NCBI RefSeq assembly: GCF_022808865.1
Contig: NZ_JAKZLB010000002.1
Coordinates: 262,019-326,018 of the forward strand
Reading direction: 5' to 3'
Source: Geothrix oryzisoli
Lineage (GTDB): Bacteria; Acidobacteriota; Holophagae; Holophagales; Holophagaceae
Length of the DNA stretch: 64,000 bases
Part shown: positions 1 through 64,000 of the stretch, one piece after another
Position numbering within the stretch: position 1 is the first letter of the stretch
Layout: every line of letters begins with the position of its first letter
Notes under the pieces: generated by a model
The model's input: the letters and a program-made list of their open reading frames with translations, nothing else
Database searches by the model: none
What the model was told of the DNA's origin: nothing
Made by a program: the position numbers and the translations under genes

Positions 1-1
1 C

Positions 2-751
2 CTGCGTCACCTCACGGCCGAGCCCGGCCGCACGCCCGTGCGGGTGGGCGTGTCCATCGGCGACTCCCTGGCGGGCCTGCACGGCGCCCTCGGCGTGCTG
101 CTGGCGCTCTACCACCGCAAGGCGAATGGCGGCGAGGGGCAGGTCATCGACGTGGCTCTCTACGAGGCCGTCTTCCACATGATGGAGAGCCTGCTGCCCG
201 AGTACAGCGCCTTCGGCGTGGTGCGGGAGCCCTCGGGCAGCGCCCTGCCGGGCATCGCACCCACCAACGCCTACCGCTGCGCGGACGGCGGCTTCGCCCT
301 CATCGCGGGCAACGGCGACGGCATCTTCAAGCGCCTGATGGTCCGCATCGGCCGGGAGGATCTGGCCGAGGATCCCGGGCTGGCGGGCAACGAGGGTCGC
401 GCCGCCCGGGCCGCGGAGCTGGATGCGGCCATCGGCGCCTGGTCGGCCACGCGGTCGCTCGACGAGGTGCTCGCGGCCCTGGACGAGGCCCGGGTGCCCG
501 CGGGGCGCATCTACAACGCCCGGGACATTGCCGAGGATCCGCATTACCGGTCCCGGGACATGATCCTCCAGGCCCGCCTGCCCGACGGCCAGTCCCTCGA
601 GGTCCCCGGCATCGTGCCCAAGCTGAGCCTCACGCCGGGCCGGGTGGAACGCCCCGCGCCGGCCCTGGGGGCCGATACGGAGGCCGTGCTGCGCCGGGCG
701 GGCGTGTCGGACTCAGCCATGACGGAACTGCGCGCCAAGGGCGTGATCTGA
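2..751 (+). CDS. CaiB/BaiF family CoA-transferase, 5'-truncated by window edge
   Basis: The frame is open from base 2 and the start codon lies outside the window; about 249 residues remain. Class III CoA-transferases move CoA between carboxylic acids through an aspartyl-CoA thioester. The visible part opens with the family's typical PVRVGVSIGDSLAGLHGALG stretch and runs through a YRCADGGFALIAGNG block to a normal C-terminus. The catalytic Asp belongs to the missing N-terminal part and cannot be checked. HMG-CoA lyase starts 10 bases downstream on the same strand, so an operon is likely. That partner suggests a hydroxymethylglutarate or related C5/C6 dicarboxylate substrate, but the substrate is inference; the family is clear. 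Confidence 0.9.
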   Translation: MRHLTAEPGRTPVRVGVSIGDSLAGLHGALGVLLALYHRKANGGEGQVIDVALYEAVFHMMESLLPEYSAFGVVREPSGSALPGIAPTNAYRCADGGFALIAGNGDGIFKRLMVRIGREDLAEDPGLAGNEGRAARAAELDAAIGAWSATRSLDEVLAALDEARVPAGRIYNARDIAEDPHYRSRDMILQARLPDGQSLEVPGIVPKLSLTPGRVERPAPALGADTEAVLRRAGVSDSAMTELRAKGVI

Positions 752-761
752 GGAGGATCCG

Positions 762-1724
762 ATGTTCGAGACACGCTCGTCCCAGCAGCTGTTCATCCAG
801 GAAGTGGGACCCCGCGACGGGCTCCAGATCGAGGATCGCTTCGTCCCCACGGCCGACAAGATCGAGCTGATCGACGCCCTGAGCCTCTGCGGCCTGGCGA
901 AGATCGAGGTCACCTCCTTCACCTCGCCCAAGGCCATCCCCGCCCTGGCGGACGCCGACGAGGTCATGCGCGGGATCCGCCGCGTCCCTGGCGTGGTCTA
1001 CACGGCCCTGGTGCCGAACGCGCGGGGCGCCGAGCGGGCCCTCGCCGCGGGGACGGACGAGCTGAACCTGGTGATGTCTGCCAGCGAGACCCACAACCTG
1101 CTCAACCTCCGCATGACCCGGGAGCAGTCCGCGGCGCGGCTCCTGGAGGTGGTGGACCTGGCCAGGGGAACTGGCGCGGGCCTGAGCGTGTCGATCTCCA
1201 CCAGTTTCGGCTGCCCCATGGAGGGCGCGGTTCCCGAAGCCACGGTGCTGGGCCTCGCCGAGCGGTTCCTGGCCCGGGGCGTGGCGGGCATCACCCTCTG
1301 CGACACCACGGGCATGGCCCATCCCGGCCAGGTGGCCGCCCTCTGCGGGGCCTTCCGGGCGCGGTTCCCGGAGGCCGAGCTGACGGTCCACCTCCATAAC
1401 ACCCGGGGCATGGGGCTGGCGAATGCCCTGGCCGCCGCGGAAGCGGGGGTGGTGTGCTTCGACGCCTCCCTGGGCGGGCTGGGGGGCTGCCCCTATGCCC
1501 CCGGCGCCACGGGGAACGTCTGCACCGAGGACCTGGTCCACATGTTCCAGGCCATGGGCCTCCCGGTGGCCGTGGACCTGCCGCGGCTCCTTGCGGCCGC
1601 CCGCAGCCTGCCGGAGCTGGTGGGCCACGATGTGCCCGGCCAGGTGCTGCACGCGGGGCGCAGTCGGGACCTGCATCCGGCGCCCGCCAGCCTGGAGGAG
1701 ATCCGGGCCCGGGCCCTGGCCTGA
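762..1724 (+). CDS. Hydroxymethylglutaryl-CoA lyase
   Basis: This 320-residue protein cleaves HMG-CoA to acetyl-CoA and acetoacetate, the last step of leucine breakdown. The HMGL-like TIM barrel opens with EVGPRDGLQ at residues 14-22, carrying the catalytic Arg/Asp and metal site. Near the C-terminus is GGLGGCPYAPGATGN, with the active-site Cys near residue 243, the HMG-CoA lyase signature that separates it from isopropylmalate synthases. HLHNTRG supplies the metal-binding histidines. An AGGAGG-type ribosome site precedes ATG 762. The CoA-transferase just upstream supports a joint role in branched-chain acid or ketone-body metabolism. Length is usual for bacterial HMG-CoA lyases. Confidence 0.93.
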   Translation: MFETRSSQQLFIQEVGPRDGLQIEDRFVPTADKIELIDALSLCGLAKIEVTSFTSPKAIPALADADEVMRGIRRVPGVVYTALVPNARGAERALAAGTDELNLVMSASETHNLLNLRMTREQSAARLLEVVDLARGTGAGLSVSISTSFGCPMEGAVPEATVLGLAERFLARGVAGITLCDTTGMAHPGQVAALCGAFRARFPEAELTVHLHNTRGMGLANALAAAEAGVVCFDASLGGLGGCPYAPGATGNVCTEDLVHMFQAMGLPVAVDLPRLLAAARSLPELVGHDVPGQVLHAGRSRDLHPAPASLEEIRARALA

Positions 1725-1731
1725 GGCTGGA

Positions 1732-1920
1732 TCAGTCGCCCTCGCCCTCGCCGCTCCAGCCTTCGCCGTCTTCCTCCTGGGGCTTTTCCGGGATGCGGTA
1801 GCTCTCGGTGGCCCAGGCCCCCAGATCGCGGAGCCGGCAGCGCTCCGAGCAGAAGGGCTTGAAGGGGTTCCCCTCCCAGGAGGTGGGGGTGCGGCAGGTG
1901 GGGCAGGGGCGAAGCGTCAT
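1732..1920 (-). CDS. yacG: DNA gyrase inhibitor / zinc-binding protein YacG
   Basis: A 62-residue protein with the YacG zinc knuckle: CPTC at residues 6-9 and FCSERC near residues 24-28, followed by the conserved RLRDLGAWA and an acidic tail. YacG binds GyrB and inhibits gyrase in E. coli; the role here follows from family membership. The gene is convergent with the HMG-CoA lyase gene, 7 bases away. On the minus strand the hexamer TATGCT (1927-1932) lies exactly six bases before the ATG and no Shine-Dalgarno sequence is visible, so the transcript may be leaderless. The acidic C-terminus ([14 protein letters not shown]) is variable in this family. Confidence 0.9.
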
Positions 1921-1926
1921 GATGTC

Positions 1927-1932
1927 AGCATA
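1927..1932 (-). promoter_or_regulatory. Predicted -10 box of yacG (leaderless type)
   Basis: TATGCT on the minus strand, six bases upstream of the yacG ATG. Transcription would begin at or next to the start codon. No clear -35 hexamer is seen. Confidence 0.5.
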
Positions 1933-1991
1933 TCTCCCGATGGATTTTATTCAATCACGAAGAAAATATGAGTCAAAAATAGAAGATCGTA

Positions 1992-2024
1992 TTGACGAGG
2001 GACTTCTTTCCTCTATCCTAGAGG
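1992..2024 (+). promoter_or_regulatory. Predicted dnaK promoter with overlapping inverted repeat
   Basis: TTGACG (1992-1997) and TATCCT (2014-2019) with a 16-base spacer form a good sigma-70-type promoter in an AT-rich patch upstream of dnaK. A perfect inverted repeat, CCTCTA-TCC-TAGAGG (2010-2024), covers the -10 box and is a candidate operator. No CIRCE element (HrcA) and no CTTGAGT-N7-ACTCAAG element (HspR) was found here. Confidence 0.6.
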
Positions 2025-2082
2025 GACAGGGTGGGCGCCGCCCGGCCTGTCCCCCACAGCCACCCTCAGAAGGAGCGACCCC

Positions 2083-3981
<1,899 letters not shown>

Positions 3982-3989
3982 TTCTGTCC

Positions 3990-4018
3990 GGGGGGGCTGT
4001 GCAGCGCAGCCTCCCCGG
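3990..4018 (+). terminator. GC-rich hairpin after dnaK
   Basis: A GGGGGGCTG...CAGCCTCCCC hairpin starts about ten bases after the dnaK stop. It lacks a T-run, so it is only a possible terminator or mRNA-stabilising stem. Confidence 0.4.
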
Positions 4019-4203
4019 CCCTTGCGCAGAGGTTCTGCGGAGCCCGGATTCCGGTATTTGACAGGTTGTAGCGCAAGCAGGCGGCTAACGTGTAGCCGAC
4101 CGCCGAGTCGCCGCACGTGGTGCCAGGACCCAGCAAGAATCTGGTGTCCCAGGTTGTCCTTGAGCTCTTCGATATATGGGCAATAATGGCACCATCAAAA
4201 CCA

Positions 4204-4209
4204 TATAAT
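4204..4209 (+). promoter_or_regulatory. Predicted -10 box (TATAAT) of the lipoprotein gene at 4225
   Basis: A consensus TATAAT lies 15 bases before the chosen ATG 4225 in a locally AT-rich stretch. The ribosome site GGGGAGG (4212-4218) sits between them. No convincing -35 box was found at 16-18 bases. Confidence 0.5.
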
Positions 4210-4224
4210 ACGGGGAGGTCGTGC

Positions 4225-4764
4225 ATGCAACCGAGAGCCCGAATCACCTTTCTTGCACTCAGCGTTGTTCTGCTGCCTTCTTGCAAGCGCCCCGATCCAA
4301 CGGGCTCAGAAGCCGCCTCAAGCCAGATGTACGTGATGAAGAAAGACGAAAAACCCTTCCTCCGGGAGTTTCCGCAATACGTGGTGTGTCAGCCCATCAA
4401 GCCGGATGTCAAATGGGAAGAACTCGAGGCCGAGGTGAAAGCGTCTGACGCTCGACACGCGGCCTTCCTCGAATTTCGGTCCCTGTACCAAGCGGGAGAT
4501 GAGGTCCTCAGTTGGACAGACCAGAAGGGGTTCATCCAATCCAAGGCACCCGAATCGCTGGTCCATCTGGATCCAGACGACCCGTACGGCCATCGGTGGA
4601 CCCCGTTGAGTGCGAAGTATCGCTCCAAGGAACCCACGTACGGTTCTGTGCCACCGGCCGGGACTGTGCTGACCTTTCGCAAGATCCCCCGCGGGGTCTG
4701 CCTCATGCGGAATCATGAAGTGGTGGCCATCCTGATCCTGGGTGTCCACGAGTCGTCCCGTTAA
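4225..4764 (+). CDS. Predicted lipoprotein of unknown function
   Basis: I do not recognise this 179-residue protein. It starts MQPRARITFLALSVVLLPSC, a short charged/hydrophobic leader ending in a lipobox (LPSC) with Cys near residue 20, so an envelope-anchored lipoprotein is expected. The frame could open earlier, at 4117, but the start at 4225 gives the lipoprotein leader and has GGGGAGG seven bases upstream. The mature part is charged and aromatic, with no recognised motif, and ends in a hydrophobic strand (EVVAILILGV). Base composition and codon use look less GC-biased than neighbours, and the gene sits alone between dnaK and dnaJ, so it may be a later insertion. Confidence 0.7.
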   Translation: MQPRARITFLALSVVLLPSCKRPDPTGSEAASSQMYVMKKDEKPFLREFPQYVVCQPIKPDVKWEELEAEVKASDARHAAFLEFRSLYQAGDEVLSWTDQKGFIQSKAPESLVHLDPDDPYGHRWTPLSAKYRSKEPTYGSVPPAGTVLTFRKIPRGVCLMRNHEVVAILILGVHESSR

Positions 4765-4954
4765 TTCCCAGTCCGTTCACGCCCCGGCCCCGCTGAACCC
4801 ACAGGCCCGGAACCTCCGACTGCGATGGTCCGCCCTGCGTCCGTCTTTCGCAGGTCGTGTCGCCCATCCGCGCAGCAATCCGAGCCGGGAACCTCGGATC
4901 AACAACTGCGGATGGAGGGAATCCGGCCTCTCCCTTTTTTTCGCGAATCAAATC

Positions 4955-4971
4955 TTAGTGCCTTAGACTAA
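4955..4971 (+). promoter_or_regulatory. HAIR-like HspR operator overlapping the dnaJ -10 box
   Basis: TTAGT (4955-4959), seven bases, then ACTAA (4967-4971): an inverted repeat with the same 7-base spacing as the HspR operator HAIR (CTTGAGT-N7-ACTCAAG), but with shortened arms. It overlaps TAGACT (4964-4969), the likely -10 box, which ends six bases before the dnaJ ATG. HspR is encoded by the next gene. A strong candidate for autoregulation; the match to HAIR is partial. Confidence 0.55.
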
Positions 4972-4975
4972 ACCC

Positions 4976-6043
4976 ATGTCCCACCCCGACTACTACAAGA
5001 TCCTGGGCGTCCCCCGAACGGCCTCGGAGGAGGACATCAAGAAGGCGTACCGGAAGCTGGCGCGGAAGCACCATCCGGATCTGAACCCCGGCGACGCCAA
5101 GGCGGAAGCGGAGTTCAAGAAGCTCACCGAGGCCAACGAGGTGCTGTCGGACGCCGAGAAGCGGAAGAACTACGACACCTACGGCGATCCCAACGGCCCC
5201 GGCGCCCAGGTCCCCCCGGGCTTCGAGCAGGGCGGAGGCATTTCCATCGAGGACATCTTCGCGGGGTTCGGGGGCCGGCCCATGCGGCACGGGCCCGAGC
5301 GCGGCGAGGACCTGGTCCACTCCGTGCGCCTGGGCTTCCGGGAGGCCTTCGAGGGCACGCGCCTGAGCCTGCGCGTGAACCGCTCCGAGCCCTGCATGGC
5401 CTGCCGCGGCACTGGCGAGGCCGCCAAGAAACAGGAGCTGTGCCGCACCTGCCACGGCAAGGGCAAGGTGGGCGGCGGTTCCGGCTTCCTGTCCTTCGGC
5501 CGCACCTGCCCCGACTGCCAGGGCCGGGGCACGCGCGCGCCGGTCTGCTCCGAGTGCGGCGGCGCCGGCCGGCATCCCCGCCAGGAGACCGTCACCATCG
5601 CCATCCCCCCGGGCGTGGAGGATGGCGCGCGGCTGCGCGTGGCGGGCAAGGGCGAGGCGGGCCGCCGCGGCGGCGGACCGGGCGACCTCTACCTGCAGAT
5701 CAGCATGGAGCCCGATGCCCGCTTCGAGCGCAAGGGCCCGAACCTCTACGTGAAGCTGCCCGTCAGCTTCTCCGAGGCCGCCCTGGGCGCCAAGGTGGAG
5801 GTGCCCACGCCCGAAGGCCACCAGACCATCAAGGTCCCCCCGGGCACCCAGACCGGGGCCCGGCTGCGCCTCAAGGGCCAGGGCATGCCCATCCCCAGGG
5901 GCAGCCAGCGGGGCGACCTCATCGCGGAAGTCGCCGTGGTGACGCCCCAGATCCAGGATGAGCGCAGCAAGGAGCTCCTCCGCGAGCTGGCGGAGCTGAA
6001 CGATGCGGACGTGCACAAGCAGCGAGGGCAGCATCATGGCTAA
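4976..6043 (+). CDS. dnaJ: Molecular chaperone DnaJ (Hsp40)
   Basis: A 355-residue type I J-protein that stimulates DnaK ATPase and hands over substrates. The J domain covers residues 4-70 with HPD at 33-35. A short Gly-rich linker follows. Four CxxCxGxG zinc repeats are visible ([32 protein letters not shown]) between about residues 140 and 197, and two beta-sandwich substrate domains end the protein. No Shine-Dalgarno sequence precedes ATG 4976; a TAGACT -10 box lies six bases upstream, so translation is probably leaderless. The stop overlaps the hspR start (ATGGCTAA), implying coupled expression and HspR control. Confidence 0.95.
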
Positions 6044-6410
6044 GGACCCAAGGCTCGGCGCCTACATGATCGGCGTGGTGTCCATGCGCTACGGCGTGCA
6101 CCCCCAGACCCTGAGGCTCTACGAGCGGGAGGGCCTGCTCGCGCCCAGCCGCACCGAAGGCAAGACCCGCCTGTACAGCGACGAGGACCTGGAGCGCCTG
6201 GAGTTCATCCTCAACCTGACCCGCGACCTGGGGGTGAACCTGGCCGGCGTGGAGGTGGTGCTCACCCTGAGGGACCGCCTGAACCGCATGCAGGAGGATC
6301 TGGAGCGCCTGGCCCAGGCCCTGGAGGCCGCCGGCGTGAAGGACGTGCCCCGCCCGGCGTCGGGCACGGGTCTGGTGAAACTCACCCCCCACGGGCTGCG
6401 CAAGCGCTGA
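6036..6410 (+). CDS. hspR: MerR-family heat-shock regulator HspR
   Basis: A 124-residue MerR-type protein. The N-terminal winged helix reads [30 protein letters not shown] in two overlapping blocks near residues 7-37, the typical HspR recognition region, and is followed by a coiled-coil dimer helix. HspR represses chaperone operons and uses DnaK as co-repressor in actinobacteria and Helicobacter. ATG 6036 was chosen because it gives the usual MerR N-terminus and an 8-base overlap with the dnaJ stop. The basic tail (TPHGLRKR) matches the HspR habit of a short charged C-terminus. Likely target: the inverted repeat at 4955-4971. Confidence 0.88.
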
Positions 6411-6448
6411 AGCAGGTCGCAGTTGCCCTTGGGGTGCGGATCGCTTGC

Positions 6449-6454
6449 TATGCT
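6449..6454 (+). promoter_or_regulatory. Predicted -10 box of the sigma factor gene
   Basis: TATGCT preceded by TGC, an extended -10 arrangement, 22 bases before the GTG start at 6477. No good -35 box is visible. Confidence 0.4.
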
Positions 6455-6476
6455 GATCCTTCTCCCTGGGTGATCT

Positions 6477-7343
6477 GTGCCCCTCCGGCATCTCGAAGAG
6501 CGTTCGCTCGACAAGTACTTCGACTCGATCCGCCACCTGCCGCTGCTCACGGCGGAGGAGGAGCGCATCAACGGCCGTCTGTGGCAGAACGACCGCAATC
6601 CGGAAGGCCTCCGCAAGCTGGTGGAGGGCAACCTCCGCTTCGTGGTGAAGGAGGCGCGGAAGTTCGAGGGCATGGGCCTGGACCTGCTGGACCTCATCAG
6701 TGAGGGCAACCTGGGACTCATCGAGGCCGCCAAGCGCTTCGATCCCGAGCGGGAGAACAAGTTCCTCACCTACGCATCCTGGTGGGTGCGGCAGGCCATC
6801 TTCCACGCCCTGGCCGAGCACGGGAACAAGATCCGCCTGCCGCAGAAGGTGGCAGGCCACCTGGTGCAGCTCAACCGGGTCACCCAGAAGCTCAGCCAGT
6901 CCCTGGGCCGGGTGCCCATGCTGCAGGAGATCGCCACCGCCGCGAACCTCACCGTGGAGGAGGTGGAGCGCCTGCAGCTGCTCCAGCAGACCACCTCCAC
7001 GGTGTCCACCGAACAGGGCCTGGGCGATTCCGACCTCACCGTGGGCGACAGCCTGGAGCAGGAGGTGGAACCCTCCGCCATGCACACCCTCGACCAGGAG
7101 GCCTTCCTCGAGCAGATCGAGGCCAGCCTGGCCACCCTCAGCGAGAAGGAACGCAAGATCATCGCGCTGCACTTCGGGCTGGGCGGTCACGATCCGCTGA
7201 CCCTCGAGCAGATCGGCAAGCAGTTCGACCCGCCCATCTCCCGGGAGCGGGTGCGGCAGCTGGAGGAGCGCGCCTTCTCCCGCATCCGCGAGCGGCGCCG
7301 CGAAGTGCTGGGCGGCTTCCTCCGCGGCGGAGACGGGCCATGA
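6477..7343 (+). CDS. RpoD/RpoS-type sigma-70 family RNA polymerase sigma factor
   Basis: A 288-residue sigma factor with no region 1.1, so a group 2 or heat-shock-type alternative factor. Region 1.2 begins SLDKYFDSIRHLPLLTAEEE. Region 2 includes NLRFVVKEARKF, DLLDLISEGNLGLIEAAKRFDP and TYASWWVRQAI. Region 3 follows RLPQKVAGHLVQL. Region 4 ends with the helix-turn-helix around EQIGKQFDPPISRERVRQLEER. The usual RpoH box was not seen. The start is GTG 6477, giving MPLRHLEERS. The position right after dnaJ-hspR suggests a stress role (inference). The stop overlaps the next gene's ATG (ATGA), so the two are translationally coupled. Confidence 0.92.
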   Translation: MPLRHLEERSLDKYFDSIRHLPLLTAEEERINGRLWQNDRNPEGLRKLVEGNLRFVVKEARKFEGMGLDLLDLISEGNLGLIEAAKRFDPERENKFLTYASWWVRQAIFHALAEHGNKIRLPQKVAGHLVQLNRVTQKLSQSLGRVPMLQEIATAANLTVEEVERLQLLQQTTSTVSTEQGLGDSDLTVGDSLEQEVEPSAMHTLDQEAFLEQIEASLATLSEKERKIIALHFGLGGHDPLTLEQIGKQFDPPISRERVRQLEERAFSRIRERRREVLGGFLRGGDGP

Positions 7344-8227
7344 AAGGCCGTCCCGACTGCCCACGCTGCCAGGGGCAGGGCCTGATCTTCGATCCCGATC
7401 CCCAGAAGCCGGTGCTGGTCTGCGGCTGCACGGCCGAGGTGGCGCCGGATGCGGAGACGCTGGGCCTGCCCGCCCGCTACCGCGAAGCGGATTTCGCCCG
7501 GTTCTGGAAGTGGTGGAACAACGTCCAGGCCTGCCACGCCCGCGCCCTGCTGGATCGCGTGGCCGACCTGGAGGACCTGCTGGCCCGGCCCGCCGAGGAG
7601 GTGGGCGAGTTGGAGGGCCGCGAGGAGCTCGTGAAACTCCTGGCGGCCCTCAAGCGCCGCCCGGAGCACGGCATCCGTCCTGCCGGGGCGGACACCCTCT
7701 TCCACTGGGCCGCGAACGGCAAGCACAAGTTCCGCCACGGCTGGGAGCTGTGGTGGATCCACGGTCCCGCCCAGAGCGGCCGCAGCACCCTCGCCGCCGC
7801 GGCCCTGCGGGCCTGGACCGAGCGCACGGGTCGGGGGGGCCGCTTCGTGCCCGTGCGGACCCTCAGCCAGTCCATCAAGGATGTCTACCACGACATCCGG
7901 AGCTACCAGAACCAGACCTTCCAGAGCGTGCGGGACCTCATCGAGCCCCTCCAGGATCAGCCCCTGCTCGTCCTTGACGACTGGGACCGCATGGACTCGG
8001 ACCTCCGGGTCGCCCAGGCCCTGGCCCAGCTGCTGGACCACCGGTACAGCGAAGAGCTGCCCACCATCCTGACCTCCGCCGGTCCCCCGGAAGCTCTGGA
8101 CCGCCGGGAGAACCATCCCCTCGCCCGGCTGGAGGACAGCAGCCTCCTGGAGCGGCTCCGCGGCGCCGAGCGCGTGGAGATGGTGCCCGCCCTGAAACCC
8201 TGGATCGAGCGCATGGAGCGGGGCTAG
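7340..8227 (+). CDS. Zinc-ribbon DnaC/IstB-like P-loop ATPase with altered Walker A
   Basis: A 295-residue protein. The N-terminus carries CPRCQGQG (residues 7-14) and CGC about 20 residues later, a small zinc motif. A C-terminal AAA+ domain resembles DnaC/IstB helicase-loader ATPases: P-loop-like GPAQSGRST near residues 142-150 and Walker B LLVLDDWD near residue 213. The invariant Walker A lysine is Arg148, which usually abolishes or strongly weakens ATP hydrolysis. DnaC-like proteins load the replicative helicase or assist transposases; no transposase is nearby, so a host role is more likely. It overlaps the sigma factor stop by ATGA and is followed after 4 bases by an exporter gene. Exact function unknown. 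Confidence 0.75.
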   Translation: MKGRPDCPRCQGQGLIFDPDPQKPVLVCGCTAEVAPDAETLGLPARYREADFARFWKWWNNVQACHARALLDRVADLEDLLARPAEEVGELEGREELVKLLAALKRRPEHGIRPAGADTLFHWAANGKHKFRHGWELWWIHGPAQSGRSTLAAAALRAWTERTGRGGRFVPVRTLSQSIKDVYHDIRSYQNQTFQSVRDLIEPLQDQPLLVLDDWDRMDSDLRVAQALAQLLDHRYSEELPTILTSAGPPEALDRRENHPLARLEDSSLLERLRGAERVEMVPALKPWIERMERG

Positions 8228-8231
8228 GCGC

Positions 8232-10799
8232 ATGAAAGCCCTGTTGCGCGGCCTTCTCCGCCTGCACCTGTCCCGGTCCTCGGGGCTCTGGCTCCTCACG
8301 GCCGGCCTCACCCTGCTGCTGGGGTGGGGGACCCTGCGCGTGGAGCGCGCCCTGGATCTCATGAGCCTGCTGCCGGCGGAGAACCCCGCCGTGCGGGCGA
8401 ACCTGGAGGCGGGGGTCGGCCAGCAGGAGCTGCTCTGGCTGGTGGCCGAAGGGAACGAGGCCGACCTGGAGGCCCGCCGCGCCTGGGCCGAGGGCCTGGT
8501 GGACCGCCTGCTCACCGGTGGCAACCTTCCCCTCAACGGCCTGGCCGCCGAGGGCCGCCTGTCGGATCCCGTGCCTGTGCCGGGCCCCGGCGGGGTGAGC
8601 CCCTGGCCGGCCCTCCTGGCCGTGGGCGCCATCACCGAGGGTGACGCCGCCGTGAGCCGCCTCACCACCGAGACCCTCTACGCCCTGGCTCCGGCCTGGC
8701 TGGGGGACCGCCTGGCGCCGCTGAAGGATCCGGCGGAGGTCCGGCGGCGCCTGGTGGCCACGGCCCGGAGCCTGGCCTCGCCCGAGCCCCTGCCCGCGGC
8801 CCTGGCCCGGCTCGATCCCCTGGGCCTCCGCGATCTGGCCCCCCAGACCGGGGAGGGCATGGCCAAGGCCCAGGCCCTGGGCCGGGCCTTCTCCCTGCAC
8901 ATGCGGACCGGGTACCTGGAGACCAAGGACGGCCGCTTCGTCCTGCTGCCCCTGGTGGCGGGGTTTCCGGCGACCGAGGTAAAGGCCACCACCCGCGCCC
9001 TGACCTGGCTGGGCCGGGGTGCCGAGGGCCCCCTGCCCGGGGCCGCCACCCTGAAGGATGCCGAGGCTGCGCTCGGACCGCAGGCGGAGCGCCCGTTCCC
9101 CCTCCAGGTCACCGGCGCCCACGCCATCACCGCCTGGGAATCCCACCGGCTCACGATCGAGGTGCTCCTCAGCCTGGCCCTCAGCTTCGTCCTCATCGGC
9201 CTGGTGTACTGGCTGGGCTTCCGGACGCTCGCGGGCTACGGCTTCGTCATGGGACCGCTGCTCATCGGCATGGTGTGGGCCCTGGGCCTCACGGGCTGGA
9301 TGCTGGGCCGGGTGAACCTCATGGCCGCGGGCTTCGGCGCCGTGCTGCTGGGCGTGGGCGATGACGTGGGGATCCTGCTCTTCAGCCGCTACCGGGAGGA
9401 GCGCCGGGCGGGCCGGATCAAGGCCCGGGCCCTGCGCGCGGCCCTGCTGGGCACGGGTCCGGGCGTGGTGGCCGGCGCCCTGGCCACGGCCCTGGCCTTC
9501 CTGGCGCTGGCCTTCGCCCCCTTCCCCGGGATCCGCGACCTGGGCCTCACCACGGGCCTGGGCCTGCTGGCCTGCCTCGCGGCCACCTTCCTGGTGATGC
9601 CCCCGCTGCTGCTCTGGCTGGATCACGGCAAGGGCACCTTTGCGCCGGGGCCGCCGCCGCCCCTGCCACACCGCCGAGCCTGGGCCCCCTGGGCGGCCCT
9701 GGGCCTGCTGGTCCTGGCCCTGCTGGGCGCGCCCCGCACCCGCTGGGAGGAGGACCTGCGCCGCTTCCGGGCCCAGGGCAACCCCGCCCTCACCCTCCAG
9801 ACGCGGCTGACCAAGACCCTCGGCGCCAGCCTCCAGCCCCTGGCCCTCCAGATTCCCCTCGAAGATCCCGATCGCCTCCCGGCCCGCTGGAACCGGCTGA
9901 GCCCCATCCTCCGCGAGGCGGGCCTCCCGGTGCCGGACTGGCAGGCCATGGATCCGGAACTGCGCCACACCCTGGGCTCCGAGACCTGGCGCCGCCAGGT
10001 GCTGGAGGCCGCGGCCCGGGCGGGCCTGGATCCGGCGGGCCTGGAGGGGTCCCTGTCGGCCCTGGCCCTGGCGGCGGCTGATCCGGGCGAGCCAGTGCGG
10101 GCCCTCCAGGCCCTGCTGCCCCGGGCCGCCCAGCCGCCGGAGGCCGCACGCCGGTGGAACCTCTGGGACCACCTCCATCACGAGCGGGCACCGGTTTCCC
10201 TGGCCCCGGCCCTGACGGTGCCCATCCGGCTGGACGAGGCCTCCCTCCTCCGGCTCACCCCGGAGGTCGAGGCCGCGGGCGGGCGGTTCGTGGGCACCCA
10301 GCCCCTCTTCCGGGTGGTGAAGGGCATCGCCCGGGAGGCGGTCCAGCAGGCCGTGCTGCTGGCCCTGACGGGGATCTTCGCCGTCATCGCCATCTTCGGC
10401 CGCAGCCTGCGCTTCGCCTTGTTCGCCCTGGTGCCCCTGCTGGCCAGCCAGGCCGGCGCCCTGGGCGCCCTGGGCTGGGCCGGCGAACCCCTCACGTTCC
10501 TGTCCCTCATGGCCATCCCCATCGCCTTGGGCGTCAGCGTGGACACGGCCTTCAACCTTCTCCACCGCGCCCGGGGCGAGGTCGATGCCCCCCAGCGCGT
10601 GGCCCGGGTGAACGCCGTGTGCGCGGGGACCACCCTCGCGGGCTTCGGCGGCATGGTCTTCAGCGGGTACCGCGGGCTGCGGGGGCTGGGCCTCGCCTGC
10701 CTGGGCGGCGTGGCCCTGGCCCTGCTCCTCACCCAGTGGCTGCTGCCCGTGCTGCTGGAGCGGTGGCCCCTGGACAGGAAATCCCCGGAGAAGCCGTGA
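8232..10799 (+). CDS. RND/MMPL superfamily exporter
   Basis: An 855-residue inner-membrane protein with the RND topology: one N-terminal transmembrane helix (about residues 17-37), a large periplasmic loop, a block of five or more helices, then a second loop and helical block. The charged transmembrane motif GVGDDVGILLFSRYREERR near residue 374 and the repeat ALGVSVDTAFNLLHRARGE near residue 768 match the proton-relay Asp motifs of MMPL transporters. Such proteins use proton flow to export lipids, hopanoids or other hydrophobic molecules; the substrate here is not evident. It starts 4 bases after the ATPase gene, and its stop overlaps the next GTG start (GTGA). Confidence 0.85.
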   Translation: MKALLRGLLRLHLSRSSGLWLLTAGLTLLLGWGTLRVERALDLMSLLPAENPAVRANLEAGVGQQELLWLVAEGNEADLEARRAWAEGLVDRLLTGGNLPLNGLAAEGRLSDPVPVPGPGGVSPWPALLAVGAITEGDAAVSRLTTETLYALAPAWLGDRLAPLKDPAEVRRRLVATARSLASPEPLPAALARLDPLGLRDLAPQTGEGMAKAQALGRAFSLHMRTGYLETKDGRFVLLPLVAGFPATEVKATTRALTWLGRGAEGPLPGAATLKDAEAALGPQAERPFPLQVTGAHAITAWESHRLTIEVLLSLALSFVLIGLVYWLGFRTLAGYGFVMGPLLIGMVWALGLTGWMLGRVNLMAAGFGAVLLGVGDDVGILLFSRYREERRAGRIKARALRAALLGTGPGVVAGALATALAFLALAFAPFPGIRDLGLTTGLGLLACLAATFLVMPPLLLWLDHGKGTFAPGPPPPLPHRRAWAPWAALGLLVLALLGAPRTRWEEDLRRFRAQGNPALTLQTRLTKTLGASLQPLALQIPLEDPDRLPARWNRLSPILREAGLPVPDWQAMDPELRHTLGSETWRRQVLEAAARAGLDPAGLEGSLSALALAAADPGEPVRALQALLPRAAQPPEAARRWNLWDHLHHERAPVSLAPALTVPIRLDEASLLRLTPEVEAAGGRFVGTQPLFRVVKGIAREAVQQAVLLALTGIFAVIAIFGRSLRFALFALVPLLASQAGALGALGWAGEPLTFLSLMAIPIALGVSVDTAFNLLHRARGEVDAPQRVARVNAVCAGTTLAGFGGMVFSGYRGLRGLGLACLGGVALALLLTQWLLPVLLERWPLDRKSPEKP

Positions 10800-11851
10800 A
10801 TCCACTGAACGACCTCCTGCAGACCCGCCTCCGGGAGGGTTCCGTGCCCGCCGCCGAGGTCATGGCGCTGGGCCTCTACCACCCGGAGCACGGCTACTAC
10901 CGGCGGCAGGAAGGCCCCTGGGGCTTTGACGGGAAGGACTACTACACGGCCCTGGACCTGGGCCCCCTGCTGGGCCAGACCCTCGCCTTGCGTCTGGAGG
11001 CCGCATGGGAACGCCTGGGCCGGCCGGCGACCTTCACGGCCCTGGAGCCCGGTGCGGGCCGCGGCTGGCTGGGCCGCGACGTGCTGAACGCCGTGACGGG
11101 CCCCTTCGCGGAGGCCCTGATCTACGTCCACCGCGACGACAATCCCGCCGCCAGAAGGGCCGCGGAGGAATCCCTGGCGCCTTTCCTCGCGGCGAAGCGC
11201 GCACGCTTCGCCGCCGAAAGGGACACGCTGGAGCCGTTCACCGGCGCCGTGTTCAGCAACGAACTCTTCGATGCCCTGCCCGCCCAGCCCTGGCGCTGGG
11301 ATGGTGAACGCTGGACTCGCGAGGTGCTGACGGCAGCCGGTCCCCAGTGGCAGGCCGCGGACCCCGGCGAGGCCGGGGCTTGGTTCGCGACGCAGACCGA
11401 TGGCCTGGAGGTCCGGGACGGCAGCATCTGGTGCGAGGGCCTGCCGGGCCTCGTCCACGAGCTGGCGGCGCCCCTGGAGGCGGGCCTCTTCCTGGCGGTG
11501 GACTACGGCGAATCCGCCGACCGCCTGCTGGCCAAGGGCGCGGACCTGCGGCGCTTCAAGGCCCATAGCGTGGACGGCAACTGGCACGAGGACCTGGGCG
11601 AGGCCGACTTGACAGCGGATGTCGATTTCACCCGGCTGGCCGCCCTGCTCGAATGCGAAGGATTCTCCGGTCTCGGCCACATGGAGCTGAGCAAATGGAT
11701 TCGCACCCACGCCCCCCTGGACCAGTGGGGCGCCGGGTGGATGGCTTTGCCCGCCCCGGAGCGCATGAAGCGCACCGAGAACCTGCTCCAACTCACCCTG
11801 CCCGACCTGATGGGCAGCCGGTTCCGGGTGCTGGAGGGGTGGAAGGGCTAG
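10796..11851 (+). CDS. Class I SAM-dependent methyltransferase, MidA/NDUFAF7 (COG1565) type
   Basis: A 351-residue protein of the SAM-dependent MidA family. The start is GTG 10796, overlapping the exporter stop, and gives VNPLNDLLQTRLREGSVPAA. Family marks are MALGLYHPEHGYYRR near residue 22, the SAM-binding loop ALEPGAGRGWLGRDVL near residues 81-96, and VFSNELFDALP near residue 152. In mitochondria the homologue methylates an arginine of complex I subunit NDUFS2; the bacterial target is generally unknown. The last codons share a CTAG with the stop of the convergent hydrolase gene, so both genes end on the same four bases. Confidence 0.85.
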   Translation: MNPLNDLLQTRLREGSVPAAEVMALGLYHPEHGYYRRQEGPWGFDGKDYYTALDLGPLLGQTLALRLEAAWERLGRPATFTALEPGAGRGWLGRDVLNAVTGPFAEALIYVHRDDNPAARRAAEESLAPFLAAKRARFAAERDTLEPFTGAVFSNELFDALPAQPWRWDGERWTREVLTAAGPQWQAADPGEAGAWFATQTDGLEVRDGSIWCEGLPGLVHELAAPLEAGLFLAVDYGESADRLLAKGADLRRFKAHSVDGNWHEDLGEADLTADVDFTRLAALLECEGFSGLGHMELSKWIRTHAPLDQWGAGWMALPAPERMKRTENLLQLTLPDLMGSRFRVLEGWKG

Positions 11852-13737
11852 GGTTTCAGGACCCCCACCCCGAGGCTGCTGGGCCGGGCGGCGTCGTGGA
11901 AGACGGTGTGGGTGGCCTTCTGGTAGTCGGCGGCCTTGGCCTGGTTGATGTCCATGAAGACCTGGGGGTTGCGGTCCATGAGCGGGAACCAGGTGCTCTG
12001 GATCTGGATCATGACGCGGTGGCCCTTCTTGAACGTGTGGAAGATGTCGTTCATGGACCAGGCGACGCGCGTGGACTGGCCGGGGACGAAGGGCGCCGGG
12101 GTGGACAGGCTGTCGCGGAACTTGCCGCGCATGACCTCGCCGCGCACCAGCTGCTGGTAGCCGCCCATGGGGTTGGGCGTGCGGTCCCAGGGGGAACCGT
12201 CCTCCCTGAAATCCGGGTTCCGGAAGTCGTCCGGATAGACATCGATGAGCTTCACCACCCAGTCGGCGTCGGTGCCCGTGGTGGCCACGAAGAGCTCCGG
12301 GCGCAGGGGACCGGCGAAGGTCAGGTCCTCGGCCAGGGGTTCCGTCTGGTACACCAGCACATCCGGTCGGCGGCCGGCGAAGCGCTGGTCGGCCGTCATG
12401 TACTCCCGGGGCATGCCGATGGCGACCTGCTCGACGAAGGGCACGGGCTTGGCGGGGTCCGAGGGGAAGGCGTCGGCGCCGCCGTCGGCCGGCGGCGGCG
12501 TGAAGGCCAGGCGGCCGGCGGGTTCGAGGTAGAGCCGGGCGTCGCGGGCCTGCTTCGGCGGCCAGGCGTCCAGCTGGCGCCAGCGGTTGGCGCCGGTCTC
12601 GAAGACGGTGGCCTTGGGCAGGGCGGGTCCCTTGGCTTCCTTCAGGTGCTGCATGAAGAAGGGGAAGAGGACTTCGGTCTGGAACCAGGTGGAGGTGTCG
12701 GCGCCGAACTGCACGGGCCCCAGGTGGTCGCCCTTGCTGCGCTCCCAGCCGCCGTGGAACCAGGGGCCCATGACCAGGCGGCTGTCCGTGGCGGGGCTCT
12801 GGCGGCCCAGGGTCTGGAACACCTGGAGGGCGCCGTACAGGTTCTCGGCGTCGAACCAGCCGCCCACGGTGAGGATGGCGGGCTTCACCCCCTTGATCTG
12901 GGGACGGAGGTTGCGGGCCTGCCAGAAGGCGTCGTAGGTCGGGTGGTCCAGCATCTCGTTCCAGAAGGCCACGTCCTTGGTGTACTGCCGCGTGTCGCCC
13001 GTGGGGCCGAGGCGCAGGAACCACGCGTAGCCATCGGAGGTTCCGTGGTGGAAGGCCTTGGACCACTCCGCGGTGGGCTTCGGCCTCGGCTTTCCGAAAT
13101 TCACCATGAAGTTGAAGGCGTGGGGCAGCCACAGGGCGCCGTTGCGGTGGAAGTCATCCCCCGCGAACCAGTCCACGATGGGGGCCTCCGGCGAGACGGC
13201 CTTGAGGGCCGGATGGCCCGACAGCATGCCCACGGCGGAGTAGAAGCCGGGGTAGCTGATGCCCCATTGGCCGGCGCGGCCGTTGTTCCCGTCGACATGC
13301 CTCAGCAGCCAGTCCAGGGTGTCGTAGGTGTCGGTACTCTCGTCCACGGCCGCCCCGCTGACGGCGCGCTGGGGGCGCATGTTCACGAACTCGCCCTCGG
13401 ACATCATCCGGCCGCGCACATCCTGGTACACGAAGATGAAGCCTTCGGTCTGGAAGGGCTCCGAGGGGCCCAGGTGCTCCGGATAGGCGTCGGCGCCGTA
13501 GGGATGCACGCTGTAGGGGGTGCGCTGGAGAAGGATGGGGTAGGTCCGGCTGGTGTCCTTGGGCGCGTAGATGGCCGTGAAGAGCTTCACGCCATCGCGC
13601 ATGGGGATCTGGACCTCGCGCTTCGTGTAGTGCGCGCGCACCGCCGCCTGCCCGAGGACCGCCTTCTCGGGCGGAGGAGGCCCCCCGAGGAGGGTGACCG
13701 TGACGAGCGCAGCGCGAAGGGCGCGGATCAGGGACAT
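11848..13737 (-). CDS. Secreted CocE/NonD family hydrolase (S15 peptidase-like)
   Basis: A 629-residue alpha/beta-hydrolase of the X-Pro dipeptidyl-peptidase / CocE / alpha-amino-acid ester hydrolase group. A signal peptide is likely (MSLIRALRAALVTVTLLGG). The catalytic domain starts with IPMRDGVKLFTAIYAPK near residue 44; the nucleophile is Ser161 in GISYPG. The acid is probably the Asp of VGGWFDAENLYG and the base the His of GPWFHGG. A C-terminal jelly-roll domain ends with FPLMDRNPQVFMDI. These enzymes cleave esters, acyl groups or proline peptides; the substrate cannot be named. A paralogue lies at 48005-49942. Convergent with the MidA-type gene, sharing stop bases. Confidence 0.88.
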   Translation of the reverse strand: MSLIRALRAALVTVTLLGGPPPPEKAVLGQAAVRAHYTKREVQIPMRDGVKLFTAIYAPKDTSRTYPILLQRTPYSVHPYGADAYPEHLGPSEPFQTEGFIFVYQDVRGRMMSEGEFVNMRPQRAVSGAAVDESTDTYDTLDWLLRHVDGNNGRAGQWGISYPGFYSAVGMLSGHPALKAVSPEAPIVDWFAGDDFHRNGALWLPHAFNFMVNFGKPRPKPTAEWSKAFHHGTSDGYAWFLRLGPTGDTRQYTKDVAFWNEMLDHPTYDAFWQARNLRPQIKGVKPAILTVGGWFDAENLYGALQVFQTLGRQSPATDSRLVMGPWFHGGWERSKGDHLGPVQFGADTSTWFQTEVLFPFFMQHLKEAKGPALPKATVFETGANRWRQLDAWPPKQARDARLYLEPAGRLAFTPPPADGGADAFPSDPAKPVPFVEQVAIGMPREYMTADQRFAGRRPDVLVYQTEPLAEDLTFAGPLRPELFVATTGTDADWVVKLIDVYPDDFRNPDFREDGSPWDRTPNPMGGYQQLVRGEVMRGKFRDSLSTPAPFVPGQSTRVAWSMNDIFHTFKKGHRVMIQIQSTWFPLMDRNPQVFMDINQAKAADYQKATHTVFHDAARPSSLGVGVLKP

Positions 13738-13872
13738 GGAGGCTCCGGGGGTGAGGCATCATGATAAGCGGCATGGAACCCCTCCGGGGAATTCCTGTCA
13801 TCGCACCAAATAAGGCTTGGGGCCGAGCAATAAGCCTCGACGGGAGAAGGCCCTTTTGCTGAACTGGAGGGT

Positions 13873-13887
13873 GCTCCCACCGGGAGC
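13873..13887 (+). other. Hairpin in the leader of the agmatine deiminase gene
   Basis: GCTCCC-ACC-GGGAGC forms a six-pair stem 28 bases before ATG 13916. A second stem is possible upstream (AGGCTT...AAGCCT). Role unknown. Confidence 0.3.
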
Positions 13888-13915
13888 CGCATCGTCCTCC
13901 CAGGGGTTTTCCGCC

Positions 13916-14941
13916 ATGTCCCGACCGACCGACCGCCAACCTGCCGAGTGGGATCGCCACAGTGCCTGCTGGCTGGCCTGGCCCAGCCACGGCCACCTCT
14001 GGCGGGAGAACCTCGCCCTGGCCCAGGCGGAGTGGGGGGCCCTCGCCCTCGCCATCGCCGAGGAGGGTGGCGAGGCCCTCGAGGTCCTGGTGCAGGACGC
14101 CGCCGCCGAAGCCGAGGCGGGCGCGGCCCTGGCCCCGGTGCTCGGCCAGGTGCGCTTCCACCGGGTGCCCGTGGGCGACATCTGGCTGCGCGATACGGCG
14201 CCGATCTTCGTGAGGCAGGGCGCGGACACCCTGCGCGCGGCCTGCTTCGGCTTCAACGGCTGGGGGGGCAAGTACCTGCTGCCCGGCGACGACCGGGTGG
14301 CGGGCCGGGTGGCGGCGCTCAGCGGGGTGCCCCGCGTCGATCATGCCTGGATCCTCGAGGGCGGGTCCGTGGAGGTGGACGGTGAAGGCACCGTGCTGAC
14401 CACCCGCCAGTGCCTGCTGAACCCCAACCGCAACCCCGGACTGGACCAGGCGGAGCTCGAGGCGGCCCTGGCCGACGGCCTCGGCGCCGAAAAGGTGCTG
14501 TGGCTGGATGAGGGGCTGCTCAATGACCACACCGATGGCCATATCGACACCCTGGCCCGCTTCGTGGCGCCGGGCGTGGTGGTCTGCATGGAGGCCCGGG
14601 AACCCAGCGATCCCAACGCGGCCACCCTGGACCGCCTCGCCGCGGATCTGGCGGCCATGACCGATGCCCGGGGCCGGCGGCTCCAAGTGGTGCGCATCCC
14701 CTCGCCGGGCGTGGTGCGGGACGAGGAGGGCGAGCTGATGCCCGCCAGCTTCGTGAACTTCTACATCGGCAACCGCAGCGTGGTGGTGCCCATCTACGGG
14801 ACGGCGTACGATGACGGAGCCGTGGCCGCCCTGGCGCGGCTCTTCCCGAACCATCGCGTGGTGGGCCGCTCCGCCCGGGCCATCCTCAGCGGGGGCGGCG
14901 CCTTCCACTGCATCACCCAGCAGCAGCCGGAGGTACGATGA
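13916..14941 (+). CDS. aguA: Agmatine deiminase family protein
   Basis: A 341-residue enzyme of the agmatine deiminase / peptidylarginine deiminase fold, converting agmatine to N-carbamoylputrescine and ammonia. Visible active-site blocks are DIWLRDTAPIFV, NGWGGKY, EGGSVEVDGEGTVLTT, DGHIDTLARFV, and the nucleophile Cys near residue 332 in GGAFHCIT. ATG 13916 gives the usual N-terminal RQPAEWDRHSACWLAWPS; an upstream ATG in the same frame adds 33 unlike residues and was rejected. The stop overlaps the start of the amidase gene (ATGA), the classic two-step agmatine-to-putrescine pair. The 116-base leader can form hairpins. Confidence 0.93.
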   Translation: MSRPTDRQPAEWDRHSACWLAWPSHGHLWRENLALAQAEWGALALAIAEEGGEALEVLVQDAAAEAEAGAALAPVLGQVRFHRVPVGDIWLRDTAPIFVRQGADTLRAACFGFNGWGGKYLLPGDDRVAGRVAALSGVPRVDHAWILEGGSVEVDGEGTVLTTRQCLLNPNRNPGLDQAELEAALADGLGAEKVLWLDEGLLNDHTDGHIDTLARFVAPGVVVCMEAREPSDPNAATLDRLAADLAAMTDARGRRLQVVRIPSPGVVRDEEGELMPASFVNFYIGNRSVVVPIYGTAYDDGAVAALARLFPNHRVVGRSARAILSGGGAFHCITQQQPEVR

Positions 14942-15807
14942 GCGAATCCAGGAGCCAGCCGGCGAACCTCGTCCGCATTGCCGCCCTCCAGTGCGCCTTC
15001 ACAGACAGCCTCGAGCAGAATGTCGCCCAGGTGGAGGGCCTCGTGCGCGAAGCCGCGGCCACCGGCGCCCACGTCATCCTGCCTTCGGAATTGTTTGAGG
15101 GCCCCTACTTCTGCCGCGAGGAGAAGGATGCCTTCTTCGACTGGGCCCGGCCCGTGGCGGGTCATCCCACCATCACCCGGTTCCAGGCCCTGGCGAAGGA
15201 GCTGGGCGTGGTGCTCCCCGTCTCCTTCTTCGAGCGGGATGGCCACGCCTTCTACAACAGCCTGGCCATGGTGGACGCGGACGGCGCCCTGCTCGGCGTC
15301 TACCGCAAGAGCCATATCCCGGACGGCCCGGGCTACGAAGAGAAGTTCTACTTCCGCCCCGGGAACACGGGCTTCAAGGTGTGGGCGACCCGCTTCGGCA
15401 AGCTGGGCGTGGGCATCTGCTGGGACCAGTGGTACCCCGAGTGCGCCCGCGCCATGATGCTCATGGGGGCGGAGATCCTGCTCTATCCCACGGCCATCGG
15501 CACCGAGCCCGAGAACCCGGAGCTGGATACGAAGGACCTGTGGCAGCGGGCCATGATCGGCCACGCCGTGTCGAACGTGGTGCCTGTGGTGGCGGCCAAC
15601 CGCATCGGCACCGAGGGGGGGCAGACCTTCTACGGCCATTCGTTCATCGCCAATCACCGCGGCGACAAGGTGGCGGAGCTGGGCCGCACGGACACCGGCC
15701 TCATCACGGCGGACCTGGATCTCGATGAGATCCGCCGGAACCGCGCCTCCTTCGGCTTCTTCCGGGACCGCCGGCCGGAACTCTACGGGATCATCACCCA
15801 GGCCTGA
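14938..15807 (+). CDS. aguB: N-carbamoylputrescine amidase
   Basis: A 289-residue nitrilase-superfamily amidase that hydrolyses N-carbamoylputrescine to putrescine, CO2 and ammonia. The catalytic triad is visible as Glu51 (PSELFEG), Lys124 (YRKSHIPDGPGY) and Cys161 (GVGICWDQWYPE). The YRKSHIPDGPGYEEKFYF and ASFGFFRDRRPELYG blocks are typical of AguB. Translationally coupled to the agmatine deiminase gene by ATGA. Together they make putrescine from agmatine, avoiding urea; an arginine decarboxylase gene is not in the window. Confidence 0.95.
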   Translation: MSESRSQPANLVRIAALQCAFTDSLEQNVAQVEGLVREAAATGAHVILPSELFEGPYFCREEKDAFFDWARPVAGHPTITRFQALAKELGVVLPVSFFERDGHAFYNSLAMVDADGALLGVYRKSHIPDGPGYEEKFYFRPGNTGFKVWATRFGKLGVGICWDQWYPECARAMMLMGAEILLYPTAIGTEPENPELDTKDLWQRAMIGHAVSNVVPVVAANRIGTEGGQTFYGHSFIANHRGDKVAELGRTDTGLITADLDLDEIRRNRASFGFFRDRRPELYGIITQA

Positions 15808-15830
15808 GCGGCAGGGATCCGCCGCCGGAC

Positions 15831-16769
15831 TCAGCCCTCGCCGAGGATCTCGGCCACGGCCGTGTAGGGGTCCAGGCTGCGGTCGGCGATGGCCTGGATG
15901 GCGGCCTCCACGCGGGCGGGGCCGGCCTGGGCCCGGGCCCGGCGGAGGGCGGCCTCGGCCAGCAGGGACTCGAAGCGCAACCGGGCCCGCTCCCGGGCCT
16001 TCCGGGCCTGGCCCCCGTGGGCCCGGAGCCAGGCGCCGTGCGCCCGCACCTGGGCCAGCAGCTCCGCCACGCCCGCGCCCTGCTGGGCGATGGTGCGCAA
16101 CACCGGCGGGTCCCAGGGCCGCGTGGCGGCCATGGACTTCATGGCCGTCAGCTCCTGCTCCACCTGGTCGGCCCCGTCGCGATCGGCCTTGTTGATCACG
16201 AAGAGGTCGGCCACTTCCATGATGCCGGCCTTGATGGCCTGGATCTCGTCGCCCATGCCCGGCACCAGCACCACGCAGCAGGTCTGGACGCAGCTCACCA
16301 CGTCGACTTCATCCTGGCCCACCCCCACGGTCTCCACGAGGATGGTGGCGAAGCCCGCCGCATCCAGCAGGTCGATGGCGTCCTGGGTGGCCCGGGCCAG
16401 CCCGCCCAGGGCCCCGCGGGTGGCCATGCTGCGGATGAAGATGCCGGGGTCGGCCGCGATGCGCTGCATGCGGATGCGGTCGCCCAGGATCGCGCCGCCG
16501 CTGAAGGGCGAGGTGGGGTCCACCGCGAGGATGCCCACCTTCTGGCCTTCGGCCCGCAGGGCCCGGGCCAGCTGGTCCGTGAGGGTGCTCTTCCCGGCCC
16601 CCGGCGGGCCTGTGATGCCGATCACCGATGCCCCGCCCAGATGGGGCCAGAGCCGGGCCATGAGCGGCCGGGCCTCCGGGTGGCCATTTTCCATCCAGGA
16701 GATGGCCCGACCCAGGGCCCGCGGCTCACCGCGGCGCAGGGGCTCGAGGAGATCGGAACAAGAAGGCAT
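15831..16769 (-). CDS. meaB: Methylmalonyl-CoA mutase-associated GTPase MeaB (ArgK family)
   Basis: A 312-residue G3E-type GTPase that protects and reloads the B12-dependent methylmalonyl-CoA mutase. Features are the P-loop GITGPPGAGKST (about 51-62), DPTSPFSGGAILGDRIRM, IRSMATRGALGGLARAT, ETVGVGQDEVDV and the base-recognition NKAD motif. The C-terminal helical arm (RARLRFESLLAEAALRRARA) is typical. No mutase gene is adjacent. On the minus strand CATCCT (16776-16781) lies six bases before the ATG, the same spacing as other predicted leaderless genes here. Confidence 0.93.
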   Translation of the reverse strand: MPSCSDLLEPLRRGEPRALGRAISWMENGHPEARPLMARLWPHLGGASVIGITGPPGAGKSTLTDQLARALRAEGQKVGILAVDPTSPFSGGAILGDRIRMQRIAADPGIFIRSMATRGALGGLARATQDAIDLLDAAGFATILVETVGVGQDEVDVVSCVQTCCVVLVPGMGDEIQAIKAGIMEVADLFVINKADRDGADQVEQELTAMKSMAATRPWDPPVLRTIAQQGAGVAELLAQVRAHGAWLRAHGGQARKARERARLRFESLLAEAALRRARAQAGPARVEAAIQAIADRSLDPYTAVAEILGEG

Positions 16770-16828
16770 GGGCCCAGGATGCCAGCACCCCGCCAGGACC
16801 GGAACTCGCAGGCGGGATCTGGTTGCGG

Positions 16829-16834
16829 TACCCT
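16829..16834 (+). promoter_or_regulatory. Predicted -10 box for the zinc-ribbon gene
   Basis: TACCCT, 37 bases before ATG 16872, in the divergent spacer with meaB. The -35 box is not clear. Confidence 0.35.
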
Positions 16835-16871
16835 AAACCTTCCGGCCCGGGCCGCAGTAGGACTATCAACG

Positions 16872-17276
16872 ATGATCAAAGGGCTGAAACCCTCCGACGA
16901 CCCTGCCTCCGGGAGCCCGACGCCGGAGGTTTCCGCGGCCAAACCTGCCGTCCGCCTCACCAAGCGGGCCCCCGTCCCTCCCCCGGACCCCAAGGCCCCC
17001 CGGGAGAAGATCTGCGCCGAGTGCGGCCTGCACTTCAAGGTCGAAACCGGCCAGAAGTTCTACCTCTGCCCCGATTGCTACCGCCGCTCCTTCACCTACA
17101 AGCGGAAGGGGGGCAAGGATGCCGCCCGGGTCCTGACCCACATCACCTGTGCGGCCTGCGGGGCCCAGGAATACCTCCCCTTCATTCCTGAGGATCCCGC
17201 CAAGGCCCTCTGCCGGGCCTGCTTCGCCAAGGAACGGCCGGAACCCCGGCCCGCTCCCCGGCACTCCCGTTCATGA
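16872..17276 (+). CDS. Small double zinc-ribbon protein with a CxxC-x17-CxxC domain
   Basis: A 134-residue protein. After a Pro-rich, charged N-terminal tail (to about residue 50) come two zinc modules: CAEC...CPDC with 17 residues between, and CAAC...CRAC also with exactly 17 residues between, the second reading GAQEYLPFIPEDP inside it. This matches the CxxC-x17-CxxC family (TIGR04272), seen in deep-branching bacteria and candidate phyla and presumed to bind zinc and nucleic acid. The function is not known. No obvious ribosome site precedes ATG 16872. A secreted-protein gene follows after 13 bases. Confidence 0.75.
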   Translation: MIKGLKPSDDPASGSPTPEVSAAKPAVRLTKRAPVPPPDPKAPREKICAECGLHFKVETGQKFYLCPDCYRRSFTYKRKGGKDAARVLTHITCAACGAQEYLPFIPEDPAKALCRACFAKERPEPRPAPRHSRS

Positions 17277-17289
17277 CCAGGAGATTCTG

Positions 17290-18402
17290 ATGCGTTCCAC
17301 CCTCCTCCCCTTGCTGCTCAGTGCTTCCCTCCTGCCTGCCCAGGGTCCGTCCCCCAAGCCGGCGCCCCGGACCGCCAAGGTGGATCCGACCGCCGATTCG
17401 GCCCGGCAGGCCTTTCGGCAGGTGCTCGACGCGGTGGACGCGGGCTGGTTCGGCCAGCCCTACCAGGGCATCACCTCCGTGGAGATGCAGGGCACCCTCG
17501 GCATCGGCCTCAGCGGCGCCGCGGTGAACCAGAAGGTGGACAGCCTCAGCCAGGGCCAGGTCAAGGGCAACAGCCAGGGCGGCCAAGCCAACCTGCGGGT
17601 GAAGGGCACCTACTTCGCCAACGGCGACTTCCGCACGGACCTGGCCGGGGACTTCGGCACCCTGCTCTACACTCGCCGCGGCACCCGGGGCTTCCTCTAC
17701 AGCAAGGAGCAGAACGCCTACACCACCCGCGTGGACCTGCCCCCCTCCGACGCGCCCCGGACCTACATGGCCTGGTTCCGCCAGACCCTGAATGACATCA
17801 AGGCCGTCTACATCGACGCCCCGACCTTCAAGGCGAGCCTGGCCGGGGAGGAGACCAGCGGCGGCCGGACCCTCCAGCGCCTCGTGTTCGACGCCCCCAC
17901 CAAGCCCTGGGACGCCAAGCGGCGGGAGCAGAGCATGGCCCAGAGCCTCGGCTTCTGGAAGCGGGGCCGCCTGGAGATCCTGGTGGACAAGGCCACCCGG
18001 ATGCCCCAGCGCGTGAACTTCCGCAACGACGAGCAGGGCGTCCAGACCCGCATGGACTTCAGCTACGGCGCCGGGAACAAACTCCAGGCCGTGAACCTCT
18101 CCAACAGCAGCCGGGGCATGGAGGGGCCGGGCTGGCTCCGCCTGGGCTATGGCGGTGACGGCCTCATGTCCCATGTGGCCGGCGAGCTGACCAGCCAGGA
18201 CAAGAAGGTCTCGTTCGCCATGGATCTGGCCTGGTCCAGGACCCGCACCCCCAACGAGCTCATCGCCGTACCCCCCGCCGGCGCCACCAAGCGCGGCCGC
18301 GAGGACATGGAGATCCAGCTCATGGTGGGCCTCGCCTCCAAGATCTTCGACCTCCAGCGCGCCGGCCTCAACCTCCGCAGCGTCGCCATCGGCGGAAAGT
18401 AA
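17290..18402 (+). CDS. Predicted secreted protein of unknown function
   Basis: A 370-residue protein with a signal peptide (MRSTLLPLLLSASLLPAQG) and an AGGAG ribosome site before ATG 17290. The mature part is mostly beta-strand-like, with alternating polar and apolar residues: a YQGITSVEMQGTL block, a Gln/Ser/Gly-rich region near residues 75-100, and a RMDFSYGAG block near residue 257. The layout resembles periplasmic LolA/LppX-like half-barrels that carry lipids, but no signature was found, so this is only a fold guess. The stop lies 16 bases before tRNA-Pro. Confidence 0.7.
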   Translation: MRSTLLPLLLSASLLPAQGPSPKPAPRTAKVDPTADSARQAFRQVLDAVDAGWFGQPYQGITSVEMQGTLGIGLSGAAVNQKVDSLSQGQVKGNSQGGQANLRVKGTYFANGDFRTDLAGDFGTLLYTRRGTRGFLYSKEQNAYTTRVDLPPSDAPRTYMAWFRQTLNDIKAVYIDAPTFKASLAGEETSGGRTLQRLVFDAPTKPWDAKRREQSMAQSLGFWKRGRLEILVDKATRMPQRVNFRNDEQGVQTRMDFSYGAGNKLQAVNLSNSSRGMEGPGWLRLGYGGDGLMSHVAGELTSQDKKVSFAMDLAWSRTRTPNELIAVPPAGATKRGREDMEIQLMVGLASKIFDLQRAGLNLRSVAIGGK

Positions 18403-18403
18403 G

Positions 18404-18409
18404 TAGACT
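18404..18409 (+). promoter_or_regulatory. Predicted -10 box of tRNA-Pro
   Basis: TAGACT, eight bases before the mature tRNA 5' end. The same hexamer precedes tRNA-Arg, dnaJ and other genes in the window. Confidence 0.5.
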
Positions 18410-18417
18410 GGACCCAT

Positions 18418-18494
18418 CGGAGCGTGGCGCAGCCTGGTAGCGCATCTGCTTTGGGAGCAGAGGGTCGCGAGTTCGAATCTCGCCGCTCCGACCA
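18418..18494 (+). tRNA. tRNA-Pro (anticodon TGG)
   Basis: 77 bases folding as a full cloverleaf: acceptor CGGAGCG/CGCTCCG, D-arm GCGC...GCGC, anticodon stem TCTGC/GCAGA with loop TTTGGGA (anticodon TGG), T-arm GCGAG-TTCGAAT-CTCGC, and an encoded CCA end. Followed 20 bases later by a strong hairpin terminator. Confidence 0.97.
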
Positions 18495-18514
18495 AATAGA
18501 ATCAATCATTTGAC

Positions 18515-18544
18515 AATAAGGCCCGGCAAATGCCGGGCCTTATT
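18515..18544 (+). terminator. Intrinsic terminator after tRNA-Pro
   Basis: A perfect 13-pair stem (18515-18527 with 18532-18544) around an AAAT loop. The stem core is GGCCCGGC/GCCGGGCC and the 3' arm ends CTTATT, giving a short U-rich tail. Confidence 0.85.
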
Positions 18545-18574
18545 CATACACTATTCATACGCTCGTGAACGACC

Positions 18575-19054
18575 TTGCATTACTTCGCCGAGCCAGGGCA
18601 CGGAAAGGTTCGCTCGATCGATGCGCCAATCGAGTATTGGGTGAACCTCCTGGTTGTGGAGAATCCAGATTCCGCTCTGACAACGGCGCCTTGGCGGTTC
18701 AATTTGTTGCAGGTGTCACCTTGGGGGTCGCACCACTCTGCTACGGCGTGGGGCCCTCCTGGTCATTGGGGAGCCTGGAAAAGCTTCGGGCGGGCCTTGA
18801 ACGAGACAGCACCAGAAGTCATCCGCGTGAACCGCCTTGTGGTGGAGACCTGCTAGGGCACCCCCCACCAAAAGATGAAGCCCTTCGAGAAGGCCACGAA
18901 CGAAGTCCGATCTAAGGCTCGGATCTAGCCCGAGGTGGAAGCGCTGGACAGGGCGGGCTCCTGGAAGTAGCAGGCTCGGCAATTCGCATTGAAGACCCGC
19001 AGGGTGTTTGTTAGAATCCAGCCTTCACGACATGACTTCGAGGACTTCCCCTGA
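18575..19054 (+). pseudogene. Frame interrupted by three TAG codons, possible gene remnant
   Basis: The 559 bases between tRNA-Pro and the kelch gene hold no intact gene. One frame from 18575 stays open to TGA at 19052-19054 except for three stops, all TAG. Between the stops it reads protein-like segments such as MKPFEKATNEVRSKARI and PEVEALDRAGSWK. I do not recognise the product. The final TGA overlaps the kelch ATG as ATGATG-like context. Either a decayed gene next to a tRNA (a common integration site) or chance. Confidence 0.25.
18989..19017 (+). promoter_or_regulatory. Predicted promoter of the kelch lipoprotein gene
   Basis: TTGAAG (18989-18994), 17-base spacer, TAGAAT (19012-19017). 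The ATG follows 36 bases after the -10 box. Confidence 0.55.
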
Positions 19055-20427
19055 TGAGATCAGTGTTCTTGTGCTCGCTTCTGGCTGTAAGCAGCCTCTT
19101 CCTGGGTTGTGGTGGTGGTGGGGGGGGAGGGCAGACCCCGGCGGTAGCCGCCCCCTCATCGCTCTCCTACTCCTCACCCACCCCGGTCTACCTCCAGGGC
19201 ACTGCCGTACCGTCGAACACGCCAACCTGCGGTGGTGGGCCGGTGGCGAGTTACTCCGTCACGCCGACCCTCCCGGATGGTCTGAGCCTCAACACCTCCA
19301 GCGGCGTCATCACTGGCACTCCGAATCAGCCTGCCGCCGCTGCCGACTACGTGGTGACGGCCCGGAACGCATCCGGCATGACCCAGGCGACCCTGAGGAT
19401 CACCGTGAACCAGGCCTCCGGGCATTGGGCGACCCTGCCCAGCATGGCCGCCCAGCGCAGCGTGGTAACCACGGCGGTTCTCCAGAACGGGAAGCTCCTG
19501 GTGGTCGGGTGCGATGGCTCCTGGGCCGCTATCGCGACTGCAGAGATTTACGACCCCGCAACGAACCAGTGGGGCCCTGCGGGCAGCATGGGTCTCGGCT
19601 TCCGCGATTTGGCCTCCACCGTGTTGCCAGATGGCAAGGTGATGGTTGGTGGGACGACGATCGCTGGGCCTACCAACATCCAGATTTTCGATCCGTCGAA
19701 CCTGACTTGGACCCAGTCCGGGTACCAGGCTGTGTTCTTCTCGATACCCCTCAGCACGCTCGACGGGAGGGTCGTCGTGTTCTCGACTCAAGGCTTCGTG
19801 ATCTATGATCCATCCACAAATTCTTGGGGCCCTATCCAGTTTGTATGGTCCGAGGGTATTGGCGCTTACACAGCCACCAGGTTGATGGATGGCCGAATCC
19901 TGGTCGCTGGCGGTGGCACAAATACGATGCTCGTGGGACAGATCAGTCCTCTGAAGACCTCCTACCTGATCGATCCCGCCACAAATGCCATGGTCCCTTC
20001 CGGTGACTTGCTGGGGTATAGGTCTCAGCACACAGCCACCCTGTTGCAGGACGGCAAGGTTTTGGTGGTGGGAGGCCGGAGCAATACACAGACAACCCTC
20101 GCGACGGCGGAACTCTACAACCCCTCGACGGGCACCTGGTCCACCACAGGGGCGATGGCCGCGCCCCGCTACGGACACACAGCCACCTTGCTGCCCGATG
20201 GGAAAGTCCTGGTCGTAGGCGGCTCAAGTCCCACCACTAGCGCGGAACTCTACGACCCGGCGACCGGGGCCTGGTCGAGCACGGGAGGCCTCAATACGGC
20301 TCGGGCGAAACAGGCTGCGGTTTTGGTGCCAGGCAAGGGCGTGCTTGCCCTAGGTGGCATCGAGCCCGTGCCGGGGAGCAATGGCGGGACTACCGACTCG
20401 AAGGCCGCCGAGAGTTACCTCCCCTAG
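19054..20427 (+). CDS. Kelch-repeat lipoprotein with an Ig-like domain
   Basis: A 457-residue surface protein. The leader MRSVFLCSLLAVSSLFLGC ends in a lipobox and a poly-Gly linker follows. Residues 35-115 resemble a putative Ig (He_PIG) domain: SVTPTLPDGLSLNTSSGVITGTP is its hallmark, given here in part. From about residue 120 a beta-propeller of kelch repeats follows, with recurring LLxDGKVLVVGG and AELYDPATGxWSSTG units. Such proteins bind partners or carbohydrates outside the cell. Codon use is less GC-biased than the core genes and the gene stands between two degenerate frames beside tRNA-Pro, so recent acquisition is possible. Confidence 0.85.
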   Translation: MRSVFLCSLLAVSSLFLGCGGGGGGGQTPAVAAPSSLSYSSPTPVYLQGTAVPSNTPTCGGGPVASYSVTPTLPDGLSLNTSSGVITGTPNQPAAAADYVVTARNASGMTQATLRITVNQASGHWATLPSMAAQRSVVTTAVLQNGKLLVVGCDGSWAAIATAEIYDPATNQWGPAGSMGLGFRDLASTVLPDGKVMVGGTTIAGPTNIQIFDPSNLTWTQSGYQAVFFSIPLSTLDGRVVVFSTQGFVIYDPSTNSWGPIQFVWSEGIGAYTATRLMDGRILVAGGGTNTMLVGQISPLKTSYLIDPATNAMVPSGDLLGYRSQHTATLLQDGKVLVVGGRSNTQTTLATAELYNPSTGTWSTTGAMAAPRYGHTATLLPDGKVLVVGGSSPTTSAELYDPATGAWSSTGGLNTARAKQAAVLVPGKGVLALGGIEPVPGSNGGTTDSKAAESYLP

Positions 20428-20509
20428 GGATAGACTCGGCGCCACGCGCCGGGTCTCCCCGGCCCCGTGGGCCGTCCAACCTGCGGAGGTGGTTCCAGAC
20501 TATGGAGGC

Positions 20510-20735
20510 CACACGCCCCCAAGGGACCTCATCCCTGAGGATGATGCCGAGGTCTTCGACGAGTACCACTAGCAGAAGGGGATTCGGTGCCCCTTCGGCC
20601 GCCTCCTGGCCCACTACAACCCCAAGACCAACGAGACGCGCGATTGCCACGGTGATCTGCTCGGAATCGGCAATCGGCTCTACCGGATCCTCCTGTCGCT
20701 GGGGCCCATCCTGCATCCTGGATCAGTGGATCACT
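20510..20735 (+). pseudogene. Degenerate coding remnant downstream of the kelch gene
   Basis: The 370 bases between the kelch stop and the E1 beta stop hold no intact gene. One frame reads protein-like sequence on both sides of a single TAG at 20570-20572: PPRDLIPEDDAEVFDEYH before it, and CPFGRLLAHYNPKTNETRD with GIGNRLYRILLSLGPI after it, ending at a TGA. I do not recognise the family. A broken gene is the simplest explanation. Confidence 0.3.
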
Positions 20736-20797
20736 GAGGCTGGCCTCCCGAGGCCCGCCGCCGGTGGAACGGCAGCGGGCACGAGCTCCGAACCTCC

Positions 20798-21781
20798 TCA
20801 CCAGATGGGCGCCGCCTCCAGGGTCCGGGTGACCAGGTCCTTCGCCGCGGCCACGATGCCTGCCGCCTGGGGGGCGAAGGCCTGCTCCAGGGGGTAGCTG
20901 GCAGGGGCCGGGGCGTCGGGACCCGTGAGGCGGACGATGGGGGCCCGCAGGGCCTCGAAGGCCTGCTCGGAGATCAGGGCCGCGACCTCGGCGCCCACGC
21001 CGCAGAGGCGGCTGGCCTCGTGGACGATGACGGCGCGCCCGGTCTTGCGCACGGAGGCCAGGATGGTGGCCTCGTCCAGGGGCTTGAGGGTGCGCAGGTC
21101 GATCACCTCGGCGGAGACTCCCTGCTCCGCCAGGGTCTCGGCGGCGGCCAGGCAGGTGTGCACGGTCTTGGCGTAGGAGATGAGGGTGACCCCCGTCCCC
21201 TCGCGGCGGACGGCGGCCTGGCCCAGCGGGATCGTCGCCTCGCCCTCGGGCACCTCGCCGGGCGTGAAGGCCAGGCCGATGTCCACGAAGAAGAGGACGG
21301 GGTTCTCGTCGCGGATGGCGGCCTTCATGAGGCCCTTGGCGTCCGCGGGCGTGGACGGCATCACCACCTTGAGGCCCGGGGCGTGGACGAACCAGGCCTC
21401 CAGGTTGTGGTTGTGCTGGGCGCCCACGCTCCAGCCGCCGCCAGTCATGGCCAGCGCGACCATGGGGAAGGAAAACTGGCCGCCAGACATGTAGCGCAGC
21501 TTGCCCGCGCTGTTCACCAGCTCATCCATGGCGAAGCAGAGGAAGGGCGCGAAGAGCAGATCCACCACCGGGCGCAGGCCCGTGGCTGCCGCGCCGGCCG
21601 CGGTGCCGGCGATGATGCCCTCGGCCAGGGGCGTGTTGCGCACGCGCGCGGAGCCGAAGGACTTGAGCAGGCCCTTGCGCTTGGTGGCGGTGCCCTCGCC
21701 GAACATGAGCACGCGGGAGTCGCGGGCCATCTCCTCGTGGAGGGCCTGGTCGACGGCGTCGTGGAAGGTCATCTGGGTCAT
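20798..21781 (-). CDS. 2-oxoacid dehydrogenase E1 component, beta subunit
   Basis: A 327-residue transketolase-like subunit of a thiamine-dependent 2-oxoacid dehydrogenase (pyruvate, branched-chain or acetoin type). It has TFHDAVDQALHEEM at the N-terminus, NTPLAEGIIAGTAAGAAATGLRPVVDL near residue 49 (shown in part), VMPSTPADAKGLMKAAIRD and a C-terminal VIDLRTLKPLDEATI block. It partners the alpha subunit encoded 9 bases upstream in the same operon. No E2 or E3 gene is in the window, so the physiological substrate is open; acetoin dehydrogenase and lipoamide-type complexes are both possible. Confidence 0.9.
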   Translation of the reverse strand: MTQMTFHDAVDQALHEEMARDSRVLMFGEGTATKRKGLLKSFGSARVRNTPLAEGIIAGTAAGAAATGLRPVVDLLFAPFLCFAMDELVNSAGKLRYMSGGQFSFPMVALAMTGGGWSVGAQHNHNLEAWFVHAPGLKVVMPSTPADAKGLMKAAIRDENPVLFFVDIGLAFTPGEVPEGEATIPLGQAAVRREGTGVTLISYAKTVHTCLAAAETLAEQGVSAEVIDLRTLKPLDEATILASVRKTGRAVIVHEASRLCGVGAEVAALISEQAFEALRAPIVRLTGPDAPAPASYPLEQAFAPQAAGIVAAAKDLVTRTLEAAPIW

Positions 21782-21790
21782 GTCGGCTCC

Positions 21791-22753
21791 TCAGGCGTAG
21801 ACGCCGGTGGCGAGGTCGGAAGGGTCGGGATAGGGGGAGGCGGAGGCGAACCCGGCGGCCTCCTCGATGGCGCGGCGGGCCTCGGCGTGCAGGGTCTCGA
21901 GCTCGGCGGTGGTGCACTCGCCGTCGGCCAGGAGGCGGGCCTCGAGGCGGGCGATGGGATCCTTGGCCATCCAGGCCTCGAGCTCGGCGGGGTCCACGTA
22001 GGACTGGTCGTGGGGCTCCATGTGCCCGCGCTGGCGGTAGGTCCAGGCCTCCAGCAGGAAGGGCCGGCGGGTCTCGCGCACCTGGGCGGCGGCGTGCAGG
22101 GCGGCCTTGCGCACGGACTCCACGTCGTTGCCATCCACGGTGAGGCTGTCGATGCCGTAGGGCGCCGCCCAGGGGGCCACATGGTCGCCCACCATGGTCT
22201 CCTTCCGGTGGACGAAGGCCTGCCACTGGTTGTTCTCGCAGACGTAGAGTACGGGCAGGTTCCAGACCGAGGCCAGGTTCAGGGACTCGTGGAAGATGCC
22301 CTCGCAGGCGGCGCCGTCGCCGAAGAAGCAGACGACGATGCCCTCGCCGCCCAGCATGGCCCGCGACAGGGCGACGCCCGGGGCCAGGGACAGCTCGCCG
22401 CCCACGATGGTGGAGGTGAGCACCACGCCCAGCTCCTTCACGGAGATGTGCAGGGTGCCGCTGCGGCCCTGGCAGTAGCCTGTGCTGCGGCCCATGACCT
22501 CGGCGAGCATGCGGCCGGGGTCGGCGCCCCGGGCCAGCAGGTGGCCGGCGCTGCGGTGGTTGGTGAGGATCTGATCCTCGGCGCGCAGGGCGGAGACCAC
22601 GCCCACGGCGGCGGCCTCCTGCCCCACGGAGGTGCAGACATTGGGGAAGGGGCCCGCGGCGTGGAAGGCCACGATCTTTTCTTCGTAGGCCCGGATGCGC
22701 AGCATGGCCGCGAGCAGGTCCAGGCGGGTGGACACGGTTCCAGAAGGGGTCAT
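21791..22753 (-). CDS. 2-oxoacid dehydrogenase E1 component, alpha subunit
   Basis: A 320-residue thiamine-diphosphate enzyme subunit. The TPP motif runs from FFGDGAACEGIFHESLNLAS to the ENNQW that completes GDG-x(n)-NN, near residues 160-193. The HRSAGHLLARG and GRSTGYCQGRSGTLHI blocks match the E1 alpha family. The ATG at 22753 was chosen because upstream in-frame residues are a low-complexity shadow of the cytochrome gene on the same strand. Together with E1 beta it decarboxylates a 2-oxoacid. It follows two cytochrome c genes on the same strand with a 28-base gap. Confidence 0.92.
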   Translation of the reverse strand: MTPSGTVSTRLDLLAAMLRIRAYEEKIVAFHAAGPFPNVCTSVGQEAAAVGVVSALRAEDQILTNHRSAGHLLARGADPGRMLAEVMGRSTGYCQGRSGTLHISVKELGVVLTSTIVGGELSLAPGVALSRAMLGGEGIVVCFFGDGAACEGIFHESLNLASVWNLPVLYVCENNQWQAFVHRKETMVGDHVAPWAAPYGIDSLTVDGNDVESVRKAALHAAAQVRETRRPFLLEAWTYRQRGHMEPHDQSYVDPAELEAWMAKDPIARLEARLLADGECTTAELETLHAEARRAIEEAAGFASASPYPDPSDLATGVYA

Positions 22754-22781
22754 GGGACCTCGCAGGGAAGGGGGTTGAGGT

Positions 22782-23756
22782 TCAGTGGGACGGGGCGACA
22801 GGGAGGTCGGCGATCCAGCGGCGGAGGTGATCCACGGCGGCCTGGTCCACGCGCACGGTGCCCAGTGGGGGCATCTGGGCCACGGGGTTGCGCGAGGCCA
22901 GGCGGTGGAGCAGGGCGCTGCGCTCCGGGTGGCCGGGGCTGAGGATGCGGCTGTCCGGCTGGCCGGGCACGGGGAAGCTGCCGGGGACCAGGGCCGTGCG
23001 GAACACATGGGTGGGGCGCAGGTCCAGGCCCAGGCCCGGGATGGGCCGGTCCGCCCGGTGGCAGGTGGCGCAGTTGGCCTGGAGGTAGCCCAGGGCGGTG
23101 CGGGTGGCGGGATCGCCCTCGAGGCGGGGCGGCCGGGTGAGGAGGTCCGGCCGGGCGCCCCGCAGGAGGCGCCGGGCCACCAGGTCGTCCAGGGTGATCA
23201 GGCCGGGCCGCAGGGGTTCGCCGTGGAGGGCGTTCGGATCCCGGTCCGGGGAGAGCTGGAGGGCCGTGAAGCCCAGGACTTCCACCCGCTCCTGGCCGTG
23301 GCAATCCCGGCAGTCCATCCGCGAAGGGATGGCGTGGCGCAGGCCCGGGGCCACTTCGGCGGCGTCCGGCCGCCCGCCCTCGGGCACGAGGCCGGCGTCC
23401 GTCTGCGCCTCGTTCCAGGCGTAGCTGGCGAAGACCCAGGTCCTGGGCCCGGTCTTCCAGAGCAGGCGCGTCTCCACCTTGCGGCCCCCGAAAGCGAACT
23501 CCTTCCAGGCCTTGGTGCCCACGGGGAACACCCAGCCCGCCTCGTCGCGGCCGTCGATGGCCGCCGGCAGGTGGATCCACCGGGCCTTGGCCGCGCCATC
23601 GGTCCACAGCGGGTACTGGGGCGCATAGGCCAGGTTCCGGGCCGCCACCACGCCCGGTGCGGCGTAGAGGCCGGTCTGGGAGAGCAGGCGGGGCGGGGCC
23701 GGCGCCTTCGCCAGGAGGGGCATCAGGGCCAGGGCCGGAAGGAGAAGGGCGCGCAT
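22782..23756 (-). CDS. Periplasmic diheme cytochrome c-type protein (SO_2930/HNE_0200-like)
   Basis: A 324-residue exported protein with signal peptide MRALLLPALALMPLLAKA and two haem c motifs: CRDCH near residue 149 and CATCH near residue 229. The N-terminal 130 residues hold no haem and include YPLWTDGAAKARWIHLP and GWVFPVGTKAWKEF, which match a conserved family of cytochrome-like proteins found beside oxidoreductases. Electron transfer in the periplasm is expected. It lies between the monohaem cytochrome gene (13 bases upstream) and E1 alpha, probably one transcript. Confidence 0.82.
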   Translation of the reverse strand: MRALLLPALALMPLLAKAPAPPRLLSQTGLYAAPGVVAARNLAYAPQYPLWTDGAAKARWIHLPAAIDGRDEAGWVFPVGTKAWKEFAFGGRKVETRLLWKTGPRTWVFASYAWNEAQTDAGLVPEGGRPDAAEVAPGLRHAIPSRMDCRDCHGQERVEVLGFTALQLSPDRDPNALHGEPLRPGLITLDDLVARRLLRGARPDLLTRPPRLEGDPATRTALGYLQANCATCHRADRPIPGLGLDLRPTHVFRTALVPGSFPVPGQPDSRILSPGHPERSALLHRLASRNPVAQMPPLGTVRVDQAAVDHLRRWIADLPVAPSH

Positions 23757-23769
23757 GGCGAGGTCCGGC

Positions 23770-24339
23770 TCAGTGCATGGGGATGGGCGTGGCGGCCGGC
23801 TCGACTGGCGCGGGCACGCGGTTGTGGACGGCGGGGATGGACTGCAGGTAGGCGAAGATGGCCCTCAGGTCCGGCTCGCTGACGAGCTGGAGGTTCTGGA
23901 TGGGCATGGGGGGCAGGATGGGGCGGCCCTGGCCCAGGTGGCGGCGCGTGCGCACCATCCGGAGGAACTGGGCCTCGGTCCAGCTGCCCAGGCCGGTCTC
24001 CTTGTCCGGGGTGAGGTTGGCGGAGTAGCTCACGCCCCAGGGCCCGGTGAAGGCCGTCATGGTCAGGGAGCCGGCCCAGCCCCAGGGGCCCTCGGGCAGC
24101 TTCGGCGCCGGCGGCATCTTCAGGGAGTCGGGATGGCCGGACAGCAGGCGCGTCAGGTCCGGCTCGGGGCCCTTGGGGCCCATCTTCAGGGGCGTGTGGC
24201 AGTCGTGGCAGCCCGCGATCGAGACCAGGTAGGCGCCGCGCTGGATGAGCTTCGGCTGGGCGGGGGCCGCGGCCTGCGCCGGGCCGGCGCCGAAGAGGAG
24301 GCCGAGGACGGCCAGGGGGAGGAAGCGGTTCAGGGTCAT
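23770..24339 (-). CDS. Periplasmic monohaem cytochrome c
   Basis: A 189-residue class I-like cytochrome c. The start at 24339 has GAGG eight bases upstream and gives the leader MTLNRFLPLAVLGLLFGAGPAQA; an alternative ATG at 24351 adds four residues. Haem motif CHDCH lies near residue 44 of the precursor, after RGAYLVSIAG. A Met in LPPMPIQNLQ near residue 144 is the likely axial ligand. It resembles cytochrome subunits of alcohol or aldehyde dehydrogenases and nicotinate dehydrogenase. First gene of the minus-strand set leading to E1 alpha/beta, preceded by an AT-rich 140-base spacer. Confidence 0.85.
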   Translation of the reverse strand: MTLNRFLPLAVLGLLFGAGPAQAAAPAQPKLIQRGAYLVSIAGCHDCHTPLKMGPKGPEPDLTRLLSGHPDSLKMPPAPKLPEGPWGWAGSLTMTAFTGPWGVSYSANLTPDKETGLGSWTEAQFLRMVRTRRHLGQGRPILPPMPIQNLQLVSEPDLRAIFAYLQSIPAVHNRVPAPVEPAATPIPMH

Positions 24340-24482
24340 GGTGTGCCTCATCAGGAAGGTCGGGACTCGAAACCCGATGAGGGATATATGCCACCGATGA
24401 CGAACGGTTTATTTGTTTTTTCCACCCTTAAGAAAGAATTAGCAAGCCTTTAAGAAGGTTTTAAGAAATGGCAGGTCTGGGG

Positions 24483-25829
24483 TCAGGTCCCCGGGTCCAT
24501 GTCCTCCAGCTCCAGGGGCCGGGCCACCAGCAGCCGGAAGCGGCCCCGGCCCGTCTTCTCCAGCTGCACGCAGGCCCGCCGCTCCGCCAGGCGGCGGTGG
24601 AGGAGGACGAGGCGGGCCTCCAGGTTGTCGCTCTGGTCCGGCAAGCGCACCCGGGGGTCGGCGCGCAGCTCCCGGTTGCTGAACTGGGTGCGTCCCAAGG
24701 CCTGGTGATCCTGCAGGAGCGTCCAGAGGATGTTCCCCGCCACCCCCTTGATGAGGTAGTCGTCCCCCAGGAAGACGCTGTCGTTGGCGGCGTAGTGCCG
24801 CACGCGCAGGGGGACCCCATCCGGCCGTGGTTCCCGGGCCGAGGCGGGCTGGCCCTCCTCACCCAGTTCCAGCTCCGCCAGGAAGAGGCGGAAGAGGCCT
24901 CCCACCTGGGTGGCCAGGGCCACCAGGGCGTCCTCATCGGCGTGGGTGAAGCGCATCTCCGTGGGGCTCTCCACGAAGAGCACGCCCAGGGGATCGTGGG
25001 CCCCGGGGATGGGCACGGCCAGCTGGCTGCCGGGGGCCGCCAGGCCCGGGAAGGGGATCTCCGTCTCCAGCCGGTCGCCGAGGCCCTGCCGCTCGGCCCC
25101 CTCGCGCATGGCCAGGCCGTAGGCGTACTCGGAGGTGACGTGCGAGATGCGGATGGGCACCCGCTCCCGGGCCGCCACACCGATGACGCCATCACCCACC
25201 GGGAGCTCCGATCCCACGCCCGAGGTCGGATAGCCGCGGCTGGCCACGGTGTAGAGTTGGCCCCGACCAGGATCCAGCATCATCACCAGGGCGTGCTCGA
25301 TGGCGAAGTGGGCCTGCAGGCCGTCCAGCAGCGCATCGAGGAGGGACTCGGCATCGGGGCTCAGGGGCAGGCGCGCCATGCAGGTGCGCAGGGCCAGGAG
25401 CGGATCCACCGCCGGAGTCGGGGCGGGCAGCGTGCTCCCCGGCACCCCTTCCGATCCCTCGATGCGGTAGATGTCGGAGCCCAGCAGGCGGAACACCCCG
25501 CTCATCCCCGTGTGGGATGCGATGCCCGCCAGCTTGGCCTTCATGGATTCGAAGACGGGCCCATGGGTCTCTGTGCGCTCGTAGACCAGGTGGAGGCGGT
25601 ACTGCTGGGCCGTCTGCGGATGGATGAGCCCCAGCGTGACCCGGGGGTTGGCCAGGAGGTTCTGGCGGGTGCGGTTGAAGAACTGGTAGGAGAGGGCCAG
25701 GTGCTGGTCGTCCAGGTACTGGCCCTGGGACATGTAGGCCACGTTGGGTGTGCCATCCGCCGCGCAGGTGGAGACCACGCCGGGGATGATGCCGTCCAGG
25801 CAGTCGCGGAGGGCGCGGACGGGGATCAT
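24483..25829 (-). CDS. Split-barrel flavin-binding and GAF domain sensor protein
   Basis: A 448-residue cytoplasmic protein. Residues 1-125 form a pyridoxamine-5'-phosphate-oxidase-like split barrel (GVVSTCAADGTPNVAYMSQG, RTRQNLLANPRVTLGLI). Residues 155-320 form a GAF domain (LLDALLDGLQAHFAIEHALVMM, LAVPIPGAHDPLGVLFVES). The C-terminal part (VFLGDDYLIKGVAGNILWTL, FSNRELRADP, LEARLVLLHRRLAER) looks like a winged-helix or DNA-binding-like region. ATG 25829 overlaps the stop of the upstream split-barrel gene (ATGA). A ligand- or redox-responsive regulator is inferred; cofactor and target are unknown. Confidence 0.75.
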   Translation of the reverse strand: MIPVRALRDCLDGIIPGVVSTCAADGTPNVAYMSQGQYLDDQHLALSYQFFNRTRQNLLANPRVTLGLIHPQTAQQYRLHLVYERTETHGPVFESMKAKLAGIASHTGMSGVFRLLGSDIYRIEGSEGVPGSTLPAPTPAVDPLLALRTCMARLPLSPDAESLLDALLDGLQAHFAIEHALVMMLDPGRGQLYTVASRGYPTSGVGSELPVGDGVIGVAARERVPIRISHVTSEYAYGLAMREGAERQGLGDRLETEIPFPGLAAPGSQLAVPIPGAHDPLGVLFVESPTEMRFTHADEDALVALATQVGGLFRLFLAELELGEEGQPASAREPRPDGVPLRVRHYAANDSVFLGDDYLIKGVAGNILWTLLQDHQALGRTQFSNRELRADPRVRLPDQSDNLEARLVLLHRRLAERRACVQLEKTGRGRFRLLVARPLELEDMDPGT

Positions 25830-26344
25830 GCGGCCCCCGGCGCCCGGGGTGGGGTCGGGATCAGGGGCGCTCCGGCCTGGGCCCCCGGCGTCACGTTGAA
25901 CAGGGCCGAGGGCGTGAAGGTCAGGGCGACCAGCGCCTCGTCGGGGCAGTCGAGCAGGGTCCGGACCATGACTTCCGTGAAGCCCAGGAAGACCAGGCAT
26001 TGGGCGAAGGCCGCGCGGTAGGCCTCGACGCAGGCGAGATCGCCCTCGCCAAGGGGGGCGAGCCGGGCGTCCCCACCCTTGATCTGGAGGGTGCGGTGGG
26101 TGGAGGGCTCGCTGAAGACCACGGCCAGGGCCCCGCTCCGCGTGGCGTCCCGGACTAGGTCCACGGCCTGGGGCGCGGCGAAGAAGAGGGTGAGGCGGTT
26201 CGTGCCGGAATCCACGCGGCAGCCGAAGGCCAGGCAGAGGCTGGGGAGGCCCTCCGCGCTGCCCGAACCCGCATTGATGGAGACGCCCCCCGTGATGAAG
26301 CGGGCCAGATCCGGATCCAGGAAGAGGGGTGGGGGGGCGGGCAT
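25826..26344 (-). CDS. PNPOx-like split-barrel flavin protein
   Basis: A 172-residue protein with the flavin-reductase-like split-barrel pattern: GGVSINAGSGSAEGLPSLCLAFG, LTLFFAAPQAVDLVRDATRSG (both given in part) and LAVVFSEPSTHRTLQIKG near residue 73. A C-terminal helix and short Pro-rich tail follow. Families of this size bind FMN, F420 or haem. It directly precedes and overlaps the larger split-barrel/GAF gene by four bases, so the two probably act together. Confidence 0.7.
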   Translation of the reverse strand: MPAPPPLFLDPDLARFITGGVSINAGSGSAEGLPSLCLAFGCRVDSGTNRLTLFFAAPQAVDLVRDATRSGALAVVFSEPSTHRTLQIKGGDARLAPLGEGDLACVEAYRAAFAQCLVFLGFTEVMVRTLLDCPDEALVALTFTPSALFNVTPGAQAGAPLIPTPPRAPGAA

Positions 26345-26427
26345 GGGAGGATGATTTTATCCAATCTTCCCTGGCGGATGGGGCCGACGGGCGGAGGTTG
26401 GGCCCCCGTCCGGGCGCGGGCTTCACG

Positions 26428-26883
26428 ATGCTCTGGTATTCTTTGCGGGTGGATCCCGCCCCTGCCCTTCGACGCGCGTGCCCGCTCGTGCGCTGGCGCC
26501 GACAGTTCGAAACCGGACTGGAGCCCATCGACCAGCAGCACCGGGAGCTCTTCGACGCGCTGGCCCGGCTGGGCGGCGAACTTGCCGCCGGAGCCCCGAA
26601 GGACCAGCTGGACGAGGGGCTGGCCTTCGTGGCGCGGCATCTCATCAAGCACTGCCAGACCGAAGAGACCCTCATGAAGGAGGCCGGGTTCCCTGGGCGC
26701 ATCGTCCACGCAAACCAGCACCAGGACCTCGTCCTCCGGGTCCGCGACCTCCAGTACCGGCGGGCCAAGGGCCAGGAGCTGGGCCCGGAGGCGGTGGCCC
26801 TGGTCGGGGAGTGGCTGGACCACCACATCTGCGAGTCGGACCTGGCCATGGCGGGCTACCTGAAGAGCCTTCACACGGCCTGA
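26428..26883 (+). CDS. Bacteriohemerythrin
   Basis: A hemerythrin-like di-iron O2-binding protein of about 151 residues. The metal ligands are in the expected order: GLEPIDQQHREL, HLIKHCQTEE (H...E), HANQHQDL (H...H) and DHHICESD. It may carry oxygen or sense it in this probably microaerobic or anaerobic organism. The start is uncertain: 26428 (ATG) is used, but the family N-terminus (LVRWRRQFETGL) would fit GTG codons at 26449 or 26488 as well, and TATTCT just after 26435 could be a -10 box. It is divergent from the split-barrel genes. Confidence 0.88.
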   Translation: MLWYSLRVDPAPALRRACPLVRWRRQFETGLEPIDQQHRELFDALARLGGELAAGAPKDQLDEGLAFVARHLIKHCQTEETLMKEAGFPGRIVHANQHQDLVLRVRDLQYRRAKGQELGPEAVALVGEWLDHHICESDLAMAGYLKSLHTA

Positions 26884-26921
26884 GCTCGCAGGCCCGGATC
26901 CAGCTGGGCACTCGGGTGGGC

Positions 26922-27018
26922 GCCGACCCATTTAACGCTGGACTCGAACTGTGCTCGGCTGCACCGATCACCGGTCTCGTTCCGACAGCGCCCCGCGCTG
27001 TCTCCACGATCCCACTCG
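26922..27018 (-). repeat. tRNA-trailing repeat element, copy A (3' of tRNA-Arg)
   Basis: A 97-base element related to the one at 40283-40395. Shared blocks in plus-strand order: GCCGACCCAT (26922-26931), the T-arm-like GGACTCGAAC (26940-26949), and a core (26971-27018) with CCGGTC, GACAGC...GCTGTCTCC hairpin and CCCACTCG. It lies just downstream of tRNA-Arg in the direction of tRNA transcription. 26937-26949 matches the T-arm of this same tRNA exactly over 13 bases. Confidence 0.6.
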
Positions 27019-27054
27019 ACGCTGGACCCCGGCCGCATCTGTGCGGCTGGGGCT

Positions 27055-27103
27055 GGTCCGAGTCCAGCTAGGCGCACTTGGTGCGCCTAGCTGGACTCGA
27101 ACC
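27055..27103. repeat. Inverted duplication of the tRNA-Arg 3' end
   Basis: Bases 27055-27077 are an inverted copy (one mismatch in 23) of 27081-27103, which is the T-arm and acceptor end of tRNA-Arg. Only three bases separate the arms. The transcript could fold into a long hairpin that competes with the tRNA T-arm and acceptor stem or acts as a terminator. Confidence 0.85.
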
Positions 27104-27155
27104 AGCGACCTACGGCTTAGAAGGCCGTTGCTCTATCCACCTGAGCTATAGGCGC
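27079..27155 (-). tRNA. tRNA-Arg (anticodon TCT)
   Basis: 77 bases on the minus strand: acceptor GCGCCTA/TAGGCGC, D-arm GCTC...GAGC, anticodon stem ACGGC/GCCGT with loop CTTCTAA (anticodon TCT), T-arm GCTGG-TTCGAGT-CCAGC, and an encoded CCA. A TAGACT -10 box on the minus strand (27165-27170) lies nine bases upstream. Confidence 0.97.
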
Positions 27156-27164
27156 GCGAGGGAT

Positions 27165-27170
27165 AGTCTA
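27165..27170 (-). promoter_or_regulatory. Predicted -10 box of tRNA-Arg
   Basis: TAGACT on the minus strand, nine bases before the mature tRNA end. Confidence 0.5.
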
Positions 27171-27219
27171 GCGGGTCGGGGTGGGGGTGGACGGGTTCGG
27201 CGGGCGGGAGGCCTTGCCC

Positions 27220-27225
27220 TAGACT
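27220..27225 (+). promoter_or_regulatory. Predicted -10 box of the DUF4337 gene
   Basis: TAGACT, 21 bases before ATG 27247, with the ribosome site AAGGAGG in between. Confidence 0.5.
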
Positions 27226-27246
27226 GGGGGCCTCAAGGAGGCGGCC

Positions 27247-27849
27247 ATGCCCGAGACCCTCGACCCGATCCAGGATGAGGTGCAGGACCACGCGCGGGAC
27301 AGCCGCTTCAACGGGTTCATCGCCCTCTTCGTGGCGGTGGTGGCCACCTTCATGGCCCTGTGCAACGTGAAGGACGGCAATGTCGTCCAGGCCATGCAGC
27401 AGTCCCAGGCCAAGGCGGTGGACCAGTGGGCCTACTACCAGAGCAAGAGCACCAAGCAGCACATCGCCGAGAACGCGGTGGAGATGCTGAAGGTCCAGCT
27501 CGACATGAGCCCGGGGTTGAAGCCGGAGGCGCGCGCCAAGGTGGAGGCCCGGATCGCCGCTCAGGAAGCGGCCGGCAGGAAATACGAGCAGGAGAAGGAG
27601 CAGATCAAGGCGCAGGCGGAGCAGGCCGCCAAGGACTACGACGCCATGAACGTCCATGACGACCAGTTCGACCTCGCCGAGGCCTGCCTGAGCGTGGCCG
27701 TGGCGCTGGCGGGGGTCACCGCCCTGACCCGGAAGCGGTGGCTCTTCGCCGTGGCCGGAGTCTTCGCCGGCATCGGCTTTGTCTTCGGTCTGGCGGGCTT
27801 CCTCCACTGGAACCTGCACTCCGAGATGATGGCGAAGCTCCTGGGCTGA
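27247..27849 (+). CDS. DUF4337 family membrane protein
   Basis: A 200-residue protein matching the DUF4337 layout. It has an N-terminal acidic stretch, a transmembrane helix (FIALFVAVVATFMALCNV, residues 24-41), the conserved QSQAKAVDQWAYYQSKSTKQ segment, a long charged coiled coil (about 90-140, KYEQEKEQIKAQAEQAAKDY) and two C-terminal transmembrane helices (about 150-190). Function unknown. Good AAGGAGG ribosome site. Convergent with the Tsx-like gene; a bidirectional terminator lies between. Confidence 0.85.
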   Translation: MPETLDPIQDEVQDHARDSRFNGFIALFVAVVATFMALCNVKDGNVVQAMQQSQAKAVDQWAYYQSKSTKQHIAENAVEMLKVQLDMSPGLKPEARAKVEARIAAQEAAGRKYEQEKEQIKAQAEQAAKDYDAMNVHDDQFDLAEACLSVAVALAGVTALTRKRWLFAVAGVFAGIGFVFGLAGFLHWNLHSEMMAKLLG

Positions 27850-27868
27850 AGCCTGTCGCCTGAACGAA

Positions 27869-27894
27869 AAAGGGGGCCCGGCGGGGCCCCCTTT
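27869..27894. terminator. Bidirectional terminator
   Basis: AAAGGGGGCCC - GGCG - GGGCCCCCTTT, a perfect 11-pair stem with A-tract before and T-tract after, between the convergent DUF4337 and Tsx-like genes. It can serve both strands. Confidence 0.85.
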
Positions 27895-27912
27895 CCGTTG
27901 GTTCCGAATGGC

Positions 27913-28746
27913 TCAGAAGTGGATCTGAAGCTGGGCCATGGGCGCGGTGACGCGCTTGTTGGTGGCGGGAGCGGGGCCGTCGTTGTTCGGGCCGCCGAAC
28001 TTGTTGTTCCAGTACTCGAAGCCGGGGCCCACGTAGACCTTCTTCTTGGTGCCGAAGAGGGGGCTGATGTCGAACATCAGCGTCAAGTTGGCGAGGGTCT
28101 CGGGCTTGGTCTCGATGCCGAAGCCGTCCTTGCCCTTGGCGCCCTCGTAGTTGGCGTAGCCCTTGAACTCGGCGCCCACCTCGCCCATCTGGAAGGGGAT
28201 GCCCCAGGCGGCGGTGAGGTAGTAGGTGGTCTTGAAGTCCACGGACCGGCCCACGATGCCGTTGTAGTTCTGCTCGTGGCAGGCGAGGAGGCCCAGGTCG
28301 AAGAAGCCGGCCGGCACCTTGAAGTTGAAGGTGGGACCGGCGACCAGGAAGCGCTTCTTGGAGGCGAAGGCGTTGTCCTTGGAGTTGAAGTCGAAGCCGG
28401 CGGTGAGGGAGATGTCGCGCACGGGGCCGAAGCCGAGGTCGGTCTTCGTGAGCTTGCCGAGGCTCAGGGAGCCGCGGTAGAGCGCGTAGACCTCGTTGGC
28501 GCCGCTGTTCCCGCTGGCGGTGGGGTCGTTCCGGTCGGACATGAGCATGTCCACGTTGAAGAAGTTCGTGCCGTAGGCCCAGCCGCTGACGTGGCCGAGC
28601 TGGACGATGTTCTTCTTCACGGTGCCGTCGATGCCGGGCTCGCGGAACTGGGTGCCGGTGCGGTAGCCGATGAAGGTGTCGCTCCAGTCGGCGGCGGCGG
28701 CGGGCAGGGCCACCAGGGCCACGAGGGCGAGGGCGAATTTGGACAT
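27913..28746 (-). CDS. Tsx-like nucleoside-specific outer-membrane channel
   Basis: A 277-residue outer-membrane protein with signal peptide MSKFALALVALVALPAAAA and Tsx-family features: DWSDTFIGYRTGTQFREPG, HVSGWAYGTNFFNVDMLMSD, GPVRDISLTAGFDFNSKDN and KKRFLVAGPTFNFKVP. It ends in Phe as barrel proteins do. ATG 28746 gives the signal peptide and has GGAG upstream; an earlier in-frame ATG (28770) adds eight residues. Tsx passes nucleosides through the outer membrane. It is the last gene of a minus-strand set with two nucleobase permeases, so its role in nucleoside or nucleobase uptake is well supported. Confidence 0.85.
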   Translation of the reverse strand: MSKFALALVALVALPAAAADWSDTFIGYRTGTQFREPGIDGTVKKNIVQLGHVSGWAYGTNFFNVDMLMSDRNDPTASGNSGANEVYALYRGSLSLGKLTKTDLGFGPVRDISLTAGFDFNSKDNAFASKKRFLVAGPTFNFKVPAGFFDLGLLACHEQNYNGIVGRSVDFKTTYYLTAAWGIPFQMGEVGAEFKGYANYEGAKGKDGFGIETKPETLANLTLMFDISPLFGTKKKVYVGPGFEYWNNKFGGPNNDGPAPATNKRVTAPMAQLQIHF

Positions 28747-28775
28747 GGAAACTCCGTGGAAGGCAGCCACTGAGG

Positions 28776-30194
28776 CTAGGCGGACAGGAAGAGGAGCTTG
28801 AGCAGGAAGATGGCCGAGAGCACGAGGATGATCGGGTTGATCTCCTTGAAGCGCCCGGTGGCGGCCTTCAGCACGGTGTAGGCGATCATGCCGAGGGCGA
28901 TGCCGTTCACGATGGAGAAGGTGAAGGGCATGACGATGACGGCCAGGTAGGCCGGGATGGCGTCGGTCACGTCGTCGAACTTGATCTCCTTGATCTCCGA
29001 CAGCATGAAGAAGCCGATCATCATGAGCGCCGGGGCCGTGGCCTGGAGCGGCACCATGAGGAAGAGGGGCGAGAGGAAGAGAGCCAGGGCCAGCCAGCCC
29101 GCCACCACCAGGGCCGTGAGGCCCGTCTTGCCGCCCTCGGCCACGCCCGACGCGCTTTCGATGTAGGCGGTGATGGCCGTCGTGCCGAACATGGACGCGA
29201 AGGTGGTGCCCACGGCGTCGGCCATGAAGGCCTTGGACGCGCCGGGGAACTTGCCCTCCTTGTCCAGCAGCTTGCCCTGGGCGCCGATGCCCATGAGCGT
29301 GCCGATGGTGTCGAACATGTCCACGAAGAGCAGGGTGAACAGGATGATGAAGATGTTGATCATGCCGCCCAGGGACTTCGTCCAGGTCCAGTCGTACTGG
29401 AACATCTTCGGCCAGCTGGGAATCTGGAAGAGCGTGCCCTTGGGCAGGTGGGTGAAGCCGCCGCCGAAGCTCACGGGCAGCAGGCCCACCAGGGTGATGG
29501 CGAGGATGCCCAGGAGGATGGCGCCCTTCACGCGCTTGGCCACCAGCACGGCGATGAGGAAGAGGCCCACCACGGACCAGAAGGCGGGGGTGAGGTGGCC
29601 GTGGTCCCAGAACTTCGCGATGAAGAGGTTGTTCACGTCATGCAGGCCGAAGAGGGCCGCGGGGTCGTTCTTCAGGACCGGGAAGATCGTGTCGGGCTCG
29701 AACTTCAGGCCCACCTGGGTCACGCCGGAATCCACGAAGCCGATGATGGCGATGAAGAGGCCGATGCCCACGGAGATGCCCTTCTTCAGCGAGAAGGGGA
29801 TGGCGTCCATGAAGGCCTCCCGCACCTTCATGGCGCTGAGGGCGATGAAGACGAGGCCCTCGAGCAGCAGGGCCGTGAGGGCCACCTGGATGGTGTAGCC
29901 CATGCCGCCCTGGTTGGCCGGGGCACAGACGGTGAATGCGAAGAAGGCCGAGAGGCCGATGCCCGACGCGAAGGCGATGGGCAGGTTCGCGTAGAAGGCG
30001 CCGATGAGGGTCGAGAGGATGGCGCACACCACGAAGGCCGTGAACCCCACATGGGGCGCGATGCCCGCCACCTTGAGGAAGGCGTTGGGGATCAGCGAGA
30101 TCACGTAGGCCATCGAGATGAAGGTGGTGGTGCCCGCAAGCACCTCCGTGGCCACCGTGGTGCCCTTGGCCTTCAGACCAAAAAACCGTTCCAT
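28776..30194 (-). CDS. NCS2 family purine permease (AzgA/GhxP type)
   Basis: A 472-residue inner-membrane proton symporter for hypoxanthine, guanine or adenine. The N-terminus FFGLKAKGTTVATEVLAG and TTTFISMAYVISLIPN match the AzgA group rather than the UraA/UapA group. About 12-14 hydrophobic helices are visible, with FASGIGLSAFFAFTV and SASGVAEGGKTGLTAL as conserved transport segments. A GAGGAG ribosome site precedes the ATG. It lies between the UraA-type permease and the Tsx-like channel. Confidence 0.92.
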   Translation of the reverse strand: MERFFGLKAKGTTVATEVLAGTTTFISMAYVISLIPNAFLKVAGIAPHVGFTAFVVCAILSTLIGAFYANLPIAFASGIGLSAFFAFTVCAPANQGGMGYTIQVALTALLLEGLVFIALSAMKVREAFMDAIPFSLKKGISVGIGLFIAIIGFVDSGVTQVGLKFEPDTIFPVLKNDPAALFGLHDVNNLFIAKFWDHGHLTPAFWSVVGLFLIAVLVAKRVKGAILLGILAITLVGLLPVSFGGGFTHLPKGTLFQIPSWPKMFQYDWTWTKSLGGMINIFIILFTLLFVDMFDTIGTLMGIGAQGKLLDKEGKFPGASKAFMADAVGTTFASMFGTTAITAYIESASGVAEGGKTGLTALVVAGWLALALFLSPLFLMVPLQATAPALMMIGFFMLSEIKEIKFDDVTDAIPAYLAVIVMPFTFSIVNGIALGMIAYTVLKAATGRFKEINPIILVLSAIFLLKLLFLSA

Positions 30195-30222
30195 GCGGTA
30201 CTCCTCGAAAGGGGTGAAGGGA

Positions 30223-31503
30223 TCAGGATTGTGTTTCGGTGTCGTTGCTGAGGCCCAGGTGGTCGAGACCCCAGAAGAGCAGGCTGAGGGCGATGGCCAC
30301 CACCGTGCCTAGGGCCATGCCCTTGAGCTCCACGGTGCCCAGCTTCACGGCCGCACCGCTGATGCCGCTGATGAGCACCACGGAGGTGAGGATCAGGTTG
30401 CGGGACTGGGTGTAGTCCACCTTCTTCTCGATGAGCATGCGGATGCCCGCGGCGGCGATGACGCCGAAGAGCAGGATGCAGACGCCGCCCATGACGGGCA
30501 CGGGGATGCTCCGGATGAGGGCGGCCAGCTTGCCGGAGAAGGACACCAGGATGGCGATGACCGCCGTGCCGCCGATGACCCACACGCTGTAGACCTTGGT
30601 GATGGCCATGACGCCGATGTTCTCGCCGTAGGTGGTGTTGGGCGTGGCCCCGACGAGGCCCGACAGCACGTTGGAGAGGCCGTCGCCCAGCAGCGAGCGG
30701 TGCAGGCCGGGGTCCTTCATCAGGTCCTTGCCCACGATGTTGCCCGTCACCACCAGGTGCCCCACGTGCTCGGCCAGCACCACCAGCGCGGCGGGCAGGA
30801 TGATGAGGATGGCCTGCAGGTTGTAGGTGGGCGCATAGAGGGTGGGCACCTGGAACCAGGGCGCCAGGCGTACGGACTCGAAGTTCACCACGCCGAGGCC
30901 GAGCGAGATCAGGTAGCCCGCGATGACGCCCAGCAGCACGGGGATCACCGCCAGGAACCCGCGCAGGAGGATGGAGGCCAGGATGGTCACCGCCAGGGTG
31001 GACAGCGACACCACCAGGGCCAGGCGCAGCGGCATGCCCAGCACCGCGGGGCCGGCGGTGAGCCCGGCCATGTTGGTGGCCACGGGGGCCAGCTCCAGGC
31101 CGATGATGGCGACGATGGCGCCCATGGCGGCCGGGGGGAAGATGACGTCGATCCACCGGGTGCCCGCAACGCGCACCACCTGGGAGAGCAGCATGAAGAT
31201 GAGGCCGAAGACGATGAAGCCGCCCTGGGCGGCCGAGTAGCTCAGCCCCGCCGCCAGCACGGCGAAGACCGGCGAGAGGAAGGCGAAGCTCGAGCCCAGG
31301 TAGGCGGGGATGCGGCCCTTGGCCACGACCAGGTAGATCAGCGTGCCCACGCCGTTCATCAGCAGGCAGGTCGCGGGATTCACCTTGAAGAGGAAGGGCA
31401 CCAGCACCGTGGCGCCGAACATGGCGAAGAGGTGCTGGAGGCTCAGGGGCGCGGTCTGCAGCAGGGGCAGGCGTTCGTCGACGTCGATGGTGCGGCGCTG
31501 CAT
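30223..31503 (-). CDS. Uracil/xanthine permease family transporter (UraA type)
   Basis: A 426-residue NAT/NCS2 transporter for uracil or xanthine. ATG 31503 gives MQRRTIDVDERLPLLQTAPLSLQHLFAMFG (in part), the usual UraA start; upstream in-frame residues are non-coding in character. The substrate region GLVGATPNTTYGENIGVMAITKVYS and the segment ALVVLAEHVGHLVVTGNI (both shortened) match UraA with the conserved Glu residues. First gene of the permease-permease-channel set. The 200-base upstream spacer is AT-rich at 31640-31660, where the promoter probably lies; no purine riboswitch was seen. Confidence 0.92.
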   Translation of the reverse strand: MQRRTIDVDERLPLLQTAPLSLQHLFAMFGATVLVPFLFKVNPATCLLMNGVGTLIYLVVAKGRIPAYLGSSFAFLSPVFAVLAAGLSYSAAQGGFIVFGLIFMLLSQVVRVAGTRWIDVIFPPAAMGAIVAIIGLELAPVATNMAGLTAGPAVLGMPLRLALVVSLSTLAVTILASILLRGFLAVIPVLLGVIAGYLISLGLGVVNFESVRLAPWFQVPTLYAPTYNLQAILIILPAALVVLAEHVGHLVVTGNIVGKDLMKDPGLHRSLLGDGLSNVLSGLVGATPNTTYGENIGVMAITKVYSVWVIGGTAVIAILVSFSGKLAALIRSIPVPVMGGVCILLFGVIAAAGIRMLIEKKVDYTQSRNLILTSVVLISGISGAAVKLGTVELKGMALGTVVAIALSLLFWGLDHLGLSNDTETQS

Positions 31504-31702
31504 GGGGGCCTCGGCAGGGTGGGTCCCTGCGAGGGCGCAAGAAGGATGCGCCGATCTCCGGGGGCCGGGGAGGGATCCGCCCGGTCCGGAAGCACAAGGA
31601 CAGCTCAATTCTTCCGTGTCCGGGAGTTTGTGCGCATCACATTTTGTTTTTTACAAGGCTCATGGGCCGTGACCGGTGCCCGGTGGAGGGACGCCCGGGG
31701 GC

Positions 31703-33220
31703 CTACCGGGAGCCGCGGCTGCGACCCGCAGGGACCACCCGCTGGACTTTGACCTCTTCCTGGGCCCGCGCGGCCTTCTTCAGGAACTGCTTCGTGGACA
31801 TGAACTCGAGCATGGCTTCGAAGGCATCTGCCGGCAGGGGCCGGCCCAGCAGGAAGCCCTGGAGGCAGTCGCAGCCCAGCAGCTCCAGCATGTCGCGCTG
31901 GCCCTCGGTCTCCACGCCTTCGGCCACCACCGTGAGGTTGAGGCTGTGGGCCAGCTGGATCACCGCCCGCACGATGGCCTCGGAGGAGAGGGCCGGGTCC
32001 TCGGACTGCAGCGCGGCAATGAAGGACTGGTCCAGCTTCAGGGTGGTGATGGGCAGGCGCTGGAGGTAGCCCAGGGAGCTGTAGCCCGTGCCGAAATCGT
32101 CGATGGCGATCCGGGTGCCGATCTCGCGCAGGCGGTGGAGCGGGGCCAGATCCTCATGCCCCTGGCGCATCACCAGGCTTTCGGTGAGCTCCAGCTCCAG
32201 GCAGCCGGGTTCCAGGCCGGTATCCGCCAGGGCCCGCGCCACACAGGTGTCCCAGTCCCCGTTGGCGAACTGGAGGACGGACACGTTCACGGCGAGGAGG
32301 AGCGGGGAGGGGGTGATGGCCTGCCACTTGGCCATCTGGCCGCAGGCCTCGCGGAGGGCCCATTCGCCGATGGGCAGGATGAGGCGGCTCTCCTCGGCCA
32401 GGGGGATGAACTTCACGGGAGGGACCGCGCCGAGGAGGGGGTGGTTCCAGCGCATGAGCGCCTCGGCCCCGGCGAGGCGGCCATCCATGAAGAACTGGGG
32501 CTGGTAGTACATCTGCAGCTCGCCGTTCTGGAGGGCGCTCCGCAGGCAGCTCTCCAGTTCCTGGCGCTCAAGGGAGACCTCGTTGAGCGTGCTGGTGAAG
32601 CACTCGATGCGGTTGCCGCCCCGTTCCCGGGCCCGGCACAGGGCGGACTCCGCGTGGGCCTCCAGCGCATGGGCGTCCATCCCGTCGTTGGGGTAGACGC
32701 AGACGCCGATGCTGGCGGTGAGGTCCAGCTCCCTGGATCCGGCGTGGAAGGGCGTCTGGAGGGCCTCCAGCAGCTTCTGCCCCACCCGGGCGGCGGCCAC
32801 GACGTCCTTGATCTCCTGCAGCAGGACCATGTAGCGGTCACCGCCCATGCAGGCCAGCGTGTCGCCCTCGCGCAGGGTCTCCTTGAGCCGCTGCGCCACC
32901 TGCCTCAGCACCTCGTCGCCGCCCGAATGCCCCAGCAGGTCGTTGACGCGCTTGAAGCGGTCCAGGTCCAGGAAGAGGATGGCGACAATGTGCCCGTGGC
33001 GCTGGGCCATGAGCAGGGCCTGGGACAGCCGGTCCTCGAAATGCCGGTGGTTGGGCAGGCCGGTGACGTTATCCAGCAGGCTCAGTTCCGACACGCGCTG
33101 CTCGAGGGCGCCGATGCGCCGCTCCGCATTGCGGAGACGGCCGATCGCGTCGAGACGGTCGATCTTGAGCATGAAGCCCTTGAGATCCAGACCGTGGGGG
33201 CGCTCGTTCGGCAAATGCAC
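31703..33220 (-). CDS. Degenerate GGDEF plus EAL domain protein (probable c-di-GMP phosphodiesterase)
   Basis: A 505-residue protein. A short N-terminal coiled coil (about 20-45) is followed by a GGDEF domain (DNVTGLPNHRHFEDRL, LFLDLDRFKRVNDLLGHSGGDE) whose catalytic signature reads MGGDRY instead of GGDEF, so it is probably not a cyclase. The EAL domain is complete: GAEALMRWNHP, ELTESLVM, IDDFGTGYSSLGYLQ, KLDQSFI and VVAEGVETEGQ. It should hydrolyse c-di-GMP in the cytoplasm. The start is GTG 33220; ATG 33172 is an alternative. No membrane segment or sensor domain is visible. Confidence 0.9.
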   Translation of the reverse strand: MHLPNERPHGLDLKGFMLKIDRLDAIGRLRNAERRIGALEQRVSELSLLDNVTGLPNHRHFEDRLSQALLMAQRHGHIVAILFLDLDRFKRVNDLLGHSGGDEVLRQVAQRLKETLREGDTLACMGGDRYMVLLQEIKDVVAAARVGQKLLEALQTPFHAGSRELDLTASIGVCVYPNDGMDAHALEAHAESALCRARERGGNRIECFTSTLNEVSLERQELESCLRSALQNGELQMYYQPQFFMDGRLAGAEALMRWNHPLLGAVPPVKFIPLAEESRLILPIGEWALREACGQMAKWQAITPSPLLLAVNVSVLQFANGDWDTCVARALADTGLEPGCLELELTESLVMRQGHEDLAPLHRLREIGTRIAIDDFGTGYSSLGYLQRLPITTLKLDQSFIAALQSEDPALSSEAIVRAVIQLAHSLNLTVVAEGVETEGQRDMLELLGCDCLQGFLLGRPLPADAFEAMLEFMSTKQFLKKAARAQEEVKVQRVVPAGRSRGSR

Positions 33221-33355
33221 TCCAGTTGCTGGAGGAATCCTAAGGGCGGATTGGGAATTTCGCCAGTCTTAATGACCAACTGAATGAGGAAAAATCGACC
33301 CATCGCGTGAACGCTGAATCTTTGATCCCCCGGGCCGGCGGCCTGCCTTCCGGGC

Positions 33356-34834
33356 TCAGGGGCGCCGGGCGCGGACCTCGGCGAGGGCCAGGGCCATGCG
33401 GGCGCACGCCTCATTCTGCTCCTCCACCGAGTGGGCCGCGAAGCCCAGGCAGATGTACGGAAGGGCCCGGCGGTGAAGGTCGTAGAGGCTCCCCGGGTAG
33501 AACACCACCCCATGGGCGAGGCACCGCTCCGTCCAGGCCTCCAGAGGCACGCCGTCGGCCACCCGGACCCAGAGGGACAGGCCTTCCCGTGGGTTCTTCA
33601 CGGAGACGGCGGGGTGCAGGTGGAGGAGCAGGCGATCCACCATGGTCTCCCTCCGCTCATCCGTGAGTTTCCGCACCCGCCGCAGGTGGCGCACGATCTC
33701 GCCATCGCGGAGGGTCTCCTCGATGGTCGCCTCCTGGACGAGGTTCCCGGGCCAGTCGACCAGCTGGCGCTGCTGGGCGAGGGTCTTGATGAGGCCGGCC
33801 TCTCCGGCGAGGAAACCCACCTGGAGGCCGGGGGCGAGGATCTGCTCGAAGCTGCTGAAGTAGAGCACTCGGCCGTGGTGGTCTTCGCTGGCCAGGGGAA
33901 GGCGGGGATTTTTCTCCCGGTGGAAGCCCAGGCTGGGATCGCCCTCCAGGATCCGGAAGCCGTGGGCGACGGACAGCTCCAGCAGGCGCCTGCGGCGGGC
34001 GGGATCCAGGGCCGCCTGGGTCGGGAACTGGGGGCTGGCGGTGAGGTAGAGGAGCCGGATGGGCTCCTGGACGAGCAGGGCCTCCAGCGCCTCCACGTCC
34101 AGCCCCCGGGCATCGACGGGCACGGGGAACAGGCGGGCCCCGGCGGCGCGGAAGGCCTCGGCGACCCGGAACTGCCCCGGATTCTCCATGGCCACGGCAT
34201 CCCCCGGGGCGAAGAGCACGCGGGAGACCAGGTTCAAGGTGCTCATCAGGCCCCGGGTGAGCAGGAGGTTTCCCGCCTCGACCGAGAGCCCCCGCATGTC
34301 CCGGAGCATCTTGCAGAGCGAATTCCGCAGATCGAGGAGCCCCCGGGGATCCCAGCCCGGCTGGAGGAGCCGCTCCGGGTGGAGCCGCAGGACCCGGCCG
34401 TAGGCCCGGTGGATGGCCTCGGTGGGGGCGAGCCTCAGGTCCGGCGTATCCGGGATGAGCTGGAAGGACTCCAGCGCCGGGGCCCCGGGCTGGAAGAAGA
34501 CCTCGTTGGGGGGCGAGGCCCGCTTCCAGGAGGCGGAATCCTGGGCCGAGATGCCCGCGGGGACATCCAGGACGATGGGGAGCCGCCGGGCGACGAAGGT
34601 GCCGCGGTCGGGTGCCACCTCGATCCAGCCCTCGGCCTCCAGCTCCTTGTAGGCGGCCAGAGTGGTGTTCCGGTTGACCCCCAGCAGATCGGCCAGCGCC
34701 CGGGTGCCGGGAAGGGCATCCCCGGGCTTGAACCGCCCGTGACGGATGCCCTCCTCGAGCGCCCCCACCAGCTGGAGGTAGAGGGGCTCCGGATTGGATC
34801 GATCCAGCGCGATGGCGAGATCCCAGCTACCCAA
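33356..34834 (-). CDS. MocR/PdxR-like GntR regulator with aminotransferase-like domain lacking the PLP lysine
   Basis: A 492-residue protein. Residues 10-80 form a GntR winged helix (PLYLQLVGALEEGIRHGRFKPGDALPGTRALADLLGVNR, in part). The rest is a class I aminotransferase-like domain. In MocR proteins the Schiff-base lysine sits in a TFSKTLxPxLRLGY motif; here the segment is SSFEQILAPGLQVGF, with Gln331 in the lysine position. SHQYPTG is also changed (SPQFPTQ). It cannot form the normal internal aldimine. The annotated start is TTG 34834, needed to include the full winged helix. Target and ligand unknown; the barrel and TIGR03118 genes are neighbours. Confidence 0.8.
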   Translation of the reverse strand: MGSWDLAIALDRSNPEPLYLQLVGALEEGIRHGRFKPGDALPGTRALADLLGVNRNTTLAAYKELEAEGWIEVAPDRGTFVARRLPIVLDVPAGISAQDSASWKRASPPNEVFFQPGAPALESFQLIPDTPDLRLAPTEAIHRAYGRVLRLHPERLLQPGWDPRGLLDLRNSLCKMLRDMRGLSVEAGNLLLTRGLMSTLNLVSRVLFAPGDAVAMENPGQFRVAEAFRAAGARLFPVPVDARGLDVEALEALLVQEPIRLLYLTASPQFPTQAALDPARRRRLLELSVAHGFRILEGDPSLGFHREKNPRLPLASEDHHGRVLYFSSFEQILAPGLQVGFLAGEAGLIKTLAQQRQLVDWPGNLVQEATIEETLRDGEIVRHLRRVRKLTDERRETMVDRLLLHLHPAVSVKNPREGLSLWVRVADGVPLEAWTERCLAHGVVFYPGSLYDLHRRALPYICLGFAAHSVEEQNEACARMALALAEVRARRP

Positions 34835-34896
34835 GGAGAGGCTCCCTACTGAGAATCAGCATCCGGAATGGCGTGGGCCGCGTCAAGGCGCGGGGC

Positions 34897-36060
34897 TCAA
34901 TAGCCGTACCCCCCGCCGCCCGTGCCGCCCCCGGTGCCCGCCGAGCCGTAGCTGATGATGCCGAACACCCCGTGCGCCTGCGCCTGGGGGCCCGCCGTCA
35001 CATAGAGCAGGTTGGATTGGCCGGCCGAACCATCGTTGCCGAAGGTCATCCCCCAGAGCCCGCTGAGGGCCAGGGGGGCGCCACTGGGCCCCGAGAGCTG
35101 GCCCAGCTGGGCGCCCGTGGTGGCGTCGAAGGCCGTGATGCGCCCGTCGCCGAAGTTGCCCACGAGGAGGGCCCCGCCGTAGGTGCCGAAGGTGGCCGGC
35201 GCGAGCGCGAGGCCCCACGGCGCGTTGAGCAGGCCGCCGGCGGCCACGCGCCGGACGAAGGTGCCGTCGAGGTTGAAGACGTCCAGGACGCCGAGTCCCG
35301 CCCCCGTCGTTTCGCGCATGGCGGGCGGATCATGCTTGGCATAGGCCACGTAGAGCTTGCCGGCCAGCACCTGGACGTTGAATGGGGCGTAGCCGGCCGG
35401 GAGGGCCGGATCCACCCACGCCGCGGCCCCGAGGTTGACCGGAGCGTAGGAGGAGTCGAAGACCTCGATCGCGCCCCCGTTGAAGTTCGCGGCGAACAGG
35501 TAGGTGGCGGTTCCGTTGGTGCCGATGGCAAGCCCCGTGTAGACGGCCGCGCTGCCGGAGTGGTCCACGCGGCGGACCGCGGTCGCACCTGCGCTCCACC
35601 CGCTGAGGCTCCCATCCAGGGAGGCCAGGATGAAGGTATCGCCGGCAAACCCTGTGGTCCCGCTGAAGACGATGCCTGTGGGGCCGCCGAGCGCGGCTCC
35701 GGTCACGGGGGGATCGGAGACCACCAGGGGCGTGGTCAAGGGATGGCCCAGCCCGTCATACACGGTGGTCGTGGCCGTCCCCTGGTCGGCCACCCAGAAA
35801 CGGGTGGTCGGCCCATAGGCCAGCCCCCAGGGGTTCACCAGGTTGGGATCCACCGTGGTGGCCCCCGCACTGGCCTGATCGGCGACCAGCGCGGTCCATT
35901 GGTAGGTTGGCGGGGCGGCGGGCATGGAGGAGCCGCCGCCAGAGCCGCCACCGCAGGCGGCCAGGCCCACCAGCAAGGATGCGGCACCCGCGAGGAAGAG
36001 CGGGCGGCGGCTCTGGCGCACCGAGGCGCATCGGGTGGATTCAGGAAGGGGTTGGAGCAT
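34897..36060 (-). CDS. TIGR03118 family lipoprotein, NHL-like propeller
   Basis: A 387-residue exported protein. After a basic N-terminus, a hydrophobic leader ends in a lipobox (LLVGLAAC) and a Gly/Ser linker follows. The body matches the TIGR03118 family: NLVNPWGLAYGPTTRFWVADQG, GGPTGIVFSGTTGF, LFAANFNGGAIEVFDSSY and GLLNAPWGLALAPATFG (given in part), repeated strands suggesting a beta propeller. It ends in a Gly/Tyr-rich tail. The function of the family is not established. Divergent from the barrel gene at 36278. Confidence 0.82.
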   Translation of the reverse strand: MLQPLPESTRCASVRQSRRPLFLAGAASLLVGLAACGGGSGGGSSMPAAPPTYQWTALVADQASAGATTVDPNLVNPWGLAYGPTTRFWVADQGTATTTVYDGLGHPLTTPLVVSDPPVTGAALGGPTGIVFSGTTGFAGDTFILASLDGSLSGWSAGATAVRRVDHSGSAAVYTGLAIGTNGTATYLFAANFNGGAIEVFDSSYAPVNLGAAAWVDPALPAGYAPFNVQVLAGKLYVAYAKHDPPAMRETTGAGLGVLDVFNLDGTFVRRVAAGGLLNAPWGLALAPATFGTYGGALLVGNFGDGRITAFDATTGAQLGQLSGPSGAPLALSGLWGMTFGNDGSAGQSNLLYVTAGPQAQAHGVFGIISYGSAGTGGGTGGGGYGY

Positions 36061-36277
36061 GGGAACCTCCAGCTCGCTGGCGCGAGCGAAATCCGGGACG
36101 GAGCGGGTTCCGGGGTGGGGGAACGCGGGGCGAAGGCCGGTCTGTCCAGCTTCGGGCGGGAGGCGTCCGACACCAGATCCGGTTCGGAGATGGGGAGCCC
36201 TCCGGTGCCCAGAGATCGTTGGCCGGCGCGAGAACGGTGGGATACCATCCTCGGGATCCGCAGGCTCCCGGAGGGTG

Positions 36278-37336
36278 ATGCCGATCCCACGCTGGTTCCT
36301 CTTCTTCGCCGCCCTGGCCGCTTCGGGCCAGGAGGCGGCCCCCTTCGCCCCGGAGCCGAGGGATCCGTGGCGTCCCGCCTGGGAGCTGACGGTGCGGGGG
36401 GACCGGCTGGCCGATCCCGGCGATGCCGCCGAGTCCTTCCGCCGTGCTGGCGTCCAGCTCAGGCTCCGCTGGGCCTGGGACCTGGACGCCCTCCACCTCG
36501 AAGCCGGGACGCGCTCGGCCATGGGCTCCGACGGGAACCAGTTCAATGCGCCCCGGTGGGACCAGCAGCCCTCCAACGGGACCCAGCTGGACCTCCTGCG
36601 GGGCGCCGTGTCCTGGGTGTCGGAGCGGGCCTTCGCCACCTTCAGCGTGGGCCTCCAGGAAAATGGCCTCCTGGGCTCCCAGGCCATCTGGGACCGGGAT
36701 CTGCGCGTTCTCGGCGCGGAAGGACGGCTGGGGGTCCGGGATGCCTCGGGGTGGGTCCAGGAAGCGGGCCTGCGCGCCGTGGCCGGCCGGGTCCGGACCG
36801 TCCTGGGGGGAAGGGTGGACCTGGCCGCGGGCCAGGCCGTCCTGAAGCTGGATACGGGTCCCTGGTCCTGGACTGCGCACGCCGGCCGCTGGACCCTCGC
36901 CTGGGATCCGGCCGGGGAGCGCCTCCGCCGGCTGCCGGGGCACGACCCCTTGGCCCGGCAGCGCCTGGTGCTGGACACGGCAGGGGCCGCCGGGCAGTGG
37001 AACCGGGTCTTCCCGCTGGAAGCCCGGTGGTTCGGGGCCCGGAACCGGGAGACCGGCGAGTCGAGCGAAGAGGTCCAGGCCGTGGCCGGGAGCCGCGAGC
37101 GGGTCTACTGGCCCCAGCTGACCTTCACCTGGCAGCGCCTCTCCTCCACGGGCACCCTCTACCCGGTGAACGGCGACGAGTGGTGGTTCTACCGCCGGGC
37201 GCGCGGGCCCCGGCTCGACCTGGCCCTGCCCCTGCCGGGCCACTGGGTCGCCACCCTCGTCCATCTGCGGCAGACCGCCGACGGTGAGGACTACCGCATC
37301 ACCCGGACCATGGTGGTCCTCCAGAAGCGGTTCTGA
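36278..37336 (+). CDS. Predicted outer-membrane beta-barrel protein
   Basis: A 352-residue protein of unknown family. It has a signal peptide (MPIPRWFLFFAALAASGQE), many amphipathic strands (RAGVQLRLRWAWDLDALHLEAG, in part; AFATFSVGLQENGLLG; YWPQLTFTWQRLSSTGTLY) and a C-terminal Phe in MVVLQKRF, the pattern of outer-membrane barrels. GGAGGG precedes ATG 36278. It may be an alginate-export-like or general porin (inference). Its stop is 9 bases from the end of the convergent cupredoxin gene. Confidence 0.65.
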   Translation: MPIPRWFLFFAALAASGQEAAPFAPEPRDPWRPAWELTVRGDRLADPGDAAESFRRAGVQLRLRWAWDLDALHLEAGTRSAMGSDGNQFNAPRWDQQPSNGTQLDLLRGAVSWVSERAFATFSVGLQENGLLGSQAIWDRDLRVLGAEGRLGVRDASGWVQEAGLRAVAGRVRTVLGGRVDLAAGQAVLKLDTGPWSWTAHAGRWTLAWDPAGERLRRLPGHDPLARQRLVLDTAGAAGQWNRVFPLEARWFGARNRETGESSEEVQAVAGSRERVYWPQLTFTWQRLSSTGTLYPVNGDEWWFYRRARGPRLDLALPLPGHWVATLVHLRQTADGEDYRITRTMVVLQKRF

Positions 37337-37345
37337 AACACACTC

Positions 37346-38038
37346 TCAGTAGTTCCGCTCGTCGGCCGGGGGCGGGTAGTCCCTTCCGAACTTGTTCTTG
37401 TGAGGCTCGAGGGCCGGCAGGGAGAGGTCCAGGTTCCAGGTGCCCGTGGTGACGCCCGCGCCGACATTCAGGGTCCAGGCCTTCTCCCCGGCTTCCGGAT
37501 GCCAGAGGACGAGCCGGTAGGTGCCCGGGGGGACCTGGTCGAACGCCACGCCGGTCCGGCCGTCGAGCAGCTCCGCGAAGGGGGTCGTCACCACCCACAG
37601 GAAGGCGTTCATCTGGTGGTGGATGTTGCAGTAGAGCTTCACCAGCCCGGCATGGGCCACCTTCACCCGGGGAGCGTCGCCGGGCTGGTACTGGCCGGTG
37701 TCGAACCGGTTGCCCTGGGTCACGCTGAACACGTTGTGGACGAGGTGGTCCAGGTTGGGGAAGGCCACCTCCGTTCCCGGCGTGGCGATGGAGACGCGGG
37801 GCAGGAACTGCTTTCCGACCGTGCGGATGGAGACGGGCTTCGAGGGGCCCACGGCCGGGACGACGGCATCGAGGGGCTCGAGGATGGCCACGCAGTCCTT
37901 CAGCGAGGCCCGGATCCGGCCATCCTTCTCCCGGAGGCGCACGGTCCCCCGAACGCTTCCCGCCTGCGCCGGCAGGGCCGCGGCCAAGGTGGCGACCAGG
38001 GCGACGACCGGCAGACCGCGTGCAATCGCTCGAATCAT
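37346..38038 (-). CDS. Periplasmic cupredoxin-like protein (methylamine-utilisation type)
   Basis: A 230-residue exported protein with signal peptide MIRAIARGLPVVALVATLAA. The middle resembles plastocyanin/cupredoxin: FPNLDHLVHNVFSV supplies the first His, and KLYCNIHHQMNAFLWV the Cys, His and possibly Met copper ligands. A C-terminal FDQVPPGTYRLVLWHPEAG strand pair looks like a carboxypeptidase-regulatory or transthyretin-like fold. It is likely a periplasmic copper electron carrier. A good -10 box TATACT (38067-38072, minus) lies in the 55-base spacer shared with the divergent kinase gene. Confidence 0.8.
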   Translation of the reverse strand: MIRAIARGLPVVALVATLAAALPAQAGSVRGTVRLREKDGRIRASLKDCVAILEPLDAVVPAVGPSKPVSIRTVGKQFLPRVSIATPGTEVAFPNLDHLVHNVFSVTQGNRFDTGQYQPGDAPRVKVAHAGLVKLYCNIHHQMNAFLWVVTTPFAELLDGRTGVAFDQVPPGTYRLVLWHPEAGEKAWTLNVGAGVTTGTWNLDLSLPALEPHKNKFGRDYPPPADERNY

Positions 38039-38066
38039 GCTTGGCTTCCGGGGTAGATTCGTGGCC

Positions 38067-38072
38067 AGTATA
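38067..38072 (-). promoter_or_regulatory. Predicted -10 box of the cupredoxin gene
   Basis: TATACT on the minus strand, 28 bases before ATG 38038, in the divergent spacer with the kinase gene. Confidence 0.5.
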
Positions 38073-38093
38073 CCGGTGGATGAGGGAAGGCCC

Positions 38094-40256
38094 ATGCAGC
38101 CAACCATGAGGTGGTACCAGACCCTGGCCTGGACCCTGTTCATCCGCCAGGCGGCGGCCGTGCTGGGGATCCTTGCCGTGATCCTGTGGGTGGCCTACAG
38201 CGAGGCCGAGCGGGGGGCCCGGGCCACGGCGGCCACGAGCCTCTCTGCCGGCGGGTATGTCCTCGAGCGGGCCTTCGAGCAGCAGGGCCATTCCCTGGAT
38301 GCGGGCCTGGATGTCTTCACCCAGTACTCCGGGAACGTCGCGCTCGTGGAGCAGACCCTCGAGTCGGGCGCCGCCTCCAGCCTCACCGACACCCTGGTCG
38401 ACAACCTCCCCCGGCTGAACGCGGAGATCGCGCTCGTGGTGAAGCCGGACGGGTCGCTCCTGGCCTCCAGCGCCAAGGGTGCCGGGCCGGCGTTCCTCGA
38501 CGTGGGGATCCTGCAGATGGCGCTGGCGCCAGAAGATGCCCAGGTCGCGGGCCACCCGGGCCCCTCGTACCGGGGCTTCCTCCGGGTGAACTGGGGGGAC
38601 CGTCCCGGGGTGTACCACGCCGTGGCCCGGCCCCTGCGGTCGCCGGGGGGCCGACCATTGGGGGCCATGCTCGTGGGGGTGCGGGTGGACGATCGCGCGG
38701 CCACGGACCTCCGGAGGCTGGCTGTCGCCGGGCCCCAGCGTGACGATCCCTCCCCCCACCTGGCGCTGCTGAGCCAGTTCCAGACCCTGGGCGCCACCCT
38801 TCCGGAGGCGGACGCCCTCGACCGCCTGCTGGCCCGGGATCCGGCCCTCCTCGCGGTCCGCTACCGCGTGCTCGACGGCCAGCGTTCCCCCGTCGTGCCC
38901 TTCCGCGTGGGCGGCCTGACCTACCTGGGGATGATCTCCCCGCTCCGGGGCGTGAACGCGCTGGACCTGCAGATGGCCGACGTGCTGCTGATGCCCGTGG
39001 ACCCGCTGTTGGCACCCTTCCGCAACCTGCAGCGGGCCATCCTGGCCGTGGGTGCGGCCGGCCTGCTCGCGGCCCTGGCCCTCAGCCTCCGGTCCGCCCG
39101 GAAGGTGACGGCCCCGCTCAAGACCCTCGCGGATGCCGCGGAAGCCCTGGCCGGAGGGGATCGGCCCGAGACCCTGGCCCTCGTGCCGTCCCAGGACGAG
39201 GTGGGAGTGCTGGCCCGCATCTTCAAATCCATGCTGGCCGAGCTGCGGGCCAAGGATGATCTGTTGGCCCTGCTCGAGGGCCTTCACCGGAGTCCCGGCG
39301 GGGCGGCCGCGGGCCCCGGCCCCAAGGACGTCCCGGGGGTCCTGTCGCCTCCGGACGACGCCACCCGGCGCCTCGACCCGGCGGCTCCGCGGCGGGAGGA
39401 GGACCCCCTGCCGTCCACCCTCCAGGAGGGCAGGGTCTTCGCCGCCCGCTATCGGGTGGAGGGGGTGCTGGGACGCGGCGGGATGGGCGTCGTCCTGAAG
39501 GTCCGGGACCTGCAACTGGACGAAGAGGTCGCCCTGAAGGTCATCCGCGCGGGCCTGGCCTCGAATCCGGACTTCCTGGCCCTCCTCAAGCAGGAGATCC
39601 GCCTGGCCCGGAGGATCACCCACCGGTACGTGCTCAGGACCCACGATTTCGGGGAGTTCGATGGCATCCCCTACGTGACGATGGAGTACCTGAAGGGCAT
39701 CACCCTCCGGAGCCTGCTGGACGGCCGGGGGCGCCTGCCCCTCCCGCTCGTGCTGCGCATCGCCCGGCAGGTGGCCGAGGGTCTGGAGGCGGCCCACGCG
39801 GTCGGCGTGGTCCACCGGGACATCAAGCCCGCGAACGTCCTGTTCGATGTGCGCGGCGACGCCAAGATCATGGACTTCGGCCTCGCCGCTCCCGCCACCA
39901 CGGTGGGGCAGGCGGGCCTCCTCCTGGGCTCCCCCCGGTACATGGCGCCGGAGCAGATCCGGGGCGAGGGCGTGGATGCGCGGACCGACCTGTACTCCCT
40001 GGGCGTGATGCTGTTCGAGCTGTGCTCCGGTGTTCCGCCCTTCGACAGTCCCCGCATCGACGACCTCCTGGCCCTGCACCTCGAGGCGCGGCCGCCGGCC
40101 CTGGCCGCCCTGGTGCCGGACCTCCCCGCGGATGTGGGGGCCCTGGTGGGCCGGCTGCTGGAGAAGCGCCCCGACCACCGCCCGCAAACCGCCGCCGAGG
40201 TGTCCGAGATCCTGAAAATCCTCGCGACGGCGGGCGGGGAGAGCTCGCGGGTGTAA
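38094..40256 (+). CDS. Membrane Ser/Thr protein kinase with N-terminal extracytoplasmic sensor and HAMP
   Basis: A 720-residue fusion. Transmembrane helix 1 (about 15-33), a periplasmic sensor region (34-315, dCache/CHASE-like: LVVKPDGSLLASSAKG, YHAVARPLRSPGG), transmembrane helix 2 (about 316-336) and a HAMP-like segment (about 338-390). A Pro/Gly-rich linker leads to a Hanks-type kinase domain (about 450-715): GRGGMGVV, ALKVI (Lys482), HRDIKPANV (Asp575) and DFGLA (Asp594), all catalytic residues intact. The sensor sits in front, as in histidine kinases; most bacterial STPKs have the kinase first. It is divergent from the cupredoxin gene, which may be linked in function. Confidence 0.9.
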   Translation: MQPTMRWYQTLAWTLFIRQAAAVLGILAVILWVAYSEAERGARATAATSLSAGGYVLERAFEQQGHSLDAGLDVFTQYSGNVALVEQTLESGAASSLTDTLVDNLPRLNAEIALVVKPDGSLLASSAKGAGPAFLDVGILQMALAPEDAQVAGHPGPSYRGFLRVNWGDRPGVYHAVARPLRSPGGRPLGAMLVGVRVDDRAATDLRRLAVAGPQRDDPSPHLALLSQFQTLGATLPEADALDRLLARDPALLAVRYRVLDGQRSPVVPFRVGGLTYLGMISPLRGVNALDLQMADVLLMPVDPLLAPFRNLQRAILAVGAAGLLAALALSLRSARKVTAPLKTLADAAEALAGGDRPETLALVPSQDEVGVLARIFKSMLAELRAKDDLLALLEGLHRSPGGAAAGPGPKDVPGVLSPPDDATRRLDPAAPRREEDPLPSTLQEGRVFAARYRVEGVLGRGGMGVVLKVRDLQLDEEVALKVIRAGLASNPDFLALLKQEIRLARRITHRYVLRTHDFGEFDGIPYVTMEYLKGITLRSLLDGRGRLPLPLVLRIARQVAEGLEAAHAVGVVHRDIKPANVLFDVRGDAKIMDFGLAAPATTVGQAGLLLGSPRYMAPEQIRGEGVDARTDLYSLGVMLFELCSGVPPFDSPRIDDLLALHLEARPPALAALVPDLPADVGALVGRLLEKRPDHRPQTAAEVSEILKILATAGGESSRV

Positions 40257-40282
40257 AGGGGGCACCGGGGATGTCGGGAGCG

Positions 40283-40395
40283 GCCGACCCATCATCCGCT
40301 TCGGCCCGCTCGGCCGGACTCGAACCGCATCCCGCTTTGCGGTCTGCCGGTCCCGCTCCCGACAGCCCACCGGGCTGTCTCCGCGGTCCCACTCG
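40283..40395 (-). repeat. tRNA-trailing repeat element, copy B (3' of tRNA-His)
   Basis: A 113-base element related to 26922-27018. Shared blocks in plus-strand order: GCCGACCCAT (40283-40292), GGACTCGAAC (40316-40325), and a core (40347-40395) with CCGGTC, a GACAGC...GCTGTCTCC hairpin and CCCACTCG. The next bases (40393-40414) are an inverted near-copy of the tRNA-His T-arm (GTGGGTTCGAGTC). Confidence 0.6.
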
Positions 40396-40421
40396 TGGGT
40401 TCGAGTCTCGTCAGAGGACTT

Positions 40422-40465
40422 CCCCAATAGCAAAGGGCCCCAGTTGGGGCCCTTTGCTATTGGGG
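40422..40465. terminator. Perfect 20-pair hairpin containing the tRNA-His CCA end
   Basis: Arms 40422-40441 and 40446-40465 around an AGTT loop. The right arm reaches into the tRNA-His gene, covering its CCA (40461-40463) and the bases before it. It probably ends tRNA-His transcription on the minus strand, although no clear U-run follows. Confidence 0.75.
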
Positions 40466-40538
40466 CGGCTGATGGGACTCGAACCCACGACACCTGGAAT
40501 CACAATCCAGTACTCTAACCAACTGAGCTACAGCCGCC
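40461..40538 (-). tRNA. tRNA-His (anticodon GTG)
   Basis: 78 bases on the minus strand including the extra G(-1) typical of tRNA-His, paired with C73: GGCGGCTG/CAGCCGCC. Anticodon stem CTGGA/TCCAG, loop TTGTGAT (anticodon GTG), T-arm GTGGG-TTCGAGT-CCCAT with imperfect pairing at the last base, encoded CCA. A TAGTCT -10 box (40551-40556, minus) lies 12 bases upstream. Confidence 0.96.
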
Positions 40539-40550
40539 GTCGGACCATCC

Positions 40551-40560
40551 AGACTATCCT
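40551..40560. promoter_or_regulatory. Overlapping divergent -10 boxes of tRNA-His and htrA
   Basis: The ten bases AGACTATCCT hold TAGTCT on the minus strand (40551-40556, for tRNA-His) and TATCCT on the plus strand (40555-40560, for the protease gene). The same TATCCT hexamer serves dnaK. Polymerase could not occupy both at once. Confidence 0.45.
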
Positions 40561-40646
40561 GGGCGGCCCGGGAAGGCCAGTGGGAACCTTCAGGGGACTG
40601 CGGTCATCGAATGGCATGCCGGAGGATCCGGCGGAGTGAGGGTTGC

Positions 40647-42152
40647 ATGAATCGTCAGGTAAAGCAGATCTTGGGGTTGTCGGCCTTCGCGGCCGGCTGC
40701 ATGGCCCTGGGGATGGGGCTCAGCCACGGCTGGCAGGCCCAGGCGCAGGAAGAGAAGCCGGTGATGGTGGAGGCGAAGGGCTTCGACCGCCTGCCGCCCA
40801 TCGCGGACGTGGCGGAGAAGCTGAATCCCACGGTGGTGGCCATCACCAACACGAGCTTCGTGAAAAACCAGCGCTTCCAGCATCCCCAGCTCGGCGGCGA
40901 TGACTTCTTCGACTTCTTCTTCGGCCCCGGCGGGCCGCAGCAGCGGCGCACGCCCCGAGGCGGCAACGACGGCGAGCAGCGGGCCGTGTCCGGCGGCTCC
41001 GGCGTGATCATCAGCCCCCAGGGCGAGATCCTCACGAACTACCACGTCATCGCCAGCATGGGCGATGGCGACAACGCCCTGGAGGTGAAGACCTCCGACG
41101 GCCGGAGCTTCAAGGCCACGGTGCTGGGCAAGGACAAGGAGCTGGACATCGCCCTCATCAAGATCGATGCGGCCCACCTGCCCTTCGCCAAGCTGGGCGA
41201 GTCGGATTCCCTGCGCATCGGCGAGTGGGTGGTGGCCATCGGCAACCCCTTCGGCCTGGAGCACACCGTCACCCAGGGCATCATCAGCGCCAAGGGCCGC
41301 AAGCTGGATACGGGCGTGAGCTCCTTCCTCCAGACGGACGCCGCCATCAACCGCGGCAACTCCGGCGGCCCGCTGCTCAACCTGAAGGGCGAGGTGGTGG
41401 GCATCAACACCGCCATCAACCCCGCGGGGCAGAACATCGGCTTCGCCGTGCCCATCAGCCAGGTGAACCGCATCCTCAAGGACCTCCGCAGCGGCAAGCC
41501 CGTGAGCCGCGGCTACCTGGGGGTCGGCCCCACCGATCTGGACCAGGCCTACCAGGACGCGCTGGGCGTCAAGGAGGGGGTGGTGGTCAGCACGGTGGAG
41601 AAGGGCCAGGCGGCGGACAAGGCCGGCGTGCTGCGGCTGGACGTGATCACCGCGGTGGACGGCCACCCGGTGCGCAGCCAGGACGAGCTGGTGAGCGTGA
41701 TCTCCAGTCGCCGGGCAGGCGAGACCATCAAGCTGTCCATTTGGCGCGACGGCAAGACCCTCACCCTCACCGTCACCCTGGGCGATCGCAAGGCCCTCGA
41801 GGCCCAGCGCCGGGGTGACTCCGGAGAGGATTCCGAGGACGAGGGCGGCCCGAAGCCCCAGGGGGATGTGAAGGGCGTCAACCTGGAGAAGCTCTACGGC
41901 TTCACGGTGGAACCCATGGACGTGAAGCACCGGCTCAAGGGCGTGGTGGTGACCTCCGTGGATCCCCGCTCCCCGGCCGCCGAGCGCGGCATGGCTCCCG
42001 GCCTGGTCATCACCGAGGTGGGGCGTCAGCCGGTGAACAGCCTGGCCGAGTTCAACGCCCAGGTGAAGAAGGCCGGCGGCAGGACCCTGCTGCTGTTCAT
42101 CCAGAGTCCCAATGGCAGCCAGAAGGTCACCCTGGCGATCCCGCCGCGCTGA
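40647..42152 (+). CDS. htrA: Do-family periplasmic serine protease (DegP/HtrA)
   Basis: A 501-residue protease-chaperone for misfolded envelope proteins. A signal or membrane segment lies near residues 5-26 (QILGLSAFAAGCMALGMGL). The trypsin-like domain holds His133 (TNYHV), Asp167 (ELDIALIK) and Ser239 (RGNSGGPL). Two PDZ domains follow, one from about residue 290 (RGYLGVGPTDLD) and one from about 410 (LEKLYGFTVEPM), separated by an acidic linker (GDSGEDSEDEGG). A Gln/Phe/Gly-rich LA loop precedes the catalytic His. ATG 40647 gives the signal sequence. A strong GC hairpin follows the stop. Confidence 0.95.
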   Translation: MNRQVKQILGLSAFAAGCMALGMGLSHGWQAQAQEEKPVMVEAKGFDRLPPIADVAEKLNPTVVAITNTSFVKNQRFQHPQLGGDDFFDFFFGPGGPQQRRTPRGGNDGEQRAVSGGSGVIISPQGEILTNYHVIASMGDGDNALEVKTSDGRSFKATVLGKDKELDIALIKIDAAHLPFAKLGESDSLRIGEWVVAIGNPFGLEHTVTQGIISAKGRKLDTGVSSFLQTDAAINRGNSGGPLLNLKGEVVGINTAINPAGQNIGFAVPISQVNRILKDLRSGKPVSRGYLGVGPTDLDQAYQDALGVKEGVVVSTVEKGQAADKAGVLRLDVITAVDGHPVRSQDELVSVISSRRAGETIKLSIWRDGKTLTLTVTLGDRKALEAQRRGDSGEDSEDEGGPKPQGDVKGVNLEKLYGFTVEPMDVKHRLKGVVVTSVDPRSPAAERGMAPGLVITEVGRQPVNSLAEFNAQVKKAGGRTLLLFIQSPNGSQKVTLAIPPR

Positions 42153-42171
42153 CCGGGCCTGAAGTCCCGAC

Positions 42172-42199
42172 CCGGAGCCCCGGCCTGCCGGGGCTCCGG
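42172..42199 (+). terminator. GC-rich hairpin after htrA
   Basis: A perfect 12-pair stem CCGGAGCCCCGG - CCTG - CCGGGGCTCCGG, 20 bases after the htrA stop; no U-run, but strong enough to pause or end transcription. Confidence 0.65.
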
Positions 42200-42209
42200 C
42201 CGTTCAGGG

Positions 42210-42215
42210 TAAACT
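42210..42215 (+). promoter_or_regulatory. Predicted -10 box of the FrzS-like gene
   Basis: TAAACT, 29 bases before ATG 42245. Confidence 0.4.
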
Positions 42216-42244
42216 TCAAGGTTCAACCAGAGCAGGGATCAACC

Positions 42245-43540
42245 ATGGGCCAACGCCTCCTTCTTGTGGACAGCGACCGGAGCTTCCTCAAGGAACACCA
42301 AGTCAGCCTGGAGGCGGCCTTCGATCTGGAGGTGGCAAGCTCGCCCGAAGGGGTGGTGTCCCGCCTGGAAGAGGGCGACTTCGCGGCGGCGCTCATCTGC
42401 GTCGAGGTGGCCGACAACAAAGGGTATGCGCTCTGCTCCACCCTGCGCCGGCACCCCTTCCTCGGGGGCCTGAAGATCGCCCTCATCAGCGCGAAGGCCA
42501 CTGAGGAGGAGTACCGCCGCCACCGGAGCCTCAAGGGCCGGGCGGATCTCTACCTGAACAAGCCCATCGCCCCCAGCGCCCTGGTCGCCGCCCTGTCGCC
42601 CCTGGTGCCCGGCCGCGCCGTGGACCCCGACAACCCCCTGGGCGACCTGATGGATACAGAGCTGGGCGAAGACTGGCTCGATGGCATGAAGGGGGCCATG
42701 GAGGCCCCATCCTCCCGGCCGGTCCCGGAGTCCGTCCCGGTGCCCCCCGCCCCTCCGTTCCTGGCGCCTGAACCTGCCAGGGCTGTGGAGACCAGGGCCA
42801 CGGCGCCGACCGACACCCCCCGGGCCCGCCTCCTGGAGGCCCAGATCGACGCCCTTCGCGAAGAGCTGCGCACCAAGGAGCTGCGCCTTCGGGAGGCCGA
42901 GAGCGAGGTGCAGAAGCGGACCAGCTCCGTCACGCTGAACCTGGACGAGGCGGCGGCCGCCAAGCGCGAGGCCCAGGCCCTGAAGGCCCGCCTGGCGGAG
43001 ACCGAGGCGGCCCTGACCGCGCGGGACCGGGAACTGGCCGATCACAAGGAGAAGGGCCACGTCCTCCAGCTCAACCTGGCGGGCCTCGAGGTCGCCATGC
43101 GGGCCCAGGAGCGCGATCTGGCCGAGCTCGGGGATCGCCTGCGCCAGGCGGAGGCGGAGCTCGGGGCCAGCCAGGCCTCGCTCCGGGAGGCGGAAGCGCG
43201 CATCCAGACCCTGCACGAGCGGCTTCAGGAGCGCCAGGAGGAGATCACCCGGCTCACGGCCGAGGCCTCGGGGCTCCGCCAGCGCCTCGACGAGACCACC
43301 GTCCAGCACGACGGGGAGCGCCTGGAGCTCATGAACGGACTGGACCAGAAGGACGCCCAGCTGGCCCGCCTGACGGAGACGCTGGCGGAGCAGCGGGAGG
43401 CCTCCGCGGTCCTGGAACGGGAGAAGCAGGCCGCCTACGGTCAGCTCTCCGAGCACCGCGATCGCCTCCGGAACCTGGACACCCTGCTCCAGGAACTCCA
43501 GGAGCAGCTGCGGCGGGGATCCGACCTCGCCCGGGGCTGA
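42245..43540 (+). CDS. FrzS-like pseudo-receiver and coiled-coil protein
   Basis: A 431-residue cytoplasmic protein. Residues 1-120 form a receiver-like domain (RLLLVDSDRSFLKEHQVSLE) in which the phospho-acceptor segment reads ICVEVADNKGYALC, with no Asp at the usual place, while KGRADLYLNKPI keeps the receiver Lys. This layout matches the pseudo-receiver of Myxococcus FrzS. A Pro-rich linker (about 155-190) and a long coiled coil (about 195-425, Glu/Arg/Leu/Gln heptads) follow. FrzS acts at the cell pole in twitching motility; a polar scaffold role here is inference. The hemolysin-like gene starts 8 bases after the stop. Confidence 0.75.
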   Translation: MGQRLLLVDSDRSFLKEHQVSLEAAFDLEVASSPEGVVSRLEEGDFAAALICVEVADNKGYALCSTLRRHPFLGGLKIALISAKATEEEYRRHRSLKGRADLYLNKPIAPSALVAALSPLVPGRAVDPDNPLGDLMDTELGEDWLDGMKGAMEAPSSRPVPESVPVPPAPPFLAPEPARAVETRATAPTDTPRARLLEAQIDALREELRTKELRLREAESEVQKRTSSVTLNLDEAAAAKREAQALKARLAETEAALTARDRELADHKEKGHVLQLNLAGLEVAMRAQERDLAELGDRLRQAEAELGASQASLREAEARIQTLHERLQERQEEITRLTAEASGLRQRLDETTVQHDGERLELMNGLDQKDAQLARLTETLAEQREASAVLEREKQAAYGQLSEHRDRLRNLDTLLQELQEQLRRGSDLARG

Positions 43541-43548
43541 GGACCGGC

Positions 43549-44871
43549 ATGTCCCTCCTCGCAGTCCTCATCTGCATCGCCCTCCTGCTGGCGAGCGCCT
43601 TTTTCGTGATGGCCGAGTTCGCCGCCGTGCGGGTCCGGCCCACCCAGCTGGAGGCCCTGGCGGATACCGACCCCCGGGCGGCCACGGCCCTGGAGGTCCA
43701 CCGCGGCCTGGGCCACCACCTCTCGGCCATCCAGGCCGGCATCGTGCTTTGCGCCCTGGCGCTGGGCGCCGTGGGCGAGGAACTGTTCAGCCACATCTTC
43801 CGGGGCCTGTTCGGCCACCTCCCCTGGCCGGCCCTGGTCGTGCCCGTGAGCTCCGGCCTTGCCCTGCTGGTGATGACCACCCTCGACGTGGTGCTGGCGG
43901 AGCTGGTGCCGCGCAGCCTGGCCATCCGGGCCGCCCTGCCCTGGGCGCTCCGCACCGCCGCCCCCCTGCTGGCCTGGTCCCGGCTGGTCCGCCCCCTGAC
44001 CTGGGTCCTCATCCGCCTGAGCCGCCTGGTGCTGCGGGCCGTGGGGGTCCACCCCGAGGCGGAGAGCGAGGATCTGCTCCCGTCGGAGGCCGAGTTCCGG
44101 CGCATGCTCGAGCGCAGCCAGGCCGAAGGCCGCCTGGACCTCGACCGCAAGGAGCTCATCGAGAATCTGTTCGACTTCAGCCGCCGCACGGTGAAGGAGA
44201 TCGCCGTGCCCCGGGCCCAGGTGGTGTCCTTCGACCTCCACCAGAGCCTGGAGGCGAACCTCGCCCTGGCCCGCACCACCACCCACACCCGCATCCCCCT
44301 GGTGGAGGGCGACCTCGACCGGGTGGTGGGCGTCATCCACCTCAAGGAGCTGCTCTGGGCCATGCAGGATGACCCGGCGCCGCTGGATCTGCGGGCCCTG
44401 GCCCGGCCCGCCTTCTTCGTGCCGGAGATGAAGCCCATCCAGGGCCTGCTCCTGGAGTTCCAGCAGCGCAAGCAGCACCTGGCCCTGGTGGTGAACGAGC
44501 ACGGCGGCGTGGATGGGCTGGTGACGCTGGAGGACGTGCTGGAGGAGCTGGTGGGTGAGATCCAGGACGAGTTCGATCGCGAGGCCATCCAGCTCCGGCG
44601 CACCCGGGGCGGGGCTTGGCTCGCGCAGGGCGACGTCATGCTGGAGCAGCTGGTGGACCACCTGCAGCTGGACCTTCAGGCCGAAGCCGGCTCGGTGAGC
44701 CTCGGGGGCTTCTTCCAGGAGCGCCTGGGCCGGGTGTTGCGCCCCGGCGACGAGCTGCGTCTCCAGGGCTGGCGCATCCGCGTGCTCTCCATGCGCGGTC
44801 TGGCGCCCGGCCAGTTCCTGCTGAAGCCCCTGCCGCCGGAAGCCGCGACTCCGGAGGCCGACCAGGCCTGA
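43549..44871 (+). CDS. CNNM/CorC (hemolysin-like) family membrane protein
   Basis: A 440-residue protein with an N-terminal CNNM/DUF21 domain of about four transmembrane helices (1-160; FFVMAEFAAVRVRPTQLEAL, GLGHHLSAIQAG), a pair of CBS domains (about 210-335; EIAVPRAQVVSFD, TTHTRIPLVEGDLDRVVGVIH in part, LVVNEHGGVDGLVTLEDVLE) and a C-terminal CorC_HlyC domain (about 350-430). Members act in magnesium or cobalt efflux and stress resistance; they are not proven haemolysins. It follows the FrzS-like gene closely. Confidence 0.92.
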   Translation: MSLLAVLICIALLLASAFFVMAEFAAVRVRPTQLEALADTDPRAATALEVHRGLGHHLSAIQAGIVLCALALGAVGEELFSHIFRGLFGHLPWPALVVPVSSGLALLVMTTLDVVLAELVPRSLAIRAALPWALRTAAPLLAWSRLVRPLTWVLIRLSRLVLRAVGVHPEAESEDLLPSEAEFRRMLERSQAEGRLDLDRKELIENLFDFSRRTVKEIAVPRAQVVSFDLHQSLEANLALARTTTHTRIPLVEGDLDRVVGVIHLKELLWAMQDDPAPLDLRALARPAFFVPEMKPIQGLLLEFQQRKQHLALVVNEHGGVDGLVTLEDVLEELVGEIQDEFDREAIQLRRTRGGAWLAQGDVMLEQLVDHLQLDLQAEAGSVSLGGFFQERLGRVLRPGDELRLQGWRIRVLSMRGLAPGQFLLKPLPPEAATPEADQA

Positions 44872-44955
44872 GGGAAGCGACCGCGGCGGTGCGCCCGGGC
44901 TGCACCCGACGGCACGGCAGGGGAAGTCCCCGCCACCCGCCCGGGCTTCCGGGAG

Positions 44956-44961
44956 TACCCT
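44956..44961 (+). promoter_or_regulatory. Predicted -10 box of the AmgK-like gene (leaderless type)
   Basis: TACCCT, exactly six bases before ATG 44968. Confidence 0.45.
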
Positions 44962-44967
44962 TGAGGC

Positions 44968-45951
44968 ATGGACTCCCGCCTTCAACGCGCCCTGGAGCGC
45001 TGGAACCTGTCCGATCCGCACCCGCTGGCGGGAGATGCGGGCGCGCGGCAGTGCGTCCGCGTGGCCCACCCCCAGCTGGGCACGGCCCTGGTGGTGCTCC
45101 ACCCCCTGGACACGCCGGAGAAGGCCGACGACAGCTACTTCGAATTCCGGGCCCTGCAGGCCTACCTGGATCCCGTGCTGCGGGTGCCCACGATCCTCCA
45201 GTGCGAGGACGAGGACCGGTGCCTGCTCATGGAGGATCTGGGCGACACGCTGCTGGAGCACCGCCTGGTGGAGCATCCCGAAGAAGAGCGGGCCTGGGCC
45301 GAACGGGCCGGCTGGCTGCTGGCTACCCTGGCGGGTCCGCTCACCCTGGGCGCCCCGGCCCACGCCTTCTTCATGGGGCGGTCCTCCGACCAGGCCAAGT
45401 TCACCTTCGAGTGGGAGTACTGCCGCGTCAATTTCTTCCGGGAGTTCCTGCAGAAGGACCCGCCCCGGTGGCTGGACCGGATGATGGAGGAAGCCCACGC
45501 CAGCCTGGAGACCCGGGCCCACTTCTTCACCCATCGCAACTTCCACGTGCGCAACCTCATGGTCCACGGCGACCGGCTGGTGGTGATCGACTTCCAGGAC
45601 GCCCGGCGCGGTGCGGCCACCTATGATCTGGCCAGCATCCTCTACGACGGCTACTGGGACTGGTCCCGGGAGGCGGGACGCGCCCTGACCGGGCCGCTCC
45701 AGGAGGAACTGGGCTGGAACCACGAGGCGCTGCTCGAGGAACTGAACCTCAGCGCCCTCCAGCGCAACCTCACGATCCTGGGGGCCTTCAGCCACCAGAT
45801 CATCCACCGCCACAAGGCCCGGTCCGCCCCCGCCATCCCCCGCACCCTGCGCCACCTGCGCGGGCACTTCCAGCGCATGAACCACCAGGACGGCGTCCTG
45901 GCCACCGAACACATGCTGCGCCTGGCGGAGGACCGCCTGCTGAAGGGGTGA
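44968..45951 (+). CDS. Aminoglycoside phosphotransferase (AmgK-like) family protein with altered catalytic loop
   Basis: A 327-residue kinase-fold protein nearest to AmgK sugar kinases, which phosphorylate N-acetylmuramate for cell-wall recycling. The metal segment VVIDFQDARRGAATYDLASIL (in part) is intact and AmgK-like, but the catalytic loop reads FTHRNFHVRNLM: Asn191 replaces the Asp base found in HRDxHxxN. Activity may be reduced or changed. ATG 44968 has no clear Shine-Dalgarno spacing; TACCCT six bases upstream predicts a leaderless mRNA. The usual AmgK partner MurU is not adjacent. Confidence 0.82.
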   Translation: MDSRLQRALERWNLSDPHPLAGDAGARQCVRVAHPQLGTALVVLHPLDTPEKADDSYFEFRALQAYLDPVLRVPTILQCEDEDRCLLMEDLGDTLLEHRLVEHPEEERAWAERAGWLLATLAGPLTLGAPAHAFFMGRSSDQAKFTFEWEYCRVNFFREFLQKDPPRWLDRMMEEAHASLETRAHFFTHRNFHVRNLMVHGDRLVVIDFQDARRGAATYDLASILYDGYWDWSREAGRALTGPLQEELGWNHEALLEELNLSALQRNLTILGAFSHQIIHRHKARSAPAIPRTLRHLRGHFQRMNHQDGVLATEHMLRLAEDRLLKG

Positions 45952-46009
45952 GGTCCGGCCGACCCAGAGCCCCATCCCGCCCAGGGGCAGCCATCCCCGC
46001 GAGAATCCC

Positions 46010-46453
46010 ATGTCTCCTGTTTCCATCCGACCGGCCAGGCTCCAGGATGCGGCGCCGCTGGCCGACCTCGCCGGGCACCTGGGCTACCCGTCCACGGAGC
46101 GGGACCTGGTGGATCGCCTGACCACGATGCTGGCCCGGGAGGACCACCTGGTCCTCGTCGCGGAAAAGGAAGGAGAGGTCCTCGCCTGGCTCCACGCCTT
46201 CGTCGCGCTCCGGGTGGAGTCCCCGCCCTTCGCCGAGATCGGCGGGCTGGTGGTGGCCCCCGCCGCACGGGGCCAGGGGGTCGGCGGCAGGCTCGTGCGC
46301 GCGGCCCTGGCCTGGACCGACCAGCAGGGACTCGGGTCCCTCCGGGTGCGCTCCAACGAGGTGCGCCGGGAAACCCATGCGTTCTACCTGCATCTTGGCT
46401 TCACCGCCGCGAAGACGCAGAGGGTCTTCTCCCGGCCGGCTTCTGCGGAGTGA
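46010..46453 (+). CDS. GNAT family N-acetyltransferase
   Basis: A 147-residue acetyltransferase. The acetyl-CoA loop is visible as GGLVVAPAARGQGVGGRLVRAAL near residues 80-102 (in part), preceded by the strand EVLAWLHAFVALRVESPPFAEI and followed by SLRVRSNEVRRETHAFYLHLGF, the typical end. The substrate is not predictable. ATG 46010 starts SPVSIRPARLQDAAPLADLA, a normal GNAT N-terminus. Confidence 0.9.
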   Translation: MSPVSIRPARLQDAAPLADLAGHLGYPSTERDLVDRLTTMLAREDHLVLVAEKEGEVLAWLHAFVALRVESPPFAEIGGLVVAPAARGQGVGGRLVRAALAWTDQQGLGSLRVRSNEVRRETHAFYLHLGFTAAKTQRVFSRPASAE

Positions 46454-46577
46454 ACCCCCCGCCGGCGGTCCAGAAGCATCTGGGCCCGCCGCTGCGATTG
46501 GAGGGGGGCAGGATCGGGCTCCTCGCGGTAGGATCGGGAGGCATTTCCGACCGAGTCCGGTTTTCACGAGGGCACCC

Positions 46578-47882
46578 ATGTCGCTCCGTACGCTCTTGAA
46601 CCGGTTGACCCATTCCCACGAGCCGGGTCCGGCGGGGGGCTGGGGCGCGCCCCGGGTGCTGGACCACGGCCGGGTCGGCCGGCCGCAGATCGCCGTGGAC
46701 GACCACGGGAACGCGATGGCGGCCTGGCACCACCGGGGCGATGACCACGAGGGGGTCTACATCTGCCGCTACCACGCGGACCAGCGGTCCTGGGACGTGG
46801 TCCCCCGCCGCCTCGACAGCGCCCGCACCCAGGCCCACGCCCCCGAGATCGCCATGAACGTCCGGGGCGAGATGGCCGTCGTCTGGCAGGAGCAGGAGGG
46901 TCCCCAGGCCCGGATCTGCGCGCGGCACATGCTCGGCTCGGAGGACACCTGGGTGCCGTACCCCCTGACCCTCCAGGCCCTGCCCGGGGAGGTCCACAGC
47001 CTGCACACGGGAATGGACCTCGCCGGGAACATCCACGCGGTCTGGTGCCTGGGCCAGCCCGGGGAGTACCGCGTCTACACCTGCGGCTACCGGGCCGAGG
47101 CCGGCGCATGGGATCCCGAACCCACGCGCCTGGGCGATGCGTCGCCGGCCCCCCTCTTCCCCCAGCTCGCCGTGGATCGGGGCGGCCAGGGCCTGGTGGT
47201 CTGGAGCGAGGAGGTGGCCGATGGCGGGGACCACCGCATCGTGGCCTGCCACTACGATGTGGGCGGCCGATGCTGGAGTGACCGGCCGACGCTCGTGGCC
47301 CAGGGCCGCGCCTCGTACCTCCGCATGGCCCTGGATGGCCGGGGCAACGCGATTGTCCTCTGGGTGGAGGAAGGCGAGGCCGGGATCCGGTCCCTCCACG
47401 CCAGCCACCTGAACGGCCAGACCATCGAGTGGAAGCCGGCCCCCCGCCTCACCACGGGACTGGTCATCCTCTGGCCCCAGGTGGGCCTGGACGCCCAGGG
47501 CCGGGCCCATGCCGTGTGGCGGCAGGAATCGGCGGGCACCATGAAGCTCTTCGCCAAGCGCTTCGCCGCGGGCCTGTGGGACGAGCACCGCACGCCCCTG
47601 GTGGAGGACCTGGGCCAGAGCCGGGCCCACGCCCTATCCGTGAACGCCCAGGGACAGGCCCTGGTCATCTGGTCCCAGCTGCAGGAGGCCCAGTCCTCGG
47701 TGTGCCTGCGCCGCTTCGATGGCGCGACCTGGGGGTCCCACCCCATCCTGCTGGGCACCCCGGGCCGGAAGGAGATCGTGGACCCCGGCGCCGTGCTCTC
47801 GCCCGGCGGCCATGTCGCCGCCATCTGGCGCCAGGGCGGCGCCGCGGACGGCGTCATCGTCAGCGCCGTGGGCCAGGCCTAG
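46578..47882 (+). CDS. Predicted beta-propeller-like protein of unknown function
   Basis: A 434-residue protein without a clear signal peptide. From about residue 30 it repeats units of the kind PQIAVDDHGNAMAAWHHRG, PEIAMNVRGEMAVVWQEQE, PQLAVDRGGQGLVVWSEEV, LRMALDGRGNAIVLWVEEG, PQVGLDAQGRAHAVWRQES and HALSVNAQGQALVIWSQLQ: six to eight blades, each with an A.D..G.A..VW core. This is a BNR/sialidase-like or NHL-like propeller shape. No enzyme motif is seen. ATG 46578 was chosen at the end of a short non-coding spacer. Confidence 0.7.
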   Translation: MSLRTLLNRLTHSHEPGPAGGWGAPRVLDHGRVGRPQIAVDDHGNAMAAWHHRGDDHEGVYICRYHADQRSWDVVPRRLDSARTQAHAPEIAMNVRGEMAVVWQEQEGPQARICARHMLGSEDTWVPYPLTLQALPGEVHSLHTGMDLAGNIHAVWCLGQPGEYRVYTCGYRAEAGAWDPEPTRLGDASPAPLFPQLAVDRGGQGLVVWSEEVADGGDHRIVACHYDVGGRCWSDRPTLVAQGRASYLRMALDGRGNAIVLWVEEGEAGIRSLHASHLNGQTIEWKPAPRLTTGLVILWPQVGLDAQGRAHAVWRQESAGTMKLFAKRFAAGLWDEHRTPLVEDLGQSRAHALSVNAQGQALVIWSQLQEAQSSVCLRRFDGATWGSHPILLGTPGRKEIVDPGAVLSPGGHVAAIWRQGGAADGVIVSAVGQA

Positions 47883-47912
47883 CCCCCGCCCGGGACGATC
47901 GGCTTCCTGCGC

Positions 47913-47918
47913 TAGACT
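47913..47918 (+). promoter_or_regulatory. Predicted -10 box of the second CocE-type gene
   Basis: TAGACT, 86 bases before ATG 48005; the same hexamer as at tRNA-Pro and dnaJ. Confidence 0.4.
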
Positions 47919-48004
47919 GGCAGCCATCCATCCCGCGGCAGGTCCGGTTCCCAGCGCCCCTCGCGCCAGAGTCCGTCCACCCCCGGGAAGGGCAGGAGGC
48001 GCTC

Positions 48005-49942
48005 ATGGCATTCCGACGGACACTGGGTGTGGTGGCGACGCTGCTGGCGGCGGGATGCAGCCTCGGGGCCCAGGTGACGGTCCCGCCCGCGGGCCTGCCC
48101 GGCGAGATGCCCGCCGAGTTCAAGGTGGCCTCCGAAAGCTGGGACCATGCGCGCCGCGAGGTGATGATCCCCATGCGCGACGGCGTGAAGCTGCGGACGA
48201 TCATCCTCGTGCCCAAGGGCGCCCGGGAGGCGCCGATCCTGCTCACCCGCACCCCCTACAACGCCGCCGAGCAGACGGGCCACGCGGCCAGTCCCCACCT
48301 GGGACCCGTGCTCCAGGGCTACGACAACGTGGCGGACCTCATCGTGGAGGGCGGCTACATCCGGGTGATCCAGGACATCCGCGGCAAGTACGGCTCCGAA
48401 GGGGAGTACGTGATGAACCGGCCGCTGCGCGGACCCCTCAACCCCAGCGCAGTGGACCACAGCACGGACACCTACGACACCATCGACTGGCTGGTGAAGC
48501 ACCTGCCGGAAAGCAACGGCCGCGTGGGCATTCTCGGCATCTCGTACGACGGCTTCCTGCCCCTGATGGCGCTCGTGGATCCCCACCCGGCCCTGAAGGC
48601 GGCCGTGCCCATGAACCCCATGGTGGATGGCTGGCGGGGCGACGACTGGTTCCACCACGGCGCCTTCCGGGCCCAGAACCTCAGCTACATCTACGAGCAG
48701 CAGGCCACCCGGGGCAACGACCTGAAGTGGTGGAGCGGCTACCACGATGACTACGACCTGTTCCTGCAGGCCGGTTCCACGGGCGCCCTGGCGAAGAGCC
48801 ACGGCATGGAGCAGCTGGGCTTCTGGCGGAAGCTCACGGAACACCCGGCCTACGATGCCTTCTGGCAGCAGCAGGCCATGGACCGCGTGCTCGCCGCCCG
48901 CACCCTGACGGTGCCCACCCTCCTGGTGCACAGCCTCTACGACGCCGAGGACATCTACGGCGCCCTGGCCGTGTGGAAGGCCCTGAAGCCGAAGGATGCG
49001 GGCCATCACCTGGTCTACCTCGCCATGGGCCCCTGGAGCCATGGTGGTGAGATCGGCGAGGGCAGCGGCCTTGGGCCCCTCCGGTTCGGCCAGGACACGG
49101 CCCTGCAGTTCCGCCGCGAGATCCTGAAGCCCTTCCTCGACCAGTACCTGAAGGGCGCGGGGAAGGCCGACCTGCCATCCGTGAGCGCATTTGAGACGGG
49201 CACCAACACCTGGAGAAGGCTTCCGGCCTGGCCCGTAGCCGGCGAAGGCACGGCCGTCCGCGCCACGCCCTTCTACCTGGAGGCGGGCTTGAAGGTGTCC
49301 ACCACTGCGCCGAAGGCTGCGGACGCCCCGTACGAGGAGTACGTGTCCGACCCGGCCAAGCCGGTGCCCTTTCGGGCTCGCCCCATCCAGCCCGTCGGCT
49401 ACGATCCTTCGCACACCTGGCCCCAGTGGCTCACCGACGACCAGCGGGAGCCCTCGGGCCGCACCGATGTGGTGGCGTTCGTGTCCGAGCCCCTGAAGGC
49501 GCCCCTCCGCATCGCCGGAGAGCCCGTCGCGAACCTGGTAGCTTCCACCAGCGGCACGGACTCCGACTGGGTGGTGAAGGTCATCGACGTCTACCCCGAC
49601 GAGGTGGCGAACCAGCCCCCGATGGGTGGCTACCAGCTCATGGTTTCGGCGGACATCTTCCGGGGCCGGTACCGCGAAAGCGTGGAGACCCCCAAGGCCC
49701 TGAAGTCCGGCGAGCCCCTGGTCTACCGCTTCGCCCTGCCCGCTGCCAACCATGTCTTCCTGCCGGGCCATCGCGTCATGGTGCAGGTGCAGTCCAGCTG
49801 GTTCCCCCTCTACGACCGAAACCCCCAGACCTTCGTGCCCAACATCTTCTTCGCCCAACCCGGCGACTACCGTCCCGCCACCCAGCGCATCTACCACACC
49901 CCCGGCCAGGCCAGCTGCGTGGAGCTGCCGGTGGTGAAATAG
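48005..49942 (+). CDS. CocE/NonD family hydrolase lipoprotein
   Basis: A 645-residue S15-type alpha/beta-hydrolase, paralogue of 11848-13737. The leader ends in a lipobox (LLAAGC, Cys18), so it is membrane-anchored where the other is soluble or secreted. The catalytic domain begins IPMRDGVKLRTIILVPKG; the nucleophile is Ser180 in GISYDG, the acid probably the Asp of HSLYDAEDIYG and the base the His of GPWSHGG. The C-terminal jelly roll shares DSDWVVKVIDVYPDE and FPLYDRNPQTF with the paralogue. Likely glutaryl-7-ACA-acylase / amino-ester-hydrolase type; substrate unknown. Confidence 0.88.
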   Translation: MAFRRTLGVVATLLAAGCSLGAQVTVPPAGLPGEMPAEFKVASESWDHARREVMIPMRDGVKLRTIILVPKGAREAPILLTRTPYNAAEQTGHAASPHLGPVLQGYDNVADLIVEGGYIRVIQDIRGKYGSEGEYVMNRPLRGPLNPSAVDHSTDTYDTIDWLVKHLPESNGRVGILGISYDGFLPLMALVDPHPALKAAVPMNPMVDGWRGDDWFHHGAFRAQNLSYIYEQQATRGNDLKWWSGYHDDYDLFLQAGSTGALAKSHGMEQLGFWRKLTEHPAYDAFWQQQAMDRVLAARTLTVPTLLVHSLYDAEDIYGALAVWKALKPKDAGHHLVYLAMGPWSHGGEIGEGSGLGPLRFGQDTALQFRREILKPFLDQYLKGAGKADLPSVSAFETGTNTWRRLPAWPVAGEGTAVRATPFYLEAGLKVSTTAPKAADAPYEEYVSDPAKPVPFRARPIQPVGYDPSHTWPQWLTDDQREPSGRTDVVAFVSEPLKAPLRIAGEPVANLVASTSGTDSDWVVKVIDVYPDEVANQPPMGGYQLMVSADIFRGRYRESVETPKALKSGEPLVYRFALPAANHVFLPGHRVMVQVQSSWFPLYDRNPQTFVPNIFFAQPGDYRPATQRIYHTPGQASCVELPVVK

Positions 49943-49945
49943 GGC

Positions 49946-50650
49946 TCAGCTCCCCAGCAGCTCCGCCACGAAAGCCGGCACCAGGTCCGTGGCCCGGCCG
50001 GCCCGATGCTCCCGGAAGGCGTCCGCCACGCGGCTGGGCTCGAGGTTGAGCTCCACCGTGCGGGTCTCGGGGCCCACGGCCCCCACGAAGCCGGCGGCGG
50101 GATAGACGTGGCCGCTGGTGCCGATGGCGGCGAAGAGGGCGCAGCGCTCCAGGGTGCGGTAGATGCTCTCCATCTCCAGGGGCACCTCCCCGAACCAGAC
50201 GATGTGGGGCCGCACCCGGCCGCGGCCACAGGCGGGGCAGCGGCTGTCGGAGTCCATGTCGCCGGGCCAGTCCAGCACCGCGTGGCAGCCCAAGCAGCGG
50301 CCCTTGAGCAGTTCGCCGTGCATGTGCAGGAGGTTCCGCGAACCCGCGCGGTCGTGGAGGTCGTCCACGTTCTGCGTCACCAGCAGCACCTCGCCGGCCC
50401 ATTCGCGCTCCAGCCGGGCCAGGGCCAGGTGGGCGGCGTTCGGCTGCACGCCCGGGAGGCTGCGCCGCCGCTCGTTGTAGAAGCGGTACACCAGGGCCGG
50501 GTTCCGGTGGAAGGCCTCGGGCGTGGCCACATCCTCGACCCGGTGGTTCTCCCAGAGCCCGTTCGCGTCCCGGAAGGTGCGCAGCCCGCTCTCCGCAGAG
50601 ATGCCCGCGCCGGTGAGGATCACGAGGGTGGCCTCGCGGGGGAGGGTCAT
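49946..50650 (-). CDS. cobB: NAD-dependent protein deacylase (sirtuin, CobB type)
   Basis: A 234-residue class III sirtuin. NAD-binding motifs GAGISAESGLRTFRD (about 14-28) and QNVDDLHDRAGS (in order), catalytic His in LLHMHGELLKGRC, and a zinc site CLGC...CPAC. The segment FYNERRR holds the Tyr-x-x-Arg pair that marks desuccinylases such as SIRT5 and E. coli CobB, so succinyl or malonyl lysine removal is expected besides deacetylation. ATG 50650 gives the usual N-terminus. The phosphatase gene lies 7 bases upstream on the same strand. Confidence 0.94.
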   Translation of the reverse strand: MTLPREATLVILTGAGISAESGLRTFRDANGLWENHRVEDVATPEAFHRNPALVYRFYNERRRSLPGVQPNAAHLALARLEREWAGEVLLVTQNVDDLHDRAGSRNLLHMHGELLKGRCLGCHAVLDWPGDMDSDSRCPACGRGRVRPHIVWFGEVPLEMESIYRTLERCALFAAIGTSGHVYPAAGFVGAVGPETRTVELNLEPSRVADAFREHRAGRATDLVPAFVAELLGS

Positions 50651-50657
50651 GGAGCAT

Positions 50658-52280
50658 CTACCTCGGAGGCTGGAGATCGAGCACCTTCCCGTCCACAGGG
50701 CCAGGCCTGAGGCCCAGCTCCCGGGCGAGGGTCGGGGCCAGGTCCACGGTGCGGACAGGCTCGGGGCGCTCACCCCCCTTCCAGGGGCCCCAGAAGATCA
50801 GGGGCACGCGGCGGTCGTAGGCGTAGGGCGTGCCGTGGCCCGTGGGCCAGTCCGTGGGAGGGACGCCGAAGACCGTCCAGGGCTTGAAGACCACGAGGAC
50901 ATCGCCGCTGCGCTCGGGCTGGAAGCTGCGGCGCAGCAGCACGCGCAGGCTGCTGTCCCGGGGGCTGCCCGCGGCGGCGGGATCCGTGGCCAGCAGCTCC
51001 TCGGCGGTGAAGGCGTCGGCCACTTCGGGCCGGGAGCGGAGCCAGGTCTGGATCCGGGCGACCAGGGCCTTCCGGTCGAGCCCGGCGGCCTTCACGGCGG
51101 CGTCGCGGAGATAGACGGTGTTGGGATCAGCGCCCTCCCGCACGAGGTCCGCCTGGACCTTGAAGGCGGCCTTCAGGTCGGCGCGGAGCGCCTCGAAGAA
51201 GGGGCCGGTCGCGACCCGATGGGTGGGGAAGCCACTCTCGGCCAGGGCCTCGGGGAGGTCCATGCCGCCGTGGTCGGCGCTGAGCACCACCCAGGCCTGC
51301 GGATCGCGACGGCGGACATCGTCCAGCAGCCGGCCCACGGTGCGGTCCAGGCGGTGGAGCTGATCCCGCATCTCGGTGCCGAGGGTGCCGTAGCTGTGGC
51401 CGATGTAGTCCGTGGCGGAGAAGCTCACGGCCAGCAGATCGGTGGCGGGGCCCCGGCCCAGGTGCTCGCCTTCCAGCAGGGCCTCGGCGGCCTCCAGGGT
51501 GACCTCGTCCAGGAAGGGCGACTTGCGGAACCGGGCCTCGAAGGTCTTGTCGAGGGGCATCCCCGCGCCCTGCACGAGCCGGGGCAGCGCCCCATTACGC
51601 ACCACCTGGCCGGGGAAGGTCCAGGTGGCCACGCGGCCCTCGGGCGTCGCGGGCTCCTTCGCCCACAGCCAGCTCCGGGTGGCGAAGCGGGTCTTCAGGC
51701 CGTCATCGAAGCGGACCAGCCACTCCGGGAGGCGGGCGGCATAGGCCGAGGAGGTGGTGAACCCGCTGGTGCCGGCGAACCAGAAGACCCCCGTGGGCTT
51801 GCGCCCGGCCATGAGGATGGCGGCCCGGTCCTTGCCCGAGACGGCGAAGGCGCGGCCACCCGGCACCTGGGCCTGGAGCCAGTCGCCCAGGCCCTCACCC
51901 AGGAACCGGAGGTTGGACGAACTGGCCTGCCCGGTGGCCTCCAGGGCCCTGGCGCCCGCATCCTCCACGCAGTACACGAACCGATCCGAGGCGCGGTCGT
52001 ACCAGCGGTTCTCCACGATGCCGGTGTGCGCGGGGAAGCGCCCCGACAGCAGCACCGAATGGCCCGGGCCGGTCTCGGTGAAGCCGTGGTCGTGGTAGGC
52101 CTCGGTGAAGAAGACGCCCTCCCGGCGGAGGCGGGCGAGCCCGCCCGTCAGCTCGGGGCCGTAGGTCTGCATGAGCTCCGCGGAAAACTGGTCCACGGAG
52201 ATCACCACCACCAGCCGGGGCCGCTCGGCGGCAGCGAGGCCCAGGGCCAGGGTCGCGGCGAGGATCGGGAGGGCACGCAT
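50658..52280 (-). CDS. Periplasmic alkaline phosphatase superfamily protein (PafA/PhoK type)
   Basis: A 540-residue exported phosphatase. Signal peptide MRALPILAATLALGLAAA; metal Asp in VVVISVDQFSAELM; Thr70 in the FTETGPGHS motif is the likely nucleophile; later metal ligands are in SFSATDYIGHSYG, LSADHGGMDLPEAL and GHGTPYAYDRRVPLIFWG. This is the pattern of the PafA/PhoK Thr-type alkaline phosphatases rather than E. coli PhoA. It releases phosphate from monoesters in the periplasm. Its ATG overlaps the barrel gene's stop by one base (TGATG). Confidence 0.88.
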   Translation of the reverse strand: MRALPILAATLALGLAAAERPRLVVVISVDQFSAELMQTYGPELTGGLARLRREGVFFTEAYHDHGFTETGPGHSVLLSGRFPAHTGIVENRWYDRASDRFVYCVEDAGARALEATGQASSSNLRFLGEGLGDWLQAQVPGGRAFAVSGKDRAAILMAGRKPTGVFWFAGTSGFTTSSAYAARLPEWLVRFDDGLKTRFATRSWLWAKEPATPEGRVATWTFPGQVVRNGALPRLVQGAGMPLDKTFEARFRKSPFLDEVTLEAAEALLEGEHLGRGPATDLLAVSFSATDYIGHSYGTLGTEMRDQLHRLDRTVGRLLDDVRRRDPQAWVVLSADHGGMDLPEALAESGFPTHRVATGPFFEALRADLKAAFKVQADLVREGADPNTVYLRDAAVKAAGLDRKALVARIQTWLRSRPEVADAFTAEELLATDPAAAGSPRDSSLRVLLRRSFQPERSGDVLVVFKPWTVFGVPPTDWPTGHGTPYAYDRRVPLIFWGPWKGGERPEPVRTVDLAPTLARELGLRPGPVDGKVLDLQPPR

Positions 52281-52924
52281 CAGAACGTCACCCCCACGCC
52301 GAAGGTCCACAGCCGCTCGAACTCCTGGCCGCTACCCTGGGCCGAGAAGTAGGCGGCCAGGTCCGACGCGCTGTTGAGCTCCACGGGATGATCCTTGCTG
52401 GTGGGCTGCTGATAGCTGGCGGCCAGGTAGGGGTGCACCCCCACCGAGGGGATGCGCCAGCGGGCGCCCACCCGCAGCCAGGTGCGGCTCAGGTCCTTGG
52501 CGCTGGAGGCTCCGGCGGTGTCCACGGTATACCGCTGGAGGCGCTGGATGAGGCCGATCTCGCCGGCGATCCCCACGAAGGGGACCCAGAGCTGGGCGTT
52601 CAGGTCCAGGCCCAGGCCCTGCTGCTTCAGCTTCGTGCCCTGGGTGGCAGTGCCCGTGGCCAGGCTGCCGTCCGCCGTGAACTGCGAGTACTCGAGCCCG
52701 GCCTCGAACTTGAGCAGGGGGCCCACCTGGAAGAGCTGCCGGTTCGCGGTGGCGATGAAGCCCTTGCCGGTATCGAAGTCCCCGGCCACCAGCTGGTTCG
52801 TGCCGGAGAGGATCGTCTGGGGCAGGTTCTGGCCCGAGGGCCGCGGCAGCTCCAGGCGCAGGTCCCACTGGGCGCAGAGGGGGAGCGCGGTCGCGAGGCA
52901 GAGGGGTAGGAGGGCGAGACGCAT
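52280..52924 (-). CDS. Predicted outer-membrane beta-barrel protein (about 21 kDa mature)
   Basis: A 214-residue protein with signal peptide MRLALLPLCLATALPLCAQ and strand-rich sequence (FKFEAGLEYSQF-like, LNAQLWVPFVGIAGEIGLIQ, VHPYLAASYQQP), ending FGVGVTF with a C-terminal Phe. An outer-membrane barrel is likely; the specific function is unknown. The stop overlaps the phosphatase ATG, so the two are probably co-translated and the barrel may supply or anchor the phosphatase (inference). The longer in-frame reading upstream is a shadow of thpR. Confidence 0.7.
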   Translation of the reverse strand: MRLALLPLCLATALPLCAQWDLRLELPRPSGQNLPQTILSGTNQLVAGDFDTGKGFIATANRQLFQVGPLLKFEAGLEYSQFTADGSLATGTATQGTKLKQQGLGLDLNAQLWVPFVGIAGEIGLIQRLQRYTVDTAGASSAKDLSRTWLRVGARWRIPSVGVHPYLAASYQQPTSKDHPVELNSASDLAAYFSAQGSGQEFERLWTFGVGVTF

Positions 52925-52947
52925 CAGGGGCTCCGGCAAAACCTCGA

Positions 52948-53493
52948 TCATACCCGTCGCAACGGCCAGGTCCGCACGGGCGCGTAACCACCGTGGGTCC
53001 GGCTTTCGAACAGCACGAGATCGCTTGCGGCGAAGGGGGTGGGCGGGGGCTCGGGGAAGGCGGCCAGAGGCCGGGGCTGACGCAGCCGGGCCAGCGTGAT
53101 GTGGGCCCGGAAGGGCTTGGTGTCGAAGGCCTCGCCCGCGGTGGCCAAGGCGTCCCGAAGATCCTGGGCCAGGCTTTCGAGGGCCGGGGAGGGCGCCAGG
53201 CCCAGCCACAGGATCCGGACCCTGCCGTTTCCGGGGAACCCGCCCAGACCCGCCGTGCGCAGGGCGAAGGGGGCGTGCCTCGCCGCCACGGCGGCGGCCA
53301 GGGTGTCCAGGGCGAGCAGGGCCTCTGCGGACCGGTCGCCCAGGAAGGCCAGCGTCACATGCAACCCGTCCGTTCTCGACGGGCGCGCCAGGGGGCGGGC
53401 CGGCTGCCAGCGCCCCAGGGTCTCCCGCAGAGCCGGAGGCAGCGGCAGGGCGAAGAAGAGCCTCAGGCCCCCGCCTTCCACTTGATGCTGCAT
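52948..53493 (-). CDS. thpR: RNA 2',3'-cyclic phosphodiesterase (2H family)
   Basis: A 181-residue 2H phosphoesterase. Two HxTx motifs are present: HVTL near residue 45 and HITL near residue 130. The start region LRLFFALPLPPALRETLG is typical of ThpR/LigT, which opens 2',3'-cyclic phosphates on RNA and can ligate tRNA halves in vitro. The start overlaps the end of the upstream thioredoxin-like gene by 31 bases. A start further inside (after the LRLFFALP region) would lose conserved sequence. Confidence 0.9.
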   Translation of the reverse strand: MQHQVEGGGLRLFFALPLPPALRETLGRWQPARPLARPSRTDGLHVTLAFLGDRSAEALLALDTLAAAVAARHAPFALRTAGLGGFPGNGRVRILWLGLAPSPALESLAQDLRDALATAGEAFDTKPFRAHITLARLRQPRPLAAFPEPPPTPFAASDLVLFESRTHGGYAPVRTWPLRRV

Positions 53494-54014
53494 CCCATGC
53501 TCGGATGCTGGACCTTCAAGGGACCTTCGCCCGCCAGCACGCGCTCGATGGCGACCCTCAGCTCCTGCCGGGTGACATGGGCGGCGTCCTTCCAGTTGTC
53601 GTCCAGTCGGCCGCGGTAGGTGAGGCGGCGGTGGCCATCGAAGAGGAAGAAGTCCGGCGTGCAGACGGCGCCCAGGGCGCGGGCGACCGTCTGTTCCTCA
53701 TCCCAGAGGTAGGGGAACGCATAGCCTTTGGCCTGGGCCCGGACCCGCATGGCCTCGAAGCTGTCGTCCGGATAGGTTTCCGCGTCGTTGGGGTTGATGG
53801 CCACCACCGCGCAGCGCCCGGTGTAGATCCGGGCCAGCGTGTTGATGCGGTCGTCCACGGCCTGCACGTAGGGGCAGTGGTTGCACATGACCACCACCAG
53901 CAGGGCCGGGCAGTGGAAGTCGTGCAGCGACCAGAGCCGGCCATCCACGCCGGGGAGGGTGAAATCCGGACAGGCCGTGCCGAGCGGGACCATGGTGGAT
54001 TCCGTCAAGGCCAT
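53463..54014 (-). CDS. Thioredoxin-like (AhpC/TSA-related) family protein
   Basis: A 183-residue thioredoxin-fold protein. Cys44 and Cys47 form CNHCPYV, after FTLPGVDGRLWSLHDF. AINPNDAETYPDDSFEAM and ALGAVCTPDFFLFDGHRRLTYRGRLDDNW (in part) match a widespread group of cytoplasmic redoxin-like proteins. The C-terminal SMGCSIKWK carries a third conserved Cys. No signal peptide. GGAGG precedes ATG 54014. Probably a thiol reductase or peroxidase-like enzyme; exact activity not known. Confidence 0.88.
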   Translation of the reverse strand: MALTESTMVPLGTACPDFTLPGVDGRLWSLHDFHCPALLVVVMCNHCPYVQAVDDRINTLARIYTGRCAVVAINPNDAETYPDDSFEAMRVRAQAKGYAFPYLWDEEQTVARALGAVCTPDFFLFDGHRRLTYRGRLDDNWKDAAHVTRQELRVAIERVLAGEGPLKVQHPSMGCSIKWKAGA

Positions 54015-54085
54015 GGGAACCTCCGGAGGCTGCTTCCATCGTACGCCTGGGGGCAAGCGAGCGGGACCGAAGTCATTTTTTTGAC

Positions 54086-54113
54086 TTGACCCATGCCAGC
54101 CTGCCCCTAGGCT
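54086..54113 (+). promoter_or_regulatory. Predicted promoter of the sigma-54 activator gene
   Basis: TTGACC (54086-54091), 16-base spacer, TAGGCT (54108-54113), with an overlapping TTGACT at 54081. Two CCTAGG palindromes (54106-54111, 54122-54127), 16 bases apart centre to centre, flank the transcription start and could bind a dimeric regulator. Confidence 0.55.
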
Positions 54114-54132
54114 GATCTCAACCTAGGAGCCC

Positions 54133-55605
54133 ATGACCCAGCTGTTGCGCCTTCACTGGTCCACCCTCGGCGAGGACACGGGGGGGCTGGAGCATCGGTG
54201 GGCCGCCTTCTGGGAAGTGACTGTGGACCGCGGGCCCTCGCCAGCGCTGCCGCCGCGGGACGTGGACCTGTGGGTGATCAGCGCCCGGGGCGCCTGGCCG
54301 CCACCGGAGATGAACCGCATGATGGCGGAGGTGGCGGCCCTGCCCATCCTCCTGGGCCTGAAGGCCGATGCGCCGCCCATGGATGCCAAGGCCCTCACCG
54401 AGTGGGGCGCCCTGGGCAGCGTGCGCTGGGGCGTGCTGGGGCCCGAGCCGCCCATGCCGGGCCTGCGTCCGCGCTCGGGAACCACCACGCAGCTGAGCGC
54501 CTCCCAGGCCCTGGCCTTCGGCCTCATCGGGACCAGCCCCGCCATGCAGGAGGTGCTGGCCCGCGCCCGCAGCGCCGCCGCCACGCGGGCCACGGTGTTG
54601 CTGCTGGGCGAGAGCGGCACGGGCAAGGAGGTCATCGCCCGGGCCATCCACCGCATGAGCGCCGATGCCGCCGAGCCCTTCGTGGCCGTGCACTGCGGCG
54701 CCATCCCCGAGAACCTCCTGGAGTCGGAGCTCTTCGGCTACAACAAGGGCGCCTTCACGGACGCCCGCAAGGACACGCCGGGCAAGTTCCGCGAGGCCCA
54801 GGGCGGCACGATCTTCCTGGACGAGGTGGGCACCATGCCGCTGGGCGCCCAGGTGCGCCTGCTGCGCGTGCTCCAGGAGCGGGAAGTGCAGCCCCTGGGC
54901 GGCGGCGCGCCGGTGAAGGTCGACGTGCGGGTGGTGACCGCCTCCAACGTGGACCTGTGGCGGAAGGTGCAGGACGGCAGCTTCCGCGAGGACCTCTTCT
55001 ACCGCCTGGAAGTCGTGCCCATCACCATGCCGCCCCTGCGGACACGACGGGAGGAAGTGCCCTTCCTGGCCCAGCACTTCCTCAACCGCAAAGCCCGGGA
55101 GCATGGCCTCTACCCCAAGGCCCTGCACCCCAGCGTGGATCCCCTGCTGATGTCCCTGCCCTGGCCCGGGAACGTGCGCCAGCTGGAGAACGCCATCGAG
55201 CGGGCCATCGTGCTCTCGGGCACGCGACCCGTGCTCACGCGGGAGGACTTCACCTTCCTTGCGGAGCGGATGGGAGAGTTGGAGCGCCTGGGCGAACCGG
55301 CGGGACGCGGGGCCGGAACGGCGGAGCGTGGGGCTGAACCGGCACCGATGCCCCCGGGCGCGATGGCCGCGGCCTTTGCGCCGCCGCCTCCCGCCGCCTT
55401 CGGCATGGATCTCCCGGCCGAGGGCATGGACCTGAACCAGGTGGTGTCGGACATGGAGAAGACGCTCATGCTCCAGAGCCTGGCCATCACGCGGGGCAAC
55501 AAGAAGCGCGCTGCCGATCTGCTGGGCCTCAAGCGCACGACCTTCCTGGAGAAAATGAAGCGGCTGGACCTGGAGGATGCGGACAGCGCTGAAGCCGAGG
55601 CCTGA
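54133..55605 (+). CDS. Sigma-54-dependent transcriptional activator, Fis-type
   Basis: A 490-residue enhancer-binding protein. The N-terminal 105 residues resemble a response-regulator fold but I see no conserved phospho-acceptor Asp. The AAA+ domain (about 130-365) has Walker A GESGTGKE (Lys165), [13 protein letters not shown] (206-211; GAFTDA instead of GAFTGA in the sigma-54 contact loop), Walker [11 protein letters not shown] and the arginine-finger region. A Pro/Ala-rich linker leads to a Fis helix-turn-helix ([20 protein letters not shown]). Autonomous of a neighbouring kinase; the orphan histidine kinase at 57297 is a possible partner. Confidence 0.9.
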
Positions 55606-55616
55606 TTCGCCCCTGT

Positions 55617-55622
55617 TAATCT
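55617..55622 (+). promoter_or_regulatory. Predicted -10 box of prmA (leaderless type)
   Basis: TAATCT, exactly six bases before ATG 55629. Confidence 0.5.
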
Positions 55623-55628
55623 GAGGGC

Positions 55629-56498
55629 ATGGCGAATGCGACGCATCTGAGGTGGAAGCTGGAGGTCCCCGACCCCCAGGAAGAGGCGCTGTGCGCCTGG
55701 CTGGAGACGCGGGGCTCGTCCGCCTTCTACCGGGAGGCCGATCCGCCCCGGGCCTGCTACGCCTACTTCCCGCCGGACCAGCCGCCGCCGGAGACCACCG
55801 GCCTGGCCGCCTTCCCCGGCGTGCGCCTGATCGAGGCGGAGGCCTTCGGCGACGAGGACTGGCTGGCCAAGAGCCGCGAGGGGTTCGGGGCCTTCGAGGT
55901 GGGCACGCGCTTCCATGTGCGCCCCCTCTGGGATGAGACCCCCGGGCCCGCGGACCGCCTGGACCTGGTGGTGAATCCCGGCCTGGCCTTCGGCACCGGC
56001 GGCCACGAGACCACGCGGCTCTGCATGGAGCTGCTGGAGGAGCTGGCGGCCGCCGGCCGCCTCCGGGGCCCCATCCTCGACATCGGCGCGGGCACGGGCA
56101 TCCTCTCCCTGGCCGCCTTCCTGCTGGGCGGGCGCGATCTCACGGCCTTCGACATCGATCCTGACTGCGGGCCCGCCATGACGGAGCTCATGGCGTTGAA
56201 CGCGCACCTGCTCAAAGACTCCACACCTTACGACAGCTTCGTCGGCACCCTGGAGCACCCGAAGGCGCAGGGCCCCTACCGGGGACTGCTGGCCAACATC
56301 CTGCTGGAGACCATCCAGGAGCTGCTGCCCCGCATGGCCGAGGCGGCCGCCCCGGGCGGCTGGCTGGTGGCCAGCGGCATCCTGGCGGAGCGCACGGACG
56401 AGGCGCTGGTGAGTCTCGTCTCGCACGGGTTCAAGCCGGAGAAGGTGCTGAAGGAAGGCGAGTGGATCGCGGTGCTGGCGACGCGGGAACCCTCATGA
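55629..56498 (+). CDS. prmA: Ribosomal protein L11 methyltransferase
   Basis: A 289-residue SAM enzyme that trimethylates L11. Family marks: GDEDWLAKSREGFGAFEVG near residue 76, DLVVNPGLAFGTGGHETTRLC (in part) near 115, the SAM loop DIGAGTGILSLAAF and AFDIDPDCGPAM. The C-terminus (KPEKVLKEGEWIAVLA) is typical. ATG 55629 is probably leaderless (TAATCT six bases upstream). The stop overlaps the murI start (ATGA). Confidence 0.93.
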   Translation: MANATHLRWKLEVPDPQEEALCAWLETRGSSAFYREADPPRACYAYFPPDQPPPETTGLAAFPGVRLIEAEAFGDEDWLAKSREGFGAFEVGTRFHVRPLWDETPGPADRLDLVVNPGLAFGTGGHETTRLCMELLEELAAAGRLRGPILDIGAGTGILSLAAFLLGGRDLTAFDIDPDCGPAMTELMALNAHLLKDSTPYDSFVGTLEHPKAQGPYRGLLANILLETIQELLPRMAEAAAPGGWLVASGILAERTDEALVSLVSHGFKPEKVLKEGEWIAVLATREPS

Positions 56499-57286
56499 GC
56501 CGTGCGGACCATCCGATCGGTGTCTTCGACTCGGGCATCGGGGGCCTCACGGTCATCCATGCCCTGCGCCAGATGCTGCCGCAGGAGGAACTGATCTACC
56601 TGGGTGACACGGCGCGTCTGCCCTACGGCAGCAAGAGCCACCACACCATCGAGCGCTACACGCTCCAGATGGGCGAGCTGCTCCAGCGCCACGACCCCAA
56701 GCTCATCGTCATCGCCTGCAACACGGCCAGCGCCCACGGGCTGCCGGCGCTCCAGGCGGTGAGCCCCTGCCCGGTCATCGGCGTCATCGAACCCGGCGCC
56801 GAAGCCGCCGCGGCGGTGCCGGGTCCCGTGGGGGTCATCGGAACCCTGGCCACCGTGGGCAGCGGAGCCTACGAGGCGGCCATCCTCCGCCGCGATCCGA
56901 CCAAGGTCATCCACAGCGCGGCCTGTCCTCTGCTGGTGCCCCTGGCGGAAGAGGGCTGGTTCGACGATCCCGTCACCGACACCATCTGCCGCCGCTACCT
57001 CGACCTGCTGCCCGCCGAGGTGCAGACGGTGGTGCTGGGCTGCACCCACTATCCGACCCTGCTGCCCAGCCTGGAGCGCTGCCGGCCTGGCACCTGCTGG
57101 ATCGACAGCGGCCGCGTCACGGCCAAGGCGGTGGACCGCATGCTGCAGGGGGCCCTGGGCTACCGGACCCGCAGCGCCCGCGGCACCCTCCGGGTCCAGC
57201 TCACCGACGCCAGCAGCCGCCTGAAGGAAGTGGGCAGCCGCTTCCTGGAGGAGGAACTGGGGGACGTGGAGGTCGTGGAGATCTAG
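56495..57286 (+). CDS. murI: Glutamate racemase
   Basis: A 263-residue cofactor-independent racemase that makes D-glutamate for peptidoglycan. Catalytic Cys75 in ACNTASAHG and the second Cys in LGCTHYPTL near residue 186. The start PIGVFDSGIGGLTVIHAL and GDTARLPYGSKS are diagnostic. ATG 56495 overlaps the prmA stop, giving a coupled pair; an upstream in-frame ATG at 56462 lies inside prmA and was rejected. Confidence 0.96.
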   Translation: MSRADHPIGVFDSGIGGLTVIHALRQMLPQEELIYLGDTARLPYGSKSHHTIERYTLQMGELLQRHDPKLIVIACNTASAHGLPALQAVSPCPVIGVIEPGAEAAAAVPGPVGVIGTLATVGSGAYEAAILRRDPTKVIHSAACPLLVPLAEEGWFDDPVTDTICRRYLDLLPAEVQTVVLGCTHYPTLLPSLERCRPGTCWIDSGRVTAKAVDRMLQGALGYRTRSARGTLRVQLTDASSRLKEVGSRFLEEELGDVEVVEI

Positions 57287-57296
57287 GTCCGCGGCC

Positions 57297-58919
57297 CTAG
57301 GTGCGTGCGCCCGGCAGCGTGAACGCCACGCAGGTGCCCTTCCCCTCCGTGCTCTCAAGGCGGATCTCGCCGCCGTGGCTGCGGACGATCTCCCGGCAGA
57401 TGCTGAGGCCCAGGCCGGTGCCCTTGCCCTCGGGCTTGGTGGTGAACATGGGACGGAAGACCTGGCCCATCAGGTCGGCGGGGATGCCTTGCCCCGAATC
57501 CTGGAACCGGACCTCCCACCAGAGGCCGCCGGGCGTGCTCTCCTCGGCGGGTCTCGCGGACAGGCGCACCGTGCCCCCCTCGGGCATGGCGTCCACGGCG
57601 TTCTTCATGAGGTTCAGGAAGAGCTGCTCCATCTGTTTGCGATCGACATTCAGAAGGCAGCCCGGAGGCACCTCGGCTTCCACGGTGATCCCGTGGGACG
57701 TGAGCGTGGGGGCCCAGAGCTCGCGGAGGTCCGCCAGGAGATCCGCGAAGGACTGGGCCTCCTGGTGCAGCTGGGGACGGCGGGTGAGGTCCAGCATGCG
57801 GCGCACGATGCCGCTCACCCGCTGGATCTGGGCCTGGATGACGCCGAGGCGCTCGCGCACCTTCTCGGGCAGATCCTTCCGCCCCTCCATGAGCTGGAGG
57901 TGCCCGTTCACCAGGTTCAGGGGGGTGCCCACCTCGTGGGCGAAGGTGGCTGCGAGCTGGCCCGCCACGGCGAGCCGTTCCTGGGCGCCCAGCTCCTCTC
58001 GCAGCAGCGCGTTGCGCTCGGCCATGGCCGCCAATTCTGCATTCTTTGCCTGGAGCTCCGCCAGGGCGGCGTCGATGCGGTCCTGGAGGTTGGTGTTGAG
58101 GCCGCGGATCTCGTGGATGAGGGCCTCGCGCTCCTCGCCGGCCCGCTGGAGCTGGACCGCCATGCCGTTGAACTGGGCCGCGATGAGGCCCAGCTCGTCG
58201 CTGCGCTTGACGGGGATGCGGGCCCCGGCCTCGCCCCGCTCCAACTGCTCCATGGCCAGCACCGTGGCCTCGATGGGATCGCTGATGAGCACCCGGAGGA
58301 TGAGCCAGAGGAGGATGAACTCGCCCAGGAGGACGCCGGGCAGGGTGCGCAGGGTGCGCTTGAGGTTGTTGTCCCAGACCACCTCCCACCGCTCCAGGTC
58401 GCAGTAGACCCGGATGAGGCCCAGGGGCGGCTGGCCGGGCCGGTGGGGGCGGATGGGCTGGTAGACCTTCCAGGCCCGGCCGCCGGTGTTCAGGTCCACC
58501 AGTTCCGCCTGGGGCTTCGCGAGGGTCAGGTAGGAACCGATCTCCGGGCCCCACTCCACGGTGGCTTCGTCCCCGGAGGAGCGCACAAGCTCCACCTCGT
58601 TGGTCTTCCCCACGCGCTTGAAGACGTCGATCTGGAAGATGCTGCGGTCGGGGCCGGCGATGCTCTCCAGCAGCTGATCGAGCTTGTCGGGATCCTTGAA
58701 GGCGGGATCGCGCTCCACGACGTCGGTCTCCACCGTTCCCGCCGTGTCGATGGTGAGCTGGCGCGAATAGCTCTCCAGCTCGCGGCGGCTGTTGCGGACG
58801 ATGTTGTAGGCCACGGCCACGGTGAGCACGCTGGTGACCAGGCCCAGCAGGAGGAACAGCTTGGCGTGCACGCTGCGCAGCCAGGCCAGGGGGCGGATCC
58901 GCACGCGCCAGAAGCTCAT
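57297..58919 (-). CDS. Membrane sensor histidine kinase
   Basis: A 540-residue kinase. Transmembrane helix 1 (about 19-38, AKLFLLLGLVTSVLTVAVAY), a periplasmic domain (about 40-190), transmembrane helix 2 (about 192-215), HAMP (about 216-268), a coiled coil (270-310), HisKA with His328 in FAHEVGTPLN, and the HATPase: N-box NLMKNAVDAM, G1 DSGQGIPADL, F FRPMFTTKPEG, G2 KGTGLGLSICREI. All catalytic boxes are intact. No response regulator is adjacent. Its start overlaps the CHAD gene stop by four bases, so they are co-translated. Confidence 0.92.
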   Translation of the reverse strand: MSFWRVRIRPLAWLRSVHAKLFLLLGLVTSVLTVAVAYNIVRNSRRELESYSRQLTIDTAGTVETDVVERDPAFKDPDKLDQLLESIAGPDRSIFQIDVFKRVGKTNEVELVRSSGDEATVEWGPEIGSYLTLAKPQAELVDLNTGGRAWKVYQPIRPHRPGQPPLGLIRVYCDLERWEVVWDNNLKRTLRTLPGVLLGEFILLWLILRVLISDPIEATVLAMEQLERGEAGARIPVKRSDELGLIAAQFNGMAVQLQRAGEEREALIHEIRGLNTNLQDRIDAALAELQAKNAELAAMAERNALLREELGAQERLAVAGQLAATFAHEVGTPLNLVNGHLQLMEGRKDLPEKVRERLGVIQAQIQRVSGIVRRMLDLTRRPQLHQEAQSFADLLADLRELWAPTLTSHGITVEAEVPPGCLLNVDRKQMEQLFLNLMKNAVDAMPEGGTVRLSARPAEESTPGGLWWEVRFQDSGQGIPADLMGQVFRPMFTTKPEGKGTGLGLSICREIVRSHGGEIRLESTEGKGTCVAFTLPGART

Positions 58920-59827
58920 CGGGAATCCGCCTCCCCAGCCGGGAGGCCCAGGGCCGGCCGGACGGCCTGCGCGAAGGCGCCGGGGTCCTGGCCCACGGCG
59001 GCGGCCTGGAAGCGGCCGAAAGCGGCCCGCCGCGCCTCGGCCACCTCCCCCAGCAGGTCCAGGACGCCGGCGGCGAGGAGGGCCCGGTCCCGGCTGCGAA
59101 GCGGGCCTTCCTCCTCCCAGAGCAGGGCCTCCAGGGCGGCGAGGTCGTGGTGTTCGCCCAGGGCGGCCTGGAGCGCCTTCAACTGGGCCAGCACGGTCTC
59201 CGGCACCACCGGGAAGGCGCCTTCCAGGGCCTCCACGGCGTAGCGCAGCTTCTTGATCCGCACCCGGGCCTTGTGGAGGGCCGGGGCATCCTCCTGGGTG
59301 GCGAGGGCCGCCAGGTCGCCCAGGGCGTCCGCGGCGCGGGGTTCGAGGCAGGCCCAGGCGGCTTCCTGGAGCGAGGCGTGCTGGAAGGGGGCCGGCAGGC
59401 TGGGCACCTCCAGGAGCTTGTCCAGGTCGGGCAGGCGCAGCTCGTCCAGTTCCTTGTGCATGGCGCGTCGCGCCTTGGCCCGGGCCCGGTCGACGCGCTC
59501 CAGCAGGTGCTCCAGCACCGCGCCCTGGCCCGGGGTGGTCGCCGATCGCCGGTGCCGCTCCAGCTGTGCCACGTGGACATCAAGCTCCCGCGGCAGGCCG
59601 AGGACATCCACGAGCCGTTTCAGGGCCCGGCGCTGGCCCTTGTGGCCGGGATAGGCCCCAGGGTCCACGAGGTCCAGCACGGCGCCGAGGCGCCGGGCGG
59701 AGACGCGCACCTGATGCAGGGGTTCGTCCCCGTCAGCCCAGTCCTCCGTGGCCAGCAACGCCTGGAGCGCCGCCAGCCGCACCTCCAGGGCGCGGTGGAG
59801 CAGGATCGCCAGCTCGGCCGGATGCAT
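58916..59827 (-). CDS. CHAD domain protein (polyphosphate-binding type)
   Basis: A 303-residue alpha-helical CHAD protein. Conserved His/Arg/Lys helices: LHQVRVSARRLGAVLDLV near residue 36, HKARVRIKKLRYAVEALEG near residue 190 (in part), and ALGEHHDLAALE. CHAD domains bind inorganic polyphosphate through these basic residues. No CYTH domain is fused. TAGAAT (59834-59839, minus) lies six bases before the ATG, predicting a leaderless mRNA. The histidine kinase gene overlaps its stop. Confidence 0.9.
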   Translation of the reverse strand: MHPAELAILLHRALEVRLAALQALLATEDWADGDEPLHQVRVSARRLGAVLDLVDPGAYPGHKGQRRALKRLVDVLGLPRELDVHVAQLERHRRSATTPGQGAVLEHLLERVDRARAKARRAMHKELDELRLPDLDKLLEVPSLPAPFQHASLQEAAWACLEPRAADALGDLAALATQEDAPALHKARVRIKKLRYAVEALEGAFPVVPETVLAQLKALQAALGEHHDLAALEALLWEEEGPLRSRDRALLAAGVLDLLGEVAEARRAAFGRFQAAAVGQDPGAFAQAVRPALGLPAGEADSR

Positions 59828-59833
59828 CTGATG

Positions 59834-59839
59834 ATTCTA
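59834..59839 (-). promoter_or_regulatory. Predicted -10 box of the CHAD gene (leaderless type)
   Basis: TAGAAT on the minus strand, exactly six bases before the start codon. Confidence 0.5.
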
Positions 59840-59869
59840 AGCGCAATCCGCGAAGGCGAAAAAATGGCG

Positions 59870-59875
59870 TAAACT
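59870..59875 (+). promoter_or_regulatory. Predicted -10 box of uvrA
   Basis: TAAACT, nine bases before ATG 59885; a very short or absent leader is expected. No SOS/LexA box is obvious in this short spacer. Confidence 0.45.
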
Positions 59876-59884
59876 GGGAGACCT

Positions 59885-62716
<2,832 letters not shown>

Positions 62717-62726
62717 GTCCGGGCCT

Positions 62727-63671
62727 TCAGCGCCGTCCGCTCTCCCAGATGATCTCGTCGGCGGCATCGCCGTTGTCCACGGTCTCGTGGGCGCCCTCCT
62801 CGAACACCGCCCAGAGGGCATCCGCGCGCTTGCGCCGGAAGCGCGGGTTGGGGATGGTGCGCTCCAGGGCCTCCTTGGTGGCGGGGGGGTGCTCCAGGCG
62901 GGCCATGAGCCAGCGATTGCCCAGCTCCATCACGGCCCCCACATCACCCTCGTTGCCCCAGGCCCAGCGCAGGGCCGTGAGCTTCTTGGCCCGGTCCACG
63001 GCCAGGTCGCCCAGGTGCCTGACCTTGTCCACCACGGGGTCGTGCTTGGGCGGGACATAGGCCCGCACGCGCTTCAGGAGGTGGCGCATGTCCTTGGGCA
63101 GGGCGGCGAGGCGCGGACCGATCTCCGGATGGTCCCGCTTCGCATCGGCCTCGTCGGCCAGGATGCGCAGCAGGGGCAGCAGCAGGGCCGCATCGCGGCT
63201 GGCGTAGCTGATCTGCGTGTCGCGCAGCGGGCGCAACATCCAGTTGGAGTCCTGCTCCTCCTTGGGGATGTCCAGGCCCAGCTTGAGCTTGGCCATGGTC
63301 TTGAGACCGGGCTGGGGATAGCCGAGGGCGCGGGAGAGCAGCATGGTGTCGAAGATGCTGTCGGGCACCACGTCGTAGAGGCGCTTGAAGACGATGCCAT
63401 CGCCGGAGAAGTCGTGGACGATCCAGGGCACCTGGGCCATGGCCTGCAAGGCCGGCCGCATGAGGCCCTCCAGGGCCAGCGGATCCACCAGCCAGGCCTG
63501 GTCGTGGGTGGCCACCTGCAGCAGCGCGAGCAGGCAGTGGTGCATGCCCGTAAGGCTGCATTCGATGTCCACCGACAGCACCCCCGCGGCGTGCCACAGG
63601 GGCAGCGCTTCCTGGAGTTTCTCGGGGGTGTCCACGTAGGTCGTGGGGAGGTCGAAGTGATCGAGCACCAT
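62727..63671 (-). CDS. Ribonuclease D-like 3'-5' exonuclease
   Basis: A 314-residue DEDDy exonuclease. DxE in LSVDIECSLTG (motif I), Asp in WIVHDFSGDGIVFKRL (motif II), and YASRDAALLLPLL (motif III, Tyr-x3-Asp). A C-terminal helical region is HRDC-like. RNase D trims tRNA 3' ends. ATG 63671 gives VLDHFDLPTTYVDTPEKL; the longer frame begins with unlike residues. CATACT (63678-63683, minus) lies six bases before the ATG. Confidence 0.88.
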   Translation of the reverse strand: MVLDHFDLPTTYVDTPEKLQEALPLWHAAGVLSVDIECSLTGMHHCLLALLQVATHDQAWLVDPLALEGLMRPALQAMAQVPWIVHDFSGDGIVFKRLYDVVPDSIFDTMLLSRALGYPQPGLKTMAKLKLGLDIPKEEQDSNWMLRPLRDTQISYASRDAALLLPLLRILADEADAKRDHPEIGPRLAALPKDMRHLLKRVRAYVPPKHDPVVDKVRHLGDLAVDRAKKLTALRWAWGNEGDVGAVMELGNRWLMARLEHPPATKEALERTIPNPRFRRKRADALWAVFEEGAHETVDNGDAADEIIWESGRR

Positions 63672-63677
63672 CCCGCC

Positions 63678-63683
63678 AGTATG
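63678..63683 (-). promoter_or_regulatory. Predicted -10 box of the RNase D-like gene (leaderless type)
   Basis: CATACT on the minus strand, exactly six bases before the start codon. Confidence 0.45.
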
Positions 63684-63726
63684 GCAGTCCGGTACCATGA
63701 ACCTTCGTCACGATCTGCGAGGCCTC

Positions 63727-63996
63727 ATGAACCGATCCCTTTTCTGGACCACCTTCGCCACCGTCTTCCTTGCGGAGGTGGGCGACAAGACGCAGCTGGC
63801 GGCCATGACGGCCACCGTTCGCAGCGGCCAGATCTGGACCGTGTTCCTCGCCGCCAGCGCGGCCCTGGTCTGCGCCACGGCCATCGGTGTGGCCGTGGGC
63901 GGGGTGCTGTTCCGCTACATCCCCGAGGCCGCCATCAAGTGGATCGCCGGGACGGCGTTCATCGCGGTGGGCCTGTGGGTGCTGATCAAGGGTTAG
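63727..63996 (+). CDS. Half-size GDT1/TMEM165 (UPF0016) family cation transporter
   Basis: An 89-residue membrane protein with three hydrophobic helices and the family motif E-x-G-D-K/R as FLAEVGDKTQLAAM. GDT1 proteins export Mn2+ or Ca2+. Full proteins have two such halves; bacteria often encode two half-size genes side by side, so a second half may start just past the window end. ATG 63727 was preferred over 63697 because it gives the usual short N-terminus (MNRSLFWTTFATVFLAEVGD) and TACCAT at 63693 may be a -10 box. Confidence 0.88.
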   Translation: MNRSLFWTTFATVFLAEVGDKTQLAAMTATVRSGQIWTVFLAASAALVCATAIGVAVGGVLFRYIPEAAIKWIAGTAFIAVGLWVLIKG

Positions 63997-64000
63997 GCCG

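Follow-up and report, generated by a model that had tools for sequence, protein, structure and literature searches.

In a 64,000-nt stretch of the Geothrix oryzisoli genome (hereafter, the window), two tRNA genes on the minus strand are each followed by a short element that lies between copies of part of the tRNA itself. This arrangement raises the question of whether the elements are mobile DNA that copies its tRNA target or a processed RNA made together with the tRNA; both possibilities were offered in a first-pass annotation of the window, and the present analysis supports this proposal in part, with points in favour of each. It is unusual for an element to copy the T-arm of the tRNA it follows, whichever that is, and then to keep in step with it. 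Acting as RNA, the element would regulate tRNA maturation in cis at many tRNAs of one genome, a role directly testable because Geothrix is culturable; acting as DNA, it would illustrate how small folded elements can persist at tRNA 3' ends, the sites where genomic islands most commonly enter. In both cases, annotation pipelines can mistake members of this repeat family for tRNA fragments or islands.

Two elements in the window and their family

The features of the two loci are listed in Table 1. The spans 26922-27018 and 40283-40395, initially annotated as the tRNA genes, are the elements, and the tRNAs lie at 27079-27155 and 40461-40537. The words that had been described as shared by elements A and B, and their order, were confirmed from the sequence, as was the presence in both of an inverted T-arm copy beside the tRNA and a direct copy at the far side. 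Behind tRNA-His, the minus strand reads, from 5' to 3', a perfect trailer hairpin, the inverted T-arm copy GACTCGAACCCACGA, the stretch CGAGTGGGACCGCGGAGACAGC...GCTGTCGGGAGCGGGACCGGC, a second arm, and the direct copy GTTCGAGTCC. Behind tRNA-Arg, the inverted copy follows almost directly after the CCA end and is separated from the core by an extra hairpin; related hairpins occupy the identical insertion point at three other loci (L016, L023, and L115). The tail word ATGGGTCGGC recurs in many copies of the family.

Table 1. Positions of tRNA genes, elements A and B, and their parts in the window
Feature	Position	Strand	Basis or remark
tRNA-Arg (TCT), host of element A	27079..27155	-	ARAGORN; Rfam RF00005
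Inverted copy of tRNA-Arg 3' end (T-arm, acceptor strand, start of CCA), immediately behind the tRNA	27052..27077	-	Sequence; mirror alignment
Extra hairpin between inverted T-arm and core, element A	27027..27051	-	Sequence
Element A	26940..27030	-	Model match, 74 bits (cmsearch); fold
Element A, core	26950..27018	-	
Element A, P2	26972..27014	-	
Element A, P3	26951..26971	-	
Element A, direct T-arm copy	26940..26949	-	
Element A, tail word ATGGGTCGGC (GCCGACCCAT on +)	26922..26931	-	Sequence
tRNA-His (GTG), host of element B	40461..40537	-	ARAGORN; Rfam RF00005
Mirrored trailer hairpin including CCA end of tRNA-His	40422..40465	-	Sequence; no U-tract 3' of hairpin
Inverted T-arm copy of tRNA-His	40393..40408	-	3' part reaches past left strand of P1
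Element B	40316..40408	-	Model match, 108 bits (cmsearch); fold
Element B, P1	40398..40408 with 40316..40326	-	
Element B, P2	40348..40391	-	
Element B, P3	40327..40347	-	
Element B, direct T-arm copy	40316..40325	-	
Element B, tail word ATGGGTCGGC (GCCGACCCAT on +)	40283..40292	-	Sequence
tRNA-Pro (TGG), without element in the window	18418..18494	+	ARAGORN

A pattern derived from the core was scanned over genome contigs and matched 15 of them. Twelve belong to Geothrix, other Holophagaceae, or Acidobacteria bins, and each of their matches lies near a tRNA; the other three (L015, L021, and L024; bacterial, outside Holophagaceae) are chance matches with no tRNA within 8 kb and no element. A covariance model built from ten copies (R1) identified the element in 44 of the 47 genomes of the genus Geothrix, at 1 to 13 copies each; three further Holophagaceae genera had it in a small number of their genomes. 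The cultured species G. rubra, G. limicola, and G. paludis are among the carriers. For the phylum-wide search, R1 was replaced by a model built from 116 copies (R2), which matched 27 of 396 sampled Acidobacteriota genomes, every one of them Holophagaceae. No element was found in the sampled genomes outside this family, in a draw that was even but partial and with a search that may miss weak relatives. Among viral contigs, none of 12 pattern matches had the fold. No Rfam family matched the elements, either at gathering level or in cmscan of both elements up to E = 1; apart from the tRNAs, the Rfam matches were chance microRNA-like matches on the trailer hairpins. The open literature searched contained nothing on tRNA-trailer repeats in Geothrix. 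The element family is thus real, specific to Holophagaceae, absent from Rfam, and undescribed as far as the open literature searched shows.

The covariance-model search, combined with a listing of tRNA distance and strand as had been suggested at the outset, yielded further copies, nearly all tied to tRNA 3' ends. A tRNA is present upstream on the same strand in 126 of the 140 copies read in context, a result opposed to the two outcomes that would have spoken against the family, namely copies unlinked to tRNA genes or no further copies. Behind 73 of 74 tRNAs, the first copy begins 11-86 nt past the tRNA 3' end; in the exception it begins at 251 nt, with a decayed copy in front of it. The elements are ~90-190 nt in size with no genes inside, and with first copies ~90 nt long at these distances there is no room for a gene between the tRNA copies. 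About ten tRNAs serve as hosts, i.e. Pro-CGG/GGG/TGG, Arg-TCT/CCG, His, Thr-CGT/TGT, Met, and Asn, and also Asp, with a variant behind Ser. tRNA-Pro-TGG had been noted as lacking the element, which holds in the window and fails elsewhere: its orthologues carry an element at eight other loci read, and the three Pro tRNAs are the commonest neighbours of the family. Element-free tRNAs include those in operons (Gly/Tyr/Thr before tuf, Ile/Ala of rrn), Lys, Val-CAC, and others; used as a background control, they gave a best downstream inverted T-arm match of ≤15/23, compared with 16-22 behind most hosts. Since some tRNAs in some species do without it, the element is not essential.

Fold and tracking of the adjacent tRNA

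The elements fold into a three-way junction with a closing stem, P1, and two arms, P2 and P3. In P1, the inverted and direct T-arm copies pair with each other; P2 is a long arm containing internal loops rich in purines, and P3 is a shorter one. In the ten-copy set, which was not fitted to the model, 96% of cells are paired and double changes occur at 7 pairs; in the 116-copy set, whose alignment was fitted to the model and therefore leans towards the fold, 94.7% are paired, with double changes at 26 of 33 pairs (527 double-change cells), extending the covariation of stem bases first reported from the two window elements. These pair-change counts, like the G.U and strand counts below, do not represent independent events, the copies being related. 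The covariation score of the 116 copies was 0.418, compared with 0.155 ± 0.005 for shuffled alignments, none of which scored as high, and ≤0.088 with slid partners. A base-paired fold is thus conserved through compensatory changes while the sequences of its helices change. The fold of the His element has a z-score of -6.4 against dinucleotide shuffles.

The GACAGC/GCTGTC stem at the tip of P2, originally regarded as a conserved sequence, proved to be a swapped helix: several unrelated sequences (GACAGCGC, GGCGTGCC, GGCGCGAC, and GGCCCTCC, among others) occupy this position, all able to pair. The tip was also considered as a genome-wide repeat and rejected as such, as its matches looked unrelated, the exceptions being copies already known and a single perfect hairpin that follows an apparent tmRNA; counts of the tip pattern were up to about two-fold higher than those of a reversed control in most genomes. 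When P1 and the fixed U-G pair are left out, the tRNA strand has 36 G.U pairs against 16 A.C mismatches, and the sense fold is stabler than the antisense fold in 114 of 116 copies.

The extent of the inverted copy was determined by mirror alignment, in which the 3'-terminal 34 nt of every tRNA were compared with the reverse-complemented sequence that follows it. The copy had been described as one of the T-arm, which it includes; it spans more, beginning sharply and exactly at tRNA U47 and running through CCA into the trailer. Mirror identity is mostly 92-100% at T-arm positions (77% at one) and 62-82% at acceptor positions, the lower values being due partly to alignment freedom. The resemblance of the T-arm copies to the adjacent tRNA, recognized from the two window loci, extends to the family: when each inverted copy was compared with 12 distinct T-arm strings, its own tRNA was the best fit in 60 of 73 cases, tied in 12, and lost in one. 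The inverted copies match in each case the T-stems of tRNA-Pro-TGG orthologues (GAGAG, GGAGG, and GCGAG) and of tRNA-His genes (GTGGG and GCCGG). Within P1, nearly all single-base departures from the tRNA are transitions that preserve G.U pairing; outside P1, the T-stem complement is almost invariant with respect to its tRNA, with hardly any G.U changes. Both the fold of the element and its dependence on the tRNA beside it are well supported.

The mirror from U47 through CCA into the trailer is also the trace expected of an inverted duplication, and the elements might be functionless scars that duplications, both inverted and direct, have left at the 3' ends of tRNAs; templated repair within the quasi-palindrome and unequal crossing over in arrays would then have kept them similar. 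Tandem arrays are common, and templated copying could produce the tracking of the tRNA. Templated repair, however, predicts an even mirror, whereas the mid acceptor segment has decayed (62-82%) between a better-kept T-arm and trailer; the conserved junction bases, P3, and the excess of G.U pairs would be left unexplained, and across species the His element aligns, whereas the sequence beyond it does not. We consider this explanation unlikely.

A candidate tRNA 3'-trailer RNA

The likeliest role, though conjectural, would be that of a structured tRNA 3'-trailer RNA whose junction holds an anti-T-arm off the tRNA. The element is tentatively viewed, at a probability somewhat short of even, as a structured part of tRNA-gene 3' trailers, specific to Holophagaceae, that would act in cis as a guard or switch on the maturation of its own tRNA. 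A more specific form, which we regard as possible but doubtful, is a bistable trailer RNA fitted to each tRNA, in which a guide arm kept complementary to the host T-arm would control tRNA folding. Covariation, the excess of G.U over A.C, the stabler sense fold, and the lack of a U-tract terminator in the window and behind tRNA-Arg all favour RNA.

On the tRNA strand, the proposed transcript would comprise the tRNA, the trailer hairpin, the inverted copy from CCA back to U47 (the anti-T-arm), the core, and the direct T-arm copy, and the acting molecule would be RNA read on from the tRNA. Two mutually exclusive folds are envisaged: the anti-T-arm would either pair with the T-arm of the tRNA, which would be trapped, or be held in P1, leaving the tRNA free to fold and mature. 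Computed energies, which ignore co-transcriptional folding and modification, gave for all 73 transcripts (tRNA start to element end) a minimum-energy fold with the T-arm and anti-T-arm paired and the tRNA broken, whereas P1 formed in 63 of 73 trailers folded alone; in silico removal of the direct copy deepened the trap in 64 of 73 cases, by ~5 kcal/mol on average. The computed trap and P1 folds fit a guard or switch, the step from fold to function being one that we infer. The guard model has difficulties: outside P1, the anti-T-arm is kept more strictly than pairing as RNA would by itself demand, the left strand of P1 is often missing from inner tandem copies, and some tRNAs lack the element.

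Transcription into the element was assessed from the trailers. No U-tract terminator lies between tRNA and element in the window or in any Arg trailer read, and T-runs of ≥4 are absent from the trailers of Arg-TCT and Arg-CCG, such that the tRNA transcript can run into the element. T-runs of this length occur in about half of all trailers, including many of Pro-GGG, His, Thr, and Met, and these trailers may terminate transcription before the element. Co-transcription is therefore likely for some elements and doubtful for others.

Trailer hairpins are mirror-symmetric, several of them with T- and A-runs, and both window elements lie between the tRNA and an open frame pointing towards it. This would suit a two-way terminator or barrier that shields the tRNA gene from transcription arriving from the facing gene, or else an RNA made from the other strand. 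Yet no site resembling a terminator was found on either strand of the two window elements, folding is more favourable on the tRNA strand, and a barrier has no need of a T-arm copy, making this a very improbable explanation.

Small RNAs derived from tRNA 3' trailers, such as 3'ETS-leuZ, provide a precedent for a trailer RNA that may have an independent role; by comparison, the element described here is larger and structured, recurs at many tRNAs, and is complementary to the tRNA it follows. The rtT RNA of Escherichia coli tyrT (Rfam RF00391) reportedly consists of repeats downstream of a tRNA gene with a copy of the tRNA 3' end and is releasable from the tRNA transcript. The Geothrix elements are likewise repeats behind tRNA genes containing a tRNA 3'-end copy, but rtT follows one tRNA-Tyr, whereas here about ten other tRNAs are followed by inverted and direct copies and a covarying three-way junction. 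RF00391 was absent from the cmscan matches of both elements down to E = 1, and at the loci read the element was not found behind tRNA-Tyr, its hosts being Pro, Arg, His, Thr, Met, Asp, Asn, Ser, and others. The Rfam models of the Acido-1 and Acido-Lenti-1 RNAs (RF01686 and RF01687; PMC2864571) had no match in the elements.

Tandem arrays, displaced copies, and variant cores

Tandem arrays comprise four copies with a 137-base period in L012, two copies in L016, and three copies each in L022 and L023. The T-stem is matched exactly in 70 of 74 first copies and 32 of 52 inner copies; the latter often lack the left half of P1 and retain the direct copy, which in 71 of 74 first copies matches the tRNA at ≥9 of 10 positions. 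In L016, L079, and L140, the far side carries a complete tRNA 3' end. Growth of the arrays in tandem is clear from these sequences, and no fresh insertion was seen among the copies compared. In at least six species, the gene adjoining the His element is the same one, with an HtrA-like start. Core identity is 0.80 between copies behind the same tRNA in different genomes and 0.75 between those behind different tRNAs in one genome, indicating that the copies are mainly inherited in place, with exchange or fast change superimposed.

Stray copies, those with no whole tRNA upstream, lie mostly behind displaced tRNA 3' fragments; several follow 3' pieces of tRNA-Thr, His, and Pro, some of which are cut in the anticodon loop. 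In one genome (L254, 1-16116, with L080), a ~16-kb island with two tyrosine-recombinase-like frames separates an intact tRNA-Thr-CGT from a displaced 3' half that kept its trailer element, and in a sister genus a whole tRNA-Arg-CCG lies within 20 kb upstream of a stray copy. Such copies were most likely displaced together with a tRNA half by island integration, a general source of displaced tRNA fragments (PMC9897764, PMC4383910). Some strays are tRNA 3' fragments of the kind left by genomic islands (Islander, PMC4383910; PMC9897764), with direct tRNA 3'-end copies, but neither an inverted T-arm copy nor a conserved folded core is left behind by islands, and the present elements are short and gene-free.

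The arrays, and the whole tRNA 3' end with CCA and trailer hairpin at the far end of some copies, are the points in favour of mobility. They would suit a folded single-stranded recombination site or miniature element in which P1, containing both strands of the tRNA T-loop region, would serve as a double-stranded T-loop copy, to be recombined by a tyrosine recombinase with the T-loop in the tRNA gene. In integron attC and folded phage attP sites, structure is kept as sequence varies, and folding unites two arms into a double-stranded site. The element shares this conservation of structure over sequence, and its P2 tip would be free to vary because structure, not sequence, would be recognized; its DNA strand also folds well in computation. 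T-loops of tRNA genes are known integrase sites (PMC1762012). Unlike for attC and attP, no cassettes or integrase were seen linked to the elements, and their closing arms are T-arm copies. No recombinase or cargo was seen linked to the copies, integrase-like frames having been met only in an island that displaced a copy, and a single recombinase would need to accept about a dozen T-arm sequences. The shared position of the His element in at least six species and the lack of fresh insertions argue against frequent movement, as do the explainable strays, which look like passive island passengers. A recombination site is therefore, in our estimate, a possible explanation but a doubtful one.

REP/REPIN sequences with RAYT transposases (PMC2817692, PMC3116915) are likewise short palindromic intergenic repeats, partly in tandem, but they are scattered, whereas the present elements are bound to tRNA 3' ends. 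No transposase was found linked to the element; the Y1 (RAYT) transposase PF01797 is absent from the genome of the window and from most carrier genomes, and mobility of the REP/RAYT type was rejected for this reason.

Other core types were also observed. A second type (CAGGTAGGC...GATCAG.GCCGTG), which has the ACTTGATGT-type tip hairpin in common with the main family, lies behind tRNA-Cys (L153) and an apparent tmRNA 3' end (L234 and L235). A third (CGAGTGGCAGCCGGC...GCCGGCAAC) lies between two T-arm copies behind tRNA-Asn (L167), where it looks like a collapsed remnant, and tRNA-Met (L111). At tRNA-Ser-GGA of one genome (L243, G033), near-identical tandem units of ~197 bases each end in the tRNA-Ser 3' end and carry the GACAGC tip hairpin set in a different core. 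L124 (G032:C40) contains a pair of identical, oppositely oriented elements separated by 56 bases; together they form a large perfect palindrome with no intact tRNA nearby, which may be real or an assembly artefact. Finally, L248 (G035:C1:2916200-2917600) contains two partial copies in a row of one sequence (GACCGGTTTCGACAGGT), which we take to resemble a tmRNA 5' end.

Follow-up and report, generated by a model that had tools for sequence, protein, structure and literature searches.

The window, i.e. the whole stretch of 64 000 nucleotides that was analysed (G000:C2:262019-326018), belongs to the 3.23-Mb genome of Geothrix oryzisoli and carries a gene for a MocR-like transcriptional regulator that has no lysine at the position used for binding pyridoxal phosphate (PLP). 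The closest named relatives, among loci of another collection, are Geothrix rubra (94% protein identity) and other Geothrix/Holophagaceae. The features of the locus are collected in Table 1. On one side, a GGDEF-EAL gene (31703-33220) separates the regulator gene from a cluster (27913-31608) that encodes two purine/uracil permeases of the NCS2 type and a channel with a weak resemblance to Tsx, below the Pfam cutoff. On the other side lie a gene of the TIGR03118 family and a gene for a porin-like outer-membrane protein, the latter adjoined by a cupredoxin-like gene (37346-38143, assigned by eye and without a Pfam match) and accompanied by a HAMP and Ser/Thr kinase gene (38097-40256), the starts of both being uncertain. 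The TIGR03118 gene sits between the regulator and porin-like genes in some genomes only, no TIGR03118 match is found beside the regulator in, for example, L007, L018 and L023, and this gene is not a required part of the arrangement.

Table 1. Features of the regulator and porin-like loci, in window coordinates
Feature	Position	Strand	Basis or remark
MocR-like regulator gene lacking the PLP lysine	33356..34834	-	ORF of 492 aa, TTG start; Pfam GntR and Aminotran_1_2
Winged helix-turn-helix, residues 18-81	34592..34783	-	PF00392, E 1.5e-16, 60.2 bits
Aminotransferase-like domain without PLP site, residues 126-485	33380..34459	-	aligned to solved fold-type-I proteins
Cys462 codon, place of the carboxylate Arg (GabR Arg430 by motif)	33449..33451	-	Cys 32, Ser 9 in 41 rows
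Gln338 codon, place of the presumed phosphate-binding Arg (GabR Arg319 by motif)	33821..33823	-	Gln in 41/41 genomes and 41/41 rows
Gln331 codon, place of the PLP lysine (GabR Lys312)	33842..33844	-	Gln in 40/41 genomes, Pro in 1/41 (G150)
Gly298 codon, place of the pyridine-N Asp (GabR Asp279 by motif)	33941..33943	-	Gly 34, Leu 5, Ala 2 in 41 rows
Promoter-like pair of the regulator gene: TTGACG (34881-34886), 17 nt, GATGCT (34858-34863)	34858..34886	-	by eye
TIGR03118 family protein, start uncertain	34897..36000	-	337 bits, cutoff 80
Putative operator ATCCGGT-N17-TCCGGT, direct repeat with a period of 23 nt	36177..36206	+	before the porin-like gene
Probable -10 box TACCAT of the porin-like gene	36243..36248	+	conserved block GGcTAcCATCC, by eye; downstream of the repeat
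Porin-like outer-membrane beta-barrel, putative target, 352 aa	36278..37336	+	own protein without Pfam match

Architecture of the regulator

By architecture, the protein is a MocR regulator; judged by its sequence, it lacks both of the features tested for a PLP-dependent member. The core of its winged helix-turn-helix (wHTH) contains many residues that are invariant in 41 orthologue rows, i.e. distinct orthologues of 60-100% identity taken from the window, from loci of another collection and from genome loci, with identical rows merged. The C-terminal domain shows homology to fold-type-I aminotransferases from end to end: the Aminotran_1_2 match covers residues 162-479 (52.5 bits), residues 126-484 align to 1x0m (best E 8.3e-45), and residues 9-480 align to 7pq9, presumably the PdxR of B. 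clausii. The best NCBIfam model is PdxR (NF052282), matched over its full length with 283.1 bits (E 4.5e-84), a score that does not reach the equivalog cutoff of 320 bits. The AlphaFold model of the regulator, for which the input alignment comprised 24 close sequences, is poor (mean pLDDT 46.6); the pocket was assessed through alignment alone. A scan of viral contigs for further relatives gave one short match.

The TTG start codon is preceded by GGAG (34842-34845) and, further upstream, by the promoter-like pair, whose TTGAC is found in 25/25 upstream regions of regulator genes. A scan for sigma-70 promoters and terminators returned 0 sites, this pair included.

The PLP site and the clade that has lost its lysine

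According to the available passages of a classification paper, Lys312 and Asp279 of GabR are conserved across all MocR clusters (PMC6677901), and both have equivalents in YczR, as stated in part of another source (PMC4944035); a third one, in the passages at hand, speaks of 'many members' that carry PLP residues (PMC8067088). The mapping used here combines the roles given for GabR Lys312, Asp279, Tyr281, Arg207 and Arg430 in the passages of PMC6677901 with motif spacing. The original prediction held that the PLP lysine is replaced by Gln331 and that the 'SHQ' motif is changed, and both changes are borne out. In YFSSFEQILAPGLQVGF, Gln331 occupies the PLP-lysine position and is aligned by HMMER, without gaps, to the F-S-K lysine of 1x0m, 3aov, 1wst, 7pq9 and 2egy; the gap-free alignment of SSFEQILAPGLQVGF to the F-S-K motif of these five solved proteins rules out a misaligned lysine. 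Chance or sequencing error is likewise ruled out by the 24/24 Geothrix/Holophagaceae loci of the other collection, from independent assemblies, that have Gln. The 'SHQ' motif reads ASPQFPTQ, versus PHHQFPTT in a paralogue of the same genome (L002), and the EDDYD motif is present in Lys paralogues such as L002. An orthologue (61% identity or more) occurs in 41 of the 77 family genomes and never has Lys at position 331, where an internal aldimine is therefore impossible, as had been claimed; Gln331 does mark the clade. Another active-site lysine and close homologues with Lys were also sought. The active-site motif holds no other Lys, and no homologue with Lys is nearer than 46% identity, all further homologues found being at 46% identity or less. 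The only Lys invariant in the 41 rows is K350, 19 residues past Gln331, a position mostly occupied by E, R, Q or D in paralogues; covalent binding of PLP via a shifted lysine was considered and, on this alignment evidence, rejected.

The loss of the lysine had thus been recognized correctly, but its extent was understated, since most other PLP contacts are replaced too (Table 1). The phosphate loop GSQ has become GLM (Leu196 in 40/41 and Met197 in 41/41 rows), and position 300 of the ring Tyr is Pro in 25 rows, Leu in 13, and Ala, Ser or Phe in one row each. The residue before the lysine position is Glu in 35 and Asp in 6 of the 41 orthologue rows; it is Ser in 24/24 paralogue rows, where the carboxylate Arg is kept (24/24) and the PLP position is Lys in 22 and Arg in 2. 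At the stacking position 221, Tyr is found in 4 and Phe or Trp in 11 of the 41 rows, and this is the most variable of the 16 site positions. Some residues are fixed, namely Gln338, Arg223, Cys438 and Cys477 (41/41 rows) and, with one exception, Gln331 (40/41); Asp299 is invariant as well. Taken as a whole, the 16 positions of the old cofactor site do not stand out from the rest of the domain in their conservation, 0.62 of random domain sets being equally conserved in the 41 orthologue rows and 0.45 in a diverse subset of 18 orthologues. The same site is strongly conserved in 20 Lys paralogue rows (0.0027 of random sets), from which L003, L084 and the two K-to-R rows were left out, and in the 13 of these rows with EDDY its conservation is matched by 0.0000 of 20 000 random sets. 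The cofactor constraint on the orthologues therefore appears to be gone, with single residues fixed or nearly so (Gln331, Gln338, Arg223 and Met197).

These replacements bear on the idea, raised in the original prediction, that PLP is bound non-covalently. The regulator would then hold PLP, PMP or another B6 vitamer and act as an ordinary B6-responsive MocR, in keeping with its overall MocR/PdxR-like sequence (283 bits with the PdxR model), with the invariant Asp299 and Arg223, and with the rows that retain Tyr, Phe or Trp at the stacking position. This is very improbable because the phosphate Arg (Gln in 41/41), the pyridine Asp (Gly, Leu or Ala), the ring Tyr (Pro, Leu or others), the phosphate loop and the carboxylate Arg are also replaced. 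The variability of the stacking position and the lack of excess conservation across the site speak against it too, as do the genes matched to the repeat sites described below, which belong to the envelope and to redox functions rather than to B6 or amine metabolism (with the exception of L151 and its aminotransferase/MocR-like gene). Among the three options originally put forward, i.e. another ligand, non-covalent PLP or action without a cofactor, the last fits best.

The fixed residues Gln331, Gln338, Arg223, Cys438 and Cys477 suggest that the emptied pocket may have a new use, and it may hold another ligand. Four residues, Cys438, Cys477, His142 and His468, are shared by all 41 orthologue rows and hardly occur, if at all, among the 24 paralogue rows. 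Whether the pocket and this clade-specific Cys/His set, together with the Cys/Ser that replaces the carboxylate Arg, form a new sensor of redox state, of a metal such as copper or of a non-amine ligand is doubtful; several genes linked to the regulator or to the repeat do encode redox proteins.

In a tree of 46 rows, where the 27 rows with identity above 84% were represented by 8, the group without Lys is monophyletic (100/100) on a long stem of 1.09 changes per column. The minimum number of changes between Lys and no Lys on this tree is 2, one for this clade and a separate one, Lys to Arg, for paralogues of genus g2. The latter (L057:1489-2928 in G097 and L090:510-1949 in G428) read SLSRLLAPG and SLSRLIAPG, with a shortened EDDYD, and their change is independent on the tree. 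Other paralogues (L053, L055, L056, L085, L086, L087 and L088) keep Lys without the usual EDDYD, having ELDQDSEF, ENDQDSEF or similar; alteration of the PLP site may thus extend further through the family. A paralogue of 42-44% identity lies ~12-24 kb from the gene without Lys in G142, G158, G166, G133 and G124, its Lys being read for G124 (L077) only, and is perhaps an old local duplication.

With so many functional residues lost, the gene might be a decaying pseudogene with an eroding active site. This explanation deserves hardly any weight and is refuted by the selection test. When codons were compared among the 27 rows with identity above 84%, i.e. close orthologues, the median dN/dS was 0.13 for the whole gene (351 pairs), 0.10 for the wHTH (350 pairs), 0.12 for the aminotransferase-like domain (351 pairs) and 0.20 for the linker. 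The orthologue match is stop-free in 40/41 genomes, the exception being G426, with one TGA in the stretch and an open frame of 507 aa, and 168 of the 492 residues are invariant in 41 rows. On this measure, purifying selection acts on the wHTH as well as on the aminotransferase-like domain.

The porin-like gene and the direct repeat

The porin-like gene is present in 40/41 genomes with the regulator and in 0/36 without it among the 77 family genomes, a comparison that ignores kinship and in which the two genes adjoin in most of the genomes concerned; the sole regulator genome without it is G420, which is 76% complete. The two genes still co-occur when the porin-like gene lies on a different contig (G150, G106, G418, G300, G340, G419 and G347, from three genera), these unlinked homologues being only 35-47% identical. 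In a profile search of a phylum sample, the gene was found in 25 of 396 genomes, i.e. in all 23 regulator genomes and, as partial weak matches, in 2 others. The regulator gene is divergent from the porin-like gene in most Geothrix loci examined and converges with it in L092-L094. AlphaFold predicts a 16-strand barrel (mean pLDDT 70.2, pTM 0.71), whose best structural match is the porin OmpM1 (VIA Z 18.4, rmsd 4.2 over 270 residues); Porin_5 (PF16930) is matched in 3/21 homologues (best E 0.0011), and a PDB profile search with the protein gave a best E of 0.097. The product is predicted to be a 16-stranded, porin-like outer-membrane barrel.

Upstream of this gene lies a direct repeat that is a candidate operator. 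The copy at 36177-36206 is the sole exact one in the 3.23-Mb genome, and 0.09 copies with up to one mismatch are expected by chance in the window. Among 40 distinct upstream regions of porin-like genes, the repeat is exact in 23, has one mismatch in 2 (L039 and L121) and has no good copy in 15. The last group comprises four regions adjacent to the regulator (L030, L043, L059 and L069, from G065, G390, G404 and G406), three of the G053/G027/G397 subclade, and eight unlinked porin genes from seven genomes (two copies in G419). Within one mismatch, the repeat is also found ahead of the regulator gene itself, with its end 48-88 nt from the start codon, in L095, L097, L099, L100, L101 and L102, which belong to genera g3, g4 and g8; a TTGAC box follows 12-13 nt past it in 3/6 of these deep loci. 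No repeat was found before the regulator gene in L092-L094 and L096.

A refined pattern, RTCCGGT-N14-CCMTCCGG, was counted in the 77 family genomes. It gives 80 sites in the 41 regulator genomes (36 with at least one) versus 7 sites in the 36 genomes without the regulator (6 with at least one), so that a genome with the regulator has on average ~10 times as many sites as one without; the reversed-pattern control gives 6 sites with and 6 without. The association of site presence with the regulator (Fisher 1.6e-10) is not corrected for kinship, and the pattern was built from sites of regulator genomes, which favours those somewhat, the repeat having first been seen in porin promoters alone. Within the genus, the counts are 57 sites in 30 regulator genomes (26 with at least one) versus 4 sites in 17 without. 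An exact match to the refined pattern is missing from five of the 41 regulator genomes (G166, G397, G027, G053 and G418). For the genome of the window, a large regulon was rejected: there is one exact site, and looser matches show no clear enrichment, the refined pattern at one mismatch giving 11 matches versus 7 for the reversed control, and the first pattern at two mismatches 101 versus 235.

The repeat might belong to another transcription factor co-inherited with the regulator, and 17/40 upstream regions of porin-like genes do lack an exact repeat despite the presence of the regulator. This is improbable given the roughly tenfold higher frequency of sites in genomes with the regulator and the sites that, in three other genera, immediately precede the regulator gene. 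The architecture of the repeat also fits that of MocR operators, in which, according to the passages at hand of a published account, direct repeats are frequent and lie two or three helical turns apart in characterized cases (PMC5320631).

Thirty of the 87 refined sites were taken as loci (L133-L162), 26 from regulator genomes and 4 from genomes without. Pfam was run on the genes of L148, L149, L151, L155, L156 and L157, the others being assigned by eye or by similarity to these or to further reference genes. Fourteen of the 26 sites from regulator genomes are porin promoters. Elsewhere the site is adjoined by a Rieske gene (L143, L150, L157 and L158), a CHRD gene (L134), DUF5777/DUF2231 genes (L144, L148 and L149), a DUF5666 gene (L156) or a multicopper-oxidase-like gene (L151, L155 and L159). 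The multicopper-oxidase match reaches 25.0 bits in L151 (cutoff 21) and 20.3 bits, below the cutoff, in L155. On the other side of the site lie the aminotransferase/MocR-like gene in L151 and a gene for a 4Fe-4S protein in L155 and L159. Of the 7 sites in genomes without the regulator, the four taken as loci (L141, L146, L153 and L161) fall within predicted ORFs and resemble none of the reference genes. Cupredoxin genes occur near the site in L098 and, ~0.9 kb away from it, in L101, and a Rieske gene occurs near it in L102. A copy of the repeat lies beyond the HAMP/kinase gene in L134, L143, L150, L157 and L158. Among 10 one-mismatch matches in the genome of the window, C4:227586 alone was inspected (intergenic in L132 and L171). 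It is flanked on one side by a DUF2231-like gene and on the other by a Rieske-like gene, the latter followed by a DUF5777-like barrel gene. In L132:1496-3607 (G000:C4), where genes were assigned by similarity to L148 and L157, the Rieske-like gene encodes a lipoprotein, the DUF2231-like gene is divergent, and this one-mismatch candidate operator stands between them. A literature search on Rieske, DUF5777, DUF2231 and CHRD yielded nothing relevant.

Proposed mechanism and known systems

The sequence evidence points, with good probability, to a PLP-free regulator derived from MocR, probably an activator, of the porin and of envelope redox genes. The protein would remain a dimer through its aminotransferase-like domain, locked in a state like that of apo-PdxR, and would bind the repeat just upstream of the porin-like gene promoter. 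It would also bind near Rieske, cupredoxin, multicopper-oxidase-like and beta-barrel envelope genes, switching them on, and in distant orthologues before its own gene too. By analogy, a fixed, activating regulator of the apo-PdxR type would be the simplest mechanism.

Activation is read from the position of the repeat alone. An activator is favoured because such proteins more commonly bind where the repeat is found, ahead of the probable -10/-35 region of the porin-like gene. The sign of regulation could go either way since EnuR Lys302His, a PLP-free laboratory mutant without the lysine, stays dimeric and is a constitutive repressor, according to passages of its description (PMC8739950). The regulator could likewise be a locked, signal-free repressor that binds the repeat and represses the porin-like gene and other targets, a reading of low though appreciable probability. 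The half-site-like ACCGGAT, with up to one mismatch, occurs in 16/25 promoter regions of regulator genes versus 4.5 expected, mostly near the -10 box, and is compatible with autorepression, the count being weak since the shuffles preserve single-base content only, the regions are of common descent and the half-site coincides in part with the -10 box. Repression fits less well with the place of the repeat, upstream of the porin promoter region and, in 3/6 deep loci, upstream of the TTGAC box before the regulator gene.

Among known systems, PdxR is the best full-length NCBIfam match of the regulator, and apo-PdxR, in the passages available, binds its operator with a preference for direct repeats and activates without PLP (PMC5320631). 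Unlike PdxR, the regulator stays below the equivalog cutoff of 320, is without the PLP lysine and nearly all PLP contacts, and is linked to envelope and redox genes instead of pdxST. With GabR of B. subtilis it shares the wHTH and fold-type-I domains, the orientation divergent from a presumed target, and Arg207, kept as Arg223; it differs in replacing the positions of Lys312, Asp279, Tyr281, Arg319 and Arg430. EnuR Lys302His resembles it in being a MocR protein unable to take up PLP, and in remaining dimeric as reported in part of the source (PMC8739950). However, that mutant is man-made and dead for induction, whereas the loss described here arose in nature, runs through the whole clade and is selected. 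Natural loss of the PLP lysine is also on record, in the passages at hand, for fold-type-I domains embedded in NRPS/PKS, with Thr or Val in a few single sequences, but these are not transcription factors and keep the pyridine Asp (PMC3870968). The K-to-R paralogues of genus g2 are a second MocR-like branch of the family without the lysine, but on a separate branch of the tree and with the phosphate Arg kept. In the open-access literature, as covered by titles, starts of abstracts and passages, no natural MocR branch without the lysine was found; nor was any open-access paper on both Geothrix and MocR.

MocR proteins have been described as PLP-dependent regulators, and the existence of a natural, selected and apparently PLP-free clade, accompanied by a candidate operator, points to a possible retention of the aminotransferase fold as a regulatory scaffold without its cofactor. 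The clade offers a clean system for asking what an aminotransferase-like domain does in transcription without chemistry, and the genes for the porin, Rieske, cupredoxin and multicopper-oxidase-like proteins of Geothrix and its relatives constitute a named, testable set. Should the pocket prove to be a new sensor, a MocR regulator would have been rewired from the sensing of B6 and amines to the electron-transfer and pore inventory of the cell envelope in Holophagaceae.
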